Assembly: GCF_014202975.1 (NCBI RefSeq) | Contig: NZ_JACHHZ010000002.1 | Location: forward strand, 682,001-746,000 | From: Povalibacter uvarum | GTDB lineage: Bacteria > Pseudomonadota > Gammaproteobacteria > Steroidobacterales > Steroidobacteraceae | DNA length: 64,000 nt | Direction: 5' to 3' | Part shown: positions 1 to 64,000 of the stretch, in pieces | Position numbering within the stretch: position 1 is the stretch's first letter | Layout of the letters: each line of letters begins with the position of its first letter | The notes under the pieces: generated by a model | The model's input: only the letters and a program-made list of their open reading frames with translations | Databases searched by the model: none | Told to the model about the DNA's origin: nothing | Program-made: the position numbers and the translations under genes

Positions 1-553
1 ACTGCAAAGCCTGGCGCCCGCTGATCGTCATTTCCGGAACCGCGGGATCTCCGCCCAGGCAGCATTCCACGAAATTGCGCATCGGATGCGTGGGAATCTC
101 TTCTTCCGTGATCTTGCCTTCGCGCAGCAACAGCTCGACGTGGCTGTGGTCGCGGGTGCGTGTGTGAACGGCGCCGTTGCGGATCCAGTAGACCCGGCTG
201 TCGCCGACATGAGCCCAGTAGGCAGCACCTTCCTGGACCAGGCAGATCGCGATCGTCGCTCGCGGGCGTGCATCGATGCTCTGGCCGCTGCCGAGCCGGG
301 CCACATCGTCATGCGCCTTGCTCAGGGAGAGATGAAGGAAGCCGAGCGGGTCGAACAGCGGATGCTGCGACTGATGGAAGGAATCCAGCAGGCTCTTGAG
401 CGCCGTGTCCGCCGCGCGACTGCCATCGGAATGGCCGCCCATTCCGTCGATCACGATCAGCAGCGCCGCCTTGTCGGTTGCCGCCACGGTGACGCGATCC
501 TGGTTGTCCTCACGATCGCCGATCAGGCTTACTTCTGCGTGCTCAATCCGCAA
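1..553 (-). CDS. PP2C-family protein serine/threonine phosphatase, partial (C-terminus beyond the window)
   Basis: Reading leftward from a TTG at 553, the frame is open to the window edge. It encodes GDREDNQDR near the start, then DGMGGH and later VGDSRVYWIR. These are the metal-binding and core motifs of PP2C (PPM) phosphatases, which remove phosphate from Ser/Thr residues using Mn/Mg. The TTG is preceded by GGAG seven bases upstream. A GTG near 614 in the same open frame is an alternative start. The gene is divergent from yicC. A Hanks-type kinase at 18513 could be a partner, but that is inference. The C-terminal part is outside the window. Confidence 0.88.
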   Translation of the reverse strand, partial: MRIEHAEVSLIGDREDNQDRVTVAATDKAALLIVIDGMGGHSDGSRAADTALKSLLDSFHQSQHPLFDPLGFLHLSLSKAHDDVARLGSGQSIDARPRATIAICLVQEGAAYWAHVGDSRVYWIRNGAVHTRTRDHSHVELLLREGKITEEEIPTHPMRNFVECCLGGDPAVPEMTISGRQALQ

Positions 554-681
554 GCGCGGGCTCCGGCCAAGAAGGCGGTTTGAAGCTGTTACACTTGGCG
601 CCGCTTTATACACTGGCAAACGCTACCGCGTAAGACAGCTTTTGCCTTAATTCCCTCAGATCCCTCAGGAATTTTCGTCCA

Positions 682-1548
682 ATGATTCGCAGCATGACAG
701 GCTTCGCACGCCGCGAACGGCAGGGCCCGTGGGGCACGCTCGTCTGTGAACTGCGCACTGTCAATCACCGTTACCTTGAGATCTCGCTGCGCCTGCCCGA
801 CGACCTCAAGGCACTCGACAACGACGTGCGTCAAACCATTACGGCCGCGCTGCGTCGGGGCAAAGTCGACGCCAACCTCTATCTCAAATCGAGCGCCGGC
901 ACACAGCAATCCATCGAGATCGACACGGCGCTGCTCGATCAGCTCGCCGCTCGCGTGACAGAAGTGCGCTCGCGCCTCGCCGATACGGCGCAGCCGAATG
1001 CACTCGACCTGTTGCGCTGGCCCGGTGTGATTCGCAATGCGGATATCGATGCGAAACCCGTGCTGGCTGCGGCACTCGATGTTCTGAAAGAGGCCCTCAC
1101 CGAACTCAACGACACGCGTCATCGTGAAGGCCAGCGCATCCGCGAGCTGCTGCTGAGCCGCTGCGTCGCGATGCGCGCCCAGGTGCAGAACGTGAAGACG
1201 CGCCTGCCGGAAATCTCGCAGCGCCTGCGCGATCGTATCGTCGAGCGGATCGCGCAGCTCGGCGTGACGCCCGACCAGGAACGACTCGAACAGGAACTCG
1301 TCCTGTACACGCACAAGATGGACGTGGACGAGGAAATGGACCGGCTCACCGCTCACCTCGACGAGGTCACCGGCGTCCTCGATTCTTCCGAACCCGCGGG
1401 ACGGCGACTCGACTTCCTCATGCAGGAGCTCAATCGCGAAGCCAACACGCTTTCGTCGAAATCGCAGGACACCGAGACGACTCGGGCCGCGGTCGACATG
1501 AAGGTGATGATCGAGCAGATGCGGGAGCAGGTTCAGAATGTTGAATGA
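682..1548 (+). CDS. yicC: YicC/YloC family endoribonuclease
   Basis: The 288-residue product begins MIRSMTGFAR, the hallmark N-terminus of the YicC/YloC family, followed by the conserved ELRTVNHRYLE segment. The C-terminus has the family pattern ending KVMIEQMREQVQNVE. The E. coli protein is about 287 residues, so this is full length. YicC proteins are stress-linked endoribonucleases; in E. coli the protein has been tied to turnover of small RNAs such as RyhB. The gene lies just upstream of gmk, an arrangement common in gammaproteobacteria, with about 48 bases between them, so co-transcription is likely. Confidence 0.95.
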   Translation: MIRSMTGFARRERQGPWGTLVCELRTVNHRYLEISLRLPDDLKALDNDVRQTITAALRRGKVDANLYLKSSAGTQQSIEIDTALLDQLAARVTEVRSRLADTAQPNALDLLRWPGVIRNADIDAKPVLAAALDVLKEALTELNDTRHREGQRIRELLLSRCVAMRAQVQNVKTRLPEISQRLRDRIVERIAQLGVTPDQERLEQELVLYTHKMDVDEEMDRLTAHLDEVTGVLDSSEPAGRRLDFLMQELNREANTLSSKSQDTETTRAAVDMKVMIEQMREQVQNVE

Positions 1549-1555
1549 GAAGTGA

Positions 1556-1572
1556 TCGGCGGTTGGCGGTTA
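1556..1572. repeat. Copy of the GCGGTTG/GCGGTTA heptamer intergenic repeat
   Basis: The gap between yicC and gmk contains gcggttggcggttag, two units of a heptamer that also occurs at 6790-6818 and, inverted, at 22469-22500. Since the other copies lie outside genes, this supports starting gmk at ATG 1597 and not at the upstream in-frame GTG 1552. Confidence 0.6.
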
Positions 1573-1596
1573 GTGCGGATTCGGAAGCGCAAAGAG

Positions 1597-2214
1597 ATGG
1601 GAAGCCAGGGGAAACTTTTTGTGGTTGCTGCGCCGTCGGGGGCGGGCAAGACGTCGCTCGTGAGGGCGTTGATGAAGCGCGTGCCCGATCTGCGGTTCTC
1701 GATTTCGTATACGACGCGCAGGCAGCGTGAGACCGAGAAGCACGAGCACGACTACTTCTTTGTCACGAGGGAACAGTTTCAGCAAAGGATCGATGCGGGT
1801 GACTTTCTCGAGCATGCGCAGGTGTTCGACAACTTCTACGGCACTTCACGTTCACAGGTGCAGGGCATCCTCGATTCGGGGCACAACGTGCTGCTGGAGA
1901 TCGACTGGCAGGGAGCGCGGCAGATCCGTCGCGCGATGCCGCAGTCGCAATCGATCTTCATCCTGCCGCCTTCGCGGGCCGAGCTCGAGCGCCGGCTGCG
2001 GGATCGCAAGACCGACTCGGACGAGGTCATCGCCCGCCGGTTGCGCGATTCGATCGCGGACATGTCGCATTGGAACGAATTCGACTACGTAGTCGTTAAC
2101 GATGACTTTGAACGGGCGGTGAACGACCTGCAGGCCATCGTCGAGGATCGGGGCGATGCTTTCCGCGCAACCCGATCCGAGCTGCAAACGCTGGTCCGTT
2201 CGCTGCTGGGTTAA
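1597..2214 (+). CDS. gmk: Guanylate kinase
   Basis: The 205-residue product phosphorylates GMP to GDP with ATP. It begins MGSQGKLFVVAAPSGAGKTS, giving the P-loop APSGAGKTS, followed by the GMP-binding SISYTTRRQRETEKHEHDYFF region and LLEIDWQGARQI. Length matches the usual 205-207. An in-frame GTG at 1552 would add 15 residues, but those would encode an intergenic repeat and lack family similarity, so ATG 1597 with upstream GGAAG is preferred. It follows yicC on the same strand. The usual downstream rpoZ-spoT genes are not present here. Confidence 0.96.
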   Translation: MGSQGKLFVVAAPSGAGKTSLVRALMKRVPDLRFSISYTTRRQRETEKHEHDYFFVTREQFQQRIDAGDFLEHAQVFDNFYGTSRSQVQGILDSGHNVLLEIDWQGARQIRRAMPQSQSIFILPPSRAELERRLRDRKTDSDEVIARRLRDSIADMSHWNEFDYVVVNDDFERAVNDLQAIVEDRGDAFRATRSELQTLVRSLLG

Positions 2215-2349
2215 CCGCAACAGCATTTTTCGCCGGCGCGCACGATACTTCGTGATGCGCTGAACTCGCGGCCTCGCCATCGGACCAAGGTTACGACGGC
2301 GGTGCATCGTGCAACGCCGGTCGGAATCTTTCGATAAGGACCACGAGAC

Positions 2350-3105
2350 ATGAGCTGCACTCTGAACAACAGACTCCTTCGCAATGCCTTCCCCTGGTTG
2401 GGACTCACGCTGTGCGCATTCATCGTGCCGGCGGGTGCGTTCGCAGCCGAGGAGGCCAAACCACGCACGGTCGCTGTGTCGGGCCAGGGCGAAGTCCAGG
2501 CGGAACCCGACAAGGCCATCGTCACGCTCGGGGTGGAGTCGCGCAAACCGCGTCTCGAAGATGCCCGGGCGGAAGTGACGAAGACCGTCGAAGCCGTCCT
2601 CAAGCTGACCCGCGATCTGAAGATCGATCAGAAGAATGTGCGTGCGACGCGGATCAACGTGCAGCCGGAGTACAACTGGGACAACAACGCGCGCGAGCGC
2701 AACCTGATCGGCTACTACGTGTCGCGACAGGTCGAAGTCGATCTGCGCGATCTCGAGAAGCTGGGCACGCTGCTGGAGAAGTCCACGGATCTCGGCGTGA
2801 ACCAGATGGGCGATCCGCGCCTCGATTCGAGCAAGCGCCGTGACCTCGAGCGCAGCGCACTCGCCAAGGCTGTCGAAGATGCGCGCCTGAATGCCGAGAC
2901 GGTGGCCAAGGCTGCGGGTGCACGACTCGGCCCTGCCCGCACGATCTCCGCCAGCTCGGGCTTCGTCCCCGCGCCTGTCATGGAGCGCATGCAGAAGATG
3001 GCCATGTCCGCTGATTCGGGCGGCGCATCGCAGACATACCAGAGCGGCCAGATGACGTTCACCGGCAACGTCCAGGTCGAATACGACCTGATCGTCGGCC
3101 CGTGA
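2350..3105 (+). CDS. SIMPL domain (DUF541) periplasmic protein
   Basis: The 251-residue product has a signal peptide (hydrophobic LGLTLCAFIVPAGAFAAEE near residues 20-35) and then a DUF541/SIMPL domain starting VAVSGQGEVQAEPDKAIVTLGVES, the characteristic repeat-rich opening of YggE-like proteins. Family members are periplasmic or outer-membrane-associated; E. coli YggE is linked to oxidative stress defence, but the biochemical role is unsettled. AAGGA lies about nine bases before the ATG. It sits between gmk and an exported protein of unknown function on the same strand. Confidence 0.9.
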   Translation: MSCTLNNRLLRNAFPWLGLTLCAFIVPAGAFAAEEAKPRTVAVSGQGEVQAEPDKAIVTLGVESRKPRLEDARAEVTKTVEAVLKLTRDLKIDQKNVRATRINVQPEYNWDNNARERNLIGYYVSRQVEVDLRDLEKLGTLLEKSTDLGVNQMGDPRLDSSKRRDLERSALAKAVEDARLNAETVAKAAGARLGPARTISASSGFVPAPVMERMQKMAMSADSGGASQTYQSGQMTFTGNVQVEYDLIVGP

Positions 3106-3120
3106 TCACGTTGTGATCGC

Positions 3121-4263
3121 ATGAACGCCGGGCGCATTTCGATTCGGGCAGCACGCATCTCAGGCGTACTGCTCGCGTTGAATGCGCTCGTCGTCTACGG
3201 CATAGATATTCCGAAGCCGGCGGAGGCAGCTCCGCCGGCGGCACCTCCGCCCGCAAGCGTCGACGTGGCGCCGAGCGATGAGACTGCGTTCTACGAACGC
3301 CTCCAGTACGTCACGCACAAGCGCAACCTCGTCGGCCTCGGCATGGACGACGCGACGCTCAAATCGCTGGCCCTGGGATCGCCGGATACCACGATCGCCA
3401 GCCTGAGCTCGCGCAGCACCGGCGGCGACGTGAATGCGACCATCGCGCTCGTGCGCATCCAGCACTGGTGCAATCGCGTGTCTTCCGCCCGTCCAGGTAA
3501 CGCGCAGGCGCAGGTGCAGAGACTCGCGTCGGTTCTGCCCGCGGAGCGGTTACCGAAGATGGCGGGTGTCTTCGCGGCCGAGCGCGCATACCAGGAAAAA
3601 GCCCGCGCCGGTTGCAGCAAGGCGCCGTTCGACTATCAGGGAATCGAGTCACGCCTGCGCGGCGCTGCGGAAGCAGGCGACCCCGCGAGCGCCACGGAAC
3701 TCGCGCAGTTCGTCCGTGATCCTGCGAAACGCGAAGCGTTCCTCGAACAAGCCGCCGAGAAAAACTATCCGCCCGCGATGTATGCGCTCGCGACCAACCG
3801 GCTCGCAGCCGTGCAACGCAATCGATCGACCGAGAACGTGTCCTCGATCCGACTGTTGCTGAAACAGGCGGGACGCACGTTGCCGCGCGCGAAGGTCGAT
3901 CTCGCGAATTGCATGGCGACGGGATGCGACGGTCATCCGGCGGATGGTCCTGGCGCCGCGCCGTTCGGCCTGGATGCGGCACGCGATGGCGAGCCGCTGG
4001 CTTTCACTTCGATGCTGCGCATGCCGTGGAGCGGCCGGCTCAACCGTGTGCAGATGCTGGGCTGGCAGTACTTCGGCAATCGTCTGAACGAAGAGGGCTG
4101 CACCGGCGACGGCTACGTCCAGAACGCGGTCGTCTTCGCGCAGTCGATCTCGATGCTCGAGAAAGGCGTACCGCCGAGCATGCTGCAGGAAGCCGCCGCG
4201 CAAGCAGAAACGCTCTGGCAGCAAAGCAGCGAGCGGGCGAAACGGGAACAGGGATGTGGTTGA
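3121..4263 (+). CDS. Exported protein of unknown function, possibly Sel1-like helical repeats
   Basis: The 380-residue product has an N-terminal hydrophobic segment (about residues 11-28) and a proline/alanine-rich linker, consistent with export or anchoring. The central part (roughly residues 175-260) has short helical stretches such as LRGAAEAGDPASATELAQF and AAEKNYPPAMYALATNRLA, which resemble Sel1/TPR-type repeats. The C-terminal third contains several cysteines (LANCMATGCDG, NEEGCTGDG, final EQGCG) that could form disulfides after export. I do not recognise a family. It begins 15 bases after the SIMPL gene and is probably in the same transcript. Confidence 0.7.
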   Translation: MNAGRISIRAARISGVLLALNALVVYGIDIPKPAEAAPPAAPPPASVDVAPSDETAFYERLQYVTHKRNLVGLGMDDATLKSLALGSPDTTIASLSSRSTGGDVNATIALVRIQHWCNRVSSARPGNAQAQVQRLASVLPAERLPKMAGVFAAERAYQEKARAGCSKAPFDYQGIESRLRGAAEAGDPASATELAQFVRDPAKREAFLEQAAEKNYPPAMYALATNRLAAVQRNRSTENVSSIRLLLKQAGRTLPRAKVDLANCMATGCDGHPADGPGAAPFGLDAARDGEPLAFTSMLRMPWSGRLNRVQMLGWQYFGNRLNEEGCTGDGYVQNAVVFAQSISMLEKGVPPSMLQEAAAQAETLWQQSSERAKREQGCG

Positions 4264-4279
4264 AGAAGCTGTGAGCGAT

Positions 4280-4372
4280 GAGCTGCGAGCGGTGAGCCGG
4301 AGGGCGGAACGGCGCGAACTCCTAGCTCCGGCTCACAGCTCGTAGCTCACAGCTCGTAGCTCACAGCTCGCC
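4280..4372. terminator. Long inverted repeat with 14-bp tandem units between convergent genes
   Basis: The arm at 4280-4302 (gagctgcgagcggtgagccg...) matches the reverse complement of 4326-4348 at 21 of 23 positions, giving a strong hairpin. The right arm continues as a 14-bp tandem repeat (gctcacagctcgta, about 2.9 copies, 4331-4370). It separates the convergent gene at 3121-4263 from the NfeD-like gene and may act as a bidirectional terminator, though there is no clear T-tract. Confidence 0.55.
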
Positions 4373-4380
4373 GCCTCTGC

Positions 4381-4668
4381 CTATGCCGCCACTCGATCAA
4401 CGAGCAGAATCGTTCCATCCACTCCGGTGACCCTGGCCTTCGCCCCCGCCGGCAGATTCGGTCCCCGAACCGACCAGTCGCGATTGCCGAGACGGATCTT
4501 GCCCTGGCCGTTCTGCAGTGCCTGCTCCAGCACCACGACCTGACCAATGTGGCTGTGGCCCGTGCGATGGCTCGCGAGCGGGCTATCGAGCTCGCGTTGC
4601 CGCGCCCGGTACTGCATCCAGAAGTACACGGCGAAAACAGTCGTGGCGAAGATCGCAAACCAGATCAT
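4381..4668 (-). CDS. Short NfeD-like protein (one membrane segment plus OB-fold domain)
   Basis: The 95-residue product has an N-terminal membrane segment (MIWFAIFATTVFAVYFWMQY) followed by an OB-fold-like domain, GKIRLGNRDWSVRGPNLPAG then ARVTGVDGTILLVDR. This matches the C-terminal domain of NfeD proteins, whose typical pattern is G..G.V...G..W.A....L..G..V.V....G..L.V. NfeD proteins usually pair with a slipin/SPFH protein, but none is adjacent here. The protein is short compared with two-domain NfeD forms. The family role is membrane-associated and poorly defined. Confidence 0.7.
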   Translation of the reverse strand: MIWFAIFATTVFAVYFWMQYRARQRELDSPLASHRTGHSHIGQVVVLEQALQNGQGKIRLGNRDWSVRGPNLPAGAKARVTGVDGTILLVDRVAA

Positions 4669-4851
4669 GGGGGTCCGTCAGGCAAAGCATCCGAAGGGTA
4701 CGCAACCGCAGCGTAGCAAGCCCTGCAACCGGGAAACGATGAAGACAATCACAAACTTGCGACGTAACCCGCCGCGAACTTTACGGAATCCGAGCATCGG
4801 ATCGAGGGGGCGCCAACGAGGTCAGCGGGCTTCCCTCAACCGGGGTCCGAG

Positions 4852-6780
4852 TCATCCCGCTCGCTGGGACCGGGCCGCTGCCGACTGGCGCTTCAGATGA
4901 ACCAGCAAGAGCGAAATCGCAGCGGGGGTGACGCCCGGCACGCGGGCCGCCTGACCGATCGTCGATGGCCGCACGTCCCGCAGACGCTGCCGCACTTCGG
5001 TCGAAAGGCCGCGGACCTGCTCGAAATCCAGGCTAGCGGGCAGATGCGTCTCCTCGTGGCGGCGCTGCCGTTCGATCTCGTCCTGCTGGCGGTCGATGTA
5101 GCCCGTGTATTTGGCCTGCACTTCGAGCTGCTGCGTCACTTGTTCAATCAGGCGCTCATCCGCCTCGGGCAGCTTCATCCATTCCGGGCGGTCGACGCAG
5201 GGCAATTGCGCAAGCGCGCCGTACGACACTTCCGGCCGTCGCAGCAACGCATAAGCATGTGCTTCGCGCGGGAGCGCGGCGCCGAGCAGATCGATCGCCT
5301 GCGCTTCGGTGATCTGGTGCGGATGAATCACAGCGTCGTCGAGGCGCTGGGTCTCCTGCGCGATCAGCTCGCGCTTGCGTTCGAAGAACGTCCAGCGCTC
5401 GTCGTCGACGAGGCCCAGCTCGCGGCCCTTCTGCGTGAGGCGCAGATCGGCATTGTCTTCGCGCAGCAGCAAGCGGTACTCCGCGCGACTCGTGAACATG
5501 CGATAGGGCTCGCTCGTGCCCCGAGTGATCAGGTCGTCGACCAGCACGCCGATATACGCTTCATCGCGACGCGGCGACCAGGCTTCGCGTTCCTGAACCT
5601 GCAGCGACGCGTTGATGCCCGCGAGAATTCCCTGGGCCGCGGCTTCTTCGTAGCCTGTCGTGCCGTTGATCTGGCCGGCGAAGAACAATCCGCCGATGAA
5701 CTTGGTTTCCAGGCTCGCCCGCAGGTCGCGCGGATCGAAGTAGTCGTACTCGATCGCGTAGCCGGGCCGCGTGATGTGCGCGTTCTCGAAGCCTCTGATC
5801 GAGCGCACCAGATCGAACTGCACGTCGAACGGCAGGCTCGTCGAAATGCCGTTCGGATAGATCTCGTGCGTCGTGAGCCCTTCCGGCTCGATGAAAATCT
5901 GATGCGAGGTCTTGTCCGCGAAACGATGGACCTTGTCTTCCACTGACGGGCAGTAGCGCGGACCGACGCCTTCGATCACACCCGTGAACATCGGCGAGCG
6001 ATCGCAGCCCGCACGGATGATCTCGTGCGTGCGTTCATTGGTCGAGGTGATGTGACACGCGATCTGGCGCGGATGCTCGCTGCGTGTGCCCAGATAGGAA
6101 AACACAGGCGTTGGCGTATCGCCCGGCTGCTCGAGCAATCCTTCGTAGTTGATCGTGCGGCCATCGATGCGTGGCGGCGTACCCGTCTTCAGGCGTCCAA
6201 CGCGGAACGGCAGTGCACGAAGCTTCTCCGCGAGCCGGTTCGACGGCGGATCGCCTGCGCGACCGCCCTGGTAATTCGTGAGGCCCACATGAATCTTTCC
6301 GCCGAGGAACGTGCCGACAGTGAGCACGACGGCGCGGGCACGAAACTCGATGCCCGTCTGCGTGATGACGCCGTGAACGCGATCCCCTTCGATGACGAGA
6401 TCGGCCACTTCCTGCTGGAACAACGTGAGATTCGGCTGGTTCTCCAGCATCGAGCGAATCGCAGCCTTGTACAGCACTCGATCCGCTTGCGCGCGAGTGG
6501 CCCGCACCGCCGGCCCTTTGCTCGCATTCAGCGTACGAAACTGAATACCACCGCGATCCGCCGCGCGCGCCATGGCACCGCCCAGCGCATCGATTTCCTT
6601 TACGAGGTGACCCTTGCCGATCCCGCCGATCGCCGGATTGCAGCTCATCTGCCCCAGCGTCTCGATGCTCTGCGTCAGCAGCAGCGTGCGCGATCCCATC
6701 CGGGCAGCGGCAAGCGCAGCCTCGGTCCCGGCATGGCCGCCGCCGATGACGATGACGTCGAAATGGGAGGGGAAAAGCAT
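4852..6780 (-). CDS. mnmG: tRNA uridine-5-carboxymethylaminomethyl(34) synthesis enzyme MnmG
   Basis: The 642-residue FAD protein partners with MnmE to modify U34 in tRNAs reading two-fold degenerate codons. It begins [20 protein letters not shown], the dinucleotide-binding fold, followed by [17 protein letters not shown] with the conserved Cys. Later it has [26 protein letters not shown] and the [19 protein letters not shown] segment. Length is normal (about 630). In many gammaproteobacteria mnmG is followed by rsmG and parAB near the origin. Here it stands alone about 50 kb from mnmE, without those genes. Confidence 0.97.
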
Positions 6781-6789
6781 GGGATAGAA

Positions 6790-6818
6790 GCGGTTAGCGG
6801 TTGGCGGTTGGCGGTTAG
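6790..6818. repeat. Heptamer tandem repeat (GCGGTTA/GCGGTTG), about four units
   Basis: The stretch upstream of mnmG reads gcggttagcggttggcggtt and continues ggcggttagg, that is, about four 7-base units. Related copies lie at 1556-1572 and inverted at 22469-22500. All are outside genes. The repeat would lie in the 5' untranslated region or promoter of mnmG. Confidence 0.7.
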
Positions 6819-6920
6819 GCCGGAAAAAGAGGCGGGTATTCTAGGGCAGGTGGGGTGAGGGCCAAAATGAGGCGGAGCCGTAGGGACGGACTCCGCCGGC
6901 TCAGCGGGTACTCCGGCTAG

Positions 6921-8300
6921 TCACTTAGCCGATTCTGTCTCATGCCTGACGCGTTTGAGCAGGGCGAAGGACATGGCGACCAGCACGCCTACGCCGAGGA
7001 TCAGCACGCCCCACAGGACGAACAGGCGTACTGGGGTCTTCTGGGGCAGGGGTTTGAACGCTACTTCGCCGCCCAGGGTATGGGGGGCACCGACACTGCC
7101 CTCGCCGATCATCTGGGACAGGTCCTTCTCGCTCACTCCCGCCAGAAGGCTGCCGCATTGCTGGATTGGCGCCGGCTCGGCGCGACGGCTGCCGAACGCC
7201 AGCGTGTAGGGCGAAGCGCCTTGTGCCAGGAATCGGACCTTTGCCGGCCGGTAGCCCAGTTCGAGGGATGGAGCGCGTGTGAGCGCCTGCGACGCGTCGG
7301 AGTAGACGACGCGCCAGTAGCGGTCGTGGTCGCCATCGATTTCCGCCGGCGGACTCGTGCGTCGCTCGCTTTCGGTCACGATCGAGTAGAACTCCCCGCT
7401 CCATCGATCCCGCCACGCGGCCTTCTCGTCCGCCCGGCTCTGAAGACTCACTCGCACCGAGGCGTTGTCGTGCGGTAGTACGAGTCGCGCGTAAGTCACC
7501 GGTGCGATGCGAGCCGCATCGAAGAGCAGCTCACCCGCATTGCCCGAGGCCACGGGATTCGCGTTGAACCACACTGGCTCCACCGACTGCGGTTGCTGCA
7601 TCACTTCCGCGATGACCGCCGCGAGCTGCAGCGAAGGGCCGTCATCGGTGCGCACGACGCGCAGATACTGATAAGTCTGCAACGGCAGCGGGATGACCTT
7701 GCGCTGCAGTTGCTGGCCGTCTCGCGTCACACGCAACAGCGTCGTCGATGGAACGACGGATCGCCATTGATCGAGATCTTCGCTCGCCTCGATGCGCACG
7801 CTCGCCTGTGATGCGCCGTCCGGGCTCATCCAGTCGAACTCGATCGAGCGCAGCATGCCGCTCACGCTTCGGGCATCGATCACATGAGCCCATGTCTGCG
7901 TCTCGCCGGTCGTCGAGGGCGTCGCACCCTCTTCCTGCACGCGAACCTGCGTGCCCGAGGAGGTTTCCACTTCCACGGTCGCACCGTTCCCGCTGCCCGG
8001 TGCCGCTGCCTGCAGATCGAAGACCGGCAACGACGCGTTCATGATCACGGGCTGCACAGTTGCTGGCGATGCGCAGAATGCATGCGGCACCGCGGTGCCC
8101 TCGGCATTGAACACACGTACGTCGCCGAGATCGTCGCGAGTCGCCGTCTGGTACACGAAATCCGGCACCAGCACCTCAACAAGAGGCCGGCCTTCGTAGC
8201 TGAAGATGTCGACGCCCTGTGCGTAGTCGTCGGGCACTGGCGCCGCATTCGCACCAGCGCACAGCAGAGTGAAAGCAAGCAAGCCGACTTTCGATGTCAT
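6921..8300 (-). CDS. DUF3999 family exported, membrane-anchored protein
   Basis: The 459-residue product has a signal peptide (VGLLAFTLLCAGANA before APVPDDYAQG), a long beta-rich exported region and one C-terminal membrane segment (LFVLWGVLILGVGVLVAMSF) followed by a basic tail. This is the DUF3999 layout, and DUF3999 genes characteristically sit beside DUF2339 genes as here. The ATG at 8300 has AAAGGA about nine bases upstream. An in-frame ATG at 8357 that overlaps the DUF2339 stop (ATGA) would add 19 residues before the signal peptide and is less likely. The function is unknown; a cell-envelope role is inferred. Confidence 0.85.
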   Translation of the reverse strand: MTSKVGLLAFTLLCAGANAAPVPDDYAQGVDIFSYEGRPLVEVLVPDFVYQTATRDDLGDVRVFNAEGTAVPHAFCASPATVQPVIMNASLPVFDLQAAAPGSGNGATVEVETSSGTQVRVQEEGATPSTTGETQTWAHVIDARSVSGMLRSIEFDWMSPDGASQASVRIEASEDLDQWRSVVPSTTLLRVTRDGQQLQRKVIPLPLQTYQYLRVVRTDDGPSLQLAAVIAEVMQQPQSVEPVWFNANPVASGNAGELLFDAARIAPVTYARLVLPHDNASVRVSLQSRADEKAAWRDRWSGEFYSIVTESERRTSPPAEIDGDHDRYWRVVYSDASQALTRAPSLELGYRPAKVRFLAQGASPYTLAFGSRRAEPAPIQQCGSLLAGVSEKDLSQMIGEGSVGAPHTLGGEVAFKPLPQKTPVRLFVLWGVLILGVGVLVAMSFALLKRVRHETESAK

Positions 8301-8353
8301 CGCGAGCGTCCTTTGATCTTTTCTATTCTCAGTCGCTGGGACGGATTGCAGGA

Positions 8354-11116
8354 TCATTCAGTCGCCTCCCGACTCTCTCTCCTCGGCGGCAGCGGGGCGA
8401 AATAGCCCGTCACCAGGAACAGCACGCCGACGCTGAGGAACGACGCAATGCGGGCGATGGTGCCGATGCTCGAGAGATCGACAGCGAACAGCTTCACCAC
8501 CACGACGGCCATCAGCCCCGCGCCGACGATCCACACGTAGCGCCACTTCTGGCGCGCGGCGACGGTCATGGCCGCGAAACCCAGCAATCCCCAGAAGATC
8601 GACAGCGACGCCTGGACGAGCGTCGAGTTGAGAATTCCAGTCAGCGTGGCCGGTGCGCCGAAGTTGTGATGCAGCGAACGAATCAGCGCCGCGTTCAGCC
8701 ACAGGAAAACCAGTGCTGCGATCACGACGACCGGGCCTCGTTCATCGCTCCAGAGTTTCCCGCGTTCCAGGTGCCCGAGCGAAGTCCACCACAAGCCGAT
8801 CGCGGCGAGACACAGCGCCACGCTCACATCGAGCGGATTCGCGAGCGGAATGTACGGCAGCCAGCCGGGGTCACCGATGTTCGTGAGATTCACGAACACG
8901 ATCCACGCACTCACTACGACCACCAGCGGAATGGCAACGACGATGCGATAGGTCGATTCGTTCTGCGCCAGCGGCCACGGCGGAGCGAGCTGTTTGCGGC
9001 CCAGGAGCGCAAGCAATATCGCCGGCGCAAGCCCCCACGGCAGCACCGGCCAGACGCCGCTCGTGTGGTATTCGACCTGCCAGCTGACTTCCCATGCGGC
9101 TATCAGCGCGAGTGCCCAGAACGCACCGGCGTGCAGAGCCTGCTCGCCGATCCGCTGCGCATCGAGTCGGTCGCGATTGAGAAGGAACAACAATCCGTAT
9201 TGGACCGCTAACAGCAGCAGCCAGCCGGATTCGCCCCATTCGCCGAACGGATGCCCGACGTGAGTCGCGTAGAGAAGGCAGAAGAGCGCTCCCAGCGCCG
9301 GCAGATACAGCGCGAAGGTTTGCGGCAGCGACCAACGGGCCTTGATGCCGATGAACGCCAGCAGCGCCGCAGTGAACGCCACGTAGATAAGCGTGCTGCC
9401 CATCACCGCGGTGGGCAGATAGCGGTCGATCTCATGCAGGCCGCCGAACAACCACCAGGCCAGCGCCCAGACCGCGAACAGCACTTCCGCACCGGCTTCG
9501 TAGACAGCCTGGCGTTCGCGATTGCGATGCCACCAGTAGCTGCTGAGCAAGCCTGATACCGCAAGCATCAGCGCGCCGAGATAGATGCTGTTGAACACGG
9601 CTTGCGTGCTCGTGAAGCGCGCCAGCCCCACGAAGAAGCCCAGTCCACCCACGATCTGGAGCAGCGCACCGAAGGCGCGTGGCAACCGGCGTTCCTGCCT
9701 CACGCCCAGCCAGAGCAATCCGACGCCCTCGACTGCCCACATCGCAGCAGTCGTCCGGGTGTCGAATGCGAGCGGGATCGCGAGGCTGGCGAAGACGACG
9801 CCCAGTGCGGCGAACGATTCGACCAGCAACCGGAACGTGTCGCGTCGCGTGCGCCACAACGTCCAGCCGAGAATCAAATAGAAGAACCCGAGAATCAAAG
9901 CGCTCCAGGCCAGCGCGTACTCGATCTTCGACACCAGCGTCGCATGCAGGGTGAATGCAACGACGGGCAGGCCGAACACCAGCGAGCCCGAGACGTAGCC
10001 CTTCAGGTTCGGCGGCTGACGCACGCAGTTGAGGATCGACACCGCGACATACATCAGGAAGAAGAGGATCAGGAAGAAATCAGTGGTGAAGAGATCGTTC
10101 GCCTCGTAGCCCGATGCTCGCCACAGGCCTGTGATCGTGAACGTGAACACGAAGCCGAGCACGTTGAGTACACGCCAGGTCCGGAACCACGCCACGGCGA
10201 ACACGCCGAGATTCAGGATCGCGTAGTACGTGAACAGTGCGACGTGATTGCCGCTGCCGGTCGACACCATGATCGGCGCAAGGAATCCGCCCGCAGTACC
10301 GATGACCGCCAGCGCGAGTGCATTCTGCGCGACGGCCAGGATTGCGGCTGCCAGCGCGATCACGATCAGCAGGCCGAGGGCCAGGCTGAGTGGAATCAAT
10401 CCATAAAGCCGGCTCGCGGCGAAAACCGTCAGATACAGACCGGCGACCGCACCGCCCTGAAGAAGCTGCGCATACGCCGGGCGTTTCTCGCGCAGGCGCC
10501 AGCCGAAGCCGAGCAGAACGAAGGCGCCGATCGCGAGACCGACGAATCGCAGCTCGATCGGAAACAGGCTGTTCTCCGCGGCGTACTTCGCGAGGAAGGC
10601 AGCTCCGAAAAAGAGAATGACGATGCCGATGCGGGCAAGCGGATTACCGCCTTTGAACCAGCGAATGAAATCGTTGATGCGCTCCTCGACGAACGAGGGC
10701 GGCGGCGGAGGCCTCGGTGTAGCGACAGGCCTCGCCGTAGGTGCGGGCGTCGTCGCTGCGACGCTCGCCGCGGGTGCGGGTTGAGCGGCGGGCGCGGGCA
10801 TCACAGGTGAAACAGCTGTGTCGGACGCCTTGTCGAAGATCGGGGCACGACGCGGCTCGCTCGGACGCGGAGGCGCTTCCTGATGCGGCTGCTGTACCGG
10901 TTGCCTTGCTTTAGGCTCGCCCTCGAGCTCCGCGAGCCGCTCCGATTGCAGCTTCGTCACGGTACGCAGGTGCATCACCTGCGCCAGCAGGGCGCCGAGC
11001 ATTGCGCCGATGATGAAGCCGGCGAAATCCTCCTGGATGCCCCCCACGAAGACGCCGAACACCAACGCCAGTACGAATGTCATTCCTTTCGATGAAGGCT
11101 TCTTGTCGGCCTGCAT
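8354..11116 (-). CDS. DUF2339 polytopic membrane protein
   Basis: The 920-residue product starts with a short membrane segment (MTFVLALVFGVFVGGIQEDF) and a second one. A helical segment and a Pro/Ala-rich linker (about residues 100-145) come next, then a very long series of membrane segments, on the order of two dozen. The sequence FVEERINDFIRWFKGGNPLARIGIVILFFGAAFLAKYA at the start of the membrane region is typical of DUF2339. The family function is unknown. The gene precedes the DUF3999 gene in the same leftward unit, and the pair probably forms one envelope complex. Confidence 0.88.
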   Translation of the reverse strand: MQADKKPSSKGMTFVLALVFGVFVGGIQEDFAGFIIGAMLGALLAQVMHLRTVTKLQSERLAELEGEPKARQPVQQPHQEAPPRPSEPRRAPIFDKASDTAVSPVMPAPAAQPAPAASVAATTPAPTARPVATPRPPPPPSFVEERINDFIRWFKGGNPLARIGIVILFFGAAFLAKYAAENSLFPIELRFVGLAIGAFVLLGFGWRLREKRPAYAQLLQGGAVAGLYLTVFAASRLYGLIPLSLALGLLIVIALAAAILAVAQNALALAVIGTAGGFLAPIMVSTGSGNHVALFTYYAILNLGVFAVAWFRTWRVLNVLGFVFTFTITGLWRASGYEANDLFTTDFFLILFFLMYVAVSILNCVRQPPNLKGYVSGSLVFGLPVVAFTLHATLVSKIEYALAWSALILGFFYLILGWTLWRTRRDTFRLLVESFAALGVVFASLAIPLAFDTRTTAAMWAVEGVGLLWLGVRQERRLPRAFGALLQIVGGLGFFVGLARFTSTQAVFNSIYLGALMLAVSGLLSSYWWHRNRERQAVYEAGAEVLFAVWALAWWLFGGLHEIDRYLPTAVMGSTLIYVAFTAALLAFIGIKARWSLPQTFALYLPALGALFCLLYATHVGHPFGEWGESGWLLLLAVQYGLLFLLNRDRLDAQRIGEQALHAGAFWALALIAAWEVSWQVEYHTSGVWPVLPWGLAPAILLALLGRKQLAPPWPLAQNESTYRIVVAIPLVVVVSAWIVFVNLTNIGDPGWLPYIPLANPLDVSVALCLAAIGLWWTSLGHLERGKLWSDERGPVVVIAALVFLWLNAALIRSLHHNFGAPATLTGILNSTLVQASLSIFWGLLGFAAMTVAARQKWRYVWIVGAGLMAVVVVKLFAVDLSSIGTIARIASFLSVGVLFLVTGYFAPLPPRRESREATE

Positions 11117-11247
11117 GTCGCCGCGTCCTCGCGTTGTTCTTCTAGGAGAGCAGTGTCACACAGAGCGCTCGGCGGAAGGAAATCCCGGCGGGCGGTATCA
11201 GGAGCCGATACGGAGAAGCTTGTGTCTTGCGACCCGCGGAGAGTGAA

Positions 11248-12924
11248 TCACGCGGCCAGGGCAACCTGGACCCGATTGCGGCCAAACCGCTTCGCTGCGT
11301 ACACCGCGGTATCCGCATGGGCGATCAGATGCTCGCCCCAGACGCCGAGCATGTCGCTCGTCGCGATGCCGATGCTGCAGGTGAGCTTGACCGGCTCGCC
11401 ATAGCCTTCGACGCGAACTTCGGAGACGCGCTTGCGAATGCGCTCAGCGATCGGTTCGGCGGCCGATGCGTCCGCGCTGCTCAGGATCACGACGAACTCT
11501 TCGCCGCCATAACGGCCGACCACATCGGATTGCCGCAGCTCGGCCTGGATCGGCGCGATGATCGCGCGCAGGCACGCATCTCCCGCGAGATGTCCGTAGG
11601 AATCGTTGATCTGCTTGAAGTGATCGAGATCGATGAAGAGCAATGCGATCGGCAGGCCTCGCGCTTGTGCGCGCAGGCACGCGGCATCGAGGCGTTCGAC
11701 GAGCGACCGGCGATTCAGGACACCGGTGAGCGGATCGGTCTGCGCACGCCGCTCCGCATCGCTCAGGGCCAGGCGCTGTTCGCGCAGTTTGTCCGCGACG
11801 CCCAATGCGATCAGCACCGCTGCGGCCACCATCGACAACGGCAGGCCATAGTAGAGCAGCCACTCCGCCCCTTCCGGATCGGTGACGAGCAGGCGGATCG
11901 ACGTTGCGATCGTGAACGCTTCGAGCAATCCCCACGCAACGAGGAACCATCCCGCTGCCCGACTGCTCCTTCGCCACGCCAGGAACGCAACGACGAGCGT
12001 GAACACAGCAGCGAACAGGAACACGAGATTGCCGATCGCCGCCACGATCCCGCCGAGCCCGATGAGCTGAGCGAGGTTCGCGAACGCCAGCACGAAGAAG
12101 GTGCCGGCAAGCCACCCGAACGCAGTGTAAGCGCGCGGCAGGAATCGCTTCAGATCGGCGATCTCACGGACGAACAAGCACGCGACCGCGCCGCTCACCG
12201 CTGCAGTCACGTTCCATGTGTAACTCTGCACCGGCAAGAGCAACGACAGGCCTGGCCATTCGAATGCCTGTCCCGACAGGAACGCCATGTAGAGCGCCTG
12301 CAGCGAAAACAGCGACGCATAGAGCGCGAGCAGCTTGTCGGACAGCACGAACCAGATCAGGAAACCGGCGAGCGCCATCGCCATCAGGCCGCCGAACGTG
12401 ATTGCAATCATGCGCGCGTGCTCGGCACCGCGGGCGAGCGTTGCGTCCAGCGTCGAGGCAGTGATGTGAAAGCCTTCCGAGCCCCGGCCTTGCGGATCCA
12501 CTCTCAGATACAGCGCCCGCTGTCTGCTCAGCCCGTCGGGAAGAATGAAGACCGCTTCATGGGCCCCGCGGAAACCGGGCAGCGAGGTGGCTTGCGGCAG
12601 CGACGACACCTTGCCGTCGCGCTCGGACAAGAGCCGAAGGTGGAGATGCCGGCCCTTGTGAATGTTGAGCGTTGCGACCGCGTCAGGCGCGTAGTCGCTC
12701 GCCGGAACGAGCTTCAGCCAGAAGACGCCGCCGCCCTTGCGGGCTTCGCGATAGTCAAACGGCTTGAAATGGCTGTCGAGTGCGCCGCGCGCGACATCGT
12801 CGGCGCTGCGGTCTCCCGCTGCGTCGAGCATCTGAAGCTGGAATTCGGGTACGGAATCCGCGAACACAGTCGGGGACAGACCCGCGGCGAGGCATAACAG
12901 CCATACCGCAAGCAGGTGACGCAC
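11248..12924 (-). CDS. Diguanylate cyclase with 7TMR-DISM-type sensor (7TM plus GGDEF)
   Basis: The 558-residue product makes cyclic di-GMP. It has a signal peptide (LLAVWLLCLAAGLSPTVFA), an exported beta domain of about 140 residues resembling 7TMR-DISMED2, and about seven membrane helices. A C-terminal GGDEF domain beginning DPLTGVLNRRSL carries the active-site motif GGEEF. RxxD (RQSD) lies five residues before it and matches a product-inhibition I-site. The GTG start at 12924 has GGAGG seven bases upstream; the open frame extends to 13242 but has no family similarity there. The exported domain probably senses an external carbohydrate or similar ligand. Confidence 0.93.
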   Translation of the reverse strand: MRHLLAVWLLCLAAGLSPTVFADSVPEFQLQMLDAAGDRSADDVARGALDSHFKPFDYREARKGGGVFWLKLVPASDYAPDAVATLNIHKGRHLHLRLLSERDGKVSSLPQATSLPGFRGAHEAVFILPDGLSRQRALYLRVDPQGRGSEGFHITASTLDATLARGAEHARMIAITFGGLMAMALAGFLIWFVLSDKLLALYASLFSLQALYMAFLSGQAFEWPGLSLLLPVQSYTWNVTAAVSGAVACLFVREIADLKRFLPRAYTAFGWLAGTFFVLAFANLAQLIGLGGIVAAIGNLVFLFAAVFTLVVAFLAWRRSSRAAGWFLVAWGLLEAFTIATSIRLLVTDPEGAEWLLYYGLPLSMVAAAVLIALGVADKLREQRLALSDAERRAQTDPLTGVLNRRSLVERLDAACLRAQARGLPIALLFIDLDHFKQINDSYGHLAGDACLRAIIAPIQAELRQSDVVGRYGGEEFVVILSSADASAAEPIAERIRKRVSEVRVEGYGEPVKLTCSIGIATSDMLGVWGEHLIAHADTAVYAAKRFGRNRVQVALAA

Positions 12925-13105
12925 AGTTGCCTCCGGCGCGATGCCGCCGGGTCGCCCAACCCGTCGCGAATCGCGGCGCAGGAAAGTAGCGTACGGTGCG
13001 ATTTCGGGCGAAGGCAAGACGTCAGGGTGTACGGGATTACCCATTGCACGCCGGGCGGCTTTGTGGTGACAGAATGCACCAGCACGGTGCCAGAACGGCC
13101 GGCCC

Positions 13106-13645
13106 CTACGTATATAAATGAATGGTCTCGCCCCCGGCGACCATCTGGACCGGCTTCTCGAAGCGCAGGCCCAGCTTCTCGAGCACGCGGATCGAGCCGC
13201 TGTTGTGCGGCGATACGATGGCAACGATTTTCCGCAGCCCAAGCTGCAGGCGGCCGTAGTCCATCACGGCCAGCGCCGCTTCGGTCGCGTAGCCCTTCGA
13301 CCAGTACGCCGGCAGATAGGCGAATCCCACGTCGATCGCCTTCAGCGCCTCGCGGTTGATGAGCCCGCAGGTGCCGATCGGCTCCCCGGTCTGCCTGATC
13401 TCAACCATGTAGTGCCCGTAGCCGTTGCGCTCATAGCTCGCGATGTGACTGTCGAGCAGGAATTGGCGCGCTTGGTCGAGCGTTCGTACACCCTTGTCGC
13501 CGATGTTGGCGAAGAACGACGGATCGTTGAGCAGCGTCAGCATGAACGGCGCGTCGTCGACAGTGAGACGGCGCAGGATCAGACGCGGAGTTTCGAGAAC
13601 GACGACGGCAGGCGGGCGAGAGAGATCGGATGTGCTCATGCCCAA
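13106..13645 (-). CDS. GNAT family N-acetyltransferase (RimJ/RimL-like)
   Basis: The 179-residue product begins with the RimJ/RimL-like VLETPRLILRRLTVDDAPFM. It contains GTCGLINRE, the VGFAYLPAYWSKGYATEAA acetyl-CoA-binding region (Q/RxxGxG/A variant SKGYAT) and SPHNSGSIRVLEKLGLRFE. These enzymes transfer acetyl groups to protein N-termini or small amines. The substrate is not predictable from sequence. Met1 (13645) and Met3 (13639) are both possible starts. It lies upstream of the diguanylate cyclase on the same strand, with about 180 bases between. Confidence 0.9.
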   Translation of the reverse strand: MGMSTSDLSRPPAVVVLETPRLILRRLTVDDAPFMLTLLNDPSFFANIGDKGVRTLDQARQFLLDSHIASYERNGYGHYMVEIRQTGEPIGTCGLINREALKAIDVGFAYLPAYWSKGYATEAALAVMDYGRLQLGLRKIVAIVSPHNSGSIRVLEKLGLRFEKPVQMVAGGETIHLYT

Positions 13646-13679
13646 TCGTACGATGGCGCTGTTTGGGACGGAAATCCGC

Positions 13680-13709
13680 TTGCGGCGTGCACGCCCGCAA
13701 TGCTATTTA
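13680..13709 (+). promoter_or_regulatory. Candidate sigma-70 promoter for the leader ORF and ABC exporter
   Basis: TTGCGG (13680-13685) and TATTTA (13704-13709) are separated by 18 bases. Transcription would start near 13716, about 30 bases before the small ORF at 13748. Match to consensus is moderate. Confidence 0.4.
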
Positions 13710-13747
13710 GGTGCCTCCATTCTCACTGCAACCAGAGGGAGGCATCG

Positions 13748-13792
13748 ATGAACACACCCATGCGCCTTCCGCACGTGGCCGGCACTCATTGA
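13748..13792 (+). CDS. Candidate 14-residue leader peptide upstream of the ABC exporter
   Basis: ATG at 13748 is preceded by a strong Shine-Dalgarno (agaggga-gg, 13734-13742) at ideal spacing and encodes MNTPMRLPHVAGTH before TGA. About 40 bases later lies a small perfect hairpin (ctccgc-tcac-gcggag, 13831-13846), and the ABC exporter starts at 13897. This layout fits a regulatory leader ORF, for example a ribosome-stalling or attenuation peptide, but there is no family match. It could instead be a chance ORF with a good ribosome site. Confidence 0.35.
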   Translation: MNTPMRLPHVAGTH

Positions 13793-13896
13793 AGTCCGCG
13801 GGCCCGGGCGGGTCCGACACGTGTAGCTGACTCCGCTCACGCGGAGCGTATCCCTGGTTTGACAATGGAGCGGCGCGAGACTCGCGTCGGATCATC

Positions 13897-15693
13897 ATGA
13901 CGAGTTCGAAAGCCGAAGGCGCCAACGTCCTTCGCAAAGTCCTGTTCTTCACGTTTCGCCTGTGGAGCCGCCGCAAGGGGCTCACCGCAGCGATCGCTCT
14001 CGCGATGTCGTTCGCGACCCTGACGGAAATCTTCGTTCCGGTGTACGCGGGTCGGCTGATCGACGCGCTCGCGGGCGGCCCTGCGCAGGCGGACGCCGCC
14101 ATGCTCGCTTTCGCCGCGATGGCTGCTCTGGGCCTGGTGATGGTGGGATTGCGCCACCTTGCATGGTGGTGCGTGGTACCACTGACGCTCAGCCTGATGA
14201 GCGAGGTCGCGCGCGATGCTTTCCACCGCGTGCAACGCTTCTCGACCGATTGGCATGCGAACAGCTTCGCGGGCTCGATCGTGCGCAAGATCACTCGAGG
14301 CATGTGGGCGCTCGATACGCTCGATGACGTTCTCCTGCTCGCGCTGTTGCCCTCGCTCGTCGTTCTCGTCGGCACGGTCGTGCTGCTTGGGATGCGCTGG
14401 CCTTTGATGGGCGTGGTGATGGCACTGGGTTCCATCGCGTACGTCGCAGTCACAGTCACTCTGGCGACCCGTGTCATCGCACCGGCCTCGCGGCTGTCGA
14501 ATGCTCAGGACACGCGCATGGGCGGGGTGCTCGCGGATGCCCTTGGCTCGAACGCAGTCGTCAAAGCGTTCGGAGCGGAGCATCGGGAAGATGCCCGACT
14601 GGCGCGTGTGGTCGACAAGTGGTCGCGCCGTACCTGGCGTACCTGGATGCGTCACACGTGGAGCGGCAGCGGTCAGCTTCTGCTCCTGTGGGTCGTTCGC
14701 ACAGCAGTGACTGCAACGGCGTTGTGGCTGTGGTGGAAAGGCCAGGCGACGCCGGGAGAGATCACGTACGTGCTCACGACCTACTTTGTGGTGCACGGCT
14801 ACCTGCGCGAGATCGGCCAGCACGTGCATCACCTGCAGCGTGCGGTAAACGAGATGGAAGAGATGGTTCGTCTCTTCGATCAACCGCTGGGCGTCGCGGA
14901 TGCGCCAGGTGCAAAACCGCTGCGTATCTCGGCAGGCGAAGTGCGCTTCGATCACGTGACTTTCGCTTACGCGGGTCATCACGTGCCGTTGTATCGCGAT
15001 CTGACCGTGCGGATCGCCGCGGGTCAGCGCGTCGGTCTCGTCGGTCACTCCGGATCGGGCAAGACGACGTTCGTGAAGCTGATCCAGCGGCTGTACGACG
15101 TGAAGGACGGCCACGTGCTCATCGATGGCCAGGACGTTTCGCATGCGACGCAGGAGTCGCTGCGCACGCAGATCGCGATCGTGCAGCAGGAGCCGATCCT
15201 GTTTCATCGCAGCCTGGCGGAGAACATCGCGTACGCGCGACCGGACGCCACGCTGGCGCAGATCCAGCGCGCAGCCCGACTGGCGAACGCGCATGACTTC
15301 ATCGAGCGCTTGCCTCGTGGCTATCAGACACTCGTGGGCGAACGTGGGGTGAAGCTGTCGGGCGGCGAGCGCCAGCGCGTCGCGCTCGCCCGTGCCTTCC
15401 TGGCGGATGCTCCCATCCTCATCCTCGATGAAGCGACGTCGAGTCTCGACTCGGAGTCCGAAGCGCTGATCCAGCAGGCGATGGAACGACTGATGGCGGG
15501 ACGCACGTCGATCATCATTGCGCATCGCCTGTCGACGGTGCGCGCGGTGGATCGCATCCTCGTATTCGAACACGGACGCATCGTCGAAGACGGTGATCAC
15601 GAGACGCTGCTCGAACGGCCGAACGGGCATTACCGGAGGTTGTTCGACCGGCAGTCGGGGGCGTTTGTGGGAGCAGAGGAGATGATTGGTTAG
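13897..15693 (+). CDS. ABC exporter, fused permease and ATPase half-transporter
   Basis: The 598-residue product has an N-terminal six-helix ABC exporter domain (about residues 1-320) and a C-terminal ATPase. The ATPase has Walker A GHSGSGKTT, Q-loop IVQQEP, signature LSGGERQRVALARA, Walker B LILDEATSSLD and the switch His in IIAHRLSTV. It would act as a homo- or heterodimer exporting a lipid, peptide or drug. Its substrate cannot be told from sequence, and no second half-transporter is adjacent. A 14-codon ORF with a strong ribosome site precedes it by about 100 bases and may regulate it. Confidence 0.92.
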   Translation: MTSSKAEGANVLRKVLFFTFRLWSRRKGLTAAIALAMSFATLTEIFVPVYAGRLIDALAGGPAQADAAMLAFAAMAALGLVMVGLRHLAWWCVVPLTLSLMSEVARDAFHRVQRFSTDWHANSFAGSIVRKITRGMWALDTLDDVLLLALLPSLVVLVGTVVLLGMRWPLMGVVMALGSIAYVAVTVTLATRVIAPASRLSNAQDTRMGGVLADALGSNAVVKAFGAEHREDARLARVVDKWSRRTWRTWMRHTWSGSGQLLLLWVVRTAVTATALWLWWKGQATPGEITYVLTTYFVVHGYLREIGQHVHHLQRAVNEMEEMVRLFDQPLGVADAPGAKPLRISAGEVRFDHVTFAYAGHHVPLYRDLTVRIAAGQRVGLVGHSGSGKTTFVKLIQRLYDVKDGHVLIDGQDVSHATQESLRTQIAIVQQEPILFHRSLAENIAYARPDATLAQIQRAARLANAHDFIERLPRGYQTLVGERGVKLSGGERQRVALARAFLADAPILILDEATSSLDSESEALIQQAMERLMAGRTSIIIAHRLSTVRAVDRILVFEHGRIVEDGDHETLLERPNGHYRRLFDRQSGAFVGAEEMIG

Positions 15694-15714
15694 GAGGGGC
15701 CTCCTGGCCCTGTT

Positions 15715-15780
15715 GTCATTCCCGCGAAAGCGGGAATCCATGCTTCGGCAGGATGGATCCCCGCGTGTGCGGGGATGACG
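15715..15780. repeat. Paired GTCATTCCCGCG...CGGGAATCCA / ATCCCCGCG...GGGGATGAC repeat
   Basis: Two hairpin units, gtcattcccgcgaaagcggg and its partner gatccccgcgtgtgcgggga, lie in opposite orientation between convergent genes. Related units occur at 25287-25364 and 30551-30617. This is a well-known type of dispersed bacterial palindromic repeat found between genes. Here it may also act as a bidirectional terminator. Confidence 0.75.
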
Positions 15781-15785
15781 AGGGG

Positions 15786-16256
15786 TTAACGCTTCCGCCT
15801 GAAGCTCAGCGAGAACCCCTTCTCCTTCCCATCCGTCACCGCGACTTTCATCGTGTCCGCGCTCGTCGCGACGTACTCGAGGCGTTTCGGAAAGTCATGC
15901 GAAGCGTTCTCGAACACGAGCCGCTGCGGCTCGCACACGATGAGCTCGAACGCGATCGGCAAGCGGTTGTGCGCGACCTTCGAGATGTAGAACACGCCTT
16001 TCTCCATCCGCGCCAGCCGCAACGACTCACCGTCGATCTGCTTCCCGCCCTTCAGCGTCACGCCTTTGCCCTCGAAAGTCGCGTCGCTCAGCTGCCTCCA
16101 GGTTTCCGTGAAGGTCTTGTCGCCGTCGCGGCTTTCCCATTCGCCCAGCAACCAGTGGGCGACCTGCAATGAATCGCATGCGGCGGCGCCTGCCGTGTTC
16201 GAGAGCAGTACGCAGAACGTAAACGCGGCAATCGTTCGGAAAGCGGCTCGAATCAT
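15786..16256 (-). CDS. DUF6265 family exported protein
   Basis: The 156-residue product has a signal peptide (TIAAFTFCVLLSNTAGAAA) and a small beta-rich domain. The domain starts WLLGEWESRDGDKTFTETWR and contains VFENASHDFPKRLEYV, features of the DUF6265 family whose fold resembles lipocalin-like domains. The function is unknown. GGGAGA lies about nine bases before the ATG. It is divergent from the S9 peptidase gene with about 160 bases between them and convergent with the ABC exporter. Confidence 0.82.
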   Translation of the reverse strand: MIRAAFRTIAAFTFCVLLSNTAGAAACDSLQVAHWLLGEWESRDGDKTFTETWRQLSDATFEGKGVTLKGGKQIDGESLRLARMEKGVFYISKVAHNRLPIAFELIVCEPQRLVFENASHDFPKRLEYVATSADTMKVAVTDGKEKGFSLSFRRKR

Positions 16257-16416
16257 TTGTTTCTCCCTGTGCGCGGAGCCTACGACTGCATACGACGACC
16301 CGGCAATTCATTTCATCGCAGGCGGTTTGACTCCCGTCACGCGCTACGCCACTCTCGATCGCATCCAGAATTCGAATCGCGTCCTTCCCTCCGCGATCCA
16401 GCCTCGAGGTTTCCCG

Positions 16417-18432
16417 GTGCGTTTCATGCAACGTCTTCTTGCCGTCTTCGCTGTATTGCTCACCTTTACGGCGTTCGCCGCCGAGCCGGCTCGCCGGCCG
16501 CTCAACGCCGATGACATCAATGCGCTGCACGCTGTCGACGATCCGCAACTCTCGCCCGATGGCGATTGGGTCGCCTACACCGTTCGCACCGCCAACCTGG
16601 AAAAGGACAAGCGCACGACCCACGTCTGGATGACGAGTTGGGACGGCAAGCGCCAGATCCAGCTCACGAACTCCAAGGAGAGCGAACACACACCGCGCTG
16701 GAGCCCCGACGGGCGCTACGTCAGTTTCCTGTCGGCTCGAGGCGGGGAGGACGATCCCGATCAGCTCTGGCTGATGGATCGCAGCGGCGGCGAAGCGCAG
16801 GTCGTCACGTCGTTCAAGGGCGATGTCCTCGACTATGAATGGTCGCCCGACGGCAAGCGCATCGTGCTGGTGGTGATGGATGAAGATCCCTCAAGCGCGG
16901 CCGAAGCCAAGGACAAGACGGCGCCGCCGATCGTCATCGATCGCTTCTATTTCAAGGAGGACGAGACGGGCTATCTCGGCGCGCTTCGTCGGCACCTCTA
17001 TCTCTTCGATGTCGCCACCCGCAAGACCGAAGCCCTGACTTCCGGTCGATTCGACGAAAGCTGGGCGACCTGGTCGCCGGATGGATCGCAGATTGCGTTC
17101 GTCAGCAAGCGCGGCCCGGATCCGGATCGCAGCAACGACAACGGTCTCTATGTCATCGCGCCGCGTGCCGGCAGCGAAGCGCGGCTCGTGACGACATTCC
17201 ACGGCGATGCGGGCGATTCCGGTTGGATGACGACGCCTTCCTGGCGACCCGACGGTCGCTCCATCGTCCTGACCGTGGCGCGCGATCCGAAGCTCATCTA
17301 TTACGCGAAGCAGGATCTCATGACCGTCTCGCTCGACGGCACCACGCGAGTGCTCACGAGCAATATCGATCGCAATCTGATTGCGCCGCGCTGGTCGCAG
17401 GACGGCAAGTCGATCTACGCGTTCATCGAAGACGATCGCAACCAGCACCTCGTGCGACTCGATCCGGCGACCGGCAAGCTCGATCGGATTCTCGAGGGCC
17501 GACGCGAAACGACGGCATTCGACCTCGGACCGAAGAATCGCATCGCGATCCTGGACAGCACGGTCGATCGTCCCGACGAAGTGTTTGCCGTCGAAAGCGG
17601 CAAGGCACGTGCACTCACTTCACACAACGATGCGTGGCTGAAGAGTGTGACGCTGGCTCGCACCGAGGAAGTGACCGTCCAGTCGAAGGACGGAACGCAG
17701 ATCAGTGGCTTCATCGTGACACCGCCGGACTATGTCGCAGGGCGCCGCTATCCGACGATCCTGCAGATTCACGGCGGCCCTGTTTCGCAGTACGCGAATT
17801 CATTCATGCCGATGTGGCAGATCTTCGCCTCGCAAGGCTTTGTGGTCGTCGCAACGAATCCGCGCGGCAGTTCGGGACGCGGTGAGGCGTTCGCCGCCGC
17901 GATCTGGGCCGAGTGGGGCGGCAAGGACACCGATGACGTTCTTGCTGTGGTCGACTACGCCGTCAGCAAAGGGATCGCGGATCCGGCGCGGCTCGGCGTC
18001 GGCGGATGGAGCTACGGCGGCATTCTCACGAATTTCGTCATCACCAAGGATTCGCGCTTCAAGGCAGCAACGAGCGGTGCATCGATCGGCAACGCGCTCG
18101 CTGGCTACGGCACCGACATGTATGTGCGCGAGTACGAAGCGGAGCTCGGCACACCCTGGAAGAACCTCGACAACTATCTGCGCAATGCCTATCCGTTGCT
18201 GCATGCGGATCGGATCAAGACGCCGACGCTGTTCCTGTGCGGCGAAGCGGACTTCAACGTTCCTCTGCTGAACTCGGAGCAGATGTATCAGGCGCTGCGC
18301 AGCACCGGCATCGATACGCAGCTCATCATTTATCCCGGCCAGCATCATGGCTTGAGCAAGCCGAGCTACCTGAAGGATCGGATGCAGCGCTACCTGGGCT
18401 GGTTCGGCAAGTATCTGCGCGGCACGGAGTAA
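16417..18432 (+). CDS. S9 family prolyl oligopeptidase-like serine peptidase, exported
   Basis: The 671-residue product has a signal peptide (MQRLLAVFAVLLTFTAFAAEP), an N-terminal beta-propeller with repeated LSPDGDWVAY / WSPDGRYVSF units, and a C-terminal alpha/beta hydrolase. The catalytic Ser lies in GGWSYGG, Asp in CGEADFNVP and His in GQHHGLSKP. These periplasmic or secreted peptidases remove dipeptides or acyl-amino acids. The GTG at 16417 has GAGG seven bases upstream; ATG 16426 is an alternative. The open frame extends upstream to 16066 over the DUF6265 gene, which is not coding in this direction. Confidence 0.93.
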   Translation: MRFMQRLLAVFAVLLTFTAFAAEPARRPLNADDINALHAVDDPQLSPDGDWVAYTVRTANLEKDKRTTHVWMTSWDGKRQIQLTNSKESEHTPRWSPDGRYVSFLSARGGEDDPDQLWLMDRSGGEAQVVTSFKGDVLDYEWSPDGKRIVLVVMDEDPSSAAEAKDKTAPPIVIDRFYFKEDETGYLGALRRHLYLFDVATRKTEALTSGRFDESWATWSPDGSQIAFVSKRGPDPDRSNDNGLYVIAPRAGSEARLVTTFHGDAGDSGWMTTPSWRPDGRSIVLTVARDPKLIYYAKQDLMTVSLDGTTRVLTSNIDRNLIAPRWSQDGKSIYAFIEDDRNQHLVRLDPATGKLDRILEGRRETTAFDLGPKNRIAILDSTVDRPDEVFAVESGKARALTSHNDAWLKSVTLARTEEVTVQSKDGTQISGFIVTPPDYVAGRRYPTILQIHGGPVSQYANSFMPMWQIFASQGFVVVATNPRGSSGRGEAFAAAIWAEWGGKDTDDVLAVVDYAVSKGIADPARLGVGGWSYGGILTNFVITKDSRFKAATSGASIGNALAGYGTDMYVREYEAELGTPWKNLDNYLRNAYPLLHADRIKTPTLFLCGEADFNVPLLNSEQMYQALRSTGIDTQLIIYPGQHHGLSKPSYLKDRMQRYLGWFGKYLRGTE

Positions 18433-18512
18433 TTTGTCGGACGGCGCCTACACCTCAACGATCGCCAAAGATCGGTACAAGTCCGAGGAACCGAAGCCTC
18501 GGGTGAGGTGTA

Positions 18513-21446
18513 TTGAATGCAAACGAAGCAGCGGGCTTCGGTGTGTTTCGCGCGCGTATGTCAGATCCAACCACCGGGCAGACCAACTCAAAGGGGAACC
18601 ACCTGCCGGCGAGTGCTGCCGCGTCCGATCCTGCAACAGTGCGACTGAGCGATCTGAAGATCGAGGCAACCGCCGACAGCGAGCCCATTACACAGGGTAT
18701 CAATTCTCAGGGAATCAACGGCCAGGGCACTGACGGCGCAGCGAAGGAGAACGCCGACCTGCCGCCGCCTTCGATTGATGCGGTGCGCGAAATCGGCATG
18801 GCCACCGTGCTCAGCCGTCGCTACCTGATCGAACGGGCGATCGGCGCTGGCGGCACCTCGACCATCTTCAGCGCGCTCGATCGCCACCGCCTGCATGGCA
18901 ACAGCGCCGATGCAATGGTCGCGGTGAAGGTCCTGCTTCCGGCGTATCGCTCGGATGACACGCGCATCCAGCGCCTCATCCGCGAGTTCCGCTACATGCA
19001 GCGACTCACGCACCCCGGCATCGCGCGAGTGTTCGATCTCGATTGCGACGACGGCGTGTGGTTCATGACGATGGAGCTGTTGCACGGCGAATCGCTGAGC
19101 CGGCGTCTGCATCATCAGCCGGAGAAGCGACTGGAGACGCAGGAAGCGCTGCGCATCCTGATCGAATGCAGCGAAGCGCTCCTTTGCGCTCATGAACACG
19201 GCGTCGTCCACGGCGACCTGAAGCCCGGCAATGTGTTCATCGATACGCGTGGCGCCGCGCACTTGCTCGACTTCGGCTCGGTTCCCGAGCAATCGGGGAT
19301 GATCGTTCCCCTCCACGAAAGATTCGCGACACCGGCCTACGCCAGCCCGCAGATCCTGGAGGGCGAGATTGCGGAAGTGCGCGACGACCTGTTCAGCCTC
19401 GGGTGCCTCGCCTATCAGATCCTCAGCGGCCAGCATCCGTTCGCTCTCAAGTCCTCCCTCGACGTACGCGACGAGGGTGCGCGATTGACGTGGCTTCCGA
19501 GCATCCCCGCGCGTCATTTCGGCGTCATCGCGCGAATGCTTTCGTGGGAGCGGGACGAACGTCCCGCCAGCGCAAGGGAGTTCGTAGACTCCCTCAACGC
19601 CGCACAAGTACGTGCCAAGGCTGCGTATGCTCGTCAGCCTCGCACGCCGGAACCGGAGTATTCAGAGCCGGCTGCTGCAAGCGATGAGTCGTCGGCCGCT
19701 GATCCGTCGCCGTCGGCGCAACGCGAACATGAGTCAGAGTCGAAGCAACGCGAGAAGCGCCCGGCGACGTCGGAAGACATCGCGCGAGCGTTCGCGCAAT
19801 TCGCGGGTGTCGTACCGGACAGCTGGGTCAGCCCAGATGAAAATCCGGCGCGGGTTGCATCGACAGCGGCTTCGGAGGAGGACCAGCCACGGGTGCGTTG
19901 GGGCAAGACGATTCCGCACGAACTGATCGATCCCAAGCCTCGCATCGACGGCTTTCAACCATCGGCCGCATCGCCTCCTGTCGGCGAACCCGAGACGATG
20001 GAAACGGAGCCGACGGAGGAGGTTCCAGAGCAGCCCCTCGCGAAACCGACCTGGCGCCATCGACTCTCGTGGTTGTCGCTGCGCCCCCGAACGCGCGAAC
20101 GCATCGAGCCCGTTGTCGCCGCTGTGGTGGCGGAACCAATCAGCGAACCGCCGTCGATCGAGTCCGACAGCGAGCCGCAGGAAGAAGAGCCGCGGTCGGC
20201 GCCAACGCCCGAGCTGCAATGGCGCGGAGCGTGGCCTTCGAGCTGGGCAGCAATTGCAACACGGCTGCGGCAACTGCGACCGGCAACGAGCTTCCGGGTA
20301 CGCAATGCGGCGCTCGCCTCAGCAACGCGGTCCGCTGCTCAACCGCGAAGCTCCGGGGCTCTGCCCGTTGCTCCCTCGTCCTGGATGCCGCAGGTCCGGA
20401 TGGAGCAGCGCTTGTCCGTGCACTGGCCCGATCTGCATCTGATTCCTTCAGCGGCGTCGGAGCCGATCGTTCGATTCGACACGCGACTGCTGCCACAACC
20501 TCTTGTTGTCGCTGCAGCGGCCAGCCGGCGGGGGCCAGCGCCAGAACAGGCGGCGCCCATCGAGGAAACGCTGTCGACGCTCGAACCGGTTGTTGCTCTC
20601 GAACCATTCGTCGGACCGCGTCGCCCAAGTCGCGGTCGCAGAATCTTGTCCGCCGCAGCGGTCCAGGCACAGCGGTCGGGCACTCGCGTCCGCGATGGCT
20701 GGCGCACCGCCAGCGCGAGCACAGCAAGGATCGCCGCCTCGATTTCGGTGCCTCGAATTCCCTGGCGCCGCACGGTCGAGATGTGGCCCCACTGGCGTGA
20801 ACTGCGCAGGAGTATCGGCTCGCTCTCCATCCAGCCGCGGCCGCAGTGGCGCGAAGCGATGCCGGTGTTGACGATCGCCGGCATCGCATTCTTCGCCGTG
20901 TTATTGCTGCAGCTATCCAGCGAAGTGCGATCGGATTTCAGTCTGCTTGCCGAACGCGAGCGGCAAAGCGAAGCGCGCCTGGCAGCGCTCGCGGACATGG
21001 AGATTTCCATCATCGAACCTGAGATCGTTGCATCGGCGGCGCCTGTCTTGCCGACCGCCGCTGTTGAACCCTCGCTGCCAGCCGCGTCCGGCGTGGTTTC
21101 GTTTCAATCGCGACGGGTGATCGTCGTTCATGGTCAGCAGATGGCTGCAATCAATCTGCTGCGAGAGCGCTCGACCGCGGGTGCCGCGCCCGTTCGATGG
21201 AGCATCGCACCCGGCACGGCAAAACCAGGCGTCGACTACGAGCTGCCGACACTTCAAACGGCGCGTTTCAACGACGGCCAGGACGTGCGCACGTTGTTCA
21301 TTCCGATCAAGCCGTCGAGTTCGACCCGGGAACGACGCTTCACCATCAGGCTGCGAAAGACACCCGGAGCGCCAGCGTTCGGAGAGATTACGGAGACCGA
21401 AGTGGTGCTGAGAGGCAGCGCGGTGGTGTCGGTGGCGGCAAGATGA
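18513..21446 (+). CDS. Membrane-anchored Hanks-type Ser/Thr protein kinase with exported Calx-beta-like tail
   Basis: The 977-residue product has an N-terminal kinase domain (about residues 100-370). It has a glycine loop IGAGGTSTIFSAL, Lys139 in VAVKVL, catalytic loop HGDLKPGNVF (residues 233-242) and DFG at 253-255, and looks active. HGD replaces the common HRD. A long Pro/Ala/Arg-rich low-complexity region follows. Next come one membrane segment (about 783-803), a short coiled region and a beta-rich domain with VRWSIAPGTAKPGVDYELP resembling a Calx-beta motif. The TTG at 18513 has GAGG just upstream; ATG 18558 lacks a site. Substrates are unknown. Confidence 0.88.
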   Translation: MNANEAAGFGVFRARMSDPTTGQTNSKGNHLPASAAASDPATVRLSDLKIEATADSEPITQGINSQGINGQGTDGAAKENADLPPPSIDAVREIGMATVLSRRYLIERAIGAGGTSTIFSALDRHRLHGNSADAMVAVKVLLPAYRSDDTRIQRLIREFRYMQRLTHPGIARVFDLDCDDGVWFMTMELLHGESLSRRLHHQPEKRLETQEALRILIECSEALLCAHEHGVVHGDLKPGNVFIDTRGAAHLLDFGSVPEQSGMIVPLHERFATPAYASPQILEGEIAEVRDDLFSLGCLAYQILSGQHPFALKSSLDVRDEGARLTWLPSIPARHFGVIARMLSWERDERPASAREFVDSLNAAQVRAKAAYARQPRTPEPEYSEPAAASDESSAADPSPSAQREHESESKQREKRPATSEDIARAFAQFAGVVPDSWVSPDENPARVASTAASEEDQPRVRWGKTIPHELIDPKPRIDGFQPSAASPPVGEPETMETEPTEEVPEQPLAKPTWRHRLSWLSLRPRTRERIEPVVAAVVAEPISEPPSIESDSEPQEEEPRSAPTPELQWRGAWPSSWAAIATRLRQLRPATSFRVRNAALASATRSAAQPRSSGALPVAPSSWMPQVRMEQRLSVHWPDLHLIPSAASEPIVRFDTRLLPQPLVVAAAASRRGPAPEQAAPIEETLSTLEPVVALEPFVGPRRPSRGRRILSAAAVQAQRSGTRVRDGWRTASASTARIAASISVPRIPWRRTVEMWPHWRELRRSIGSLSIQPRPQWREAMPVLTIAGIAFFAVLLLQLSSEVRSDFSLLAERERQSEARLAALADMEISIIEPEIVASAAPVLPTAAVEPSLPAASGVVSFQSRRVIVVHGQQMAAINLLRERSTAGAAPVRWSIAPGTAKPGVDYELPTLQTARFNDGQDVRTLFIPIKPSSSTRERRFTIRLRKTPGAPAFGEITETEVVLRGSAVVSVAAR

Positions 21447-21460
21447 CAGGAAACCCCTCG

Positions 21461-21542
21461 CGAGCTGGCTGTTAGCCAGCCAGAGAAGGAAGGCAGAGCA
21501 TCCTGTTCTGGCTAGTGGCCAGCAGGCTAATGGCTAGCGGCT
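21461..21542. repeat. GGCTAG/GCTGGC-rich intergenic repeat
   Basis: Between the kinase and DUF72 genes, gagctggctgttagccagcc is followed 40 bases later by ggctagtggccagcaggcta and tggctagcgg. The words GGCTAG and CCAGC recur at 24628-24640 and 52696-52737, again next to gene ends. Parts are self-complementary (tggct-gtt-agcca). Confidence 0.55.
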
Positions 21543-21561
21543 TCTGAGCTACGATCGCTGC

Positions 21562-22470
21562 ATGGCGAGCGACAATCGGATTCTCATCGGTACCGCTTCC
21601 TGGACCGACGCGACCCTGCTCAAGAGCGGCAAGTTCTATCCCCGTGAAGTGAAGACTGCCGAGGCACGGCTTCGCTACTACTCCGCAGAGTTTCCGATCG
21701 TCGAGGTCGACAGCACTTACTACGCGATGCCGTCTGTTACGAACGCAGCGCTGTGGGCGGAGCGCACGCCCGACGACTTCGTGTTCAACATCAAAGTGTT
21801 TCGCCTCTTCACGCAGCACCAGACCGATCCAAAGGTGCTGCCTCCGAACGTGCGCGTCATGCTCGGCGAGTCGCAGTCCCGTCAGCTCTACTACAACGAC
21901 CTTGGCGCAGAACTTCAGGATGAGCTGTGGCGGCAGTTCCACCTCTCGCTCGAGCCTCTGCGCAGTGCCGGCAAGCTGGGCGCGTTGCTGTTTCAGTTTC
22001 CAAAGTGGTTCCTGCCGAACCGCGGCAGCCGCGTCTACATGGAGCAGATTCGCCAGCGTCTCCCGGACCACACGATCGCGCTCGAGTTTCGCCACGAATC
22101 CTGGTTCGAGGGCAGACAACGCGACTCGATCCTGGCATTCGAACGCGAACTCGGCTTCTGCAACGTCATCGTGGACGAACCGCAACTCCCCGGCTCGATC
22201 CCGACGGTCTGGGAAGCCACGCTCCCCGGACTCGCCATGGTCCGGATGCACGGCCGCAACGCGGACACCTGGAATCTGAAGGGCCTCAAAGCCGCATCCG
22301 ACCGATTCAACTACGACTACCGCGACGAAGAGCTGCGCGACTTCATCACTCCTGTCCGCCACCTCGGCGAGCAGGCCGAGAACGTCCACATGATCTTCAA
22401 CAACAACATGGAGGATCAGGGCATCCGCAACGCCCGAACCATGCTCCGCCTCCTCTCGGATTCCCCCTAA
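21562..22470 (+). CDS. DUF72 family protein
   Basis: The 302-residue product starts with ILIGTASWTDATLLKSGKFYP and continues RLRYYSAEFPIVEVDSTYYA and FVFNIKVFRLFTQHQ, the TIM-barrel-like signature of DUF72 (YecE-like) proteins. The C-terminus carries MVRMHGRNADTWN and VHMIFNNNMEDQGIRNA. The family has a predicted barrel fold and no proven enzymatic role. It is followed by a UvrD-type helicase about 60 bases downstream on the same strand, with an intergenic heptamer repeat between them. Confidence 0.9.
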   Translation: MASDNRILIGTASWTDATLLKSGKFYPREVKTAEARLRYYSAEFPIVEVDSTYYAMPSVTNAALWAERTPDDFVFNIKVFRLFTQHQTDPKVLPPNVRVMLGESQSRQLYYNDLGAELQDELWRQFHLSLEPLRSAGKLGALLFQFPKWFLPNRGSRVYMEQIRQRLPDHTIALEFRHESWFEGRQRDSILAFERELGFCNVIVDEPQLPGSIPTVWEATLPGLAMVRMHGRNADTWNLKGLKAASDRFNYDYRDEELRDFITPVRHLGEQAENVHMIFNNNMEDQGIRNARTMLRLLSDSP

Positions 22471-22500
22471 CCGCCAACCGCCAACCGCGAACCGCTGGCG
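22469..22500. repeat. Inverted copy of the GCGGTTG heptamer repeat
   Basis: The sequence taaccgccaaccgccaaccg continues cgaaccgctggcg directly after the DUF72 gene, overlapping its stop codon. It is the reverse complement of the heptamer repeat at 6790-6818, with about four units. Confidence 0.65.
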
Positions 22501-22530
22501 TTATATACAGTCCCCGCTATCATCCCCGGG

Positions 22531-24624
22531 ATGAACGCCCAGCTCGAAACCTCGCCCTCCTTCGGCCACCGCCTGAACGCAGAGCAATTGCGCGCCGCAA
22601 CCCATGGCGCAGCGAATAGCCGCGGGGTCAGCGCCGGGCCATTGCTCATCATCGCCGGCGCCGGCACGGGCAAGACCAATACGCTCGCGCATCGCGTTGC
22701 GCATTTGCTCCTCAATCGGGTTTCGCCCGAGCGGATCCTGTTGCTCACGTTCACGCGACGCGCAGCGCAGGAAATGCTGCGACGCGCCGAGCTGATCGCC
22801 AACGAGACACTGCGGTCGCGGCCGACGATTTCCTTTCCGCCGAACGCAGCACGGCAACTCTGGTCCGGGACTTTTCACGCCATCGGCAATCGACTGTTGC
22901 GTGAACATGCGCACTCCCTGGGACTCGATCCCGCGTTCTCCGTGATCGATCGCGGCGATGCCGCGGATCTCATGGATTTTCTGCGCCAGGAACTTGGACT
23001 CACGAAAAAGGAGAAGCGCTTTCCGCGCAAGGACACCTGTCTTGCGATCTATTCGCACCGCGTGAATACACGCAATCCGCTGCAGAAGACGCTCGACGAT
23101 ATGTTCCCCTGGTGCAGCGAATGGGCTGAGGACCTGACGCGCCTCTATCGCAGATACGTCGAGACGAAGCAGGCGCAACAGCTCCTGGACTACGACGACC
23201 TGCTTCTCTACTGGCATGTGCTCGTGCAGGAGCCGCAGCTTGCCCGGGAAGTCGGCGACCGGTTCGATCATGTTCTGGTGGATGAATACCAGGATACGAA
23301 CACGCTGCAGTCCGAGATCCTGCTCGCCATGAAACCCGAGGGCGCCGGTGTGTGTGTCGTCGGTGACGATGCCCAGGCAATCTATTCGTTCCGGGCCGCG
23401 ACGGTGGACAACATCCTGGAGTTTCCGCAGCGGTTCTCGCCGCAGGCCGAGATCGTCACGCTCGAGCAGAACTATCGGTCCGTTCAGCCTGTGCTCGACG
23501 CAGCGAATGCGCTGATGCGCGATGCGGATCGGCAGTATCAGAAGGAGCTGCGTTCGGGGCATCGCTCACAACGCAAACCTCAGTACGTCACCGTCGAGGA
23601 CGATCAGGCGCAGGCGTCCTACATCGTCGAGCAGATCCTGGCTGCACGAGAGCAGGGAACGTTGCTGCGCAAGCAGGCTGTACTCATGCGCAACTCGCAT
23701 CACAGCGACGTCCTCGAACTGGAGCTCGTCCGGCGCAATATTCCCTATGCGAAGTACGGCGGACTCAAGTTCCTCGAGGCCGCGCATGTGAAGGATGTGC
23801 TCGCCGTGCTGCGCTGGCTCGACAATCCGCGCAATCGATTGGCCGCATTCCGTGTGCTGCAGCTCCTGCCGGGCTTCGGTCCGGCCCACGCCGATCGTTG
23901 CCTCAAAGTGTTCGAAGCGAGCGGCTACGCATTCGAAACCCTCGCGAAGTACCAGGTGCCTTCAGCCGCGAGCGAATGCTGGCCGAGCCTGATGTCGCTG
24001 ATGGAGAAACTTAGCGGAACCACCGAATGGGCTGGCCAGATGCAGCAAGTGCGGCAATGGTATGAACCGCATCTGATGCGGCTCTACGACGCAGCGCCGG
24101 TTCGTGCGGGCGACGTCGATCAGCTCGAGAAAATTGCAACACAGTATGAAAGCCGCGAACGGTTCCTCACCGAGCTGACGCTCGATCCGCCTCAGGTCAG
24201 CAGCGATCTCTCCCGCGATCCGCTGCTCGACGAGGACTATCTCATTCTTTCCACGGTTCATTCGGCCAAGGGCCAGGAATGGGACAACGTATTCGTGCTG
24301 AATGTCGCCGACGGCAACTTCCCGAATGAACACGCAACGGGCAAGCCGGAAGCTATCGAGGAAGAGCGCCGCCTGCTCTACGTTGCGATGACGCGAGCCA
24401 AATTCGACCTGCACCTCATTGCGCCGCTGCGCTACTACGTCACGCAGCAGAGTCGCACTGGCGACAAGCACGTTTACGGCGCGCGCAGCCGCTTCATGAC
24501 CGAAGATCTGTTGCGGAACTTTGAAATGAAGTCGTGGCCGCTGGCGACGGGGCGCGACGCTGGGCAGACGCAGTCGAAAGCGAAGATCGATGCGGGGCAG
24601 AAGTTGCGGGCGATGTGGGATTGA
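22531..24624 (+). CDS. UvrD/PcrA-family ATP-dependent DNA helicase (SF1A)
   Basis: The 697-residue product has SF1A helicase motifs in order: Q-motif LNAEQLRAATH, Walker A AGAGTGKTN, Ia LLTFTRRAAQEM, II VDEYQDTN, III GDDAQAIYSFRAA, IV EQNYRS, V STVHSAKGQEW and VI LLYVAMTRAK. It probably unwinds DNA 3' to 5' in repair or recombination. The C-terminal tail lacks the longer extension of classical UvrD (about 720 residues), so it is best called UvrD-like. It is downstream of DUF72 and convergent with the thioredoxin-like gene. Confidence 0.93.
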   Translation: MNAQLETSPSFGHRLNAEQLRAATHGAANSRGVSAGPLLIIAGAGTGKTNTLAHRVAHLLLNRVSPERILLLTFTRRAAQEMLRRAELIANETLRSRPTISFPPNAARQLWSGTFHAIGNRLLREHAHSLGLDPAFSVIDRGDAADLMDFLRQELGLTKKEKRFPRKDTCLAIYSHRVNTRNPLQKTLDDMFPWCSEWAEDLTRLYRRYVETKQAQQLLDYDDLLLYWHVLVQEPQLAREVGDRFDHVLVDEYQDTNTLQSEILLAMKPEGAGVCVVGDDAQAIYSFRAATVDNILEFPQRFSPQAEIVTLEQNYRSVQPVLDAANALMRDADRQYQKELRSGHRSQRKPQYVTVEDDQAQASYIVEQILAAREQGTLLRKQAVLMRNSHHSDVLELELVRRNIPYAKYGGLKFLEAAHVKDVLAVLRWLDNPRNRLAAFRVLQLLPGFGPAHADRCLKVFEASGYAFETLAKYQVPSAASECWPSLMSLMEKLSGTTEWAGQMQQVRQWYEPHLMRLYDAAPVRAGDVDQLEKIATQYESRERFLTELTLDPPQVSSDLSRDPLLDEDYLILSTVHSAKGQEWDNVFVLNVADGNFPNEHATGKPEAIEEERRLLYVAMTRAKFDLHLIAPLRYYVTQQSRTGDKHVYGARSRFMTEDLLRNFEMKSWPLATGRDAGQTQSKAKIDAGQKLRAMWD

Positions 24625-24632
24625 GAAGCCAG

Positions 24633-25148
24633 CTAGCGGGCCAGTACGGCGTCGATCTCCTGCTCGAACTCCTTCGCTCGCTCGTGGCCGACATGCATTT
24701 CGCCGATCGCGTCGGCTGCGATGCGGCCGTCAGGGCCGATGAGATAGAACGCCGGCCAGTAGAGATTCTTCATCGCGTTCCAGTACGAGTAGTCGGTGTC
24801 GAGCATGACGGGATGCGTGATGCCGAACTTCTCGACGGCCGCACGCACGTTCGCTGCGGAACGTTCCTGCGGCAACTCCGGTGTGTGCACGCTGATGACC
24901 ACCAGTCCCTTGTCGGCGTAGCGCTCCTGCACACTCTTCACCCACGGAATCGAGCGCAGACAGTTGACGCATTCGAACGCCCAGAACTCCACCAGCACAG
25001 GCTTGCCTTTCAGATTTCTCAGGCGCAGCGGCTGCGAGTTGATCCAGTCCGCCGATCCGATATGCGTGAACTCCGGCGCGAGCGGCGCTCGTGCTTCCGC
25101 ACTCGACAACGAAAGCGTGAGGAGAGCCATGAGCAACAACAGACGCAT
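24633..25148 (-). CDS. Exported thioredoxin-like (TlpA/AhpC-TSA type) protein
   Basis: The 171-residue product begins MRLLLLMALLTLSLSSAEA, a signal peptide, followed by a thioredoxin fold with LRLRNLKGKPVLVEFWAFEC and the redox-active pair in ECVNC (CxxC), then the family's cis-Pro region YWPAFYLIGPDGRI. It probably works in periplasmic thiol-disulfide exchange. ATG 25148 has AGGG about ten bases upstream; the upstream ATG at 25163 adds five residues before the signal peptide. It is convergent with the helicase gene. Confidence 0.88.
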   Translation of the reverse strand: MRLLLLMALLTLSLSSAEARAPLAPEFTHIGSADWINSQPLRLRNLKGKPVLVEFWAFECVNCLRSIPWVKSVQERYADKGLVVISVHTPELPQERSAANVRAAVEKFGITHPVMLDTDYSYWNAMKNLYWPAFYLIGPDGRIAADAIGEMHVGHERAKEFEQEIDAVLAR

Positions 25149-25286
25149 GTGCGAGCCCTGCAATGGTTCGATTCAATGAGGAAGACCGGCACAACCAAGG
25201 GTTTGTGACGGTCACCCTGACATTGTGGGCGCGGGATTGCGAACACAAGCGGCGGAGGTGGACACGATTGGCGGGTCCAAAGGGAG

Positions 25287-25364
25287 ATGGATCCCCGCTT
25301 TCGCGGGGATGACGGTCCTTCGTTTCGTGCCGAGGCGTGGATCCCCGCTTTCGCGGGGATGACG
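25287..25364. repeat. Two direct copies of ATGGATCCCCGCTTTCGCGGGGATGACG
   Basis: Near-identical 28-base units at 25287-25314 and 25337-25364 each form a hairpin ATCCCCGC-TTTC-GCGGGGAT. The last three bases before each unit differ only slightly. The same hairpin type occurs at 15715-15780 and 30551-30617. Spacing and copy number do not fit a CRISPR. The copies lie between the thioredoxin-like gene promoter and the DUF885 gene end. Confidence 0.8.
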
Positions 25365-25384
25365 TCGCTCGTATCCTCGCGACG

Positions 25385-27205
25385 TCAGCCTCTTGCGACG
25401 AAGCTGTCGATGATTCGTCCCAGTACGACCATCGGCACGCCGCCGCTCTTGACGACTGTGTCGTTGAACTGGCGCAGGTCGAACTTCGCGCCAAGCGACT
25501 TCTGCGCGCCGGCCCGCAGACGGTTGATCTCGCTGTGACCGACTTTGTAGCCGCACGCCTGGCCCGGCCATGCGCAGTAGCGATCCACTTCGCTGGTGAC
25601 TTCTTCGACGCTCGAACCGTTCGTGGTCGCGAACCACTGGATCGCCTGCTCACGCGTCCAGCGCTTCGCGTGCAGGCCGGTATCGACGACGAGCCGGCAG
25701 GCGCGGAAAGCGATTGATTGCAGATAACCGAGGCGGCCGAACGGATCGTTGTCGTACACACCAAGCTCGTTCGCGAGCTGTTCGGCGTAAAGCGCCCAAC
25801 CTTCCGAATACGCGTTGAACGCGAGGAGCGAACGGAAGAGCGGCATCTTGAACGTGTACTCGCCCTGCCACACGTGACCCGGAATCGATTCGTGGTACGT
25901 GAGCGTCGGCAGGTTGTACTTTGTCCAGATGGCGAGCGTATGCAGGTTGATCCAGAACTTGCCCGGCACCTTGCCGTCGATCGTGCCTGCGCCGCCGTAC
26001 GCACCGGGAGCGCCGGGCTCGACCTCCGGAGGCATGCGCTTGATCTCGAGATTGCCCGGAACGAGCGTTGCGAATGCACGCGGCAACCGCTTTCGCATGT
26101 CCGCAACGCGCTCGTTGAGGAACTTCATCAGCTGCGCGCGGCCTTCGTCGCTCTCGGGGAAGCGGAACCGTTCCTGCTTGCCGAGCGCCGTCATCCGCTC
26201 GCCGACGGTGCCTTGCGTGAGGCCCTGCGCTTTCAGGATCGAGTCCATTTCCGATTGCAGCGCACGCAGTTCTTCCTGGCCGCGATCGTGAATCTGTTCC
26301 GGCGTCATCTGCGTCGTCGTCGCCGCCTTCAGCGTCCACGCGTAGTAAGCCTCGCCTTGCGGCAGCTTCCAGACACCTGCGTCGCTCGTGGCACGCTTGC
26401 GGTGCGCCTCAAGCTCAACGAACTGACGATTGAGGGCTGGCGAAACCTTGTCCGCGGCGATCTTCGACGCCTTCGCTGCGTAGTCGCCCGGCATCGCCTT
26501 CGTGCGCTTCGCCAATGCAGCAATCATCGACCAGTCCGACGGCTTGCCGTCGCGGGCGATCTTGAGTTGTCGCAGCGTCTTGTCGAGCAGGAAGTCCGGA
26601 GCGATCACGCCTTGCGCAGCGGCCGAGTGCAGACGTGCGGTCTCGCCATCGAGCTGACCCGCGTAGGCTTCCAGGCGAGCGAGGTACGCGTCGGCGTCTT
26701 CACGCGTGACGATCGTGTGCTGCTCCTCGAGCATCCCGGGGATCTCGAGAAAAGCGCCCGTGTTTTGCGCGACGACGTAGGGCGCATTGCGCCACGACCA
26801 GCTCAGATTGAGCAGCGCAACGTCACCGTAGGGAAACTTGAATCCTTCCGAAGCGAACTCGTGCGCCGTGCGCATCACATCGACATTGATGCGGGTGGCT
26901 TCGCTGAGACTCTTCGTGTCGATCGCTTTCAGGCGAGCGAGCCGATTCGCGACGCGTTGCGCGACTACTTGCTGACCAGCGGCGGACCGATCGGCGAGCT
27001 TCGCCTTCAGAGGAGCCCGCAGTCCGTTGTCGATACCCAGTCCCGTCGCGCTCTCGGGGTAATCGACCAGGAGTTCCTCGGCGAAGTCAGCCAGCAGCTT
27101 TTCCACCGACGCGTTGCTGTCCGCGGCAACTGCGGGCGCTGGCAGGTTCGCGGCAGCGATGGCGGCGCCCGTGCCCACGATGAATTCGCGGCGGCTGGTG
27201 GTCAT
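25385..27205 (-). CDS. DUF885 family protein, Tat-exported, probable metallopeptidase-like
   Basis: The 606-residue product begins with a twin-arginine signal (MTTSRREFIVGTGAAIAAAN then APAVAAD), so it is exported folded. The DUF885 domain carries the conserved HESIPGHVWQGEY (HExxPGH-type) motif and FRACRLVVDTGLHAKRWTRE, with GYKVGHSEINRLRAGA near the end. Members are predicted zinc-dependent peptidases or hydrolases. ATG 27205 has AAGGAG about nine bases upstream; the ORF begins at 27235 but the first ten residues would precede the Tat motif. It is divergent from the carboxylesterase gene. Confidence 0.9.
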   Translation of the reverse strand: MTTSRREFIVGTGAAIAAANLPAPAVAADSNASVEKLLADFAEELLVDYPESATGLGIDNGLRAPLKAKLADRSAAGQQVVAQRVANRLARLKAIDTKSLSEATRINVDVMRTAHEFASEGFKFPYGDVALLNLSWSWRNAPYVVAQNTGAFLEIPGMLEEQHTIVTREDADAYLARLEAYAGQLDGETARLHSAAAQGVIAPDFLLDKTLRQLKIARDGKPSDWSMIAALAKRTKAMPGDYAAKASKIAADKVSPALNRQFVELEAHRKRATSDAGVWKLPQGEAYYAWTLKAATTTQMTPEQIHDRGQEELRALQSEMDSILKAQGLTQGTVGERMTALGKQERFRFPESDEGRAQLMKFLNERVADMRKRLPRAFATLVPGNLEIKRMPPEVEPGAPGAYGGAGTIDGKVPGKFWINLHTLAIWTKYNLPTLTYHESIPGHVWQGEYTFKMPLFRSLLAFNAYSEGWALYAEQLANELGVYDNDPFGRLGYLQSIAFRACRLVVDTGLHAKRWTREQAIQWFATTNGSSVEEVTSEVDRYCAWPGQACGYKVGHSEINRLRAGAQKSLGAKFDLRQFNDTVVKSGGVPMVVLGRIIDSFVARG

Positions 27206-27387
27206 CGAGAGAGCTCCTTCGATTCGGGAGCGCAATCATAGCCCCCGGACTCCGCCAAAGTGCGCCGGGACGGCCGCCAACGAAAAGAATTGCAATAGCC
27301 GACCCGCTGCGATTGCCCGAAGAGCTCGCGCTGCGCACGATTTGACCGGTCAACAGAAGAATGGCGCTCTTTCTACTAGGGGGATCC

Positions 27388-29010
27388 ATGCGCAAGACAG
27401 CAGGATGGTCGCGTCGCGATGTTCTGGTGGGCGGCTCGGCGGCGATCGCGGGCTCGACGATGAGCCTGTTCGTGCCGCGTGCGGCCCGGGCAATCACCGA
27501 AGCGGAGATGTTCCCAACGGTCGAAACCCAGTACGGCAAAGTCCGCGGTGTCGAATGGAACGGCATCAAGACGTTCAAGGGCATCCGCTACGGTGCCTCG
27601 ACCGCGGGCGCGAATCGATACCTGCCGCCCCGCGAACCGGCTTCGTGGACCGGTGTCTTCGATGCCTTCGACTATGGGCAGATCGCGCCGCAAACGCCGA
27701 CCGATCGTCGCAGCCATTATTCAGGCCTGATCCTGTGGGATCGGCAGCCGGGCGGGATCGGCGAAGACTGTCTGGTATTGAATCTCTGGACGCCGAGCAT
27801 CAACGACAACGCGAAGCGTGCGGTGCTCGTCGTGTTTCACGGCGGCGGTTTCGCCAGCGGTTCCGGCAACACGATCGGTTTCGATGGCGACCAGGCGGCG
27901 CGCTATGACGATGTCGTCGTCGTGAGCGTGAACCATCGCTTGTCTTCATTCGGCTTTCTTGGGCTCGGCGAGCTGGGTGCACCGCCCGAATTCAAGTACG
28001 CGGGCGTTGCCGGCGCACTCGATATGGTCGCCTCGCTGCGCTGGGTGAAGCAGAACATCGGCCGCTTCGGTGGCGATCCGGATCGCGTCATGGTCTTCGG
28101 TCAATCGGGCGGCGGCGCGAAGACCAGCACACTGCTCGCGATGCCCGGTGCGAAGGGACTCTTTCAGCGCGCGGGCGTGCAGAGTGGATCGGCGCTGCGT
28201 CTCATGACACAGGAAGCGGCCGTAACATCGGCGGAGAAGTTGCTCAACGTGCTTGGCATCGGCAAGGGCAACATCCGCGACTTGCAGAAACTGCCCTTCA
28301 CGCAGTTGCTTGCGGCTCAAGCTACGGCTCAATCGGGATTCTCCCCCGTGATCGGCACCGACGCGTTGCCCCATCATCCGTTCGATCCGGTCGCGCCGCC
28401 GGAATCGGCCAACGTTCCGATCATCGTTGGCTACACACTCGACGATGCCGCGCTCAGCATGACGAACTTCGATCTCACCGAAGAGGGGCTGAAGGAACAG
28501 ATCGGCAAGCAGCTCGGGCCGCAGGCGGATCGCGTCTACAAGATGTATCGCGATGCATTCCCGTCGGTGACGCCGTACCTGATCCAGGCACGCATCGCGA
28601 CTGACCGGCGTTTCCGTCGCAGCGCGATCAAACAGGCCGAGCTGAAGGCGGCGCAGGGAACGGCACCTGTCTATTTCTACACGTGGGAATGGCCAGTCCC
28701 TGCATTCGACGGCAAATTCGGTGCGGTGCATGGCGTCGACGTGGGCGCCGCCATCCACGATTTCCGCGGCGCGATCAATGGCAGCGGCAGCAAGGATGGC
28801 AAGCAGCTCGTGGAGAGATTCGCCGCCGTGTGGACAGGCTTTGCGAAGGAGGGCGTACCGAAATCCGCACTCACCCCTGCATGGCCCGCTTACGATGCCG
28901 ACAAGCGTGCCACGATGATCTTCGACGTCGACACCCGTGTCGCGAACGATCACCGGCGCGAGTTCCGCCTGCTGTGGGACGAGCTTGGCGCGACGACGGC
29001 GGGCGCTTAG
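27388..29010 (+). CDS. Carboxylesterase family hydrolase, Tat-exported
   Basis: The 540-residue product has a twin-arginine signal (GWSRRDVLVGGSAAIAGST), then a type-B carboxylesterase domain: VETQYGKVRGVEWNGIKTFK, GEDCLVLNLWTP and the oxyanion HGGGF. The nucleophile is in FGQSGGGAKTS and the catalytic His region in AVHGVDVGAAIHDF. It hydrolyses carboxyl esters in the periplasm; the substrate is unknown. ATG 27388 has GGGGGA five bases upstream and is preferred over ATG 27361, which places nine residues ahead of the Tat signal. It is divergent from the DUF885 gene by about 180 bases. Confidence 0.92.
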   Translation: MRKTAGWSRRDVLVGGSAAIAGSTMSLFVPRAARAITEAEMFPTVETQYGKVRGVEWNGIKTFKGIRYGASTAGANRYLPPREPASWTGVFDAFDYGQIAPQTPTDRRSHYSGLILWDRQPGGIGEDCLVLNLWTPSINDNAKRAVLVVFHGGGFASGSGNTIGFDGDQAARYDDVVVVSVNHRLSSFGFLGLGELGAPPEFKYAGVAGALDMVASLRWVKQNIGRFGGDPDRVMVFGQSGGGAKTSTLLAMPGAKGLFQRAGVQSGSALRLMTQEAAVTSAEKLLNVLGIGKGNIRDLQKLPFTQLLAAQATAQSGFSPVIGTDALPHHPFDPVAPPESANVPIIVGYTLDDAALSMTNFDLTEEGLKEQIGKQLGPQADRVYKMYRDAFPSVTPYLIQARIATDRRFRRSAIKQAELKAAQGTAPVYFYTWEWPVPAFDGKFGAVHGVDVGAAIHDFRGAINGSGSKDGKQLVERFAAVWTGFAKEGVPKSALTPAWPAYDADKRATMIFDVDTRVANDHRREFRLLWDELGATTAGA

Positions 29011-29033
29011 TGCGCAGGCTCTGAACTCCTACT

Positions 29034-29102
29034 TGTGGGTCCGGCTTCAGCCGGACGTCATGCGAAGCATGCCTTCGGCGTGCGGCTAAAGTCGGACCCA
29101 CA
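29034..29102. repeat. TGTGGGTCCGGCTTCAGCCGGAC-type palindromic repeat
   Basis: The unit begins tgtgggtccggcttcagccg and ends gtcggacccaca, the near-exact reverse complement. The middle contains nested palindromes (catgcgaagcatg, gccttcggcgtgcgg). It lies between the convergent esterase and NTF2-like genes and resembles repeats common in pseudomonads and Lysobacter. It could also terminate both transcripts. Confidence 0.75.
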
Positions 29103-29117
29103 GCGGGAACCCCATCG

Positions 29118-29555
29118 TTACAGCAACGACGACGGCAGCGTCAGACCAGGACGCTCGTTGTCCCAGACGATGCTCATGATCTTCCACTGGCCACCCTCGT
29201 GGATGACGGTGAAGAAGTTCACGCCCCGGCCGTGACGCGTTTCCGTCGGGGATTTCCAGGTGAACTCATAAACGCTCGTGAGGCGAGCGACGTTACCGAA
29301 GATCAACGCCTCGTGAGTGAGCTCGACTTCCGAGAAGCGGACCTCCTGCAACAGCGATTCGACATTCGCGACGTACTCATCGAACGACATGATCTTCGCG
29401 AAGGGAGCGCCCGCTGCATCGAGCCCGGTGCGGACCACTCGCGCGTCCGTATGGTAGTAGTGCCGGATGCCCTGCCAATCGCGTTTTCCCGGCGCGGCGG
29501 AAACGACGGCATACAAGGCTCGCGTCATGTCGCGGAAATCGGTCGGTGCTGTCAC
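29118..29555 (-). CDS. NTF2-like (SnoaL-type) protein
   Basis: The 145-residue product has the cone-shaped NTF2-like fold pattern: an N-terminal helix (DFRDMTRALYAVVSAAPGKR), WQGIRHYYHTDARVVRTGLD, then beta strands ending GRGVNFFTVIHEGGQWKIMS and IVWDNERPG. Proteins of this type include polyketide cyclases, isomerases and simple binding proteins, so function cannot be assigned. There is no signal peptide, so it is cytoplasmic. It is divergent from the DUF2268-type protease. Confidence 0.8.
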   Translation of the reverse strand: MTAPTDFRDMTRALYAVVSAAPGKRDWQGIRHYYHTDARVVRTGLDAAGAPFAKIMSFDEYVANVESLLQEVRFSEVELTHEALIFGNVARLTSVYEFTWKSPTETRHGRGVNFFTVIHEGGQWKIMSIVWDNERPGLTLPSSLL

Positions 29556-29623
29556 GGTGATCAGGCTCCGGGCTGTCGGTTCTACACTATGCCGTGCGTC
29601 CTCCGGTCAGAGGTTAGAACAGC

Positions 29624-30541
29624 ATGAAGCGAGCCCGCATCGTATTCGCGATCAGCACCGTGTTCTGCGCGACGATCTGCGTCGCGGCGGAGAGCATGCC
29701 TGCCGCGCCCCCCATTCAGACCGAGGATGTCGAGCGCTTCTTCCGCATCTACGAAGCAACCGAGGGTCGACCCACAGCCGAGGTGCTTCAGCGCGACTAT
29801 CTGGATGCAGGATCGGAAGGATTGCATCAGCTCGCAAAGCTGCGGAATGTCACCGGCGTCCGCATCGCCGACATGATCGCCAAGAATCCGGCGATGTACG
29901 ACAAGGCCCGCGAGTGCATGAAGGTGCTGCCACGCGTTCGCGAGCGGCTCACGGTCGCCCTAGGCTCGCTGGTGCGCCTGTATCCGCAGGCGCGAACACC
30001 ACCGGTGACGATCGTCGTCGGGCGCGGTAAACCCGTGGGCGTCGCGGGTCCCGCGACGGGCATTCAGATCGGCCTGGAAGCGCTGTGCGCGACGGAATGG
30101 CTGAATCCCAATGTCGAGGATCGATTCGTGTTCGTGATCGCACACGAATACATTCACGTGCAGCAGTCAGCCGAGCTGGCCGAAAAGGCGAAGCCGACGG
30201 TTCTCGAGCTGTCGTTGCTGGAAGGGGCGGCGGAATTTGCTGCCGAACTGATCGCGGGTCGCGTTGCGTACTCGCAGGTCATGGCGTCGACAGCAGGCCG
30301 CGAGAAGGAGATCGAGACCGCATTCGTGGCCGAGATGGACAGCACGGATCTCTCCAACTGGCTGTACAACGGCACCGTCGAGAAGCCCGGCGATCTCGGG
30401 TACTGGGTCGGCTATCGGATCGCGCGAAGCTATTACCAGCACGCGACGGACAAACAGCAGGCGTTTCGGGAGATCCTGGAGATGGGCGATGCGAAGGCGT
30501 TGCTGGGGAAGAGTGGGTGGCGGCCGGGGATGAAGCTGTAG
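29624..30541 (+). CDS. Exported DUF2268-type predicted Zn protease
   Basis: The 305-residue product has a signal peptide (MKRARIVFAISTVFCATICV AAES). The motif IAHEYIHVQQS gives HExxH, the zinc-binding and catalytic site, followed by a downstream LLEGAAEFAAELIAG segment whose Glu may be the third ligand. The C-terminal YWVGYRIARSYYQH and DAKALLGKSGW match predicted Zn-dependent proteases of the DUF2268 type. The substrate is unknown. It is convergent with the YbaN gene, with a hairpin repeat between them. Confidence 0.82.
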   Translation: MKRARIVFAISTVFCATICVAAESMPAAPPIQTEDVERFFRIYEATEGRPTAEVLQRDYLDAGSEGLHQLAKLRNVTGVRIADMIAKNPAMYDKARECMKVLPRVRERLTVALGSLVRLYPQARTPPVTIVVGRGKPVGVAGPATGIQIGLEALCATEWLNPNVEDRFVFVIAHEYIHVQQSAELAEKAKPTVLELSLLEGAAEFAAELIAGRVAYSQVMASTAGREKEIETAFVAEMDSTDLSNWLYNGTVEKPGDLGYWVGYRIARSYYQHATDKQQAFREILEMGDAKALLGKSGWRPGMKL

Positions 30542-30550
30542 GCTCACCCC

Positions 30551-30617
30551 GTCATTCCCGCGCACGCGGGAATCCATCTTGCTCAAGGCATGGACTCCCG
30601 CGTGCGCGGGAGTAACG
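30551..30617. repeat. GTCATTCCCGCGCACGCGGGAATCCA / GACTCCCGCGTGCGCGGGAGTAAC repeat pair
   Basis: Two hairpins, cattcccgcgcacgcgggaa and actcccgcgtgcgcgggagt, lie in the short gap between convergent genes. They belong to the same dispersed family as 15715-15780 and 25287-25364, with a changed loop and stem sequence that keeps pairing, which indicates selection or duplication of the hairpin form. Confidence 0.75.
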
Positions 30618-30624
30618 AAGTGGC

Positions 30625-30993
30625 CTAATCCTCGGGCCTCCGCCACAACCACACTGCAACGATGAACATCACTGCGGGTGCGCCGAATCGCAACCACGGC
30701 GATGTCACCGTGAATTGCAGAAAGACGGTACTCGCCGTCATCGCAAGCGTTGCGAAAATCTTTGCCCTGCGTGGCACGACTCCGCGCTCACGCCACGCCC
30801 GAATGTGGGGACCGTGAGTCGGATGGGCCAGGAGTCGCTGTTCGAGCGCGGGCCAGCCTCGCCCCGCAGCCCATGCCGCGAGGATGACGAACGGAACGGT
30901 CGGCAACACCGGCACAGCAATACCGATAACGCCGAGTGCCAGCGCAAGCACTGCACCGAGTCGCCAGAGAACGATCTGCGTCTGCCGGAGCAT
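30625..30993 (-). CDS. YbaN family (DUF454) inner membrane protein
   Basis: The 122-residue product has hydrophobic segments (VLWRLGAVLALALGVIGIAV, TVPFVILAAWAAGRG) and the signature LPTVPFVILAAWAAGRGWPALEQRLLAHPTHGPHIRAWRERGVVPRRAKI, which is diagnostic of DUF454/YbaN. A last pair of membrane segments lies at the C-terminus. Function is unknown. ATG 30993 matches the family start. It is divergent from the metE leader, so promoter elements for both lie between 30994 and 31128. Confidence 0.85.
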   Translation of the reverse strand: MLRQTQIVLWRLGAVLALALGVIGIAVPVLPTVPFVILAAWAAGRGWPALEQRLLAHPTHGPHIRAWRERGVVPRRAKIFATLAMTASTVFLQFTVTSPWLRFGAPAVMFIVAVWLWRRPED

Positions 30994-31091
30994 CCTGTTA
31001 GCGAGAATTCTTCTGTGAGTTCGACCTTGTGGGCGAACACCATACCAGCACTGCGCGCGGATTCCTTCGCCGCACGAAACACGCCATTTCG

Positions 31092-31121
31092 TTGACGAGG
31101 GATGGAGCCGCTCCCTACATT
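31092..31121 (+). promoter_or_regulatory. Probable sigma-70 promoter of the metE leader
   Basis: TTGACG (31092-31097) and TACATT (31116-31121) are separated by 18 bases. The inferred start near 31128 sits just before the cobalamin riboswitch begins, which supports the assignment. Confidence 0.6.
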
Positions 31122-31127
31122 CACGAC

Positions 31128-31325
31128 GCCAGCGGTGCCTGCTTTCGCGCAGGCTTGAAAGGGAATCCGGTGCGGTCTTTGACCTACTCCGGAGCTGCCC
31201 CGCAGCGGTAATCGGGAACGACCGGCGCCATCGCACTGGATCATGAGATCCGGGAAGCGGCGTCCAGTAGATCAACGATCCATTCGATCGTCCGCCCGTG
31301 AGTCCGAAGACCTGCCGCGGCCGTC
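31128..31325 (+). promoter_or_regulatory. Cobalamin (AdoCbl-type) riboswitch controlling metE
   Basis: The leader contains, in the right order, cggtgcctgctttcgcgcag, aaagggaatccggtgcgg, ctccggagctgccccgcagc followed by ggtaa, and finally gtgagtccgaagacctgcc. The last is the B12-box form of the conserved AGTCxGxAGACCTGCC. Bound cobalamin is expected to switch off the downstream B12-independent methionine synthase. About 225 bases then separate it from the metE start, where I see no clear terminator hairpin, so control may act on translation or via a structure I could not resolve. Confidence 0.92.
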
Positions 31326-31551
31326 ACTGTCGGAATCGACAGCGGCGCACGGCTGTCGGGCTCTCTCGGGCGGAGCTGGCGGAACGCATGCGACATCCAG
31401 TCGCTGCGCTCTCCCTGCATTTTCCTGTGAAAGACCGATCCTGCTCGCGGGAGCGGAAGGCCACGATGCGCGCGTCGCTGGCAAGGCTCTCCGGCGGCAT
31501 TGCGTCGTCGTGCCTTCACGTTCTCCGGGCGTTCTTTCCGGAGCAACGATC

Positions 31552-33918
31552 GTGTCAGTACGTTCGACCAATCTAGGCTTTCCGCGCATCGGCGCGCGAC
31601 GTGAACTCAAGCAGGCGCTCGAACAGCATTGGAAGGGTGCGCTGTCCTTCCATCAGCTCGAGCAGATCGGAGCGCAACTGCGTGAGCGCCACTGGCGACT
31701 GCAGCAGGCACGCGGTCTCGATCACATCCCTTCGAACGACTTCTCATTCTACGATCACATCCTCGACCTGAGCTGCACGCTCGGTTGCGTGCCGCGCCGA
31801 TACGGCTGGACCGGTGGGCCCGTCGATGCCGCCACTTACTTCGCAATGGCGCGCGGTCGCCAGATCGGTCGCGACGATGTCGTAGCGATGGAGATGTCGA
31901 AGTGGTTCGACACCAACTATCACTACCTCGTGCCGGAGTTCGGGCCCGACCAGACGTTTCGTCTCGCGTCGACCAAGGTCTTCGATGAGTACGCTCATGC
32001 GCGCAGCCTCGGCATCCAGACTCGCCCTGCAATCGTCGGTCCGCTGACGTACGCAATGATCGGCAAGACGGTGGACGGCGCTGACTACTGCCGCAGCTCG
32101 CTCATACCCGGCCTCGTCCCGGTGTACGCGGAGATCTTCGAACGCCTGCGATCGATGGGCGCGGACTGGGTGCAGATCGATGAGCCGGCGCTCTCGCTGG
32201 ATCTGCCGCTGCCTTACCGGGAAGCGTGTACTGCGGCGTACGCGCAGTTGGCGACAGCCGCGCCCGGCTTGAGGATTCTGCTCGCGACCTACTTCGACAG
32301 TCTGCGCGACAATGCGCCGCTCGCCTTCTCGCTGCCTGTCGATGCTGTTCATATCGACCTGTGCCGGGGTTCGGGCCAGGCGAACACGGAGTCAAACGAT
32401 CTCGAGCGCCTGCTGGAGGAAGCGCTCGCGCTCGTGGGGAGCAAGACGCTCTCGCTCGGACTCATCGATGGCCGCAATATCTGGAGGAACGACCTCGCCG
32501 CCTCCCTCAAGCACATCGAGTGGGCAGTTGCGCGACTCGGGGCGGATCGGGTGATGATCGCGCCGAGCTGTTCGCTGCTTCATACGCCGGTTGACCTCGA
32601 GGGTGAGGATCAGCTGGATCGCCAGGTCAAACGCTGGCTCGCCTTCGCCATCCAGAAGCTGGACGAGATCGCCACTCTGGCTAAGGGCGTGAATCGCGGG
32701 CGAGTGAGCATCGCTGCGGCACTGGCGGAAAGCGATGCCGTTGTCGAAGACCGCCGCACATCGGCACGAATTCACGACCCTCGCGTACAGCAGCGGTTGC
32801 GGGACATTGCTCCGTCGATGAAAGCGCGATCTTCATCGTTCGTGGAGCGCAATCCGGTGCAGCGCTCAGTGCTGAACCTGCCGCTGCTGCCGACAACGAC
32901 GATCGGCTCGTTCCCGCAGACTGCCGTGATTCGCAAGGCCCGCGCGGCCTTCAAGCGCGGCGAGATGGATGAGGCAGAGTATCGGGACCAGATGCGAGCG
33001 GAGATCCGCGACGCAATCGATCGTCAGCATCGCCTCGGGCTCGACGTACTCGTGCACGGTGAGGCCGAGCGCAACGACATGGTGGAATACTTCGGCGAGC
33101 AGCTCGAAGGCTTCGCCTTCACGGGGAACGGCTGGGTTCAGTCGTACGGCTCGCGCTGTGTCAAACCGCCGATCATTTTCGGCGACGTTTCACGGCCGCG
33201 ACCGATGACAGTCGAATGGACGACGTACGCGCAGAGCCTGACCAGGAAGGTCATGAAAGGCATGCTCAGCGGGCCGATCACGATTCTGCAGTGGTCGTTC
33301 GTGCGGGACGATCAGCCTCGCCGCATGACATCGCGGCAGATCGCGCTCGCGATCCGCGACGAAGTAGCCGACCTCGAGCGTGCTGGCATCCGCATCATTC
33401 AGATCGACGAAGCCGCATTGCGCGAAGGCCTGCCGCTGAGGCGCGCCGACTGGAAGCGATGGCTCGATGGAGCCGTCGATGATTTCCGACTGGCTGCCTG
33501 CGCGGTCGAGGACAGGACCCAGATCCACACGCACATGTGCTATTCCGAGTTCAACGACATCATGCCCGCGATTGCCGCGATGGATGCGGATGTCATTTCG
33601 ATCGAGACTTCACGCTCTCACATGCAACTGCTCGATGCCTTCGTCGACTGGCGCTATCCGAACGAGATCGGCCCGGGTGTTTATGACATCCACTCCGCTC
33701 GCGTACCCACGGTCGATGAGATGGTTGCACTGCTTCGCAAAGCCCGCAGCGTGCTGACGGACGAGCAGCTCTGGATCAATCCGGATTGCGGCCTGAAGAC
33801 GCGGGACTGGCCGGAAGTCGAGCAGGCGCTGGCGAACATGGTGGCGGCCGCGGAAGTGGTCAGGAAGGAGAGCTCTACAGCTCCAGCTCAACTTTTCCCG
33901 GCGAGCGCTCGACGATGA
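31552..33918 (+). CDS. metE: Cobalamin-independent methionine synthase
   Basis: The 788-residue enzyme transfers a methyl group from 5-methyltetrahydropteroyltriglutamate to homocysteine. Both barrels are present: N-terminal [19 protein letters not shown] and C-terminal [15 protein letters not shown]. Zinc ligands are visible in [10 protein letters not shown] (His and Cys), ISIETSRSH (Glu) and NPDCGLKTR (Cys). The GTG at 31552 has GGAG eight bases upstream and fits the family start; the frame runs open back to 31243 through the riboswitch. The 3' end overlaps the convergent toxin gene by 44 bases. Confidence 0.97.
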
Positions 33919-34597
33919 CTTTTCCGTCCGCGGGGGACAGCTTGTACGTGAGATAGCAGACCGTGCGTGGATCTGTGAGAACGGACGGTGTGAACACTGC
34001 GACGACTTCTGATTTCTCGTGACGAGCCGAGTACGTGATCACACCGGGCATGCCGGCATCGCGCAGCTCCGCGCCTACGGACTGACAGTAGGAGTAGTTG
34101 TCGGAATGGAGCAGGTCGGGCTCAGTGCGGATTCGCGCGCGTAGATCGACGAGCAGCGCGTTGCATCGGATCAGATGCACGCGCCGCTCCTGGATGATCG
34201 GATCTTTGCTTTGCGCAGCAACCTCCGATGCCAGCGTGTTCTTGCGGAAGTGATGCACCGTTTCGCGAATCGATGTCTCGACGCAAGCAGCGCCGTACCA
34301 CACCCCGTAGCGACCGGCTGAATAGCGGGAGCGCGAGGGATGCTCGAAGGGCCACTGGATGGCCGCGGCGATCGAGTCATTGATCGCCGCATCCTCGAAG
34401 GGCCGATGAATGATCGCCGGCTCCTGGTAGGGTTGCTTCGTGGTGAGCTCGTGGCGCACGAGCACTTGCGCATCGCGCGGATCGTCGACGAGGTCGGCGA
34501 ACAGATCGATGCTCTTGCGCAGACTGACGATGTTGCGATGCCAGTCGCGTTGCGAATCCCGGGTGACTCGCAGTTCAGCGTCCCTGCCCCCGGTCAT
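33875..34597 (-). CDS. RES-domain toxin (NAD-targeting, RES/Xre type II toxin-antitoxin)
   Basis: The 240-residue product carries the RES-domain pattern: [20 protein letters not shown] followed by [10 protein letters not shown], supplying the Arg, Tyr and Glu residues that the family uses on NAD. A later segment [20 protein letters not shown] also fits. RES toxins degrade or phosphorolyse NAD, or ADP-ribosylate a target, and halt growth. The gene starts immediately after the antitoxin stop codon (TGA then ATG), so translation is probably coupled. Its 3' end runs 44 bases into the end of metE on the opposite strand. Confidence 0.9.
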
Positions 34598-35002
34598 TCA
34601 GCCGCCGCGCATCCGATCGAGCGTGCCGCGAACCATGAGCAGGCCGGCGAAACCGAAACGGCGCACGACTTCCGTCGGCGTCGCGCCATCGAAGTTCGTG
34701 TTCGGCGAACCCATCCAGCCGCTCACGAGGTCCGGGTTGTGCGGATAGAGCAGCTTGAGCGACTTGTGAACACCGAGCAGGTGACCGACGCGTTCGAGGA
34801 GATCGCGGTTCGCCGCGAGCGCCTCGCCTCGTGCATAGCGTTGCAGTGCAATCCGATTGCTTTCGTTGAGACCCAGCAGCATGAGCTGGTCCGCGGCGGA
34901 GAGTTGCCACAGCTCGAAGAGCTTGGTGACGGCCCGAGCCAGGATCACCCTTTCATCGCGGGTCCGGGCCGGGTTACGAAGGTCGGCGTGCTGAGCATGC
35001 AT
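34598..35002 (-). CDS. Xre/MbcA/ParS-type antitoxin (DUF2384)
   Basis: The 134-residue product has an N-terminal helical DNA-binding-like region (TKLFELWQLSAADQLMLLGL) and a C-terminal toxin-binding DUF2384 domain: DLLERVGHLLGVHKSLKLLY, then PDLVSGWMGSPNTNFDGATP and TEVVRRFGFAGL. This is the canonical partner of RES toxins. It is the first gene of the pair and very likely represses the shared promoter through the palindrome at 35015-35030. Excess antitoxin neutralises the toxin by covering its active site, as known for the family. Confidence 0.9.
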   Translation of the reverse strand: MHAQHADLRNPARTRDERVILARAVTKLFELWQLSAADQLMLLGLNESNRIALQRYARGEALAANRDLLERVGHLLGVHKSLKLLYPHNPDLVSGWMGSPNTNFDGATPTEVVRRFGFAGLLMVRGTLDRMRGG

Positions 35003-35014
35003 GGAGGCAGCTCC

Positions 35015-35066
35015 CGTGTTAATTCACACGAGTAGGAATATAAATCACACACCGGTGGACTTTCAA
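35015..35066 (-). promoter_or_regulatory. Toxin-antitoxin promoter with palindromic operator
   Basis: On the minus strand TTGAAA (35066-35061) and TTATAT (35043-35038) are separated by exactly 17 bases. Just downstream lies CGTGTGAATTAACACG (35030-35015), arms CGTGT/ACACG, directly at the expected start site. This position fits autorepression by the antitoxin. A GGGAG ribosome site follows before the ATG at 35002. Confidence 0.65.
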
Positions 35067-35118
35067 GCCGGCAATCCGCAGGGAACCTGTCCTGACGGGC
35101 TTGCTTATGTGAAATAAC

Positions 35119-36714
35119 TCATTCCAGCCGGGCCCCTGTGGCCATCAATGCATCCCGGCGCTCCCGGGGTCCGGGCGGCGTCCATTGATACATCCAGGTT
35201 TCCGTCAGCGGCTGGCCGTTCTTCTTGAGGAACAGCCGCAGGTCGATCGGGTCGGTGCTCTCGTCGGTGAGCCTGACGTCGAACATGGCCCGGAAACCGT
35301 CGATGGACCGCAACGGCCGGGCCGAGGTGATCTCGACCTGCCCGCGCGATGCACTGATCACGGGCTCCACGGTCGCGCCGGGAAGAATGGTCGCAAGCTC
35401 GCCGCCGTGGAAATCAATTGCGAATCGACCCGAGTAATAGCGACGCGGCTGACCGATGACGCCACCGATCCCGGTGCGCGTCGCCACGACGCGAGCGAGT
35501 GCCGACGAAAACGGTGTCTGCGTCGCCCAGTGCATGCGATACGCGAACAGCAGTTCACTCCCAGGCTGCAGCTTCGCGGCTGGATTCCAGAAGGCGACGA
35601 TGTTGTCGTGCGTTTCATCCGGCGTTGGCAACTCGACGAGTTGCACCGCGCCCTTGCCCCACGCTCCTTTCGGTTCGATCCAGAGACTCGGGCGACGATC
35701 GTAGAACGCGCCATCGTCCTGGTAGTGCTCGAACACGCGATCCCGCTGCATGAGGCCGAAGCCGCGAGGATTCTCGTCCATGTACGAGCTCACCCGCACG
35801 CCCTGCGGGTTCACGACGGGGCGCCAGATCCATTCGCCGTTGCCCGTGAGAATCGACAGGCCATCGGAATCATGAATCTCGGGACGCCAGTCGTTGCTCA
35901 TGCGTCGATCGTTCTCACCGCACTGGAACATGCTGGTGAGCGGTGCGATGCCTACGCGCTCGACGGGCTTGCGCGGATAGATCGCGGCGTCGACTTCCAT
36001 GACCTGCGGCGATCCGGGTGTCACTTCGAAACGGTATGCACCTGCCGCGCTCGGTGAATCGAGCATTGCGTAGATCACGACGGTCCGCGCGTTCGAGGGC
36101 GGGCGCTCGAACCAGAACGACGTGAAGCGCGGGAACTCCTCGGGACCATTGATCGCAGTATCGAACGCGAGGGCGCGCGCAGAGATTCCATACTGCCGCG
36201 TGTCGTTGCTGATCGCACGAAAATAGCTTGCGCCCAGGAACGACATGACATCGGAGGCCCAGTTCGTCTGCGCCTGGATGTGAAAGCCCGCGTAGCTGAG
36301 ATCGGCCGGTAGATCACGTGCCGTGATGCCGCTGCGTCCAAAATCGTAGTCCGCCGCGCGATAGAGCAGCTCGCGAGCCTCGCCATTCACGACTTCGTGC
36401 ATGCGCACCGGTTCTTTGAAGGTGCGGCCGAGGTGATAGAACTGTACGCGAAAGCCGCCATCAGTATCGGCCCAGAGCGCGCGCTCGGGACGGAAGCGAA
36501 GCGACTGATACTGGTCGTAGTCGAGCCGCTGCAATTTCTCCGGCGCGAGTCTTCGAGGCGGCTCGTACGCGCTCGCAGCCAATGCACGAGCCTGACCTTT
36601 CAGCACGGCGTAGCTGAATGTCGCCGGTCGCGATTGCGCGGCGAGAAGGTGGGCAGTGGGCGAAACGGCGGAAAGCAGGAGGGCGGACTTGAGCAGGTCG
36701 CGGCGGTGAATCAT
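35119..36714 (-). CDS. opgD: Periplasmic glucan biosynthesis protein OpgD (MdoD), Tat-exported
   Basis: The 531-residue product carries a twin-arginine type signal (MIHRRDLLKSALLLSAVSPT). It follows with FSYAVLKGQARALAASAYEP, LDYDQYQSLRFRPERALWAD and later the MdoG-like NNDWRPEIHDSDGLSI-type and WKGAWG-like segments, here ERPPSNA and IEPKGAWGKGAVQLVELPT. OpgG/OpgD shape osmoregulated periplasmic glucans in the periplasm. Tat export and length point to OpgD over OpgG. No opgH glucosyltransferase lies beside it, so the partner must be elsewhere. ATG 36714 is preferred over 36780. Confidence 0.9.
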   Translation of the reverse strand: MIHRRDLLKSALLLSAVSPTAHLLAAQSRPATFSYAVLKGQARALAASAYEPPRRLAPEKLQRLDYDQYQSLRFRPERALWADTDGGFRVQFYHLGRTFKEPVRMHEVVNGEARELLYRAADYDFGRSGITARDLPADLSYAGFHIQAQTNWASDVMSFLGASYFRAISNDTRQYGISARALAFDTAINGPEEFPRFTSFWFERPPSNARTVVIYAMLDSPSAAGAYRFEVTPGSPQVMEVDAAIYPRKPVERVGIAPLTSMFQCGENDRRMSNDWRPEIHDSDGLSILTGNGEWIWRPVVNPQGVRVSSYMDENPRGFGLMQRDRVFEHYQDDGAFYDRRPSLWIEPKGAWGKGAVQLVELPTPDETHDNIVAFWNPAAKLQPGSELLFAYRMHWATQTPFSSALARVVATRTGIGGVIGQPRRYYSGRFAIDFHGGELATILPGATVEPVISASRGQVEITSARPLRSIDGFRAMFDVRLTDESTDPIDLRLFLKKNGQPLTETWMYQWTPPGPRERRDALMATGARLE

Positions 36715-36866
36715 CAGCAAGTGTCTTCGTGCGGCGGATAGGGGCGCGGATGGATATCCGCGAAGGGCAATAACCGCCACGGAGATGAAAGGTTCCCATC
36801 GCTTCGGTCGATCGACGAAGTTGTCGGGTGCTCGACGCCATGACGCGACAGTGATGTTGCGAACCC

Positions 36867-37322
36867 CTACTTCTCGCCGAATTCCTTCAAGTGCGACAAC
36901 AACACGAGCACATCCTGTCGGTGAGTGGCCTTCGCGGTCAGCTTCGCGTAGTCGTTCAGCAGACGGGATGCCTCATTCAAGTGCAGCATGGCCAGGTTGT
37001 ACTTCGCCTGCTCGTTGCGCGGATCGAGCCTCGTGGCAATTTCGAACCGCTCTCTTGCAGAGGAAACGTCGCCTTTGCGGTAAGCCAGAGCGCCGAGTCG
37101 CAGATGTCCCGGAACGAACCTCGGGTTCGCGGCGACCAGTCGCTCGTACTGCTGACGGGCGACATCGAACTTGCCGGATTGATAGTTGAGATCCGCCTGA
37201 CGCGCGAGTTGCATGAGCTGCACACGCTCGCGATTCGGCGAACTGCTGCAGCTGGCGAGCAGTGCCAGCGCGGACAGCAGGAGCATTCGCGCGAAGATCG
37301 CCGTTCGGCCTCGACAGCTCAC
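36867..37322 (-). CDS. TPR lipoprotein, probable TadD-like pilus assembly factor
   Basis: The 151-residue product has a lipoprotein signal with lipobox LLASC and three TPR-like helical repeats (about residues 35-125: ADLNYQSGKFDVARQQYERL, VPGHLRLGALAYRKGDVSSA). TadD lipoproteins of Tad systems have this form. GTG 37322 overlaps the DUF192 stop as GTGA and supplies the arginines a signal peptide needs; ATG 37286 would leave none. It is the last gene of the Tad run. The open frame reaching 37709 is not used. Confidence 0.75.
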   Translation of the reverse strand: MSCRGRTAIFARMLLLSALALLASCSSSPNRERVQLMQLARQADLNYQSGKFDVARQQYERLVAANPRFVPGHLRLGALAYRKGDVSSARERFEIATRLDPRNEQAKYNLAMLHLNEASRLLNDYAKLTAKATHRQDVLVLLSHLKEFGEK

Positions 37323-37687
37323 GACGCGTTCCGCAAGTTGAGTCGCAGCATGTCGCCCGCGTGGAGGTCGAATGCGCCAGCTCTTCCGGCCGCCAGTTCG
37401 AGCACGGCCTGAGTACCGCTCGGCGCGAGCGCGAGACAGTTGGGCCGGAGCCCATGAGCGATCTTCAGAATCCGTCCCTGGCCGTCGAGAAAGAGCGCAT
37501 CGATGGGAAACCGCATGCACAGTGTGTGCACGCTGCCGCCCGGCTGCAGTAACAGCCCGTGATCGAGCGGCAGATCGCAATGGCCCAGCAATCCGACGAG
37601 CCGCCGGAAGAAGGTGCTCGCGATACACACATGATGCGCAATGGTGACGCCGCGATCTGATTCGACCGTTCCGGATTTCATGTGCAT
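37319..37687 (-). CDS. DUF192 family protein in the Tad operon
   Basis: The 122-residue product has the DUF192 pattern: RRLVGLLGHCDLPLDHGLLL, then the conserved SVHTLCMRFPIDALFLDG, ILKIAHGLRPNCLALAPSG, AVLELAAGRAGAFDLHAGD. It lacks an obvious signal peptide, unlike many exported members. Function is unknown. It sits two bases after tadC and overlaps the TPR gene by four, placing it in the Tad operon; similar DUF192 genes accompany Tad loci in related bacteria (from memory). Met3 (37681) is an alternative start. Confidence 0.82.
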   Translation of the reverse strand: MHMKSGTVESDRGVTIAHHVCIASTFFRRLVGLLGHCDLPLDHGLLLQPGGSVHTLCMRFPIDALFLDGQGRILKIAHGLRPNCLALAPSGTQAVLELAAGRAGAFDLHAGDMLRLNLRNAS

Positions 37688-37689
37688 CC

Positions 37690-38616
37690 TCAGAAGATGT
37701 CGAACGCACCGGCCTCGATCAGTTGAATCACGATCGGAAAACCGATGATGATGAACGTGATCGGAAACAGCAGCGCGATCAGCGGGAACAACATCTTGAC
37801 CGGCGCCTGATTCGCCAGCTTCTCGGCGCGCAGGAACCGTTCCTGTCGTCGCTGGCGGGCCTGATCGGCGAGAACATCACCCAGCGACCCACCGGTTTCC
37901 TCGGCCTGCGTCACTGACGCAACAAAGTTCGTCACTGCCGGGATCACGACGCGCGACGCGAGATGATCCAATGCGGCGCGGCGCGTCATGCCGGTGCGCG
38001 TCTCGCGCAGGTACCGCGAGAACTCCTGCCGCACGGGACCTTCGCGAAGCTGATCGATGGCTTGCTCCGCGGCGGCTGTGAACGTGAGACCCGCCTTCAT
38101 CGCCAGGACGAGCACGTCGAGAAAGAAGGGAAACTCCTTCTCGAAGCGGCGCTGTCGTCGTCGGGTGGCATCGCGCAACCACAGATGGGGATACACGTAG
38201 GCGAAAGGGGCAACGCTGGCAGCTACGGCGATAAAGAAGGGATCGCGCACATCGAGTACGAAGATCACGCAGAGCGCGCCGGTAAGCCCTGCCACGAAAG
38301 TGAGACGTCGGACCACCAGAAACTCAGCGGGCGTGATGACATAGGCGAAACCCGCCGCATTGAGTTGTGTCTGCAGGACGTCGCGCTTGTGACCGGGCAG
38401 CGATTGATCCACTTCCGCGGCATACCAGCGGAAGGCTGGGCGCATCAGGCGCAGCAACAGAGGCAGTTCGTCACGCCAGGCTGCATCCCGATCCGCTGAC
38501 TCCTTCGCATGACGTCGCAATGCGAGCGGCAGCAGCAGGAGCAGGCTGCATGCGAGGGCGGTGAAGGCTGGTGCGAGATAGGGCGACATGGTCGGATGGG
38601 ATCGGCACTCAGACAT
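37690..38616 (-). CDS. tadC: Tad pilus inner-membrane protein TadC (type II secretion F-like)
   Basis: The 308-residue product has membrane segments at the N-terminus, centre and C-terminus (KMLFPLIALLFPITFIIIGF) and the T2SSF domain hallmark FLDVLVLAMKAGLTFTAAAEQAI plus SVTQAEETGGSLGDVLADQA. It forms the inner-membrane platform of the Tad (type IVb) pilus with TadB. The start at 38616 overlaps the tadB stop by eight bases; Met10 at 38589 is an alternative. It is followed two bases later by DUF192. Confidence 0.93.
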   Translation of the reverse strand: MSECRSHPTMSPYLAPAFTALACSLLLLLPLALRRHAKESADRDAAWRDELPLLLRLMRPAFRWYAAEVDQSLPGHKRDVLQTQLNAAGFAYVITPAEFLVVRRLTFVAGLTGALCVIFVLDVRDPFFIAVAASVAPFAYVYPHLWLRDATRRRQRRFEKEFPFFLDVLVLAMKAGLTFTAAAEQAIDQLREGPVRQEFSRYLRETRTGMTRRAALDHLASRVVIPAVTNFVASVTQAEETGGSLGDVLADQARQRRQERFLRAEKLANQAPVKMLFPLIALLFPITFIIIGFPIVIQLIEAGAFDIF

Positions 38617-39472
38617 CGATGTTCACAATCTTGCGGATCATCCACGCAGCGATGGCCATCATCACCGCAATCACGGCGAGCACGATCCAGCCGTACCACT
38701 GCGTGAAGAGCAGGCTCATCCGCTCTGGCTGCTGCTGATACAGAACGAAGCCGATGAAGATCGGCAGCATGCCGACGACCCAGCCCTGGGCGCGCCCCAT
38801 CGAGGTCAGGGCATCGATCTTCCCCTCCATGTGTGCTTTCTCCTGCAGCGTGCGGGCGAGTGCTTCAAGCGTGTCCGCGAGATTGCCGCCGACCCGCCGC
38901 GATACATTGATCGCCGTGTTCATGAGATCGAGCTCCGGGGAATCGATGCGACCCCGCATCTCCGAGAGTGATTGCGCGAGAGGTCGTCCGATCCGATATT
39001 CGGCCAGTACGATCGTGAACTCCTGGGCGAGAGGAGCAGGCTGACGGGTGGAGAGCAGCTCGAGCCCCTTGGTCAGATTCGAGCCCGCACGAAGCGCCGA
39101 TGACAGCGCGAGGAGGGCGTCCGGCAGCTGATACACGAAGGTTCGTGTGCGACGTCGCGCGAAGTAAGCCACAGCAAGGCGGGGTGCCACGACCGCAAAT
39201 ACCGTTCCCAGCAGTGCGCCCATGACCCCCATCAATCCATAGCCCGTCGACCCGAGGAGCGCCGTGAGCAGAAGGCTGCTGAGGAACAATCTCCCGGCAT
39301 CGGCGACAACGAAGTTCTGCCGGAGGCTCGCTGTAGCGCGGAGGACGAAAGCGTTCTGGTAACTGACTGCCGCGCGACGCAACGCAAGCGTTGTCAGCAG
39401 CACGCTGAGGCAGACGCAGATGACCGCAGCAAGCCTCGCGCCCAACCCGCTTGCCGACAGCAGCGTGTTCAT
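38609..39472 (-). CDS. tadB: Tad pilus inner-membrane protein TadB (type II secretion F-like)
   Basis: The 287-residue product has two N-terminal and two C-terminal membrane segments and the T2SSF domain in between, with LPDALLALSSALRAGSNLTKGLELL and LDLMNTAINVSRRVGGNLAD. It pairs with TadC as the pilus platform that the TadA ATPase drives. The ATG overlaps the tadA stop by four bases, so translation is coupled. Its sequence and position between tadA and tadC fix the identity. Confidence 0.94.
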   Translation of the reverse strand: MNTLLSASGLGARLAAVICVCLSVLLTTLALRRAAVSYQNAFVLRATASLRQNFVVADAGRLFLSSLLLTALLGSTGYGLMGVMGALLGTVFAVVAPRLAVAYFARRRTRTFVYQLPDALLALSSALRAGSNLTKGLELLSTRQPAPLAQEFTIVLAEYRIGRPLAQSLSEMRGRIDSPELDLMNTAINVSRRVGGNLADTLEALARTLQEKAHMEGKIDALTSMGRAQGWVVGMLPIFIGFVLYQQQPERMSLLFTQWYGWIVLAVIAVMMAIAAWMIRKIVNIDV

Positions 39473-41160
39473 GCGAGTCCCCTTTGCGAAGCCGAAGCAG
39501 TTGCAAAGATCGATCGGTCGAGCGGGACACCCGCCTCGGCCAGCGCCTCATAGAACCGAGGCGCCTGGCCGCAACCGCGAAATGTTCCGACGATCTCACC
39601 GTTCGACCCGACACCTTGCTGTTTGAAAGCGAACAAGGGCTGCGTCAGGATGACGTCGCCTTCCATGCCATCGATCTCGATGATCGATGTGACGCGCCGA
39701 CGCCCGTCGCTGAAGCGCGTCTGCTGGACGATGATGTCGACGGCTGATGCGATCTGCTCTCGGATCGCACGTACCGGCAGGTCCATGCCTGCCATCAACA
39801 CCATCACTTCGAGGCGCGAAAGCAGATCACGGGGTGAGTTCGCATGCCCGGTCGTCATCGAACCGTCGTGTCCGGTGTTCATGGCCTGCAGCATGTCGAG
39901 TGCTTCGCCACCACGGCACTCGCCGACGATGATTCGATCCGGACGCATGCGCAGCGCGTTCCGCACCAGATCGCGGATCGTGATCTCGCCTCGGCCTTCC
40001 ACGTTCGGCGGGCGTGCTTCGAGCGAGAGCACGTGAGGCTGTGCGAGCCGCAGCTCCGCCGCATCCTCGATCGTAACGATCCGTTCGCTGGCGCAGATCG
40101 ATTCCGACAGAGCGTTGAGAAACGTGGTCTTGCCAGACCCCGTGCCACCTGAGACCAGAATATTCTTGCGATAGCGCACGCAGACCCGCAGGAACTCGCA
40201 CATCGGTGGCGTAAGCGAACCCAGCTCGACCAGGCGATCCATCGACAACCGCTGGCGCGAGAACTTCCGGATCGTGAGGATCGGGCCTACCAGCGACAAC
40301 GGCGGAATGATCGCGTTTACTCGTGACCCGTCGGGCAGTCGCGCATCCACCATCGGTACACCCTCATCGATGCGACGACCGAGGGGCGTGACGATCCGCT
40401 CGATCACGCGCATGAGTGATTCGTCGTTCGTGAATCGAGCTTGCGTTACGGCCAGCTGGCCGCGCCTTTCGATGTAGACCTGGCCTGGACCGTTCACCAT
40501 CACTTCGGACACGGATTCATCCGACAGGAAGGGTTCGATGGGTCCATAGCCCATGATCTCCGCCGTCATCTCCGCGACAAATCGGGAGCGGTCGAGGTCG
40601 GGCGGCAGGGCCACGGCGCCGGATTCGATGATCGACTCGATCGCTTGCCGTGCTTCCCGGCGCAGATCCGCGCTCGCGAGTGTGTTGAGCGCAGTCCGGC
40701 GAAACAGGTCGAGCTCGCGCAGAACGAGCCGCTGCAGCTCCTCCTGCAGGACGCGCAACGATGCCACCGGCTCTGTGCATGATCGATCCGAGGCCACGGA
40801 CGTGAGCGCCGCTGTCCGTATCACGACCGTCGTCTCCCCCTCCGTCACGGGCCTCTCGTCGATGAGGCTGCGCACGATCTTCAGTTCACAATCGCCGATC
40901 GAGAATGTGTCGCCGCCTCGCGCGGGCGCCGTGTCGGAAACGACAACGCCGTTGCGGCGAACAGAATCCGCGGCGCCGATATCGGTAAGAAGCGCTGCGT
41001 CCTCGGCGATACTGAGGAGGGCATGGCGCCGCGCCACGGAATCGTGACGCAAGCGAATGTCAGCACCGAATCCGCGGCCAATGCTGTAGCGGCCGACGTC
41101 GATCTGCCGCGTCTGCACAGGGCAGCCGGGAACTTGCAGCTGGATTTCGAGCACGGTCAT
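39469..41160 (-). CDS. tadA: Tad pilus ATPase TadA/CpaF with an N-terminal FHA domain
   Basis: The 563-residue product is larger than ordinary TadA (about 430-480). Residues about 20-95 form an FHA domain ([31 protein letters not shown], a SxxRRH variant of the phospho-threonine-binding core). Then comes a linker and a CpaF-type secretion ATPase with Walker [11 protein letters not shown] (residues 337-345) and the Asp-box and His-box segments. The FHA domain would let phosphothreonine proteins tune pilus assembly. Neighbours are tadB (overlap) and the secretin. Confidence 0.93.
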
Positions 41161-41200
41161 CCCTGAGTGATGATTGTGAGTGCTGAGAATTGATCAGGCG

Positions 41201-42367
41201 TCAGTCCATCAACTTGAACTTGAGTGCCTCTTGCGACTTCTGCCTGAGCGACTCGTAGTGCTGCACGCCCGATCGGACCGCATCGGAATCCGTCGTGATG
41301 ATCTGAGGCATCACGAGTACGACGAGCTCCGTTTCTCCGCGACGGAACTGGCGCGACTTGAACAGCTCACCGAGGATCGGGATCTGACCGAGGCCCGGCA
41401 CTTTGACGACCGTCTTTGCATCCTCAGTGCTGAAAAGGCCGGCGATGACCATCGCCTCGCCGGACTGCACGTTCATCTCGGTGTTGGTCTTGCGCGTAGC
41501 GAATCCGGGAATGCCCAGCACTTCGATGCCCTTGTCCACGCTGCTGACTTCGACGTTGACCTTCGTGCGGATCAGGCCCGTCTCGTTGGTGCGCGGTTCG
41601 ACATTCAGGATGATCCCGAACTCCTTGAAGATCACGTTGAGCGCGCCATCCTGGTTCTGGACCGGGATCGGTACTTCACCGCCGACGAGGAAATCTGCCT
41701 GACCACCGTCGATACACGTCAGTGTCGGCTCCGCCAGCAGTCGCGCATCGCCGCTGTTGACCAGCATGCGGATCACGGACTCCGCCGCAGTCGTCAGTGC
41801 GAAGTAGTTGTTCGAGGTCCCCAGCTCCAGCGGAAGCCCGTCGATGCCGTCGACGCCTGGAGGCACGATCCGGTAGTACGGATTGCTCACGAACTCCGAC
41901 AAGGTCCCGAAGACTGGTCCGGGCACCACGTCCGCCCAGTCGATGCCGATGTCCTTCAGCGCTGACTTTTTGACTTCGATCAGCTTGGCCTTGATGAGGA
42001 TCGTCGACTTCTGCTGGAGCGCCTCGCGTGGCACGAGCGCGGGTTCGGGAATGCCGAGGACTTTGACGAGGTAAGCGACACTGGAACCGTCGCGACTCCA
42101 GATCCGCAGATCCGTGAGCCCTTCTTGCTTGCCGAGCACGAGAATCTCCTGCGTATCGTCGAAGACTTTGATGTCGATGATCGCACCGTCGCCGGCAGCC
42201 ACACGCCTCACGTTCGGATAGCGCATCAGCAAACTCTGGCCCGTGGGCAGGCTGAGCACACTGACCGGTGCGGTCTCGAGCGACGAGTCCGCGCGAACCA
42301 TGGCACACGCGAGGAGATTCATGGCAAGAGGCGCGAGCACGCATTGTGATGAGTGCGGGTGATGCAT
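41201..42367 (-). CDS. rcpA: Tad pilus outer-membrane secretin (RcpA/CpaC)
   Basis: The 388-residue product forms the outer-membrane pore of the pilus. It has the pilus-secretin N domain (LSLPTGQSLLMRYPNVRRVA, GDGAIIDIKVFDDTQEILVL) and the secretin core: GGQADFLVGGEVPIPV, TNTEMNVQSGEAMVIAGLFS and GLGQIPILGELFKSRQFRRG. It ends near MPQIITTDSDA. The ATG at 42367 follows the cpaB stop by one base; an inner Met (42322) is possible. Its position between cpaB and tadA is typical. Confidence 0.93.
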   Translation of the reverse strand: MHHPHSSQCVLAPLAMNLLACAMVRADSSLETAPVSVLSLPTGQSLLMRYPNVRRVAAGDGAIIDIKVFDDTQEILVLGKQEGLTDLRIWSRDGSSVAYLVKVLGIPEPALVPREALQQKSTILIKAKLIEVKKSALKDIGIDWADVVPGPVFGTLSEFVSNPYYRIVPPGVDGIDGLPLELGTSNNYFALTTAAESVIRMLVNSGDARLLAEPTLTCIDGGQADFLVGGEVPIPVQNQDGALNVIFKEFGIILNVEPRTNETGLIRTKVNVEVSSVDKGIEVLGIPGFATRKTNTEMNVQSGEAMVIAGLFSTEDAKTVVKVPGLGQIPILGELFKSRQFRRGETELVVLVMPQIITTDSDAVRSGVQHYESLRQKSQEALKFKLMD

Positions 42368-42368
42368 C

Positions 42369-43166
42369 TCAGCCACCGCCCAGGATGATCTCGACGCGCT
42401 GTCTGGCGGGCGCAACCTTCGCTACCCGGTCGCCATGGATCAGCGAACGCTTGGTGATGCGTGCAATCTGGATCGATTGCTCATCCCGCGGCTGACGCAG
42501 CATGACGGTAATACGGCCGGCATCCTGTGCAAGCGTGATGCGCGCGGCGTTGTCCGGCGTAACAGACACGGTGACAGTGTTGAACTGGCGCGCGGGGCTC
42601 TTTTGATCGAGATACGCAGCATTGGTGAGCGTTCGAATACCCGTCGCGATCACTGGAACGTCGACGAGCAGCGGCATCGTGATGGCTTCGCTGCCGCTCG
42701 TCGTGGTGAAGAGAATATCGATGCGATCGCCCGGCGAGAGCATGCCGGAGATCGAGGCTTCGTCGTCGACCGGGAATGTCAGCGCTCGCATTCCGGGCGC
42801 GAGCTGCGACGAGAATCCCGCTGCAACATCCCGCGCCAGATGCGATTGCAGCACGGGCTCGCCGCTGCGCATGCCATGCGCCAGCACGCGCCCCGCCACA
42901 TCGTTCCAATGACTTGCGAGGATGGCATCGGAGTGCAGGAAGTTGCGCGGTATCTCGCGAACCGCCACCGTCTGGCTCGAGAGGAACACACCAGGTCGCA
43001 GATCAGCGTTGGCGACTACCACTCGCAAGGGCTCATAGCGGGCATCGAGTTCCGATCGCCGTGCATTCACGGTGCCCTCTATATACCCATTGGCGAAGTA
43101 CGCTGCCGCACCCCCGGCACCGAGCGCACCGACAACCATGAGCGTGGTGATCACGCTGCCTTTCAT
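42369..43166 (-). CDS. cpaB: Flp pilus assembly protein CpaB/RcpC
   Basis: The 265-residue product has an N-terminal membrane anchor (TTLMVVGALGAGGAAAYFAN) and a SAF-like domain: VVVANADLRPGVFLSSQTVA, LHSDAILASHWNDVAGRVLA and PVLQSHLA, followed by a conserved LTFPVDDEASISGMLSPGDR segment and DILFTTT. It belongs to the CpaB/RcpC family that works with the secretin. It is followed one base later by the secretin gene. Confidence 0.92.
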   Translation of the reverse strand: MKGSVITTLMVVGALGAGGAAAYFANGYIEGTVNARRSELDARYEPLRVVVANADLRPGVFLSSQTVAVREIPRNFLHSDAILASHWNDVAGRVLAHGMRSGEPVLQSHLARDVAAGFSSQLAPGMRALTFPVDDEASISGMLSPGDRIDILFTTTSGSEAITMPLLVDVPVIATGIRTLTNAAYLDQKSPARQFNTVTVSVTPDNAARITLAQDAGRITVMLRQPRDEQSIQIARITKRSLIHGDRVAKVAPARQRVEIILGGG

Positions 43167-43194
43167 GGACTCATCCTCCCTGCATGGAACGCGT

Positions 43195-43377
43195 TCAGAA
43201 CGGCACCATCAGTGCCCACGAGAACTCGGTGTGGTATTCCTGGATCAGGCGCAATACCGCGGGCGCGCCTTGCCATACAGCCATCAGTCCAAGCAGCACC
43301 GCGAGATACTCGGCTGCTCCCCAACCGCGCTGCTGTGTCTTGAAGGCTGCGAACGGTGCGATCACGATTTTCTCCAC
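43195..43377 (-). CDS. Small prepilin-like protein in the Tad operon
   Basis: The 60-residue product has a short basic start and then QQRG|WGAAEYLAVLLGLMAV. A Gly is followed by a hydrophobic segment with Glu at position +5, as in type IVb prepilins and pseudopilins. The rest is a short tail. Start GTG 43377 overlaps the previous gene by 16 bases. It could be a minor pilin or pseudopilin. The charged tail is unlike the main Flp pilin at 46313-46612. Confidence 0.6.
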   Translation of the reverse strand: MEKIVIAPFAAFKTQQRGWGAAEYLAVLLGLMAVWQGAPAVLRLIQEYHTEFSWALMVPF

Positions 43378-44111
43378 ACGACAACGATGGCCGTCCTGGC
43401 CCGCTCGCTGCTATCCGGCTGAAACGTGACCAGTGCCTGTTGCGAACCGTACTGGGCTTCGATTACGACGCCGCGTCCCCGGCGCTCCATCGATTGCTGC
43501 CGCAGAATCTGCCAGCCTGCGCGCAGAAGCTCACCCGCGAACGCCTCCGCTTCGACGACCACCGTTCGTTGGCTCACGAAGCTCAGGTGCTCCGCCTCGA
43601 TGCCTGCGTCTTCGTACTCCTGGCGACTCACCACTTGCGCGGTCGGAGGATGCGGGAACGCTGTTCGCCCCGGCGCAGTTGCGCTCTCAGGCAAGCCGCT
43701 CACCGTGATCGTCCCTTCGCATCCTCCGATCGTCGCGCGTGCCTCGATCGTGATGACGTGACTCACCGAACGGATTGCCAGCAGTCGATGAGTCCCGTTG
43801 GCCGTGCGGCGAAACTCACTGCGCCCCCAGCGGTGCGCCAGCGACTCGTAGTGGTCGAAGACGCGATCGGGATCGAGCCGCGATTGAAACGTCTTGAGCG
43901 TCATCGGCAATCCATTCATCCGCATGCTCGCGGCAACCCACTGGGCCTCACCCTGGGGTGGAGCCGGAACATCCGGCAGCGCTGCCGTGAGCTTCGCCAA
44001 CATGCCGGCGTGCGACATCGGCATGAAGGCACAGCCGGCAAGCGACAGCATCAATAGCCGGGAGAGATGCTCGACCGATCCGCGCGCGGGCTTGTCGTTC
44101 TTCGATCTCAT
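43362..44111 (-). CDS. Tad-locus exported protein of unknown function
   Basis: The 249-residue product begins with a basic stretch and a hydrophobic segment LLMLSLAGCAFMPMSHAG, which resembles a signal peptide or a weak lipobox. The rest is soluble, with TFQSRLDPDRVFDHYESLAH and later LVTFQPDSSERARTAIVVVW. I do not recognise a family. Its start overlaps the TadE-like stop by four bases (ATGA) and its end overlaps the prepilin-like gene, so it belongs to the Tad operon. Confidence 0.7.
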   Translation of the reverse strand: MRSKNDKPARGSVEHLSRLLMLSLAGCAFMPMSHAGMLAKLTAALPDVPAPPQGEAQWVAASMRMNGLPMTLKTFQSRLDPDRVFDHYESLAHRWGRSEFRRTANGTHRLLAIRSVSHVITIEARATIGGCEGTITVSGLPESATAPGRTAFPHPPTAQVVSRQEYEDAGIEAEHLSFVSQRTVVVEAEAFAGELLRAGWQILRQQSMERRGRGVVIEAQYGSQQALVTFQPDSSERARTAIVVVWRKS

Positions 44112-44986
44112 CGTTGTTCGACGTAGGCCGCAGGCAAATCGGATGATCGCGGACGCAGATCCGGTTCCCAGCCGAACTGACCCTCGCCGTACAAGGGCCG
44201 GCCTTTGCCGAGCGCCTGAAGTGCGATCGGTCGACCGGGCAGTTCGAACTGCTCCACGAGCTCGTTGACCGTGACTTCGTCGACGCGATGCCGCAGCTGC
44301 CGCTCGTCTCGAGCAGTCCAGGTGTCACTGAGGATCGCGCCGCGGGCTGTATGAACGACTTGTGATCGATCTCGGGCCTGCACATGAATGCGCTCACCGA
44401 GCGTCATCGGTCGACCAGCGAGCTCCCGCAATACCGGGCGGATACCGATCGCCACAGACGTCCCCGCATACGCGCGGCGGTTGAGGCTCAGGCTGTCGAG
44501 CCGCAGCAACCGCTGCAGTTCGCCGAGCAAGCCGTCGCCATAGGCGATCGCCGGCACGAACAGAACCCCGACATCGACCGGCGCGGGTTGGTCACTCGAC
44601 TGATGCTCGATGGGAGCGCCTTCGTCGTTGTGATCGAGCAGGCGACGACGTTGCAGATCACGCCACAACGTGTTCTCCGTGACACCTTCGTCGCGGAGTT
44701 GTTCCACTGCCGTCAGCCCTGCGAGCGGATTGCCCAGAGTGCGATCCCGAGCTTCGAGCACGATGTCGTCCTCGCTCTTGCGATTCGATGTGCCGTCGCT
44801 GCGCCAGACCGTTCGCTCCCACAACGCGTAGCGCGCGGTATCAAATGTCTTGTGCTTGATGTCGAGCTGCTTTCCGAGCATCGGGATAGCGACGATGAAC
44901 GGCGAGAGCGCGAGCAGAGACACGATGGTCTCCGCCATCGCATTCCCGCACTGAGTTCGCCAATGGCTGGCGCGGCTGCGTTTCAT
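44108..44986 (-). CDS. TadE-like pseudopilin or minor pilin
   Basis: The 292-residue product has an N-terminal signal CGNAMAETIVSLLALSPFIV: Gly then N-A-M-A-Glu with Glu at +5, the type IVb prepilin cleavage site, followed by one membrane helix. The large exported rest contains RSDGTSNRKSEDDIVLEARD and ARGAILSDTWTARDERQ. TadE-like proteins are pseudopilins of the Tad system. It overlaps both neighbouring genes by four bases. Confidence 0.72.
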   Translation of the reverse strand: MKRSRASHWRTQCGNAMAETIVSLLALSPFIVAIPMLGKQLDIKHKTFDTARYALWERTVWRSDGTSNRKSEDDIVLEARDRTLGNPLAGLTAVEQLRDEGVTENTLWRDLQRRRLLDHNDEGAPIEHQSSDQPAPVDVGVLFVPAIAYGDGLLGELQRLLRLDSLSLNRRAYAGTSVAIGIRPVLRELAGRPMTLGERIHVQARDRSQVVHTARGAILSDTWTARDERQLRHRVDEVTVNELVEQFELPGRPIALQALGKGRPLYGEGQFGWEPDLRPRSSDLPAAYVEQR

Positions 44987-46227
44987 AGCCCGATCCCGGA
45001 TTCGATCGGCACGAGTCGCGCATCCCAGAAGGGATTGAACAGGTTCGCATGCTCGCGTCGATTGGAACCCAGCGCTGCGAACGCGCTTCCCGTCGGACGG
45101 CGGAACGACACCTCCGCCATAGCAGCCACTGCGAGCGGTGACTCATTGGTGGCCAGTCCGAACTTGTCATGCGTGGCGACCCGCGACTGCTCCTTCGTCG
45201 CGAGCGCACCGATGCTCAGTACCGCGGCACTGGGGCGCCCCGCCACGTTGTAATACGACGGAACACCCTGGTAGTCCGAATCGAACTCGGAGGCGCGTGC
45301 TGTGCTGACTCGATCGCCGACACGCCTCCAGCTTCGCCACCCGAACACACCCAGGGTTCGATACTGCAGCTGATCGCGGGCTTGCCAGTCGGCGCCGTCT
45401 TCACTCTGTGATGTCGACGTGGAGCCCTGCTTGCGGATCTGGGCAGCGACGAGATTCTCCCGCCAGCCGCGCTCACCTGAAATCCAGCGGCGCAAGTCCG
45501 CGTTGGCTGCGAAACTCGTAGTGATGAGCTGGTTCACCGCGCCGCTGTCGTTGCTCGCTGTGTACCGCTCGACGAACGTCGGCACGTTGACGAGCTGCAT
45601 CAGCACTTGCGCTTCGATCACGCGGCGCAGCGCGTCCGGCATCGCGCCGATCGCATCGCGGTCATTGATCCTGACATCGGGGTCCCACCGGCGCGCCGTC
45701 TGTTCCATCAGGTCGTTGAGATTGTTCAATGCCAGCGAGGCCTGCACCTCGACCTGCGCCGCGCGAAAATGGGTGTTCCAGCCGTCTATCGCGGGCACGA
45801 GCACTTGCGCGCCCTGCTCGGTGATCTCGCGGACTTCCTCGGCGACCTCTTCCACTGTGCTGACGTACTGGCCGACGTAGGGGATGTAGCGGGTGATCCT
45901 GTCCACATGCTGGATCGACTCATGGATGTAGCGGATCCAGCTGACGTACGAGACGAGGTGTCCGACGGCAGCATGATTGGCCACCATCGCGCGATTCGTG
46001 TACGCCATGAAGTTGAGATGGCGCGCCGTCCAGACTGCGCCACTGTAAGCAGCGGCGTCCGCGGCGTTCGCGACCTGAGACTTCTCCGTCACCTTCTGAG
46101 CCGTGTTGTACATCAGCACGAGCACCGCGCTCGCGATCAGCACACCGAACAGGGCGACCGGTGCAATCTGGCCGAGCTGGGGATGTCGCTCACGAAATGA
46201 AGTGCCTGAGGTGCGCGGGTCTGCCAT
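44983..46227 (-). CDS. TadG-like pilus assembly protein (Tad_N-type)
   Basis: The 414-residue product starts with a short basic region and then GQIAPVALFGVLIASAVLVL and TEKSQVANAADAAAYSGAVW, the Tad_N pattern of TadG. The rest is exported and helical, with YVSWIRYIHESIQHVDRITR. TadG helps anchor or regulate pili. ATG 46227 has AGGAGA about seven bases upstream; the frame also opens at 46326 but those extra residues cover a terminator. It is separated from the pilin gene by that terminator. Confidence 0.85.
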   Translation of the reverse strand: MADPRTSGTSFRERHPQLGQIAPVALFGVLIASAVLVLMYNTAQKVTEKSQVANAADAAAYSGAVWTARHLNFMAYTNRAMVANHAAVGHLVSYVSWIRYIHESIQHVDRITRYIPYVGQYVSTVEEVAEEVREITEQGAQVLVPAIDGWNTHFRAAQVEVQASLALNNLNDLMEQTARRWDPDVRINDRDAIGAMPDALRRVIEAQVLMQLVNVPTFVERYTASNDSGAVNQLITTSFAANADLRRWISGERGWRENLVAAQIRKQGSTSTSQSEDGADWQARDQLQYRTLGVFGWRSWRRVGDRVSTARASEFDSDYQGVPSYYNVAGRPSAAVLSIGALATKEQSRVATHDKFGLATNESPLAVAAMAEVSFRRPTGSAFAALGSNRREHANLFNPFWDARLVPIESGIGL

Positions 46228-46253
46228 GAACTCTCCTGGCGCTGCGCTCTGCC

Positions 46254-46286
46254 GAAAAAAGCCCTCCCCGCTTTCAGGGAGGGAAT
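46254..46286 (-). terminator. Rho-independent terminator between pilin and assembly genes
   Basis: On the minus strand CCCTCCC-TGAAAGCG-GGGAGGG is followed at once by CTTTTTT. It lies just after the pilin stop and 27 bases before the TadG-like start. Partial read-through here would give far more pilin mRNA than assembly-gene mRNA. Confidence 0.85.
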
Positions 46287-46312
46287 CGGGGAAACAGCGC
46301 TGCGAGTCGTGC

Positions 46313-46612
46313 CTAGGGGTTGCCACCTCCGCCGCCAGAATTCGTCTGCTGGTTGTACGTTGCGAGACTGTCTGCCTGCGCGGCGCGGGTCTGGGCTGTC
46401 GTCGCCGAGGATTGCGCGTCCTGGATATCCTGCGAGCCCGATTGCCCCGACATTTCCATGCTCATGCCGGCCATCTGGTTCTGCAGCGTGTCGCCGAACG
46501 CGGCGAACAGACCGATGCCGGCGACGGCCACGAGCGCCGTGATGATGATGTACTCACTCATGCCCTGGCCTCGCTGGTGTACAGCGCAAGCCTCCCTGTC
46601 CTGCCGAATCAT
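46313..46612 (-). CDS. flp: Major Flp-type (type IVb) pilin
   Basis: The 99-residue product is a short basic leader followed by HQRG|QGMSEYIIITALVAVAG. Gly cleavage leaves Glu at +5 and Tyr at +6, the hallmark of Flp pilins. The mature part has a hydrophobic helix and an exceptionally long Gln/Ser/Ala-rich tail ending in five glycines (SGGGGGNP). ATG 46612 has AAGGAGG six bases upstream, an ideal ribosome site for an abundant protein. A terminator follows directly. Confidence 0.88.
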   Translation of the reverse strand: MIRQDREACAVHQRGQGMSEYIIITALVAVAGIGLFAAFGDTLQNQMAGMSMEMSGQSGSQDIQDAQSSATTAQTRAAQADSLATYNQQTNSGGGGGNP

Positions 46613-46641
46613 GATGTCCTCCTTGACCGTGGCGCGTTGCT

Positions 46642-46659
46642 CAACGGTGCCGACCGTTG
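46642..46659. promoter_or_regulatory. 18-bp palindrome upstream of the pilin gene
   Basis: CAACGGTGCCGACCGTTG has 7-base arms CAACGGT/ACCGTTG around four bases. It lies 30 bases before the pilin ATG, in its probable 5' region and near a divergent amidohydrolase gene, so it may be an operator or an mRNA hairpin. Confidence 0.45.
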
Positions 46660-46794
46660 TGAGGCAAGCGTAGGCCGCCCGCGCCGGGACTCGACGGCCA
46701 ATTTCTCTCCCGTTGATCCAGAAACGCATTCCGGTTGACGTCGCCCGTGCGGCATCGGTTATCGTCTCGCGATCCACTCTCCTGGAGCACAACA

Positions 46795-48090
46795 ATGAAA
46801 CCGATGAACCTCGTCGCAACGTTGCTCGCCGGCCTGGCGATCAGCTGCGTTGCGGGCGGAGCGGAAGAGCGTCCGATCGTTCTGAAGGCGAGTCATCTCT
46901 TCGACAGCAAGTCGGGCCGGCTGACCGATGGCGGTGTCGTCGTGATCCAGGGCGACCGCATCACCGCCATCGGTGGTGGCGCTACGCTTCCGGCGAATGC
47001 CCAGGTGATCGATCTCGGCAACGCGACGCTGCTGCCGGGCTTCATCGATGCGCACGTGCACCTCGGCAGCGAGCTGCAGAAGGATTTCTTCCGCGCGTTT
47101 CATACCAACATGTTTCGCTTTCCGGTCGAGCAGTCGCACTACGCAGCGCTGTATGCGAAGCGCACGCTCGATGCGGGCTTCACGACCGTGCGCAATCTCG
47201 GCGCATCCGATTTCGTCGACATCGGCCTGCGCAATGCGATCAATGCCGGTGTAACGCCCGGGCCGCGCATGATCACTGCCGCGCACTCGGTGGGTTCGAC
47301 TGCCGGGCATTGCGACAACAGCCCCTTTCCGCCGGATCTCATCGAGCCTTCGGGCCCGATCGACGGTGTCTGCAACGGCGCCGACGAATGCCGGGCCGCC
47401 GTTCGCTATCAGATGAAGTGGGGCGCCGACGTCATCAAGATCTGTGCGTCGGGCGGCGTGTTGTCGGAGGCCGATCCGGTCGACGTGCCGCAGCTCACGA
47501 CGGAAGAGCTCACCGCGATCATGTCCGAGGCGCACGCATGGAAGAAGAAGGTGGCCGCTCACAGCCACGGCGATGTCGCCGCGAAGCTGGCGATCGATGC
47601 CGGCGTCGACTCGATCGAGCATGCCAGCTTCCTGACCGAGCAGACGCTGCAGCTCATGAAGAGCAAGGGAACGTACCTGGTGCCCACCCGCCTCGCGGTC
47701 TATTGGGTGAACAAGGAAGCCGCGAACCTCCCGCCCGCGATCGCCGAAAAGGCACGGGCCGCGTACGCCGCGCATGAAAAGATGTTCCGCAGCGCACTAA
47801 AGATCGGGGTACCGATCGCGTTCGGTACCGACAGCGGCGTTTCTCCGCACGGCATGAATGCGAAGGAATTCGCATTGCTCACGGAAATCGGCATGACGCC
47901 GGCCGCGGCGCTGATCTCCGGTACCCGCGAATCCGCGAAGCTGCTCGGTGTCGACGCCGAAGTGGGCACACTCGAGACCGGCAAGTCCGCGGACATTGTC
48001 GCGGTTCCCGGCAACGTCCTCGAGAACATCGCGGCGACCGAAGCCCCGCTCTTCGTGATGAAGCGCGGCCAGATCGTCAAGCAACCCTGA
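46795..48090 (+). CDS. Exported amidohydrolase family metalloenzyme
   Basis: The 431-residue product has a signal peptide (NLVATLLAGLAISCVAGGAE), then an amidohydrolase with LLPGFIDAHVHLGSELQKDF (HxH metal ligands) and TTVRNLGASDF. It also has VIKICASGGVLSEADPVDVP (Lys), AAHSHGDVAAKLAIDAGVDS (His), IEHASFL (His) and FGTDSGVSPHGMNAKEF (Asp). The pattern matches imidazolonepropionase-like and Xaa-Pro dipeptidase-like members. The substrate is not clear. ATG 46795 has GGAG nine bases upstream. It is divergent from the Tad operon. Confidence 0.9.
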   Translation: MKPMNLVATLLAGLAISCVAGGAEERPIVLKASHLFDSKSGRLTDGGVVVIQGDRITAIGGGATLPANAQVIDLGNATLLPGFIDAHVHLGSELQKDFFRAFHTNMFRFPVEQSHYAALYAKRTLDAGFTTVRNLGASDFVDIGLRNAINAGVTPGPRMITAAHSVGSTAGHCDNSPFPPDLIEPSGPIDGVCNGADECRAAVRYQMKWGADVIKICASGGVLSEADPVDVPQLTTEELTAIMSEAHAWKKKVAAHSHGDVAAKLAIDAGVDSIEHASFLTEQTLQLMKSKGTYLVPTRLAVYWVNKEAANLPPAIAEKARAAYAAHEKMFRSALKIGVPIAFGTDSGVSPHGMNAKEFALLTEIGMTPAAALISGTRESAKLLGVDAEVGTLETGKSADIVAVPGNVLENIAATEAPLFVMKRGQIVKQP

Positions 48091-48114
48091 TCGCCCAGCA
48101 ACCCGAGGCTGCCG

Positions 48115-48510
48115 ATGAAGCTGCGTGCAATTGAATGGGCAATGCTCGCGCACTGTTGCGCGAGCCTGCTGCACTTCGCCCACAACGGCGTGTTCGTCGA
48201 TGAGTATCCGAACCTGCCTGCATCGATCACGATCCCAGTCATCATCTGGACGTGGCTCGGCATCACTGCCATCGGCGTCGTTGGTTACATCGTGCTGAGG
48301 ACAGGTCGAGAGATTGCGGGACTCGGGCTCATCGCCGCATACGCGGCATTCGGCTTCGACGGGTTTGCTCACTACAGTCTCGCGGCGATGGCCGCGCATA
48401 CGGTCATGATGAACGTGACCATTTGGTCGGAGGCGATCACAGCGGTTGTGTTGCTACTCGTGGTGGGGAAGCGGTCGTTGAGGGTGTTTCACTCGCCGGT
48501 GGTGCGCTGA
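48115..48510 (+). CDS. Small four-helix membrane protein of unknown function
   Basis: The 131-residue product has about four membrane segments (WAMLAHCCASLLHFAHNGVF, ITIPVIIWTWLGITAIGVVG, LGLIAAYAAFGFDGFAHYSL, TAVVLLLVVGKRSL). Several His residues inside or near helices (HCCASLLHFAHN, FAHYSLAAMAAHT) could bind metal or haem, but this is speculation. I do not recognise a family. It begins 24 bases after the amidohydrolase gene and may be in the same transcript. Confidence 0.65.
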   Translation: MKLRAIEWAMLAHCCASLLHFAHNGVFVDEYPNLPASITIPVIIWTWLGITAIGVVGYIVLRTGREIAGLGLIAAYAAFGFDGFAHYSLAAMAAHTVMMNVTIWSEAITAVVLLLVVGKRSLRVFHSPVVR

Positions 48511-48550
48511 GAAATCCCCGGGGGGAAAGCCGGACCACAGGCGGAGGCTC

Positions 48551-49447
48551 CTATAGCAATGCGTTCGCTATCGGCACCGTAACGAACGCCAGCAGGATGC
48601 CAATCCCGAGCACCGTGTTCGCCAGCGTCGGCTCGAGATCGTTCTGAGTCGCCAGGATCGTCGCGGAGATCATCGGGGCCATCGCTGACTGCAGGACGGC
48701 GATCGTGAGGATCGCTCCTTCTACATGCAGCAACGAACCGGCGAGCCAGACGATCAGCGGCACCAGCAGCAGCTTCCAGCCCAGGCCCAGAGCAATCGCT
48801 CCCAGCTGACCCTTGCCGAAATGCAGTTTGAACTGCAGGCCGACCGAGAACAGCGCCAACGGCACCAGCGTCGCACCGATCCGCGCCAGGATTTCGTCGA
48901 TCATCGTCGGCCAGCCGCCAGCCAGTGCAACGCAGATTCCTGCGAGCAGTGACATGAACGGTGGAAAGAACAGCACGCGGCGAACGATCGCGATCGGCGC
49001 GACGCTTTTGCCCGAGTACAGCGCCGCGACGATCGTGCCGCCGACGCCGAGCGCGAGGAACGTGCCGACCTGGTCGCCGAACAGAGCGAGCTTCAATCCT
49101 TCTTCGCCGCGCAGCGCTTCCACCATCGGGAAGCCGATGAAGGAAGTGTTGCCGAGACCGCAGACCAACGTCAGCGCACCGATGCGTCCCCGCGACCAAT
49201 GCAGCGCCTTGCCGATGAGCGTGAAGAATCCCCAGGCGCCGAGGAACACGAACCACATCGCGGCAACGAGGAACCACAGATGCCAGTCGAGCCGCAGTTT
49301 CGGAATGAGATTCAGCACGAGCGCCGAGAACGCCACATTGATGACCCACCAGTTGAGACTGGGTGCGAGCGCCGCCGGCGGATTGGCAAAGCGGGCCACG
49401 AGCCAGCCCAGCAGCAGACACAATGCAAGAAGCAGCAGCGCGGACAT
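48551..49447 (-). CDS. AEC family transporter (auxin efflux carrier-like)
   Basis: The 298-residue product has about ten membrane segments and the AEC (MdcF/YfdV-like) features: FANPPAALAPSLNWWVINVA, CGLGNTSFIGFPMVEALRGE (Gly-Asn-Thr-Ser region) and a C-terminal half AVLQSAMAPMISATILATQN. It probably exports or imports a carboxylate or similar anion by a proton-linked mechanism. The substrate is not predictable. It is convergent with the membrane protein gene and divergent from the enoyl-CoA hydratase. Confidence 0.88.
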   Translation of the reverse strand: MSALLLLALCLLLGWLVARFANPPAALAPSLNWWVINVAFSALVLNLIPKLRLDWHLWFLVAAMWFVFLGAWGFFTLIGKALHWSRGRIGALTLVCGLGNTSFIGFPMVEALRGEEGLKLALFGDQVGTFLALGVGGTIVAALYSGKSVAPIAIVRRVLFFPPFMSLLAGICVALAGGWPTMIDEILARIGATLVPLALFSVGLQFKLHFGKGQLGAIALGLGWKLLLVPLIVWLAGSLLHVEGAILTIAVLQSAMAPMISATILATQNDLEPTLANTVLGIGILLAFVTVPIANALL

Positions 49448-49555
49448 GCAGCGTCGGTATTCGCGAGTGGACAGAAGCGGAGGCGCAGTCTATGGATGCC
49501 GGGATTCGCGCGTCCAGTCGCTGCGCGCCGCTGTCATTGGCTGCAGGAGATTGTC

Positions 49556-50329
49556 ATGACCGTCCGCTACGAGATCTCGGGAACGACGGCGATCGTTGCT
49601 ATCGATCGGCCCGCGCAGCGAAATGCCGTGGATCAGGAAACCGCCAGGCAACTCGCGGACGCGTTCCGGGCCTTCGACGCCGACGACGGCCTGCACGTGG
49701 CGATCCTGACAGGCTCTCAAGGTCACTTCTGCGCTGGCGCGGACCTCAAGGCGTACGCGGCAGGCGACCGCCGCAAGATCAGCGAACACGGCGATGGACC
49801 GATGGGCCCGACGCGCATGCGGTTGTCGAAGCCGGTGATCGCCGCGGTCGAGGGTTATGCGGTTGCCGGCGGCTGCGAGCTCGCCCTCTGGTGCGATCTG
49901 CGTGTTGCTTCCGAAACTGCCATCTTCGGCATCTTCTGTCGCCGCTTCGGCGTGCCGCTCATCGATCTCGGTACGGTGCGACTGCCGCGATTGATCGGAC
50001 ACAGCCGAGCGATGGATCTGATTCTCACGGGTCGCGAAGTGCATGCGCAGGAGGCGCTGGATATCGGTCTCGCGAATCGCCTCGTCCCGGCAGGCGACGC
50101 TCTCCGGGCAGCCCAGCAGCTCGCTTCACAGATCGCCGCGTTTCCGCAGAGCTGCATGCGCAACGATCGACGGTCGGCCATCGAGCAGTGGGGGCTCGAT
50201 GAAGAAGGCGCGATGCGCAACGAGCTGCGACATGGGCTGGCAACCATCGAGTCGGGCGAATCCCGCTCCGGCGCCGCTGCCTTCGCTGCTGGTGCAGGAA
50301 GGCACGGAGGCGAACGCGGCAAGCCGTAG
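49556..50329 (+). CDS. Enoyl-CoA hydratase/isomerase family protein
   Basis: The 257-residue product has the crotonase fold: VAIDRPAQRNAVDQETARQL, the oxyanion segment GHFCAGADLKAY, and PVIAAVEGYAVAGGCELALW. The second catalytic region reads FCRRFGVPLIDLGTVRLPRL: position RFGVPLIDLG replaces the usual E..G glutamates of classical hydratases, so it may be an isomerase, hydrolase or hydratase with altered chemistry. ATG 49556 has AGGAGA upstream. The upstream frame extends to 49199 over the AEC gene and is not coding. Confidence 0.9.
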   Translation: MTVRYEISGTTAIVAIDRPAQRNAVDQETARQLADAFRAFDADDGLHVAILTGSQGHFCAGADLKAYAAGDRRKISEHGDGPMGPTRMRLSKPVIAAVEGYAVAGGCELALWCDLRVASETAIFGIFCRRFGVPLIDLGTVRLPRLIGHSRAMDLILTGREVHAQEALDIGLANRLVPAGDALRAAQQLASQIAAFPQSCMRNDRRSAIEQWGLDEEGAMRNELRHGLATIESGESRSGAAAFAAGAGRHGGERGKP

Positions 50330-50348
50330 CGAGGCGCCAGAATCGCTA

Positions 50349-51458
50349 TCAGGCCTCCAGCGTCGCAGAAGCCCGATAGACCGTCGCGATCGATACCGAT
50401 GGCGTCCCCGCCGGCATCACCTTGGCCAGCACGGCTTCACGATGAACCTCATCGCGGGCGAGCCGCGTCAGCAGTGCAGAAGTTTCCGGACCGCTGAGAC
50501 CGCGCGTGCGAACGGTGGCGAAGCATCGGCCCGGCCGCAGCAGCGCTTCGTCGATATCGCTGACGTTCGGCAGGTTCGTGGTGAAGATGATCTTCCTTCC
50601 CTGCGCGCGCACCACGCCATCCGCGATCGCCAGGAAGCGGTGCAGATCATGGTTGCCGTTGTTTCGCGCCAGCAGCAGGTGATCGGCATCCTCGATGACG
50701 AACGCGTCGTGCGAGCCGGTGATGAAGTCGACGAAGATTTCGTCGTTCTCCAGCGCCCGCTTGTCTCCCGTGTACATCACGTTCGCGCTCTTGTGCCGGC
50801 GCTTCGACATCTCGCCAAGAATCGCACGCACGAGCCGCGTCTTGCCGGTGCCCGGCGGCCCGAGCAGGATCAGCACCGTCTCGCTTGCATCGAGATAGCG
50901 ACGAATGAAATTCTGCACCGGTTCCCGCAACGTCGGGTAGGCCTCATCGTAGATGGGCTCGACCGCGAGCTCATCGAACGAGGCGCTGCTCAGGCCCGAG
51001 CGGCTGTTCATGAAGTGCCAGTCGATCGTGAACATCTGGCTCGGTGAGTAGCGCTCACCGACGAGACGGAACAACGTATCACGCACTTCGTCCGCACGCG
51101 CCTTGCTCTCTGCCCAGATGCCGAAGGAGCAAGAGCAGTACTCCGCCTTGCGCCTGCCCTCCGCCTGCACGAAGACGCCCGGGCCGTCGAGCAACAGCGT
51201 TCCCTCGTCCATTCGCAACGCCGTCATACCCATGTGAAGCGCGAGATCGTCGAAGACGTCCTCGACCTTGCGACGGGTCGCGCATCGCACGGAGCGGCAT
51301 ATCGGGTAGCGCGCCGCAACGTTCTCGAGCGCACGAATCGCCCGCGTCTTGAGTACCGTATCCCCGAGATCGTAGAGCTCGTGGTGGAACGAGAGCCCCG
51401 CAGACAGAGAACGGCGGTCCTCCCGGCCGCACTCCGGATTCAGATTGTCGATGTCCAT
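50349..51458 (-). CDS. AAA family ATPase co-transcribed with rtcB
   Basis: The 369-residue product has an N-terminal domain of about 185 residues with no family match and a C-terminal AAA domain. The AAA domain has Walker A LGPPGTGKTRL, Walker B AFVIEDADHLL, sensor FTTNLPNVSDIDEALLRPGR with an arginine finger-like RPGRC. The ATPase begins seven bases after rtcB, so they are one transcript. It may remodel or regulate RtcB or its RNA substrate; that role is inferred. Classic rtcB partners (rtcA, rtcR, archease) are absent nearby. Confidence 0.87.
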   Translation of the reverse strand: MDIDNLNPECGREDRRSLSAGLSFHHELYDLGDTVLKTRAIRALENVAARYPICRSVRCATRRKVEDVFDDLALHMGMTALRMDEGTLLLDGPGVFVQAEGRRKAEYCSCSFGIWAESKARADEVRDTLFRLVGERYSPSQMFTIDWHFMNSRSGLSSASFDELAVEPIYDEAYPTLREPVQNFIRRYLDASETVLILLGPPGTGKTRLVRAILGEMSKRRHKSANVMYTGDKRALENDEIFVDFITGSHDAFVIEDADHLLLARNNGNHDLHRFLAIADGVVRAQGRKIIFTTNLPNVSDIDEALLRPGRCFATVRTRGLSGPETSALLTRLARDEVHREAVLAKVMPAGTPSVSIATVYRASATLEA

Positions 51459-51465
51459 GTTGTTA

Positions 51466-52674
51466 TCAGCCCTTGATGCAGATCACTTGCTTCAGCGTGT
51501 GAGCGACCTCGACCAGGTCGGTCTGGTTCGCCATCACCTCATCGATGTTCTTGTACGCCGCCGGGATCTCGTCCACGACGCCTCCGTCCTTGCGGCACTC
51601 CACCCCTTCGGTCTGCTTGGCCAGATCGAAGCGGTTGAAGCGTCGCTTCGCTTCCGTGCGACTCATGCGCCGGCCCGCTCCATGGGAACAGGAGCAGAAC
51701 GACTCGGCATTGCCTTTGCCGCGGACGATGTACGAGCGAGCGCCCATGCTGCCCGGGATGATGCCGAGCTGGCCGTCGCGCGCACTGATCGCGCCCTTGC
51801 GGGTGATGAACAGCTTCTCGCCGAAATGCTGTTCGATCGCCACGTAGTTGTGATGGCAGTTGATCGCCTCGCCGTCCGTCCTGAACGGCGGAAGATGCTT
51901 CGCCAGCGCGTCCAGCACGAGCTTCATCATCATCGTGCGATTGAGCAGCGCGTAGTCCTGCGCCCAATCGACGGCTTCGACGTAGTCGTCGAACAGATCC
52001 GACCCCTCGCTGAAGTACGAAAGATCGCGGTCCGGCAGGTTCACCTGGTGACGGCGCATGTCCTTGCGCGCGGCTTCGATGAAGTAGCGCCCGAAGACAT
52101 TGCCGATCCCTCGCGATCCCGAGTGCAGCATCACCCACACGCGCTGCGCCTCGTCGACACACAGTTCGATGAAGTGATTGCCGCCGCCCAGCGAGCCCAG
52201 CTGGCAGATCCACGTGCGCGCGAACTGGCGCTGCATCTTCATGATGCCGCCGTGCTTCTTCACGACGCTGTCGAGCCGATCACTCAGCGTGCGCGCCTGC
52301 CGCGCATGAGCGCTGCCGTGGACCTTGTCGGATTCGTGCTGATTGAATCCGACCGGTACCGCGCGCTCTATTTCACTGCGGATCTTCGCGAGATTGTCGG
52401 GAAGATCGGCGGCGGTGAGCGTCAGGCGCACGGCATTCATGCCGCAGCCGATGTCGACACCGACGGCCGCGGGAATAATGGCCTGCTTCGTTGCAATCAC
52501 GCTGCCCACGGTCGCGCCGATGCCGTGATGCACATCGGGCATCGCAGCGACATGGCCGAACACGATCGGCAGTTGCGCGACATTGATCAGTTGCTGCATG
52601 GCGTCGTGCTCGATGTCTTTCGTGAAGACTTTGACGGGCACCCGGCCTTTGTTGAGAGTCAGTTGTACTGGCAT
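51466..52674 (-). CDS. rtcB: RNA-splicing ligase RtcB
   Basis: The 402-residue GTP- and Mn-dependent ligase joins 2',3'-cyclic phosphate or 3'-phosphate RNA ends to 5'-OH ends. Key segments are visible: GHVAAMPDVHHGIGATVGSV, VGVDIGCGMNAVR with the metal-binding Cys, LGSLGGGNHFIEL, HSGSRGIGN, and the guanylylated His in CSHGAGRRMSRTEA. Length matches the E. coli protein (about 408). It is the first gene of a pair with an AAA ATPase. An unusual small-RNA-like unit lies just upstream. Confidence 0.96.
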   Translation of the reverse strand: MPVQLTLNKGRVPVKVFTKDIEHDAMQQLINVAQLPIVFGHVAAMPDVHHGIGATVGSVIATKQAIIPAAVGVDIGCGMNAVRLTLTAADLPDNLAKIRSEIERAVPVGFNQHESDKVHGSAHARQARTLSDRLDSVVKKHGGIMKMQRQFARTWICQLGSLGGGNHFIELCVDEAQRVWVMLHSGSRGIGNVFGRYFIEAARKDMRRHQVNLPDRDLSYFSEGSDLFDDYVEAVDWAQDYALLNRTMMMKLVLDALAKHLPPFRTDGEAINCHHNYVAIEQHFGEKLFITRKGAISARDGQLGIIPGSMGARSYIVRGKGNAESFCSCSHGAGRRMSRTEAKRRFNRFDLAKQTEGVECRKDGGVVDEIPAAYKNIDEVMANQTDLVEVAHTLKQVICIKG

Positions 52675-52695
52675 GACAGAAAAATAGCCTTCTTG

Positions 52696-52737
52696 CGGCC
52701 AGCTGCTAACGGCTAGTCGCTGGTTTGCTGGCCCGCC
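52696..52737. repeat. GGCCAGCTGCTAACGGCTAG-type intergenic repeat
   Basis: The sequence cggccagctgctaacggcta continues gtcgctggtttgctggcc, sharing words (GGCTAG, CCAGC, GCTGG) with 21461-21542 and 24628-24640. It lies between the terminator at 52742-52776 and rtcB. Confidence 0.5.
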
Positions 52738-52741
52738 AAAG

Positions 52742-52776
52742 ACAAAACCCCTGGCAGGTTTCCCCGCCAGGGGTTT
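52742..52776 (-). terminator. Rho-independent terminator ending the small RNA unit before rtcB
   Basis: On the minus strand AAACCCCTGGC-GGGGAAACCT-GCCAGGGGTTTTGTCTTT: an 11-bp perfect stem followed by a T-rich tail. It would end the transcript that starts near 52945 and lies about 70 bases upstream of the rtcB start. Confidence 0.8.
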
Positions 52777-52861
52777 CGTGGAGCCATTCTGTCGCCAGAA
52801 GCGGCTTGTACACCTGACTTGGGGAGCGGACGCGCTCGTCCCAAGTCATCTCGTGAGAACT

Positions 52862-52909
52862 TTACGGCGCGTTGTTCAACTTGGTTTCGAGATTGTGCGG
52901 TGCAGACAT
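52862..52909 (-). CDS. 15-residue peptide MSAPHNLETKLNNAP inside the small RNA unit
   Basis: ATG at 52909 is preceded by TTGGAG with six bases between GGAG and ATG, a good ribosome site. The frame is MSAPHNLETKLNNAP then TAA. It may be a leader or a functional small peptide. It is too short for composition tests, so the ribosome site and the surrounding promoter, hairpin and terminator are the only support. Confidence 0.4.
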   Translation of the reverse strand: MSAPHNLETKLNNAP

Positions 52910-52949
52910 TGTTGGCTCCAAGGCCGGGTTGAAGTATCCGGGGGCGCGC

Positions 52950-52977
52950 ATGTTACTCAGCTTCGCCGATGAGTCAA
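52950..52977 (-). promoter_or_regulatory. Probable sigma-70 promoter of the small RNA unit
   Basis: On the minus strand TTGACT (52977-52972) and TAACAT (52955-52950) are separated by 16 bases, with expected initiation near 52945. Confidence 0.5.
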
Positions 52978-53012
52978 CCGGTAATTGACGATAGTCGTCC
53001 GGCGAATCGCGT

Positions 53013-54905
53013 TCAGGCGGGAGCGCCGAGCCGCGGCGCAGCGTTGCTGTGCGCTGAAATCACGTTCAGCAACTCGCGAGACACGCGCTCGTCGATCTCC
53101 GCGGCATGAGAGAGCTGTACGGGATATCTCACGACCGCTTCCACGCCATCCGGCGAGAAGCGCAGCTGGACCTGCGGCTGTGGGTCACCGGTTTCGTTCG
53201 ACGAGGCGGCCTTCTGGATTTCCTGGCTCTGCCGCACGATGTCGTCACGGTAGTCGTTGAGCACGTCGTTCACTGCAGCCACCAGCTCATCCTTGATCAC
53301 CGCGTAGTCGGCGCCCGGCGGGAGACTCAACGTAACGTCGTGCCACGCGAGGTTCACGCCCGCGATCTGTTTGAACAGGCCGCCCGATGCCTGGAAGATC
53401 ACGGAATTCGCGAAAGCAACGACGCGGCCAGTCGGCGCTTGCAGCCCCTGACCGCCGAGCTCCATCAGATGCAGTCTCACCAGGCCCAGCTCGATGACTT
53501 CGCCGGTCACGCTACCGATCTGCACTCGATCACCGACGCGAATGCCGTACTTGCCGATGAGGAAGAAGTAGCCCACGACCGACACGAGCACGCTCTGCAT
53601 GGCCACAGCCAGACCGGCCGTGATCAGGCCCGCGAAGGTTGCGAGCGAACCGAGCTCCGTCGCGAACGTCGATGCGGCGATGGCGACGACGAGGCACCAG
53701 ATGACGATTCGTCTCAGCAGCAGGAAGCGTGAGCGCCGACGTGCATCGTGTACGTACCGGAAGACGGCGCGCTGCCACAGCTCGGCGGCACCGAACACGA
53801 TCGCAAGCAACGCGGCGAAGAACAGAACTCGCATGCCGAGCGCTTTCAGTGCTTCGTAGTACTGGCGCTCCGTCGCGTCGCGCCAGCTCTTGAGGTTGTG
53901 GCGATACTGATCCAGAAGCACGCCGGCGCGGCTCAACGGGGTCAGCATCGACGAGGTCTGCTTGAACAGCCACGCGAGCGTGTCGTACTGATCGCGCATG
54001 GTCTTCAGGGTTGCGCTGTCGGTGTTGTCGGATTGCGCACCGAGCGCGTCGCCGCGTGCCGTCAAAGCTTTCAACTGCTCGAGGGGCGGGTTGCGGATCT
54101 GGGTGAACACTTCCTGCAGGTCCGCGGTGCGCTGATCGATCGCATCGATCGTTCGCATCTTTCCGGAAAGGCGGAAGACCGCAGCGGTCAGGTCCCAGAT
54201 TCCGAACTGGCTGAACGACAGTGTTCCCGGCGTCGGAGTCGGCGCACTGGCCGCGGCAGCCGTCGCTGCGGCGGGCGTCGCGGCGCTCATGGAAGGAATC
54301 GAAGCGGCAATGGCGTCGATATGGGCCTTGAGCGTGTTCGCGCCAAACCCGCCGGCATCATTCTCGTGCTCGAACTGTTCCATGCTCGAGAGATAGTTGC
54401 GTCGCGCATTGAGCAGATCGAGTTCACGCTGGAGCACCGACACGCGGGTCGATGCGTTCTCTCTGTCATCGGCGGATGCGAGTTGACGCTTGGCTGCGTC
54501 CAGTTCGGCCTGCACCGACTGACGCTGCTCATCCAGGCGCCGCTGAATGCGGGCCAATGTCTGTGATCCCGAGTCCGTGTTCTGCTGCGCCTTGGCGCCC
54601 TCTTCGCTGCTGATGAGTTCGGCGTTCGCGCGCGCGATCTCGAAGGCGAGCGTCATGACTTTGTCCGCCGTCTGGCGATTGGCGTAGAGGATCAACAGGT
54701 CACTCGGCTGTGTCGACGCCTGCTGCTGCATGCCGAGCGTGCGATACCAGTCGACCGTTTCATCGAGCAGCTGGACGACCTGTTCGATCGTCATCACCGT
54801 CCGCGAATCCGCTGGCGCAGGCGGAGTTGGTGCCGTTTCTTCGGCAGCATGAACGCCGAGCGTCAGCAGCGCGATGGCGACGAGCAGTAACGGTTTTGCG
54901 GACAT
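53013..54905 (-). CDS. MscS-type mechanosensitive ion channel family protein
   Basis: The 630-residue product has a signal peptide (LLLVAIALLTLGVHA), a long periplasmic helical region with coiled coil (RIQRRLDEQRQSVQAELDAA), then membrane segments and the MscS core. The core has SLATFAGLITAGLAVAMQSV (pore helix) and YFFLIGKYGIRVGDRVQIGS, VTGEVIELGLVRLHLMELGG. A beta/alpha C-terminal domain follows. It releases solutes on hypo-osmotic shock or senses tension. It is larger than plain MscS (286 residues) and closer to the MscK/YbdG-like type. Confidence 0.9.
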   Translation of the reverse strand: MSAKPLLLVAIALLTLGVHAAEETAPTPPAPADSRTVMTIEQVVQLLDETVDWYRTLGMQQQASTQPSDLLILYANRQTADKVMTLAFEIARANAELISSEEGAKAQQNTDSGSQTLARIQRRLDEQRQSVQAELDAAKRQLASADDRENASTRVSVLQRELDLLNARRNYLSSMEQFEHENDAGGFGANTLKAHIDAIAASIPSMSAATPAAATAAAASAPTPTPGTLSFSQFGIWDLTAAVFRLSGKMRTIDAIDQRTADLQEVFTQIRNPPLEQLKALTARGDALGAQSDNTDSATLKTMRDQYDTLAWLFKQTSSMLTPLSRAGVLLDQYRHNLKSWRDATERQYYEALKALGMRVLFFAALLAIVFGAAELWQRAVFRYVHDARRRSRFLLLRRIVIWCLVVAIAASTFATELGSLATFAGLITAGLAVAMQSVLVSVVGYFFLIGKYGIRVGDRVQIGSVTGEVIELGLVRLHLMELGGQGLQAPTGRVVAFANSVIFQASGGLFKQIAGVNLAWHDVTLSLPPGADYAVIKDELVAAVNDVLNDYRDDIVRQSQEIQKAASSNETGDPQPQVQLRFSPDGVEAVVRYPVQLSHAAEIDERVSRELLNVISAHSNAAPRLGAPA

Positions 54906-54995
54906 GGGCGATCCAGAGCAGACGGAAGCGCCGTATTCTGGCCTAAACAGTGACGGTCCGGGACATCGGTATTGTCGCTGGCGACCGACCTGCGC

Positions 54996-55397
54996 CTATG
55001 CGGAGGGCTGCTCCTCGTGCCGCCGCCGAGCCAGAAGCAATTGAAGCCGCACGCAATGCCGGGCTGCGAAGGCCCGGGCCTCGACCTCGTAGACATTGAA
55101 CCAATAGCCGCGACGGAGAGACTCGACCAGGTACCGCCAGATCGTCAGCTTGCGCGGTTGCCATTGGCGAAGCACATGGAAGTACTCGTGGAGCAGAAGG
55201 TCCGGATCGCTCCAGAAATCCGCGGCCGAACCTCTCAGGAGAATGCGACCGCGCCGTGTTGTCGCGCGTGCGCCTGGATGCAGTGACGCATACAAGGAAT
55301 GCTCGATGACGCGAACGTGCTCGACGCGCTCACCGAAGATGTCGCCCAGCGATCGGGCGATCACGGAAGGAGCGGCAACGCGGCGGCCGATGATCAC
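54996..55397 (-). CDS. Small HExxH protein, DUF4157-like predicted metallopeptidase
   Basis: The 133-residue product contains [14 protein letters not shown], giving HExxH, the zinc-binding and catalytic core of a gluzincin-type fold, and a downstream [12 protein letters not shown] in which Glu could be the third ligand. The N-terminus ([20 protein letters not shown]) and [11 protein letters not shown] resemble small DUF4157-like/SprT-like proteins. There is no signal peptide. It follows osmC by 16 bases and belongs to the DUF2892-osmC run. Confidence 0.7.
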
Positions 55398-55413
55398 GGC
55401 TGTCGGAGACTCG

Positions 55414-55848
55414 CTAGGCAGCGACGATATCGACAGTCAGTTCGCGCGGACAGCGGAGCGAATTGCTGACCAGGCAGTTTTGTTCTGCTTTTTCCAGCGC
55501 GTGCTGATATGCGTCGCGTTTGTCCAGCGTCGGTACGGTGAGCTTCGCGTGCAAGCGCATATGCGTGAACTGCGTGACGCCCTCGACTCGATCGAGCGTC
55601 CCGTCGACGGAGCACTCGAGCCGCTGCCATTCCAGCTTGGCGATGCGGGCCACCACCTTGAACGTCAGCAGGAAGCAGCTCGCTGCCGCACCGACCAGCA
55701 ACGATTCTGGCGACCATTGGTCACCCGGCCCGTCGAACTCACGGGGCGAAGCTGAATGCAGATCCGGAAGCCCTTCTGCCTGAACGAGCGGCGATGCGTC
55801 CGATGTGACGCTCGCTACAACAGGATACGAATGGGGAAACGGCTTCAG
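55414..55848 (-). CDS. OsmC family protein, apparently starting at CTG
   Basis: The 144-residue product reads [20 protein letters not shown], continues through [20 protein letters not shown] and [14 protein letters not shown], and ends [12 protein letters not shown]. This matches OsmC/Ohr-type small redox proteins; one conserved Cys is in AASCF and another in NCLVSNSL. No ATG, GTG or TTG lies in this frame between an upstream TAG and the TTG at 55701, which would cut off 49 family-conserved residues. CTG 55848 has AGAGGA seven bases upstream and fits the family N-terminus. Confidence 0.85.
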
Positions 55849-55852
55849 AGTG

Positions 55853-56059
55853 TCATCCTCTGCGCGCCGCGGTTCGGCGCGTATCTATACCGAGAACGTT
55901 ATACATCGGACAGCTTCCTGCATAGGCCGTCAGCAACGGAATGAAACCCAGGATACCCAACCATCGGATCGGCGCGGGCACGAGGAGCAGGAAGGCGAAG
56001 AACCCGATACCCATCGCCAGCCGCACGATGCGATCCGCGTTGCCGATGTTTTGTGTCAT
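55853..56059 (-). CDS. YgaP-like DUF2892 inner membrane protein
   Basis: The 68-residue product is the DUF2892 fold: TQNIGNADRIVRLAMGIGFF, then FLLLVPAPIRWLGILGFIPL and TAYAGSCPMYNVLGIDTRR. The CPxY motif near the end is typical. Members are small inner-membrane proteins sometimes fused to rhodanese (YgaP). It ends four bases before the osmC start, so the two are translated together. Confidence 0.88.
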   Translation of the reverse strand: MTQNIGNADRIVRLAMGIGFFAFLLLVPAPIRWLGILGFIPLLTAYAGSCPMYNVLGIDTRRTAARRG

Positions 56060-56289
56060 GAAAGTCTCCAGCAGGCCTGGTGGAGAGTTTTCCGCACGGG
56101 AGGATGAACGCGAATGCGGAGATCCTCGTAGGATCTCCGTAGGGCCGGCGGCGGGTTCAATCCCAATGCCGCGACACGGGCCAGGACGTGCGGGCTCCTG
56201 GCTGCTTCTTCAACTACGGGAATCCCCTGAACTTCGGTGAGCTCACCGTATTCCGGTCGCCGAACGATCATGCGAGCGTGATCTCGCAA
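56056..56289 (-). CDS. Possible 77-residue protein upstream of DUF2892 (doubtful)
   Basis: The frame MRDHARMIVRRPEYGELTEV continues for 77 codons and overlaps the DUF2892 start by four bases (ATGA), as operon genes do. Against it, codon use includes rare CTA and AGA, no family is recognised, and the region holds a perfect hairpin (ggagatcc-tcgta-ggatctcc, 56118-56138) and may be the DUF2892/hpf regulatory region. Treat as unproven. Confidence 0.25.
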   Translation of the reverse strand: MRDHARMIVRRPEYGELTEVQGIPVVEEAARSPHVLARVAALGLNPPPALRRSYEDLRIRVHPPVRKTLHQACWRLS

Positions 56290-56319
56290 CGGCGGTTGCG
56301 CCGTTCAGAGGAGACCAGA

Positions 56320-56634
56320 ATGAACGAATTCGTCGTCCCGGCAATGCAGGTCACTTTCCGCCACACCGATCACTCCGAAGCGCTCGAAGCGCGCATCCGC
56401 GAGCTCGCAGGCAAGCTGATCCGATTCCACGATCGCATCACCTCCTGCCGCGTCGTCGTCGACGGCCCGTCGCACAGCGAGCGTCATCGCGAGTTCGCCG
56501 TCTCGCTCGATGTGCTCTTTCCTGGAGGCGCGATCCACGCGAACAGCGGGCGGGCGTCGAGATCGGAACACTCCGATCCCTACATTGCGGCCAGGGATGC
56601 GTTTGAGAATGCGAAGCGGCAGTTGGTGAGCTGA
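56320..56634 (+). CDS. hpf: HPF/RaiA family ribosome-associated protein
   Basis: The 104-residue product begins MQVTFRHTDHSEALEARIRE after a short MNEFVVPA lead and contains LIRFHDRITSCRVVVDGPSH, the family pattern of HPF/YfiA-type ribosome hibernation factors. It binds the 30S decoding site in starved cells and protects ribosomes. A long C-terminal extension, as in the long HPF form, is absent. ATG 56320 has GAGGAG eight bases upstream; the frame opens at 56188 but is not conserved. Confidence 0.82.
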   Translation: MNEFVVPAMQVTFRHTDHSEALEARIRELAGKLIRFHDRITSCRVVVDGPSHSERHREFAVSLDVLFPGGAIHANSGRASRSEHSDPYIAARDAFENAKRQLVS

Positions 56635-56637
56635 AGG

Positions 56638-57999
56638 CTACTTGCCGATACAGAAACTCGAGAAAATTCTCCCCAACAGATCATCGGAGCTGAACTCTCC
56701 GGTGATCTCCGCAAGCGACTGCTGAGCCAGCCGCAGCTCTTCGGCCATCAGCTCGCCTGCGCGGCTTTCGGTGAGCTGGCGATGCGCTTCCTGCAGATGA
56801 CGCTGGGTGTCTTTCAACGCTTCGAGATGGCGCCGGCGGGCGGATAGCGTGCCGCCTTCCGTTGCCTGATAGCCGACGCAGGCCTTCAGGTGTTCGCGCA
56901 GAAGGTCGATGCCCTCGCCGGTTGTCGCGGACAGGTACAGGCGCGGCGGTTGTGTTTCCTGAGTGCGTACGCTGCCGCCCGCGATATCGAGTTTGTTGAA
57001 GATCCAGGTGACGGGGACGTTCGTGGGCAACACGGAGGTCTCACGGCGAATCTCCTCGTCGTCCGCGCTGCGTGTCGCGTCGATGACGTACAGAATCCGG
57101 TCGGCACGCGACATCTCGACGTGTGCGCGACGGATACCCTCGGATTCGACTACATCAGCTTCCTCTCGCAGCCCAGCTGTATCCGCGATGTGAAGCGGCA
57201 TGCCGTCGATGTGAATGCGCTCACGCAACACGTCGCGAGTTGTGCCAGGAATATCCGTGACGATCGCAGCATCGTAGCCCGCGAGGCGATTCAGCAAACT
57301 CGATTTGCCGGCGTTCGGTCGGCCCGCGATGACGACCGTCATGCCCTCGCGAAGCAGTGTGCCTTGCCGGGCGGTGCTGATGATCTGCCCGCAAAGCTCG
57401 AGCGTTCGATCGATGCGGTCGCGCAGCGCGGTGTCGGCAAGGAAGTCGATTTCTTCTTCCGGGAAATCGATCGCCGCTTCCACATGCATGCGGGCCTCGG
57501 TTACTGCTTCGGTCAGCGAATGAACGACGTCTGAGAATTCACCTTGCAGCGAACGCAACGCGGCACGCGCTGCCTGAGCGGAACCGCTGTCGATCAGATC
57601 CGCGATCGCTTCGGCCTGGGTGAGATCGATCTTGTCGTTGAGAAATGCGCGGCGGCTGAATTCACCGGGCTGCGCGATGCGCGCGCCGAGTTGCACGACA
57701 CGCGCGAGCAGCATGTCGAGAACAATGTCGCCGCCATGCCCTTGCAGCTCGAGCACGTCTTCGCCGGTGAACGAAGCGGGTGCGGGGAAGTAGAGCGCGA
57801 TACCGCCATCCAGCATTTCGCCATCAGCGTCGCGGAAGATACGAAGCGCGGCATGTCGAGGGGACGGCAGGTCGCCGAGCAATTCGGTCGCGATGCTGAT
57901 GACCCTCGGACCTGATACGCGCACGACGCCGATGCCACCGCGGCCAGCGGCCGTGGCGACAGCAGCAATCGTGTCGGAGTCTGAGAGGTGTGCGGTCAC
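56638..57999 (-). CDS. mnmE: tRNA modification GTPase MnmE
   Basis: The 453-residue GTPase works with MnmG on U34 modification. It has the folate-binding N-terminal domain ([20 protein letters not shown]), the GTPase with [55 protein letters not shown], and the conserved C-terminal FCIGK (CxGK). Length matches the family. It lies 63 bases after yidC in the classic rpmH-rnpA-yidD-yidC-mnmE run. Confidence 0.97.
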
Positions 58000-58062
58000 G
58001 GCAGCGCTGATGTGGCTGGATCAAAGTGTAGCCACATCAGCATCTGACCGTCAGTCGCAGGC

Positions 58063-59760
58063 TCAACCGCTCTTCTTGGCGGCGTCCTCGGCGGCGACGA
58101 GCTTGTTGATGCGCCACTGCTGCGCGATCGACAGGAGCGTGTTCGTCAGCCAGTAGAGGACGAGACCGGCGGGGAACCAGGCCATGGTCCCGGCCATGAT
58201 GATGGGCATGAAGGAGAAGATCTTCGCCTGGATCGGATCGGCGCTCGGCATCGGCTGCAGCTTGAACTGCGCGAACATCGCGACGCCCATCAGCACGGGC
58301 AGGATGAAGAACGGATCGCGCGTCGACAGATCGGTGATCCAGCCGAAGAACGGCGCCTGGCGCATCTCGACGCTTTCGAGCAGCACCCAGTAGAAGGCGA
58401 GGAAGAACGGAATCTGGATCAGGATCGGCAGGCATCCGGCGAGCGGGTTGATCTTCTCGCGCTTGTAGATCTCCATCATCTGCCGACCAAGCTGTTCGCG
58501 ATCGTCCTTGTAGCGTTCCTGAATCGCCTTGATGCGGGGCGCGACGTTGCGCATCTTCGCCATCGAGCGGCCGCTCGCCGCGGTCAGCTTGTAGAAGACG
58601 AGCTTGATCAGGAAAGTCACGATGATGATCGCGAGGCCCCAGTTCTTGACGAAGCCATGGACCTGGTCGAGCAGCCAGAACAGCGGCTGCGCAATGATCG
58701 TCAGCTTGCCGTAGTCGGCCGTGAGTTCGAGTTTGGGTCCGGTGGTTTCGAGCTGCTGCTGGAGCTTCGGGCCGACGAACAACGTTTCCGTGAAAGCGCC
58801 GGTGGCACCCGCGGCAACAGTCTGCAGCGGCCCGCGATAAGAAAGCACGTAGTCGTTATCGGCGTCGACGCTCAGCTGATAGTCATAGGCCGCGCCCGCC
58901 GGCGGCACCGCCGCGGCGACGAAATGATGCTGCAGCGCTGCGACCCAGCCGCCGGTGATCGCGTTCTTGTAGTTGCGATCCTCGGCATCTTCGACATCGA
59001 GCTTGCGATAGGCCTTGCCGTCGTAGATGGCCGGGCCGCGATACGCGTAGGTCTCGACCTTGAAGTACGAACGCTCGACGTGTTCGTAGTGGCGGATGAG
59101 CTGAACGTAAGAAGCCGCGCGCCAGTCCGTCGCCGTCGCATTGTTGACGTCGTACTTGAGATCGATGCGATAGCTGCCCGGCTTGAAGACGTAGGTCTTC
59201 GTCACCGTGAGCCCCAGGCCGTCGGTCCATGTCAGCGGAACTTCGAGCTGGGTGTCGCCGGCGCTGAGTCGATATTCGTTGGCCGCAGCCTGATACGTCA
59301 CTGCATGCGTCGGCTCGCTGCGCTGATCCGCGGCTCGTAGCCCGGAACGCGCGACATAGAGAGCGGCGCCGCCGGTATCGAAGAGTCGCACCGGAACACC
59401 CGGCTCATTCTTGACCTTCGGATACTTGAGCAGATCGGCGCGCTGCAGTTCGCCGCCGCGAGTGCTGATCTGCATATCGAGCACGTCAGTGACGACACGA
59501 ATCGTCGGAGCTGCGGCAGCTGCGGCGGGCGCTTCAGGTCCGGCGACAGCGGGAGCCTGCGTGCTTGGTGCTGCGGGTGCGCCATCAGCGGCCGGCAGAT
59601 CAGGCAGCGCTTCAGGCGCGGCTGGTTGTCCTGGTGCAGCCGGAGCTGTGACCTGAGCAGCGGGTGCGGGCGGCGGCGCGTAGTCACGCTGCCATGCGAT
59701 GTAGTTCAGCCACAGCACGAGACCGAGAGCCGCCCACACAAAGAGTCTTTGGTTTTCCAT
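58063..59760 (-). CDS. yidC: Membrane protein insertase YidC
   Basis: The 565-residue protein inserts inner-membrane proteins alone or with SecYEG. It has the N-terminal membrane segment NQRLFVWAALGLVLWLNYIA, a Pro/Ala-rich linker (about residues 28-75), the large periplasmic beta domain and the conserved C-terminal region. That region contains GLAIIIVTFLIKLVFYKLTA, NPLAGCLPILIQIPFFLAFY and AGLVLYWLTNTLLSIAQQ. Length fits gammaproteobacterial YidC. It follows yidD by 17 bases. Confidence 0.97.
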   Translation of the reverse strand: MENQRLFVWAALGLVLWLNYIAWQRDYAPPPAPAAQVTAPAAPGQPAAPEALPDLPAADGAPAAPSTQAPAVAGPEAPAAAAAAPTIRVVTDVLDMQISTRGGELQRADLLKYPKVKNEPGVPVRLFDTGGAALYVARSGLRAADQRSEPTHAVTYQAAANEYRLSAGDTQLEVPLTWTDGLGLTVTKTYVFKPGSYRIDLKYDVNNATATDWRAASYVQLIRHYEHVERSYFKVETYAYRGPAIYDGKAYRKLDVEDAEDRNYKNAITGGWVAALQHHFVAAAVPPAGAAYDYQLSVDADNDYVLSYRGPLQTVAAGATGAFTETLFVGPKLQQQLETTGPKLELTADYGKLTIIAQPLFWLLDQVHGFVKNWGLAIIIVTFLIKLVFYKLTAASGRSMAKMRNVAPRIKAIQERYKDDREQLGRQMMEIYKREKINPLAGCLPILIQIPFFLAFYWVLLESVEMRQAPFFGWITDLSTRDPFFILPVLMGVAMFAQFKLQPMPSADPIQAKIFSFMPIIMAGTMAWFPAGLVLYWLTNTLLSIAQQWRINKLVAAEDAAKKSG

Positions 59761-59777
59761 GAGTGAATCGATTCCGG

Positions 59778-60083
59778 TCAGTGCGGCAGATGCGATGCGC
59801 AGCTCGTGTGGCTGGCGGCTTCGCAGGATGCGGGTTCAGACGTATTGGTATTGGAAGATCCGGCACGCGTCGAAGCGGGCACGGGATCGTAGCCGCCTGG
59901 ATGCCAAGGATGACATCTCAGGATGCGCCGCGCGGCAAGATAAGTTCCCTTCATGGCGCCGTGGGCTTCGATCGCTTCTTCGGCGTAGCACGAACAGCTC
60001 GGATAGAAGCGGCAGTTCGGACCGAGCATCGGACTGATGAGATAGCGATAGCCGCGGATCAGCGCTTTCAGGACGATGCGCAT
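59778..60083 (-). CDS. yidD: Membrane protein insertion efficiency factor YidD
   Basis: The 101-residue product begins [20 protein letters not shown] with [22 protein letters not shown] and [17 protein letters not shown], the conserved Cys-rich YidD pattern. It assists YidC in protein insertion. The start overlaps the rnpA end by 16 bases, as in other genomes; ATG 60104 is in-frame but upstream of the conserved start. The C-terminal tail is longer than in the E. coli form (85 residues). Confidence 0.92.
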
Positions 60084-60433
60084 GCGCGAACTACGGCCCG
60101 CCAATGCTTTTCGAGACTGCGCGCGATGGCGGGATTGTCCGCGTCGCGAGCCCCGCTGCGTGCATTGACGACGATGTCGACCGCGGGAAAGTCATGTTGA
60201 TGCAGCCGGAACGATTCCCTGACGAGGCGCTTGATTCGATTGCGGCGGACCGCGCCCCCTATGATTCGGGCGGCGACGGATAAACCAAGTCGAGCCGTGG
60301 ATCCCCCGTTCGGTCGCGCGAAGACGGCGAACATTGCATCGGCGGAACGTCTCGCATCTTTGTAGACGCGATCGAAGTCCGACTTATTGTGGAGACGTTG
60401 CGCCGGGGTAAATGGCCGGGCGGGTGCTTGCAA
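60068..60433 (-). CDS. rnpA: Ribonuclease P protein component
   Basis: The 121-residue protein component of RNase P matures tRNA 5' ends. It has [40 protein letters not shown] and [14 protein letters not shown], with the RNR motif typical of RnpA. There is no ATG at the family start; TTG 60433 fits length and conservation, though its ribosome site is weak. An open frame runs on to 60610 through rpmH, which is not expected. It is followed by yidD and preceded by rpmH. Confidence 0.92.
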
Positions 60434-60450
60434 GAACAGCTTCGAACAGC

Positions 60451-60470
60451 GTGACGCCGGAGGCGGCGTC
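60451..60470. promoter_or_regulatory. Hairpin between rpmH and rnpA
   Basis: GACGCC-GGAGGC-GGCGTC overlaps the rpmH stop codon and lies just before the rnpA start. It has no T-tract and may reduce read-through so that L34 is made in excess of RnpA, or stabilise the rpmH mRNA. Confidence 0.45.
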
Positions 60471-60603
60471 AGACGGTGAGGCGCTTGCGGCCCTTCGCGC
60501 GGCGACGGGAAAGCACCAGGCGACCGGCGCGGGTTGCCATGCGCGCACGGAAACCGTGAGTGCGGGCGCGATGAATCTTGCTGGGGTTGTAAGTGCGCTT
60601 CAT
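60469..60603 (-). CDS. rpmH: 50S ribosomal protein L34
   Basis: The 44-residue basic protein reads [20 protein letters not shown] and ends GRKRLTV, matching L34 exactly in length and pattern. It is a large-subunit ribosomal protein. It is the first gene of the leftward rpmH-rnpA-yidD-yidC-mnmE run, with its own promoter at 60671-60699, divergent from dnaA. Confidence 0.97.
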
Positions 60604-60670
60604 GCTGCAATCTCGTGGCGCGAAAGTCGCGCTAAAACAAGCACATGGTGGGCCGAAAAGAAGGGCGGCA

Positions 60671-60699
60671 AAGGTACGCAGCGCCTCAGGTGATGTCAA
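60671..60699 (-). promoter_or_regulatory. Strong sigma-70 promoter of rpmH
   Basis: On the minus strand TTGACA (60699-60694) and TACCTT (60676-60671) are separated by exactly 17 bases, a near-consensus promoter that fits a ribosomal protein gene. Confidence 0.75.
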
Positions 60700-60743
60700 G
60701 CGCGCGGTCGCTGAATTTCCGGGTGATTCACTGACTTTCGAGC

Positions 60744-60752
60744 TGTGGATAA
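60744..60752. promoter_or_regulatory. DnaA box upstream of dnaA
   Basis: TGTGGATAA is the reverse complement of the consensus DnaA box TTATCCACA. It lies between rpmH and dnaA, about where the -35 region of a dnaA promoter with a -10 near tatagac (60767-60773) would fall, so it may allow DnaA autorepression. Confidence 0.7.
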
Positions 60753-60884
60753 CTCGCGGCGCATCGGTATAGACTCGCGGCCTCTCGCGCCCCCGCTATG
60801 GAACGACTCGGCGCAGACCCATTTCATTGACGTTCTTGATCGACCGGTATCTTGGGGACGAGGTCCGGTGGGGGCGAAACCGTG

Positions 60885-62216
60885 CAGGGTTCGTTGTGGC
60901 ATCACTGTCTTCGGCAACTGGAATCAGAGTTGCCCGAGCAGCAGTTCAATACCTGGATCCGGCCGCTGCAAGCGGTCGAGGAAGGCCGCGTCTTGCGGTT
61001 GCTGGCCCCGAATCGTTTCGTGGTCGACTGGGTGAATGCCAATGTCGCCCAGCGCATCTCCGAGCTCGTCGAACCGCTCTCGTCGCCCCCGGGATTGAGC
61101 ATCATTGTCGAAGTTGGCTCCCGGATCGTCGCTAGTCCCATCAGTTCGACGCCTGTTGCCCCCAAGGGGTTCACGCGCGAGCCGCCCTCGGTGCTGGGAA
61201 GCCGGCTGAATCCGGATTTCACGTTCACGAATTTCGTCGAGGGCAAGAGCAACCAGCTCGCCCGCGCCGCAGCTCATCAGGTCGCGGAAAACCCTGGCCG
61301 CGCGTACAACCCGCTGTTCATCTACGGCGGCGTCGGCCTGGGCAAGACCCACCTCATGCACGCGGTTGGTAACGTCATTCGAGGCCGGAGCGATCGGGCC
61401 CGGGTGGCTTACGTGCACTCGGAGCGGTTCGTGAGCGACATGGTGAAGGCGCTCCAGCACAACACCATCAACGACTTCAAAGCCGCTTACCGCTCGCTCG
61501 ATGCCCTCCTGATCGACGACATTCAGTTCTTCGCGAACAAGGATCGCTCCCAGGAAGAGTTCTTCCATACCTTCAACGCGCTGTTCGAAGGTCAGCAGCA
61601 GATCATCCTCACGTGCGATCGCTACCCGAAGGAAGTCGATGGTCTGGAGGAGCGGCTGAAGTCGCGCTTCGGCTGGGGCCTGACGGTTGCCATCGAGCCG
61701 CCCGAGCTCGAAACCTGCGTGGCGATTCTGATGAGCAAGGCCGCGGGCTCCGGAATCGAGTTGCCCGAGGAAGTCGCGTTCTTCATCGCTAAGCGGATCC
61801 GCTCGAACGTTCGTGAGCTGGAGGGTGCGCTGCGCAGAGTCGTGGCGAACTCGCAATTCACTGGCCGGCCGATCACGATGGATTTCGTGAAAGAAGCCCT
61901 GCGCGATCTGCTCGCGTTGCAGGATCGCCTCGTCACGATTGATAACATCCAGAAAACCGTCGCGGAGTACTACAAAATCCGGGTGGCGGATCTGCTCTCC
62001 AAACGCAGGAGCCGATCTATCGCGCGACCGCGTCAGCTGGCGATGGCTCTGGCGAAGGAGCTGACCAGCCACAGCTTGCCGGAGATCGGCGATGCTTTCG
62101 GGGGTCGGGACCACACGACCGTGATGCACGCGTGCCGCGTGATCAAGGAGTTGCGTGAGTCGCAGACACGGACGAACGAGGACTATCAAAACCTGTTGAG
62201 AACCCTGGCAGGTTGA
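60885..62216 (+). CDS. dnaA: Chromosomal replication initiator DnaA
   Basis: The 443-residue initiator has domain I ([20 protein letters not shown]), a short linker, domain III AAA with Walker [18 protein letters not shown] and Walker [13 protein letters not shown], and domain IV ending [20 protein letters not shown] (DNA-binding signature). The GTG at 60885 follows GGGGGC and fits the family start; TTG 60852 would add 11 residues. Domain II is short. dnaN follows after the probable origin. Confidence 0.96.
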
Positions 62217-62438
62217 TTGTGGAAAACTTGTGAGCGTCGTGAGGATTCTTTTAATCCACAGGTGCTCAACAGCTTTGGGACAAACTGTTCGAGGCCTTAT
62301 AGGCGGAGTTATTGAGAGCACAAGCTCCTGATTCGAAAGGGTGCGATTCGCTTATCCACAGAGTTGGGCGATCTCAATAATCATCATAAGTTTTAAATAT
62401 CTAAATCATTAAATCTTTAAGACTCCACAGGTGAAGCG
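62217..62438. other. Probable chromosomal origin (oriC) between dnaA and dnaN
   Basis: The 222-base gap holds a perfect DnaA box TTATCCACA at 62352-62360, near boxes TGTGGAAAA (62218-62226) and TAATCCACA (62252-62260), and an AT-rich stretch (about 62373-62419, including ttttaaatatctaaatcatt) that could be the unwinding element. Position next to dnaA and dnaN is typical, but the rpmH-dnaA gap is an alternative. Confidence 0.65.
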
Positions 62439-63536
62439 ATGAAGTTCAGTGCTGGACGCGAAGCGATACTGGCTCCCCTGCAAGCAGTGATCGGCGTGGT
62501 CGAACGGCGGCAGACCATGCCCATTCTGGCGAACGTCCTGATCACGGGACGCGGGGATGAGTTGTCGCTGACCGCGACGGATCTGGAAGTCGAGCTCGTG
62601 GCAAAAACGAAGGTCACCCTGCAGCAAGCAGGTGAGATCACCGTTCCCGCTCGCAAGCTGCTCGACATCGTTCGCGCGTTGCCGGACCAGGCAACGGTGA
62701 CGATTACGCTGGAAGGCGAGCGCGTCACCGTAAAGTCCGGCAAGAGCCGCTTCACGCTGACCACGCTGCCCGCGTCGGACTTCCCCTCCATCGAAGATAT
62801 CCGTGCGGATCAGTCCTTCACGATCGGTCAGGCGGCGCTCAAGCGCCTGCTCGACAAGACGCATTTCTCGATGGCGCAGCAGGACGTCCGCTACTACCTG
62901 AACGGCATGTTGATGGAAATTGCTGGGAAAGTGCTGCGAACGGTCGCGACTGACGGACATCGACTGGCATACTGCGAAGCAGAGCTGGAGAAGGACGGGG
63001 GCAACACGCAGCAGGTCATCGTTCCTCGCAAAGGCGTCCTGGAGCTGCAGCGTCTGCTCGGCGCAGAGGGTACGGTGGAGCTCGCGGTGGGAACGAATCA
63101 CGTTCGCGCCAGCATTGGCGAAATTCGCTTCACTTCGAAGCTCATTGACGGTCGTTTCCCGGAATACGGCCGGGTAATTCCGAACAATCCTCCCAAGCAG
63201 GTCAAGGCAGATCGCGACGCGTTGCGCGCGGCGCTCCAGCGAGCGGCCATTCTCTCGAATGAGAAGTACCGCGGCATTCGCCTGGCAGTGAAGGAGAACG
63301 CGCTGGTCCTGCAGTCTCACAACCCAGAGCAGGAAGAGGCCGAGGAAGAGATCGAAGTGAACTATGGCGGGGAGGAAGTCGAGATCGGCTTCAACGTGAA
63401 CTATCTCCTCGACGCGTTGGCGGCAGTGGATGGCAACGAGGTTCAGCTTGGCCTGACTGACGCGAACAACAGCTGCCTGCTGACTTCGCCCGCCGTCGCC
63501 TCCGCCAAGTATGTGGTCATGCCGATGCGGCTGTAA
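62439..63536 (+). CDS. dnaN: DNA polymerase III beta sliding clamp
   Basis: The 365-residue clamp has the three repeated domains: MKFSAGREAILAPLQAVIGV, VVERRQTMPILANVLITG, then LDKTHFSMAQQDVRYYLNGM (second domain), ATDGHRLAYCEAE, and the C-terminal SPAVASAKYVVMPMRL, the canonical end of DnaN. It tethers the polymerase to DNA. It is preceded by the probable origin and followed by recF with about ten bases between them. Confidence 0.97.
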   Translation: MKFSAGREAILAPLQAVIGVVERRQTMPILANVLITGRGDELSLTATDLEVELVAKTKVTLQQAGEITVPARKLLDIVRALPDQATVTITLEGERVTVKSGKSRFTLTTLPASDFPSIEDIRADQSFTIGQAALKRLLDKTHFSMAQQDVRYYLNGMLMEIAGKVLRTVATDGHRLAYCEAELEKDGGNTQQVIVPRKGVLELQRLLGAEGTVELAVGTNHVRASIGEIRFTSKLIDGRFPEYGRVIPNNPPKQVKADRDALRAALQRAAILSNEKYRGIRLAVKENALVLQSHNPEQEEAEEEIEVNYGGEEVEIGFNVNYLLDALAAVDGNEVQLGLTDANNSCLLTSPAVASAKYVVMPMRL

Positions 63537-63547
63537 TCGGAAGGGCG

Positions 63548-64000
63548 GTGCTGGCCGGAATCGACATCGAGAACTTCCGCTGCATCGCACAGGCGCATCT
63601 GGAGTTCGATTCGCGAGGGACCGGCATCCTCGGTAATAACGGCTCGGGCAAGACGAGCTTGTTGGAAGCGATCTTCTTTCTGGGGCACGGACGCTCCCTA
63701 CGCACGAATACCCGCGAGAAGCTTCTCAAGCGCGGAGCTGATTTTTTCCGCGTTGTTGGACGCCTCGAGACGCCGCGCGGCAAGTTGGTCGCCGGCGCCG
63801 AGTACACAAATGGCCAGACCCGATCCCGGCTGGCTGGCCAGGGGATCTCCAGCCTTTCGGAGATCGCCGAAGTTCTTCCCATCCAGTTGATCGACCCGAG
63901 CGTGCACCGCTTGGTTGAGGAGGGCTCTGCCCGCCGTCGGCGACTGCTCGACTGGGGAGTGTTCCACGTGAAACATGAGTTCCTGGTTTCATGGAGGCGG
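63548..64000 (+). CDS. recF: DNA replication and repair protein RecF, partial (cut by the window edge)
   Basis: The first 151 codons are visible. VLAGIDIENFRCIAQAHLEF and LGNNGSGKTSLLEAIFFLGH (Walker A GNNGSGKTS), then GHGRSLRTNTREKLLKRGAD and IDPSVHRLVEEGSARRRRLL are diagnostic of RecF. It helps load RecA at gaps with RecO and RecR. The GTG start at 63548 follows GGAAGG. It begins about ten bases after dnaN. The rest of the gene lies outside the window. Confidence 0.92.
   Translation, partial: MLAGIDIENFRCIAQAHLEFDSRGTGILGNNGSGKTSLLEAIFFLGHGRSLRTNTREKLLKRGADFFRVVGRLETPRGKLVAGAEYTNGQTRSRLAGQGISSLSEIAEVLPIQLIDPSVHRLVEEGSARRRRLLDWGVFHVKHEFLVSWRR

Follow-up and report, generated by a model that had tools for sequence, protein, structure and literature searches.

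The switching-on of genes of the RtcB family has been described for RtcR (PMC7790460) and for armZ (PMC12057347, PMC13041342). In the accessible parts of the latter two papers, armZ (PA5471) of Pseudomonas aeruginosa is an RtcB-like gene preceded by a constitutive promoter, the leader peptide PA5471.1 and a terminator. Transcription attenuation has been proposed for this gene, the expression of which is raised by stalled ribosomes and by a tRNA defect (cca mutant), and ArmZ is described as an anti-repressor of MexZ (PMC12057347, PMC13041342). In the RtcR-controlled rtcBA and rsr-yrlBA-rtcBA operons, as described in the accessible part of the source, RtcB is induced by damaged translation components (tRNA fragments), and in the rsr-yrlBA-rtcBA operons Y RNA is linked with Ro60 (PMC7790460). 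Excerpts of two other reports place the archease gene directly beside rtcB in rtcB-archease operons (PMC3973293) and BCS1-like AAA proteins in jumbo phages and mitochondria (PMC7824862).

The locus reported here is from Povalibacter uvarum and combines rtcB with a gene for an AAA ATPase. It lies in the window, by which we mean the whole stretch of 64,000 nucleotides that was analysed. Searches of the open-licence literature gave no description of an rtcB-ATPase operon and nothing on RtcB in Steroidobacter; for an operon of RtcB and an AAA ATPase they gave only work on CARF/WYL regulators. As far as this literature shows, the operon is undescribed.

Operon and leader in the window

An earlier note on this DNA had placed an AAA ATPase gene seven bases behind rtcB, and both genes are present at that spacing on the minus strand (Table 1). 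The match to the RtcB profile PF01139 covers positions 1-426 of 426 (E 3.8e-132), and the active-site Cys and His of the protein align with PH1602 RtcB in DIGCG/DINCG, GNHF, HSGSRG/HTGSRG, HN and HGAGR. The aligned residues presumably have the same roles in the RtcB active site. By domain and active-site residues the gene is an RtcB RNA ligase of predicted activity. The note had also found neither archease nor rtcA at the locus, and Pfam searches extend this to the whole genome, in which RtcA (PF01137) and archease (PF01951) both gave 0 matches; among the 14 control genomes, 6 matched RtcA (5 above the cut-off) and 8 matched archease (6 above the cut-off).

Table 1. Features of the rtcB-ATPase operon and its leader; positions are those of the window.
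Feature	Position	Strand	Basis
Promoter TTGACT-16-TAACAT of the leader, presumably of the whole rtcB-ATPase operon	52977-52950	(-)	promoter scan
Structured leader RNA, about 200 nt	52944-52742	(-)	fold, DNA homologs, covariance model
Helix P0, 5' arm (partner 52786-52781), at the Shine-Dalgarno region	52918-52913	(-)	6/6 pairs
Upstream ORF, 15 codons MSAPHNLETKLNNAP, Shine-Dalgarno-like GGAG	52909-52862	(-)	sequence reading
Helix P1, 5' arm (partner 52814-52809), within upstream ORF	52904-52899	(-)	aligned copies
Hairpin P3 (GACUUG...CAAGUC)	52847-52816	(-)	aligned copies
Helix P1, 3' arm	52814-52809	(-)	pair search and aligned copies
Helix P0, 3' arm, directly before terminator	52786-52781	(-)	pair search and minimum-energy fold
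Intrinsic terminator AAACCCCUGGC...GCCAGGGGUUUU	about 52776-52742	(-)	sequence and fold
rtcB, RNA ligase, 402 aa	52674-51466	(-)	Pfam PF01139
BCS1-like AAA ATPase, 369 aa	51458-50349	(-)	Pfam AAA

Pfam AAA spans residues 196-314 of the ATPase, and no match among those listed (best 25 of 34) starts before residue 170, in agreement with the earlier reading of the N-terminal domain as unrecognised. Modelling of this domain had been suggested as a check. The AlphaFold2 model of the protein has a mean pLDDT of 78, and the eleven best solved folds are all Bcs1 (Foldseek ranks 1-11, E 2.6e-14 to 9.4e-12, 346-404 columns), with TM-scores of only 0.36-0.45. The nearest solved sequences are AFG2/Cdc48, matched in the AAA part only, and a BCS1 relationship is recognisable neither among the Pfam matches listed nor among the sequences of solved structures. 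Judged by its modelled fold, the ATPase appears BCS1-like. No membrane segment is evident by eye in its N-terminus. Relatives in jumbo phages (e.g., phiKZ) cover 79-85% of the ATPase at 26-29% identity. Viral contigs contain one locus that encodes a relative, with no rtcB match within its 8.8 kb, and plasmids gave two distant matches.

The upstream neighbor of the leader is a mscS-like gene (Pfam). Promoter, short translatable ORF, intrinsic terminator and rtcB follow one another with no other promoter found in between; the scan of 52600-53100 found this promoter-like site only, against 0.1 expected. These elements had been taken for a self-contained minus-strand unit. Promoter, ORF, structured RNA and a strong terminator are indeed present, but the unit is independent in appearance only, because it lies on the strand of rtcB and directly upstream of it. 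The fold energy of the 209-nt RNA is -92.9 kcal/mol as compared with -65.1 +/- 4.8 kcal/mol for 200 shuffles, none of which is as low (z -5.8). Support for helix P0 is soft since the script takes the best 6-mer pair per copy. The terminator scan did not list 52776-52742, its sole minus-strand match being a weak 5-pair stem at 52701-52685 (0.6 expected); our own terminator caller found the same type of terminator in relatives. The leader RNA has no Rfam match at the gathering score. The one gathering-level Rfam match of the window is a cobalamin riboswitch elsewhere in it, and a known Rfam family was rejected, since what a permissive cut-off gave in three loci, P15 among other families, scored far below gathering.

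Leader copies within and beyond the genus

Conservation and covariation of the RNA had been named earlier as a check. The RNA is conserved: DNA homologs and a covariance model gave 14 copies in 11 of the 14 genomes of the genus. Over 13 copies, 97.3% of pair cells are paired. Changes on both sides occur in five pairs, a number reached by 9 of 500 shuffles, and in 14 cells as compared with 5.0 in shuffles, 0 of 500 reaching 14. In these 13 copies all cells of P1 (100%) and 97.4% of those of the terminator are paired, with one and two pairs changed on both sides, respectively; in the aligned copies of P3 the values are 98.7% for the outer and 95.4% for the inner helix. TTGAC is invariant and a GAGTA..ATGCGCG block nearly invariant in 11 aligned copies. 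The covariance model matched 40 of 217 genomes of the family at E<=0.01, and above 90 bits only the 11 genomes of the genus. Matches of <=36 bits outside the genus were treated as terminator look-alikes, except that of G118, which lies directly before its ATPase. Two of the 12 DNA-matching genomes (G019, G033) were dropped, the match extending over 23-28 bases only.

In three genomes (G001, G003, G011) rtcB and the ATPase gene are unlinked, yet both stand under homologous leaders, each with its own RNA copy directly upstream at 25-44 bases from the start codon. Of eight copies measured, five precede rtcB, with 25, 25, 41, 73, and 73 nt between terminator stem and start codon, and three precede the ATPase gene, with 36, 43, and 44 nt; a ninth (G010) has three terminator copies between RNA and rtcB. 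All nine copies before rtcB or the ATPase gene have an intact leader ORF with ATG start, vs. one of five elsewhere (Fisher P 0.005, kinship ignored). Four orphan copies (G004, G007, G012, G013) are located 157-235 nt before a pilin gene, with neither rtcB nor the ATPase gene downstream. They keep promoter, P1, P3, and terminator, and the usual ATG ORF is missing. Alternative starts open a 16-codon TTG ORF in G013 and, from internal ATGs, ORFs of 10 codons in G007 and 6 codons in G004; those of G007 and G013 have an NNA motif resembling the one in the window ORF. Among six rtcB-type copies (G002 included) the leader ORFs show 34, 22, and 62 differences at codon positions 1, 2, and 3, respectively, and the third-position excess is also seen in g10 leader ORFs (30, 20, 40). 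It is missing in the g18 type (91, 76, 69) and, within the genus, in the three copies of ATPase type (2, 3, 2).

Similar leaders exist before ATPase genes of other genera, including those of genomes without detected RtcB. TTGACA-16-TAnnnT was found upstream of 19 of 29 ATPase loci. Among the 16 promoter-bearing loci outside the genus, a called terminator is also present in nine vs. 35 of 540 shuffles (P 1.5e-7), and a short ORF in 12. The ATPases L170, L177, L179, and L180 have the promoter but neither a called terminator nor a clear leader ORF ending before the gene. In seven of eight aligned second-type leaders, a segment pairs 10/10 downstream and 7-10/10 upstream just behind the ORF stop (no chance control); these pairings are predicted to be mutually exclusive hairpins. 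The ribosome site of the ATPase in G021 lies within the terminator stem. The ATPase of another family (G716), opened afterwards, is preceded by a 15- or 16-codon ORF, a hairpin and a terminator. A more distant rtcB (62%) in G233 follows a 43-codon leader ORF and then repeated hairpin arms; the 147-nt stretch of ORF and first hairpin arm folds no better than shuffles (z -0.4).

Probable attenuation and its alternatives

Promoter, ORF, terminator, conserved fold and the recurrence of the leader before rtcB and the ATPase gene, together or apart, are established at the level of sequence. The RNA probably serves the rtcB-ATPase operon as its 5' leader and works as a transcription attenuator. RNA polymerase would start at the one strong promoter and, in the default state, stop at the terminator before rtcB, giving an RNA of roughly 200 nt. 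A ribosome on the 15-codon leader ORF would set the fold of the RNA, and failed or stalled translation of the ORF, with translation inhibitors or damaged or missing tRNA as the cause, would relieve termination. RtcB and the BCS1-like AAA motor would then be made, the one to repair cut RNA and the other, we infer, to remodel damaged complexes. A soil bacterium would in this way make an RNA-repair enzyme and its partner motor mainly under translation stress. The presence of an own RNA copy before each unlinked gene fits the need of a cis element, and the gap of 25 nt leaves no room for a promoter between terminator and start codon. Attenuation is further supported by the like design before ATPase genes of other genera and of another family, the predicted exclusive hairpins of the second-type leaders, the ribosome site within the terminator stem of G021, the intact ORFs before rtcB or the ATPase gene and the leader ORF of the distant G233 rtcB, with armZ as a precedent; the orphan copies, the four ATPases without a called terminator and the G233 stretch that folds no better than shuffles speak against it. 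The RNA had been suggested to be a regulator, and the separate copies before unlinked rtcB and ATPase genes support this in the form of a cis-acting leader.

Sixteen leaders were folded with a ribosome placed on them. The terminator arm changed clearly in five (G182, G021, G064, G011_rtcB, and the window, the last for ribosome positions at codons 2-3 alone), slightly in two (G181 and the ATPase copy of G003) and hardly in nine, all with no chance control. No antiterminator was demonstrated by this ribosome-state folding in the 16 leaders. Cys, Asn, Pro, and His are enriched in ten leader peptides as compared with ten window proteins, in a post hoc, clade-dependent comparison with one peptide per group; Cys plus Trp are not enriched vs. 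random codons.

The RNA could also act in trans as an independent small RNA that has a promoter and a terminator of its own; rtcB and the ATPase gene would then merely lie behind it or be reached by read-through. The orphan copies that keep promoter, P1, P3 and terminator would suit such an RNA, as would G002, which keeps the RNA though rtcB was not found; yet the 25-nt gaps, the separate copies before both genes within the same genomes and the like design in other genera make it unlikely. Moreover, the orphan copies may serve the pilin gene behind them, and those of G007 and G013 keep alternative starts and the NNA motif. Because the fold is conserved in orphan copies that lack the usual ATG, another role is possible for them, in trans or as leader of the pilin gene.

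The ATPase had been described as dedicated to RtcB and suggested as a possible replacement for archease in activating it. The pairing of the two genes in related genomes stood in part: they adjoin in two genera in opposite orders (the window and G225) and co-occur in 8 genomes vs. about 1.9 expected (Fisher P 9e-5, kinship ignored), but each is often found without the other. Of 24 ATPase genomes, 14 gave no RtcB at E<=1e-20, and of 17 genomes that carry this RtcB subfamily, 9 gave no ATPase match, including G008 and G010 with RNA and rtcB, some genomes being incomplete. By adjacency, co-occurrence and the homologous leaders of the three genomes with separate loci, the pair is nonetheless linked. 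The ATPase is not dedicated to RtcB because of the 14 genomes without detected RtcB, and replacement of archease is not supported as a general rule. Adjacency, co-occurrence and an archease search of the genome without a match could speak for an obligate activator of this RtcB in place of archease, but with both proteins so often alone and ATPase relatives in phages such as phiKZ we consider it very doubtful.

Physical linkage, strong structure and the ncRNA genes known in rtc operons from the accessible part of one report (PMC7790460) might suggest that the RNA serves RtcB or the ATPase as substrate, guide or scaffold, like Y RNA for Ro60. This is highly improbable, since the RNA occurs without RtcB at E<=1e-20 in G002, G004, and G007 (75% complete), ATPase leaders occur in genomes without detected RtcB, and Rfam gave no match at gathering. 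On the same occurrences we reject the substrate or guide of RtcB that had been proposed earlier, as well as a Y-RNA-like scaffold of RtcB. Chance is hardly credible, for although a terminator is expected somewhere behind mscS and short ORFs are common, an ordinary mscS terminator with a meaningless ORF sits badly with 14 conserved copies, only those of G000 and G002 seen behind mscS, with the counts of pairs changed on both sides and with an RNA that relocates together with rtcB and the ATPase gene.

Meaning and comparison with known systems

The attenuator may belong to a translation-stress regulon without RtcR control in Steroidobacteraceae and one neighboring family, a proposal that we put forward as speculative. 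In the attenuator the ribosome would read tRNA integrity on a short leader ORF with many single-tRNA codons (Asn, His, Cys). The products switched on would be an RNA ligase and a BCS1-like AAA motor related to phage proteins, which act together on damaged translation complexes; copies without these genes would be an RNA with another role. If true, an attenuator common to rtcB and a BCS1-like ATPase, and moving with either, would be a further coupling of translation failure to RNA repair and would give a physiological context for a bacterial BCS1-like protein. Its signal would be directly testable by reporter.

The comparisons that follow are with the systems as described in the accessible parts of the sources. 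In rtcB-archease operons the partner is archease (PMC3973293), which was not found in the own genome; here rtcB is paired with the gene of an AAA ATPase, which is also present in genomes without detected RtcB. The window ATPase resembles BCS1-like proteins (PMC7824862) in its best solved folds, Bcs1 with TM-scores of only 0.36-0.45, and in having phage relatives. It differs in being bacterial, in having an attenuator-like leader, in sometimes occurring with rtcB and in an N-domain without Pfam match among the matches listed. The RtcR-type operons (PMC7790460) share induction of RtcB by translation damage, which in the window operon we infer; RtcA was not found in the own genome, no Ro60 or Y RNA was seen beside the window rtcB, and the operon has a sigma70-like promoter and a leader. 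In armZ (PMC12057347, PMC13041342), as in the window, an RtcB-like gene stands behind promoter, leader ORF and terminator, a likeness of layout. ArmZ is described as an anti-repressor of MexZ, whereas the window encodes an RtcB with aligned active-site residues and a BCS1-like ATPase, and the window-type leader is found on two unlinked genes.

The RNA before rtcB and its conservation in the genus

The RNA of about 200 nt that precedes rtcB contains an ORF of 15 codons as well as a single promoter-like site and a strong terminator; its fold is far more stable than that of shuffled sequences (z -5.8). The terminator is absent from the output of the pattern scan, but both sequence and fold show it clearly. 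The observations of the earlier note, closely spaced rtcB and ATPase genes and a minus-strand RNA unit, were borne out by sequence, scan and fold.

Features of the rtcB locus and of two further regions of the window
Feature	Position	Strand	Remark
mscS-like gene	54905-53013	-	first in row, followed by the RNA unit
RNA unit	about 52944-52742	-	between mscS-like gene and rtcB
rtcB	52674-51466	-	downstream of the RNA unit
AAA ATPase	51458-50349	-	7 bases past rtcB
Flp-pilin-like and TadG-like genes	44983-46819	-	
Cobalamin riboswitch	31116-31333	+	114.9 bits

A DNA search of 60 relatives returned matches to the RNA in 12 genomes, 10 of them from the genus; the matches in the two genomes of other genera cover 23-28 bases only and were dropped as RNA copies. 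One more genome, G013, came in through a covariance model based on 13 copies, and among 217 genomes of the family Steroidobacteraceae scores above 90 bits were confined to 11 genomes of the genus. DNA search and covariance model together give 14 copies in 11 of the 14 genus genomes, and neither found the RNA in G005, G006 or G009. Standard pairs make up 97.3% of the pair cells in 13 aligned copies, and two-sided changes number 14, where shuffles give 5.0 and slid controls no more than 3; the RNA is conserved.

In G004, G007, G012 and G013 the RNA has mnmE/SprT on one side and, on the other, a Flp-pilin/TadG pair whose pilin ATG lies 157-235 nt downstream; neither rtcB nor the ATPase gene is beside it. 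RNA, rtcB and ATPase of the window occupy this same chromosomal neighbourhood. G002, which an mnmE tree of 12 genomes places as sister of the window genome (support 95/94), has kept the RNA; rtcB and the ATPase were not found there. Five genomes, G001, G003, G008, G010 and G011, form one clade (100/99 in the mnmE tree) and carry RNA and rtcB together at a different locus, and BLAST detects no RNA in their old neighbourhood. In G001, G003 and G011 the ATPase occupies a third locus, where a further RNA copy stands immediately in front of it. In an RNA tree (n = 14, without support values) the ATPase-linked copies stand apart from the rtcB-linked ones, with which the window copy groups. On these placements, rtcB and the ATPase keep homologous leaders through relocation. 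The 11 genus genomes with TadG coincide exactly with the 11 that carry the RNA, including those in which it has moved to another place.

Anatomy of the proposed leader

The RNA is best explained as an attenuator leader of the rtcB-ATPase operon rather than as a free-standing RNA; in such a leader the terminator would be relieved when ribosomes falter on its ORF. From terminator stem to start codon, five of eight measured copies lie 25, 25, 41, 73 and 73 nt from rtcB and the other three 36, 43 and 44 nt from the ATPase. A gap of 25 nt has room for a ribosome site and none for a promoter. An intact ATG leader ORF occurs in 9/9 copies before rtcB or the ATPase vs 1/5 others (Fisher P 0.005, kinship ignored); the ATG is missing in G004, G007 and G013, and the ORF of G012 is frameshifted. 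This contrast is softened by alternative starts, namely a 16-codon TTG ORF in the same region of G013 and internal ATGs opening 10 codons in G007 (MNSNNAHIGL) and 6 codons in G004. The earlier suggestion that the RNA may be a regulator agrees with a cis leader, given the 25-nt gaps and the ORF kept before both genes. Because orphan copies keep the conserved fold, the RNA may also have a second role, either in trans or upstream of the pilin gene. Between RNA and rtcB at loci L117 and L116 the terminator stands in tandem, as three consecutive copies in G010 and apparently two in G008.

In seven of eight aligned leaders, segment B pairs at 10/10 positions with downstream A' and at 7-10/10 with upstream A (without a chance control), and A adjoins the ORF stop codon, just behind it; the A/B/A' region is missing in the eighth, G064. 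The two hairpins have similar energies (-11 to -20 vs -16 to -18 kcal/mol). These predicted alternative hairpins, A:B and B:A', are attenuator anatomy. In computed folds of 16 leaders in different ribosome states, a ribosome at the stop codon freed the terminator arm in G182 (0.74 to 0.39) and G021 (0.62 to 0.28), and a ribosome inside the ORF sequestered it in G064 (0.19 to 0.66) and the rtcB leader of G011 (0.03 to 0.62). The arm of the window leader was sequestered (0.09 to 0.48) with the ribosome at codons 2-3 only; of the remaining leaders two changed slightly and nine hardly at all. In its anatomy the leader matches the ribosome-mediated attenuators; an antiterminator in the window, and induction on that model, are putative.

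The ATPase, its leaders in other genera and RtcB

The ATPase was found in 24/217 family genomes, in 3/369 drawn from the class (own genome included) and in 18/396 drawn from the order, one of the 18 outside the family. The 11 solved structures ranked nearest to its model (pLDDT 78) are all Bcs1 proteins (E 2.6e-14 to 9.4e-12). A relationship between its N-terminal domain and BCS1 is suggested, not proven, because TM-scores are only 0.36-0.45 and the AAA part is nearest AFG2/Cdc48 by sequence. With a cut-off of E<=1e-5, phage relatives number 147 among 50,697 records, and 8 of the 147 cover at least 80% of the query; the phiKZ match spans residues 45-334 (29%). According to a survey of jumbo phages, BCS1 orthologs occur in them, and some are separately reported to have RtcB (PMC7824862).

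The promoter pattern TTGACA-16-TAnnnT lies within 420 nt upstream in 19 of 29 ATPase loci. Of the 29, L182 and L189 lack usable sequence upstream, and L001, the ATPase of the window, stands behind rtcB. Outside the genus, 9/16 promoter-bearing loci also have a called terminator, vs 35/540 shuffled sequences (P 1.5e-7), and in 12/16 there is a short ORF, 12-40 codons long (GTG start in three). In G021 the terminator stem contains the ATPase ribosome site. Locus L197 (G716, another family), examined after the leader pattern had been formed, shows a 15- or 16-codon ORF, a hairpin of GGCTCGAAGC with GCTTTGAGCC and a terminator of the CCCCTGG type upstream of the ATPase; the promoter pattern is unmatched there, and inspection by eye picked out a weaker site. 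L187, L188 and L192 have a called hairpin and lack the TTGACA-16-TAnnnT promoter, and their hairpins are read as palindromes. In this second ATPase subgroup the palindrome CCGCGACA..ATATGTCGCGG replaces the leader 30-65 nt before the ATPase, and is perhaps an operator.

The active-site Cys and His residues of RtcB align with solved RtcB. The ATPase (24/217 genomes) and this RtcB subfamily (17/217) occur together in 8 genomes, against an expectation of about 1.9 (P 9e-5). In the window they are neighbours in the order rtcB-ATPase, in G225 in the order ATPase-rtcB. RtcB and the ATPase look like regulon partners rather than an obligate complex, because RtcB is missing at E<=1e-20 from 14/24 genomes with the ATPase, and the ATPase from 9/17 genomes with this RtcB subfamily (some genomes are incomplete).

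The own genome (6.3 Mb) has a second rtcB, 60% identical, which lies at L079 (G000:C6:5308-6468 plus flanks) within an array in which 21 tRNA genes are predicted over 4161 nt, much like the tRNA arrays of phages or mobile elements. At L077 and L066 (G011, G032), some 300 nt ahead of 60%-clade rtcB, a tRNA-like 3' half is followed by a tRNA-like 5' half, the order of a permuted tRNA gene; this reading was made by eye, and ARAGORN detects no tRNA there. The more distant rtcB of G233 (62%) is preceded by a leader ORF of 43 codons with repeated hairpin arms, although a 147-nt stretch of this leader folds no better than shuffles (z -0.4). In G169 a promoter-like site lies close to rtcB, with no leader within the 283 nt available upstream. 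Upstream of the other 60%-clade rtcB genes no such leader was seen by eye.

Leader peptides and the armZ precedent

Compared post hoc with ten window proteins, ten leader peptides contain 12 Cys (2.2 expected), 17 Asn (5.8), 18 Pro (7.9) and 12 His (5.4). Relative to random codons with the same base composition as the leaders, nine peptides remain enriched in Asn plus His (26 vs 9.0; post hoc) and are not enriched in Cys plus Trp (12 vs 7.8, P 0.09). The nearest precedent for the leader is the RtcB-like gene armZ of P. aeruginosa. Its leader peptide PA5471.1 has been proposed to cause attenuation of transcription except when ribosomes are impaired, and armZ is induced by loss of the tRNA nucleotidyltransferase Cca via leader codons 3 and 4 (PMC12057347, PMC13041342). 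Broken tRNA is described as sensed by the RtcR route (PMC7790460). The window leader would act as the armZ leader does, and by analogy with armZ and the RtcR route its signal may be failed translation.
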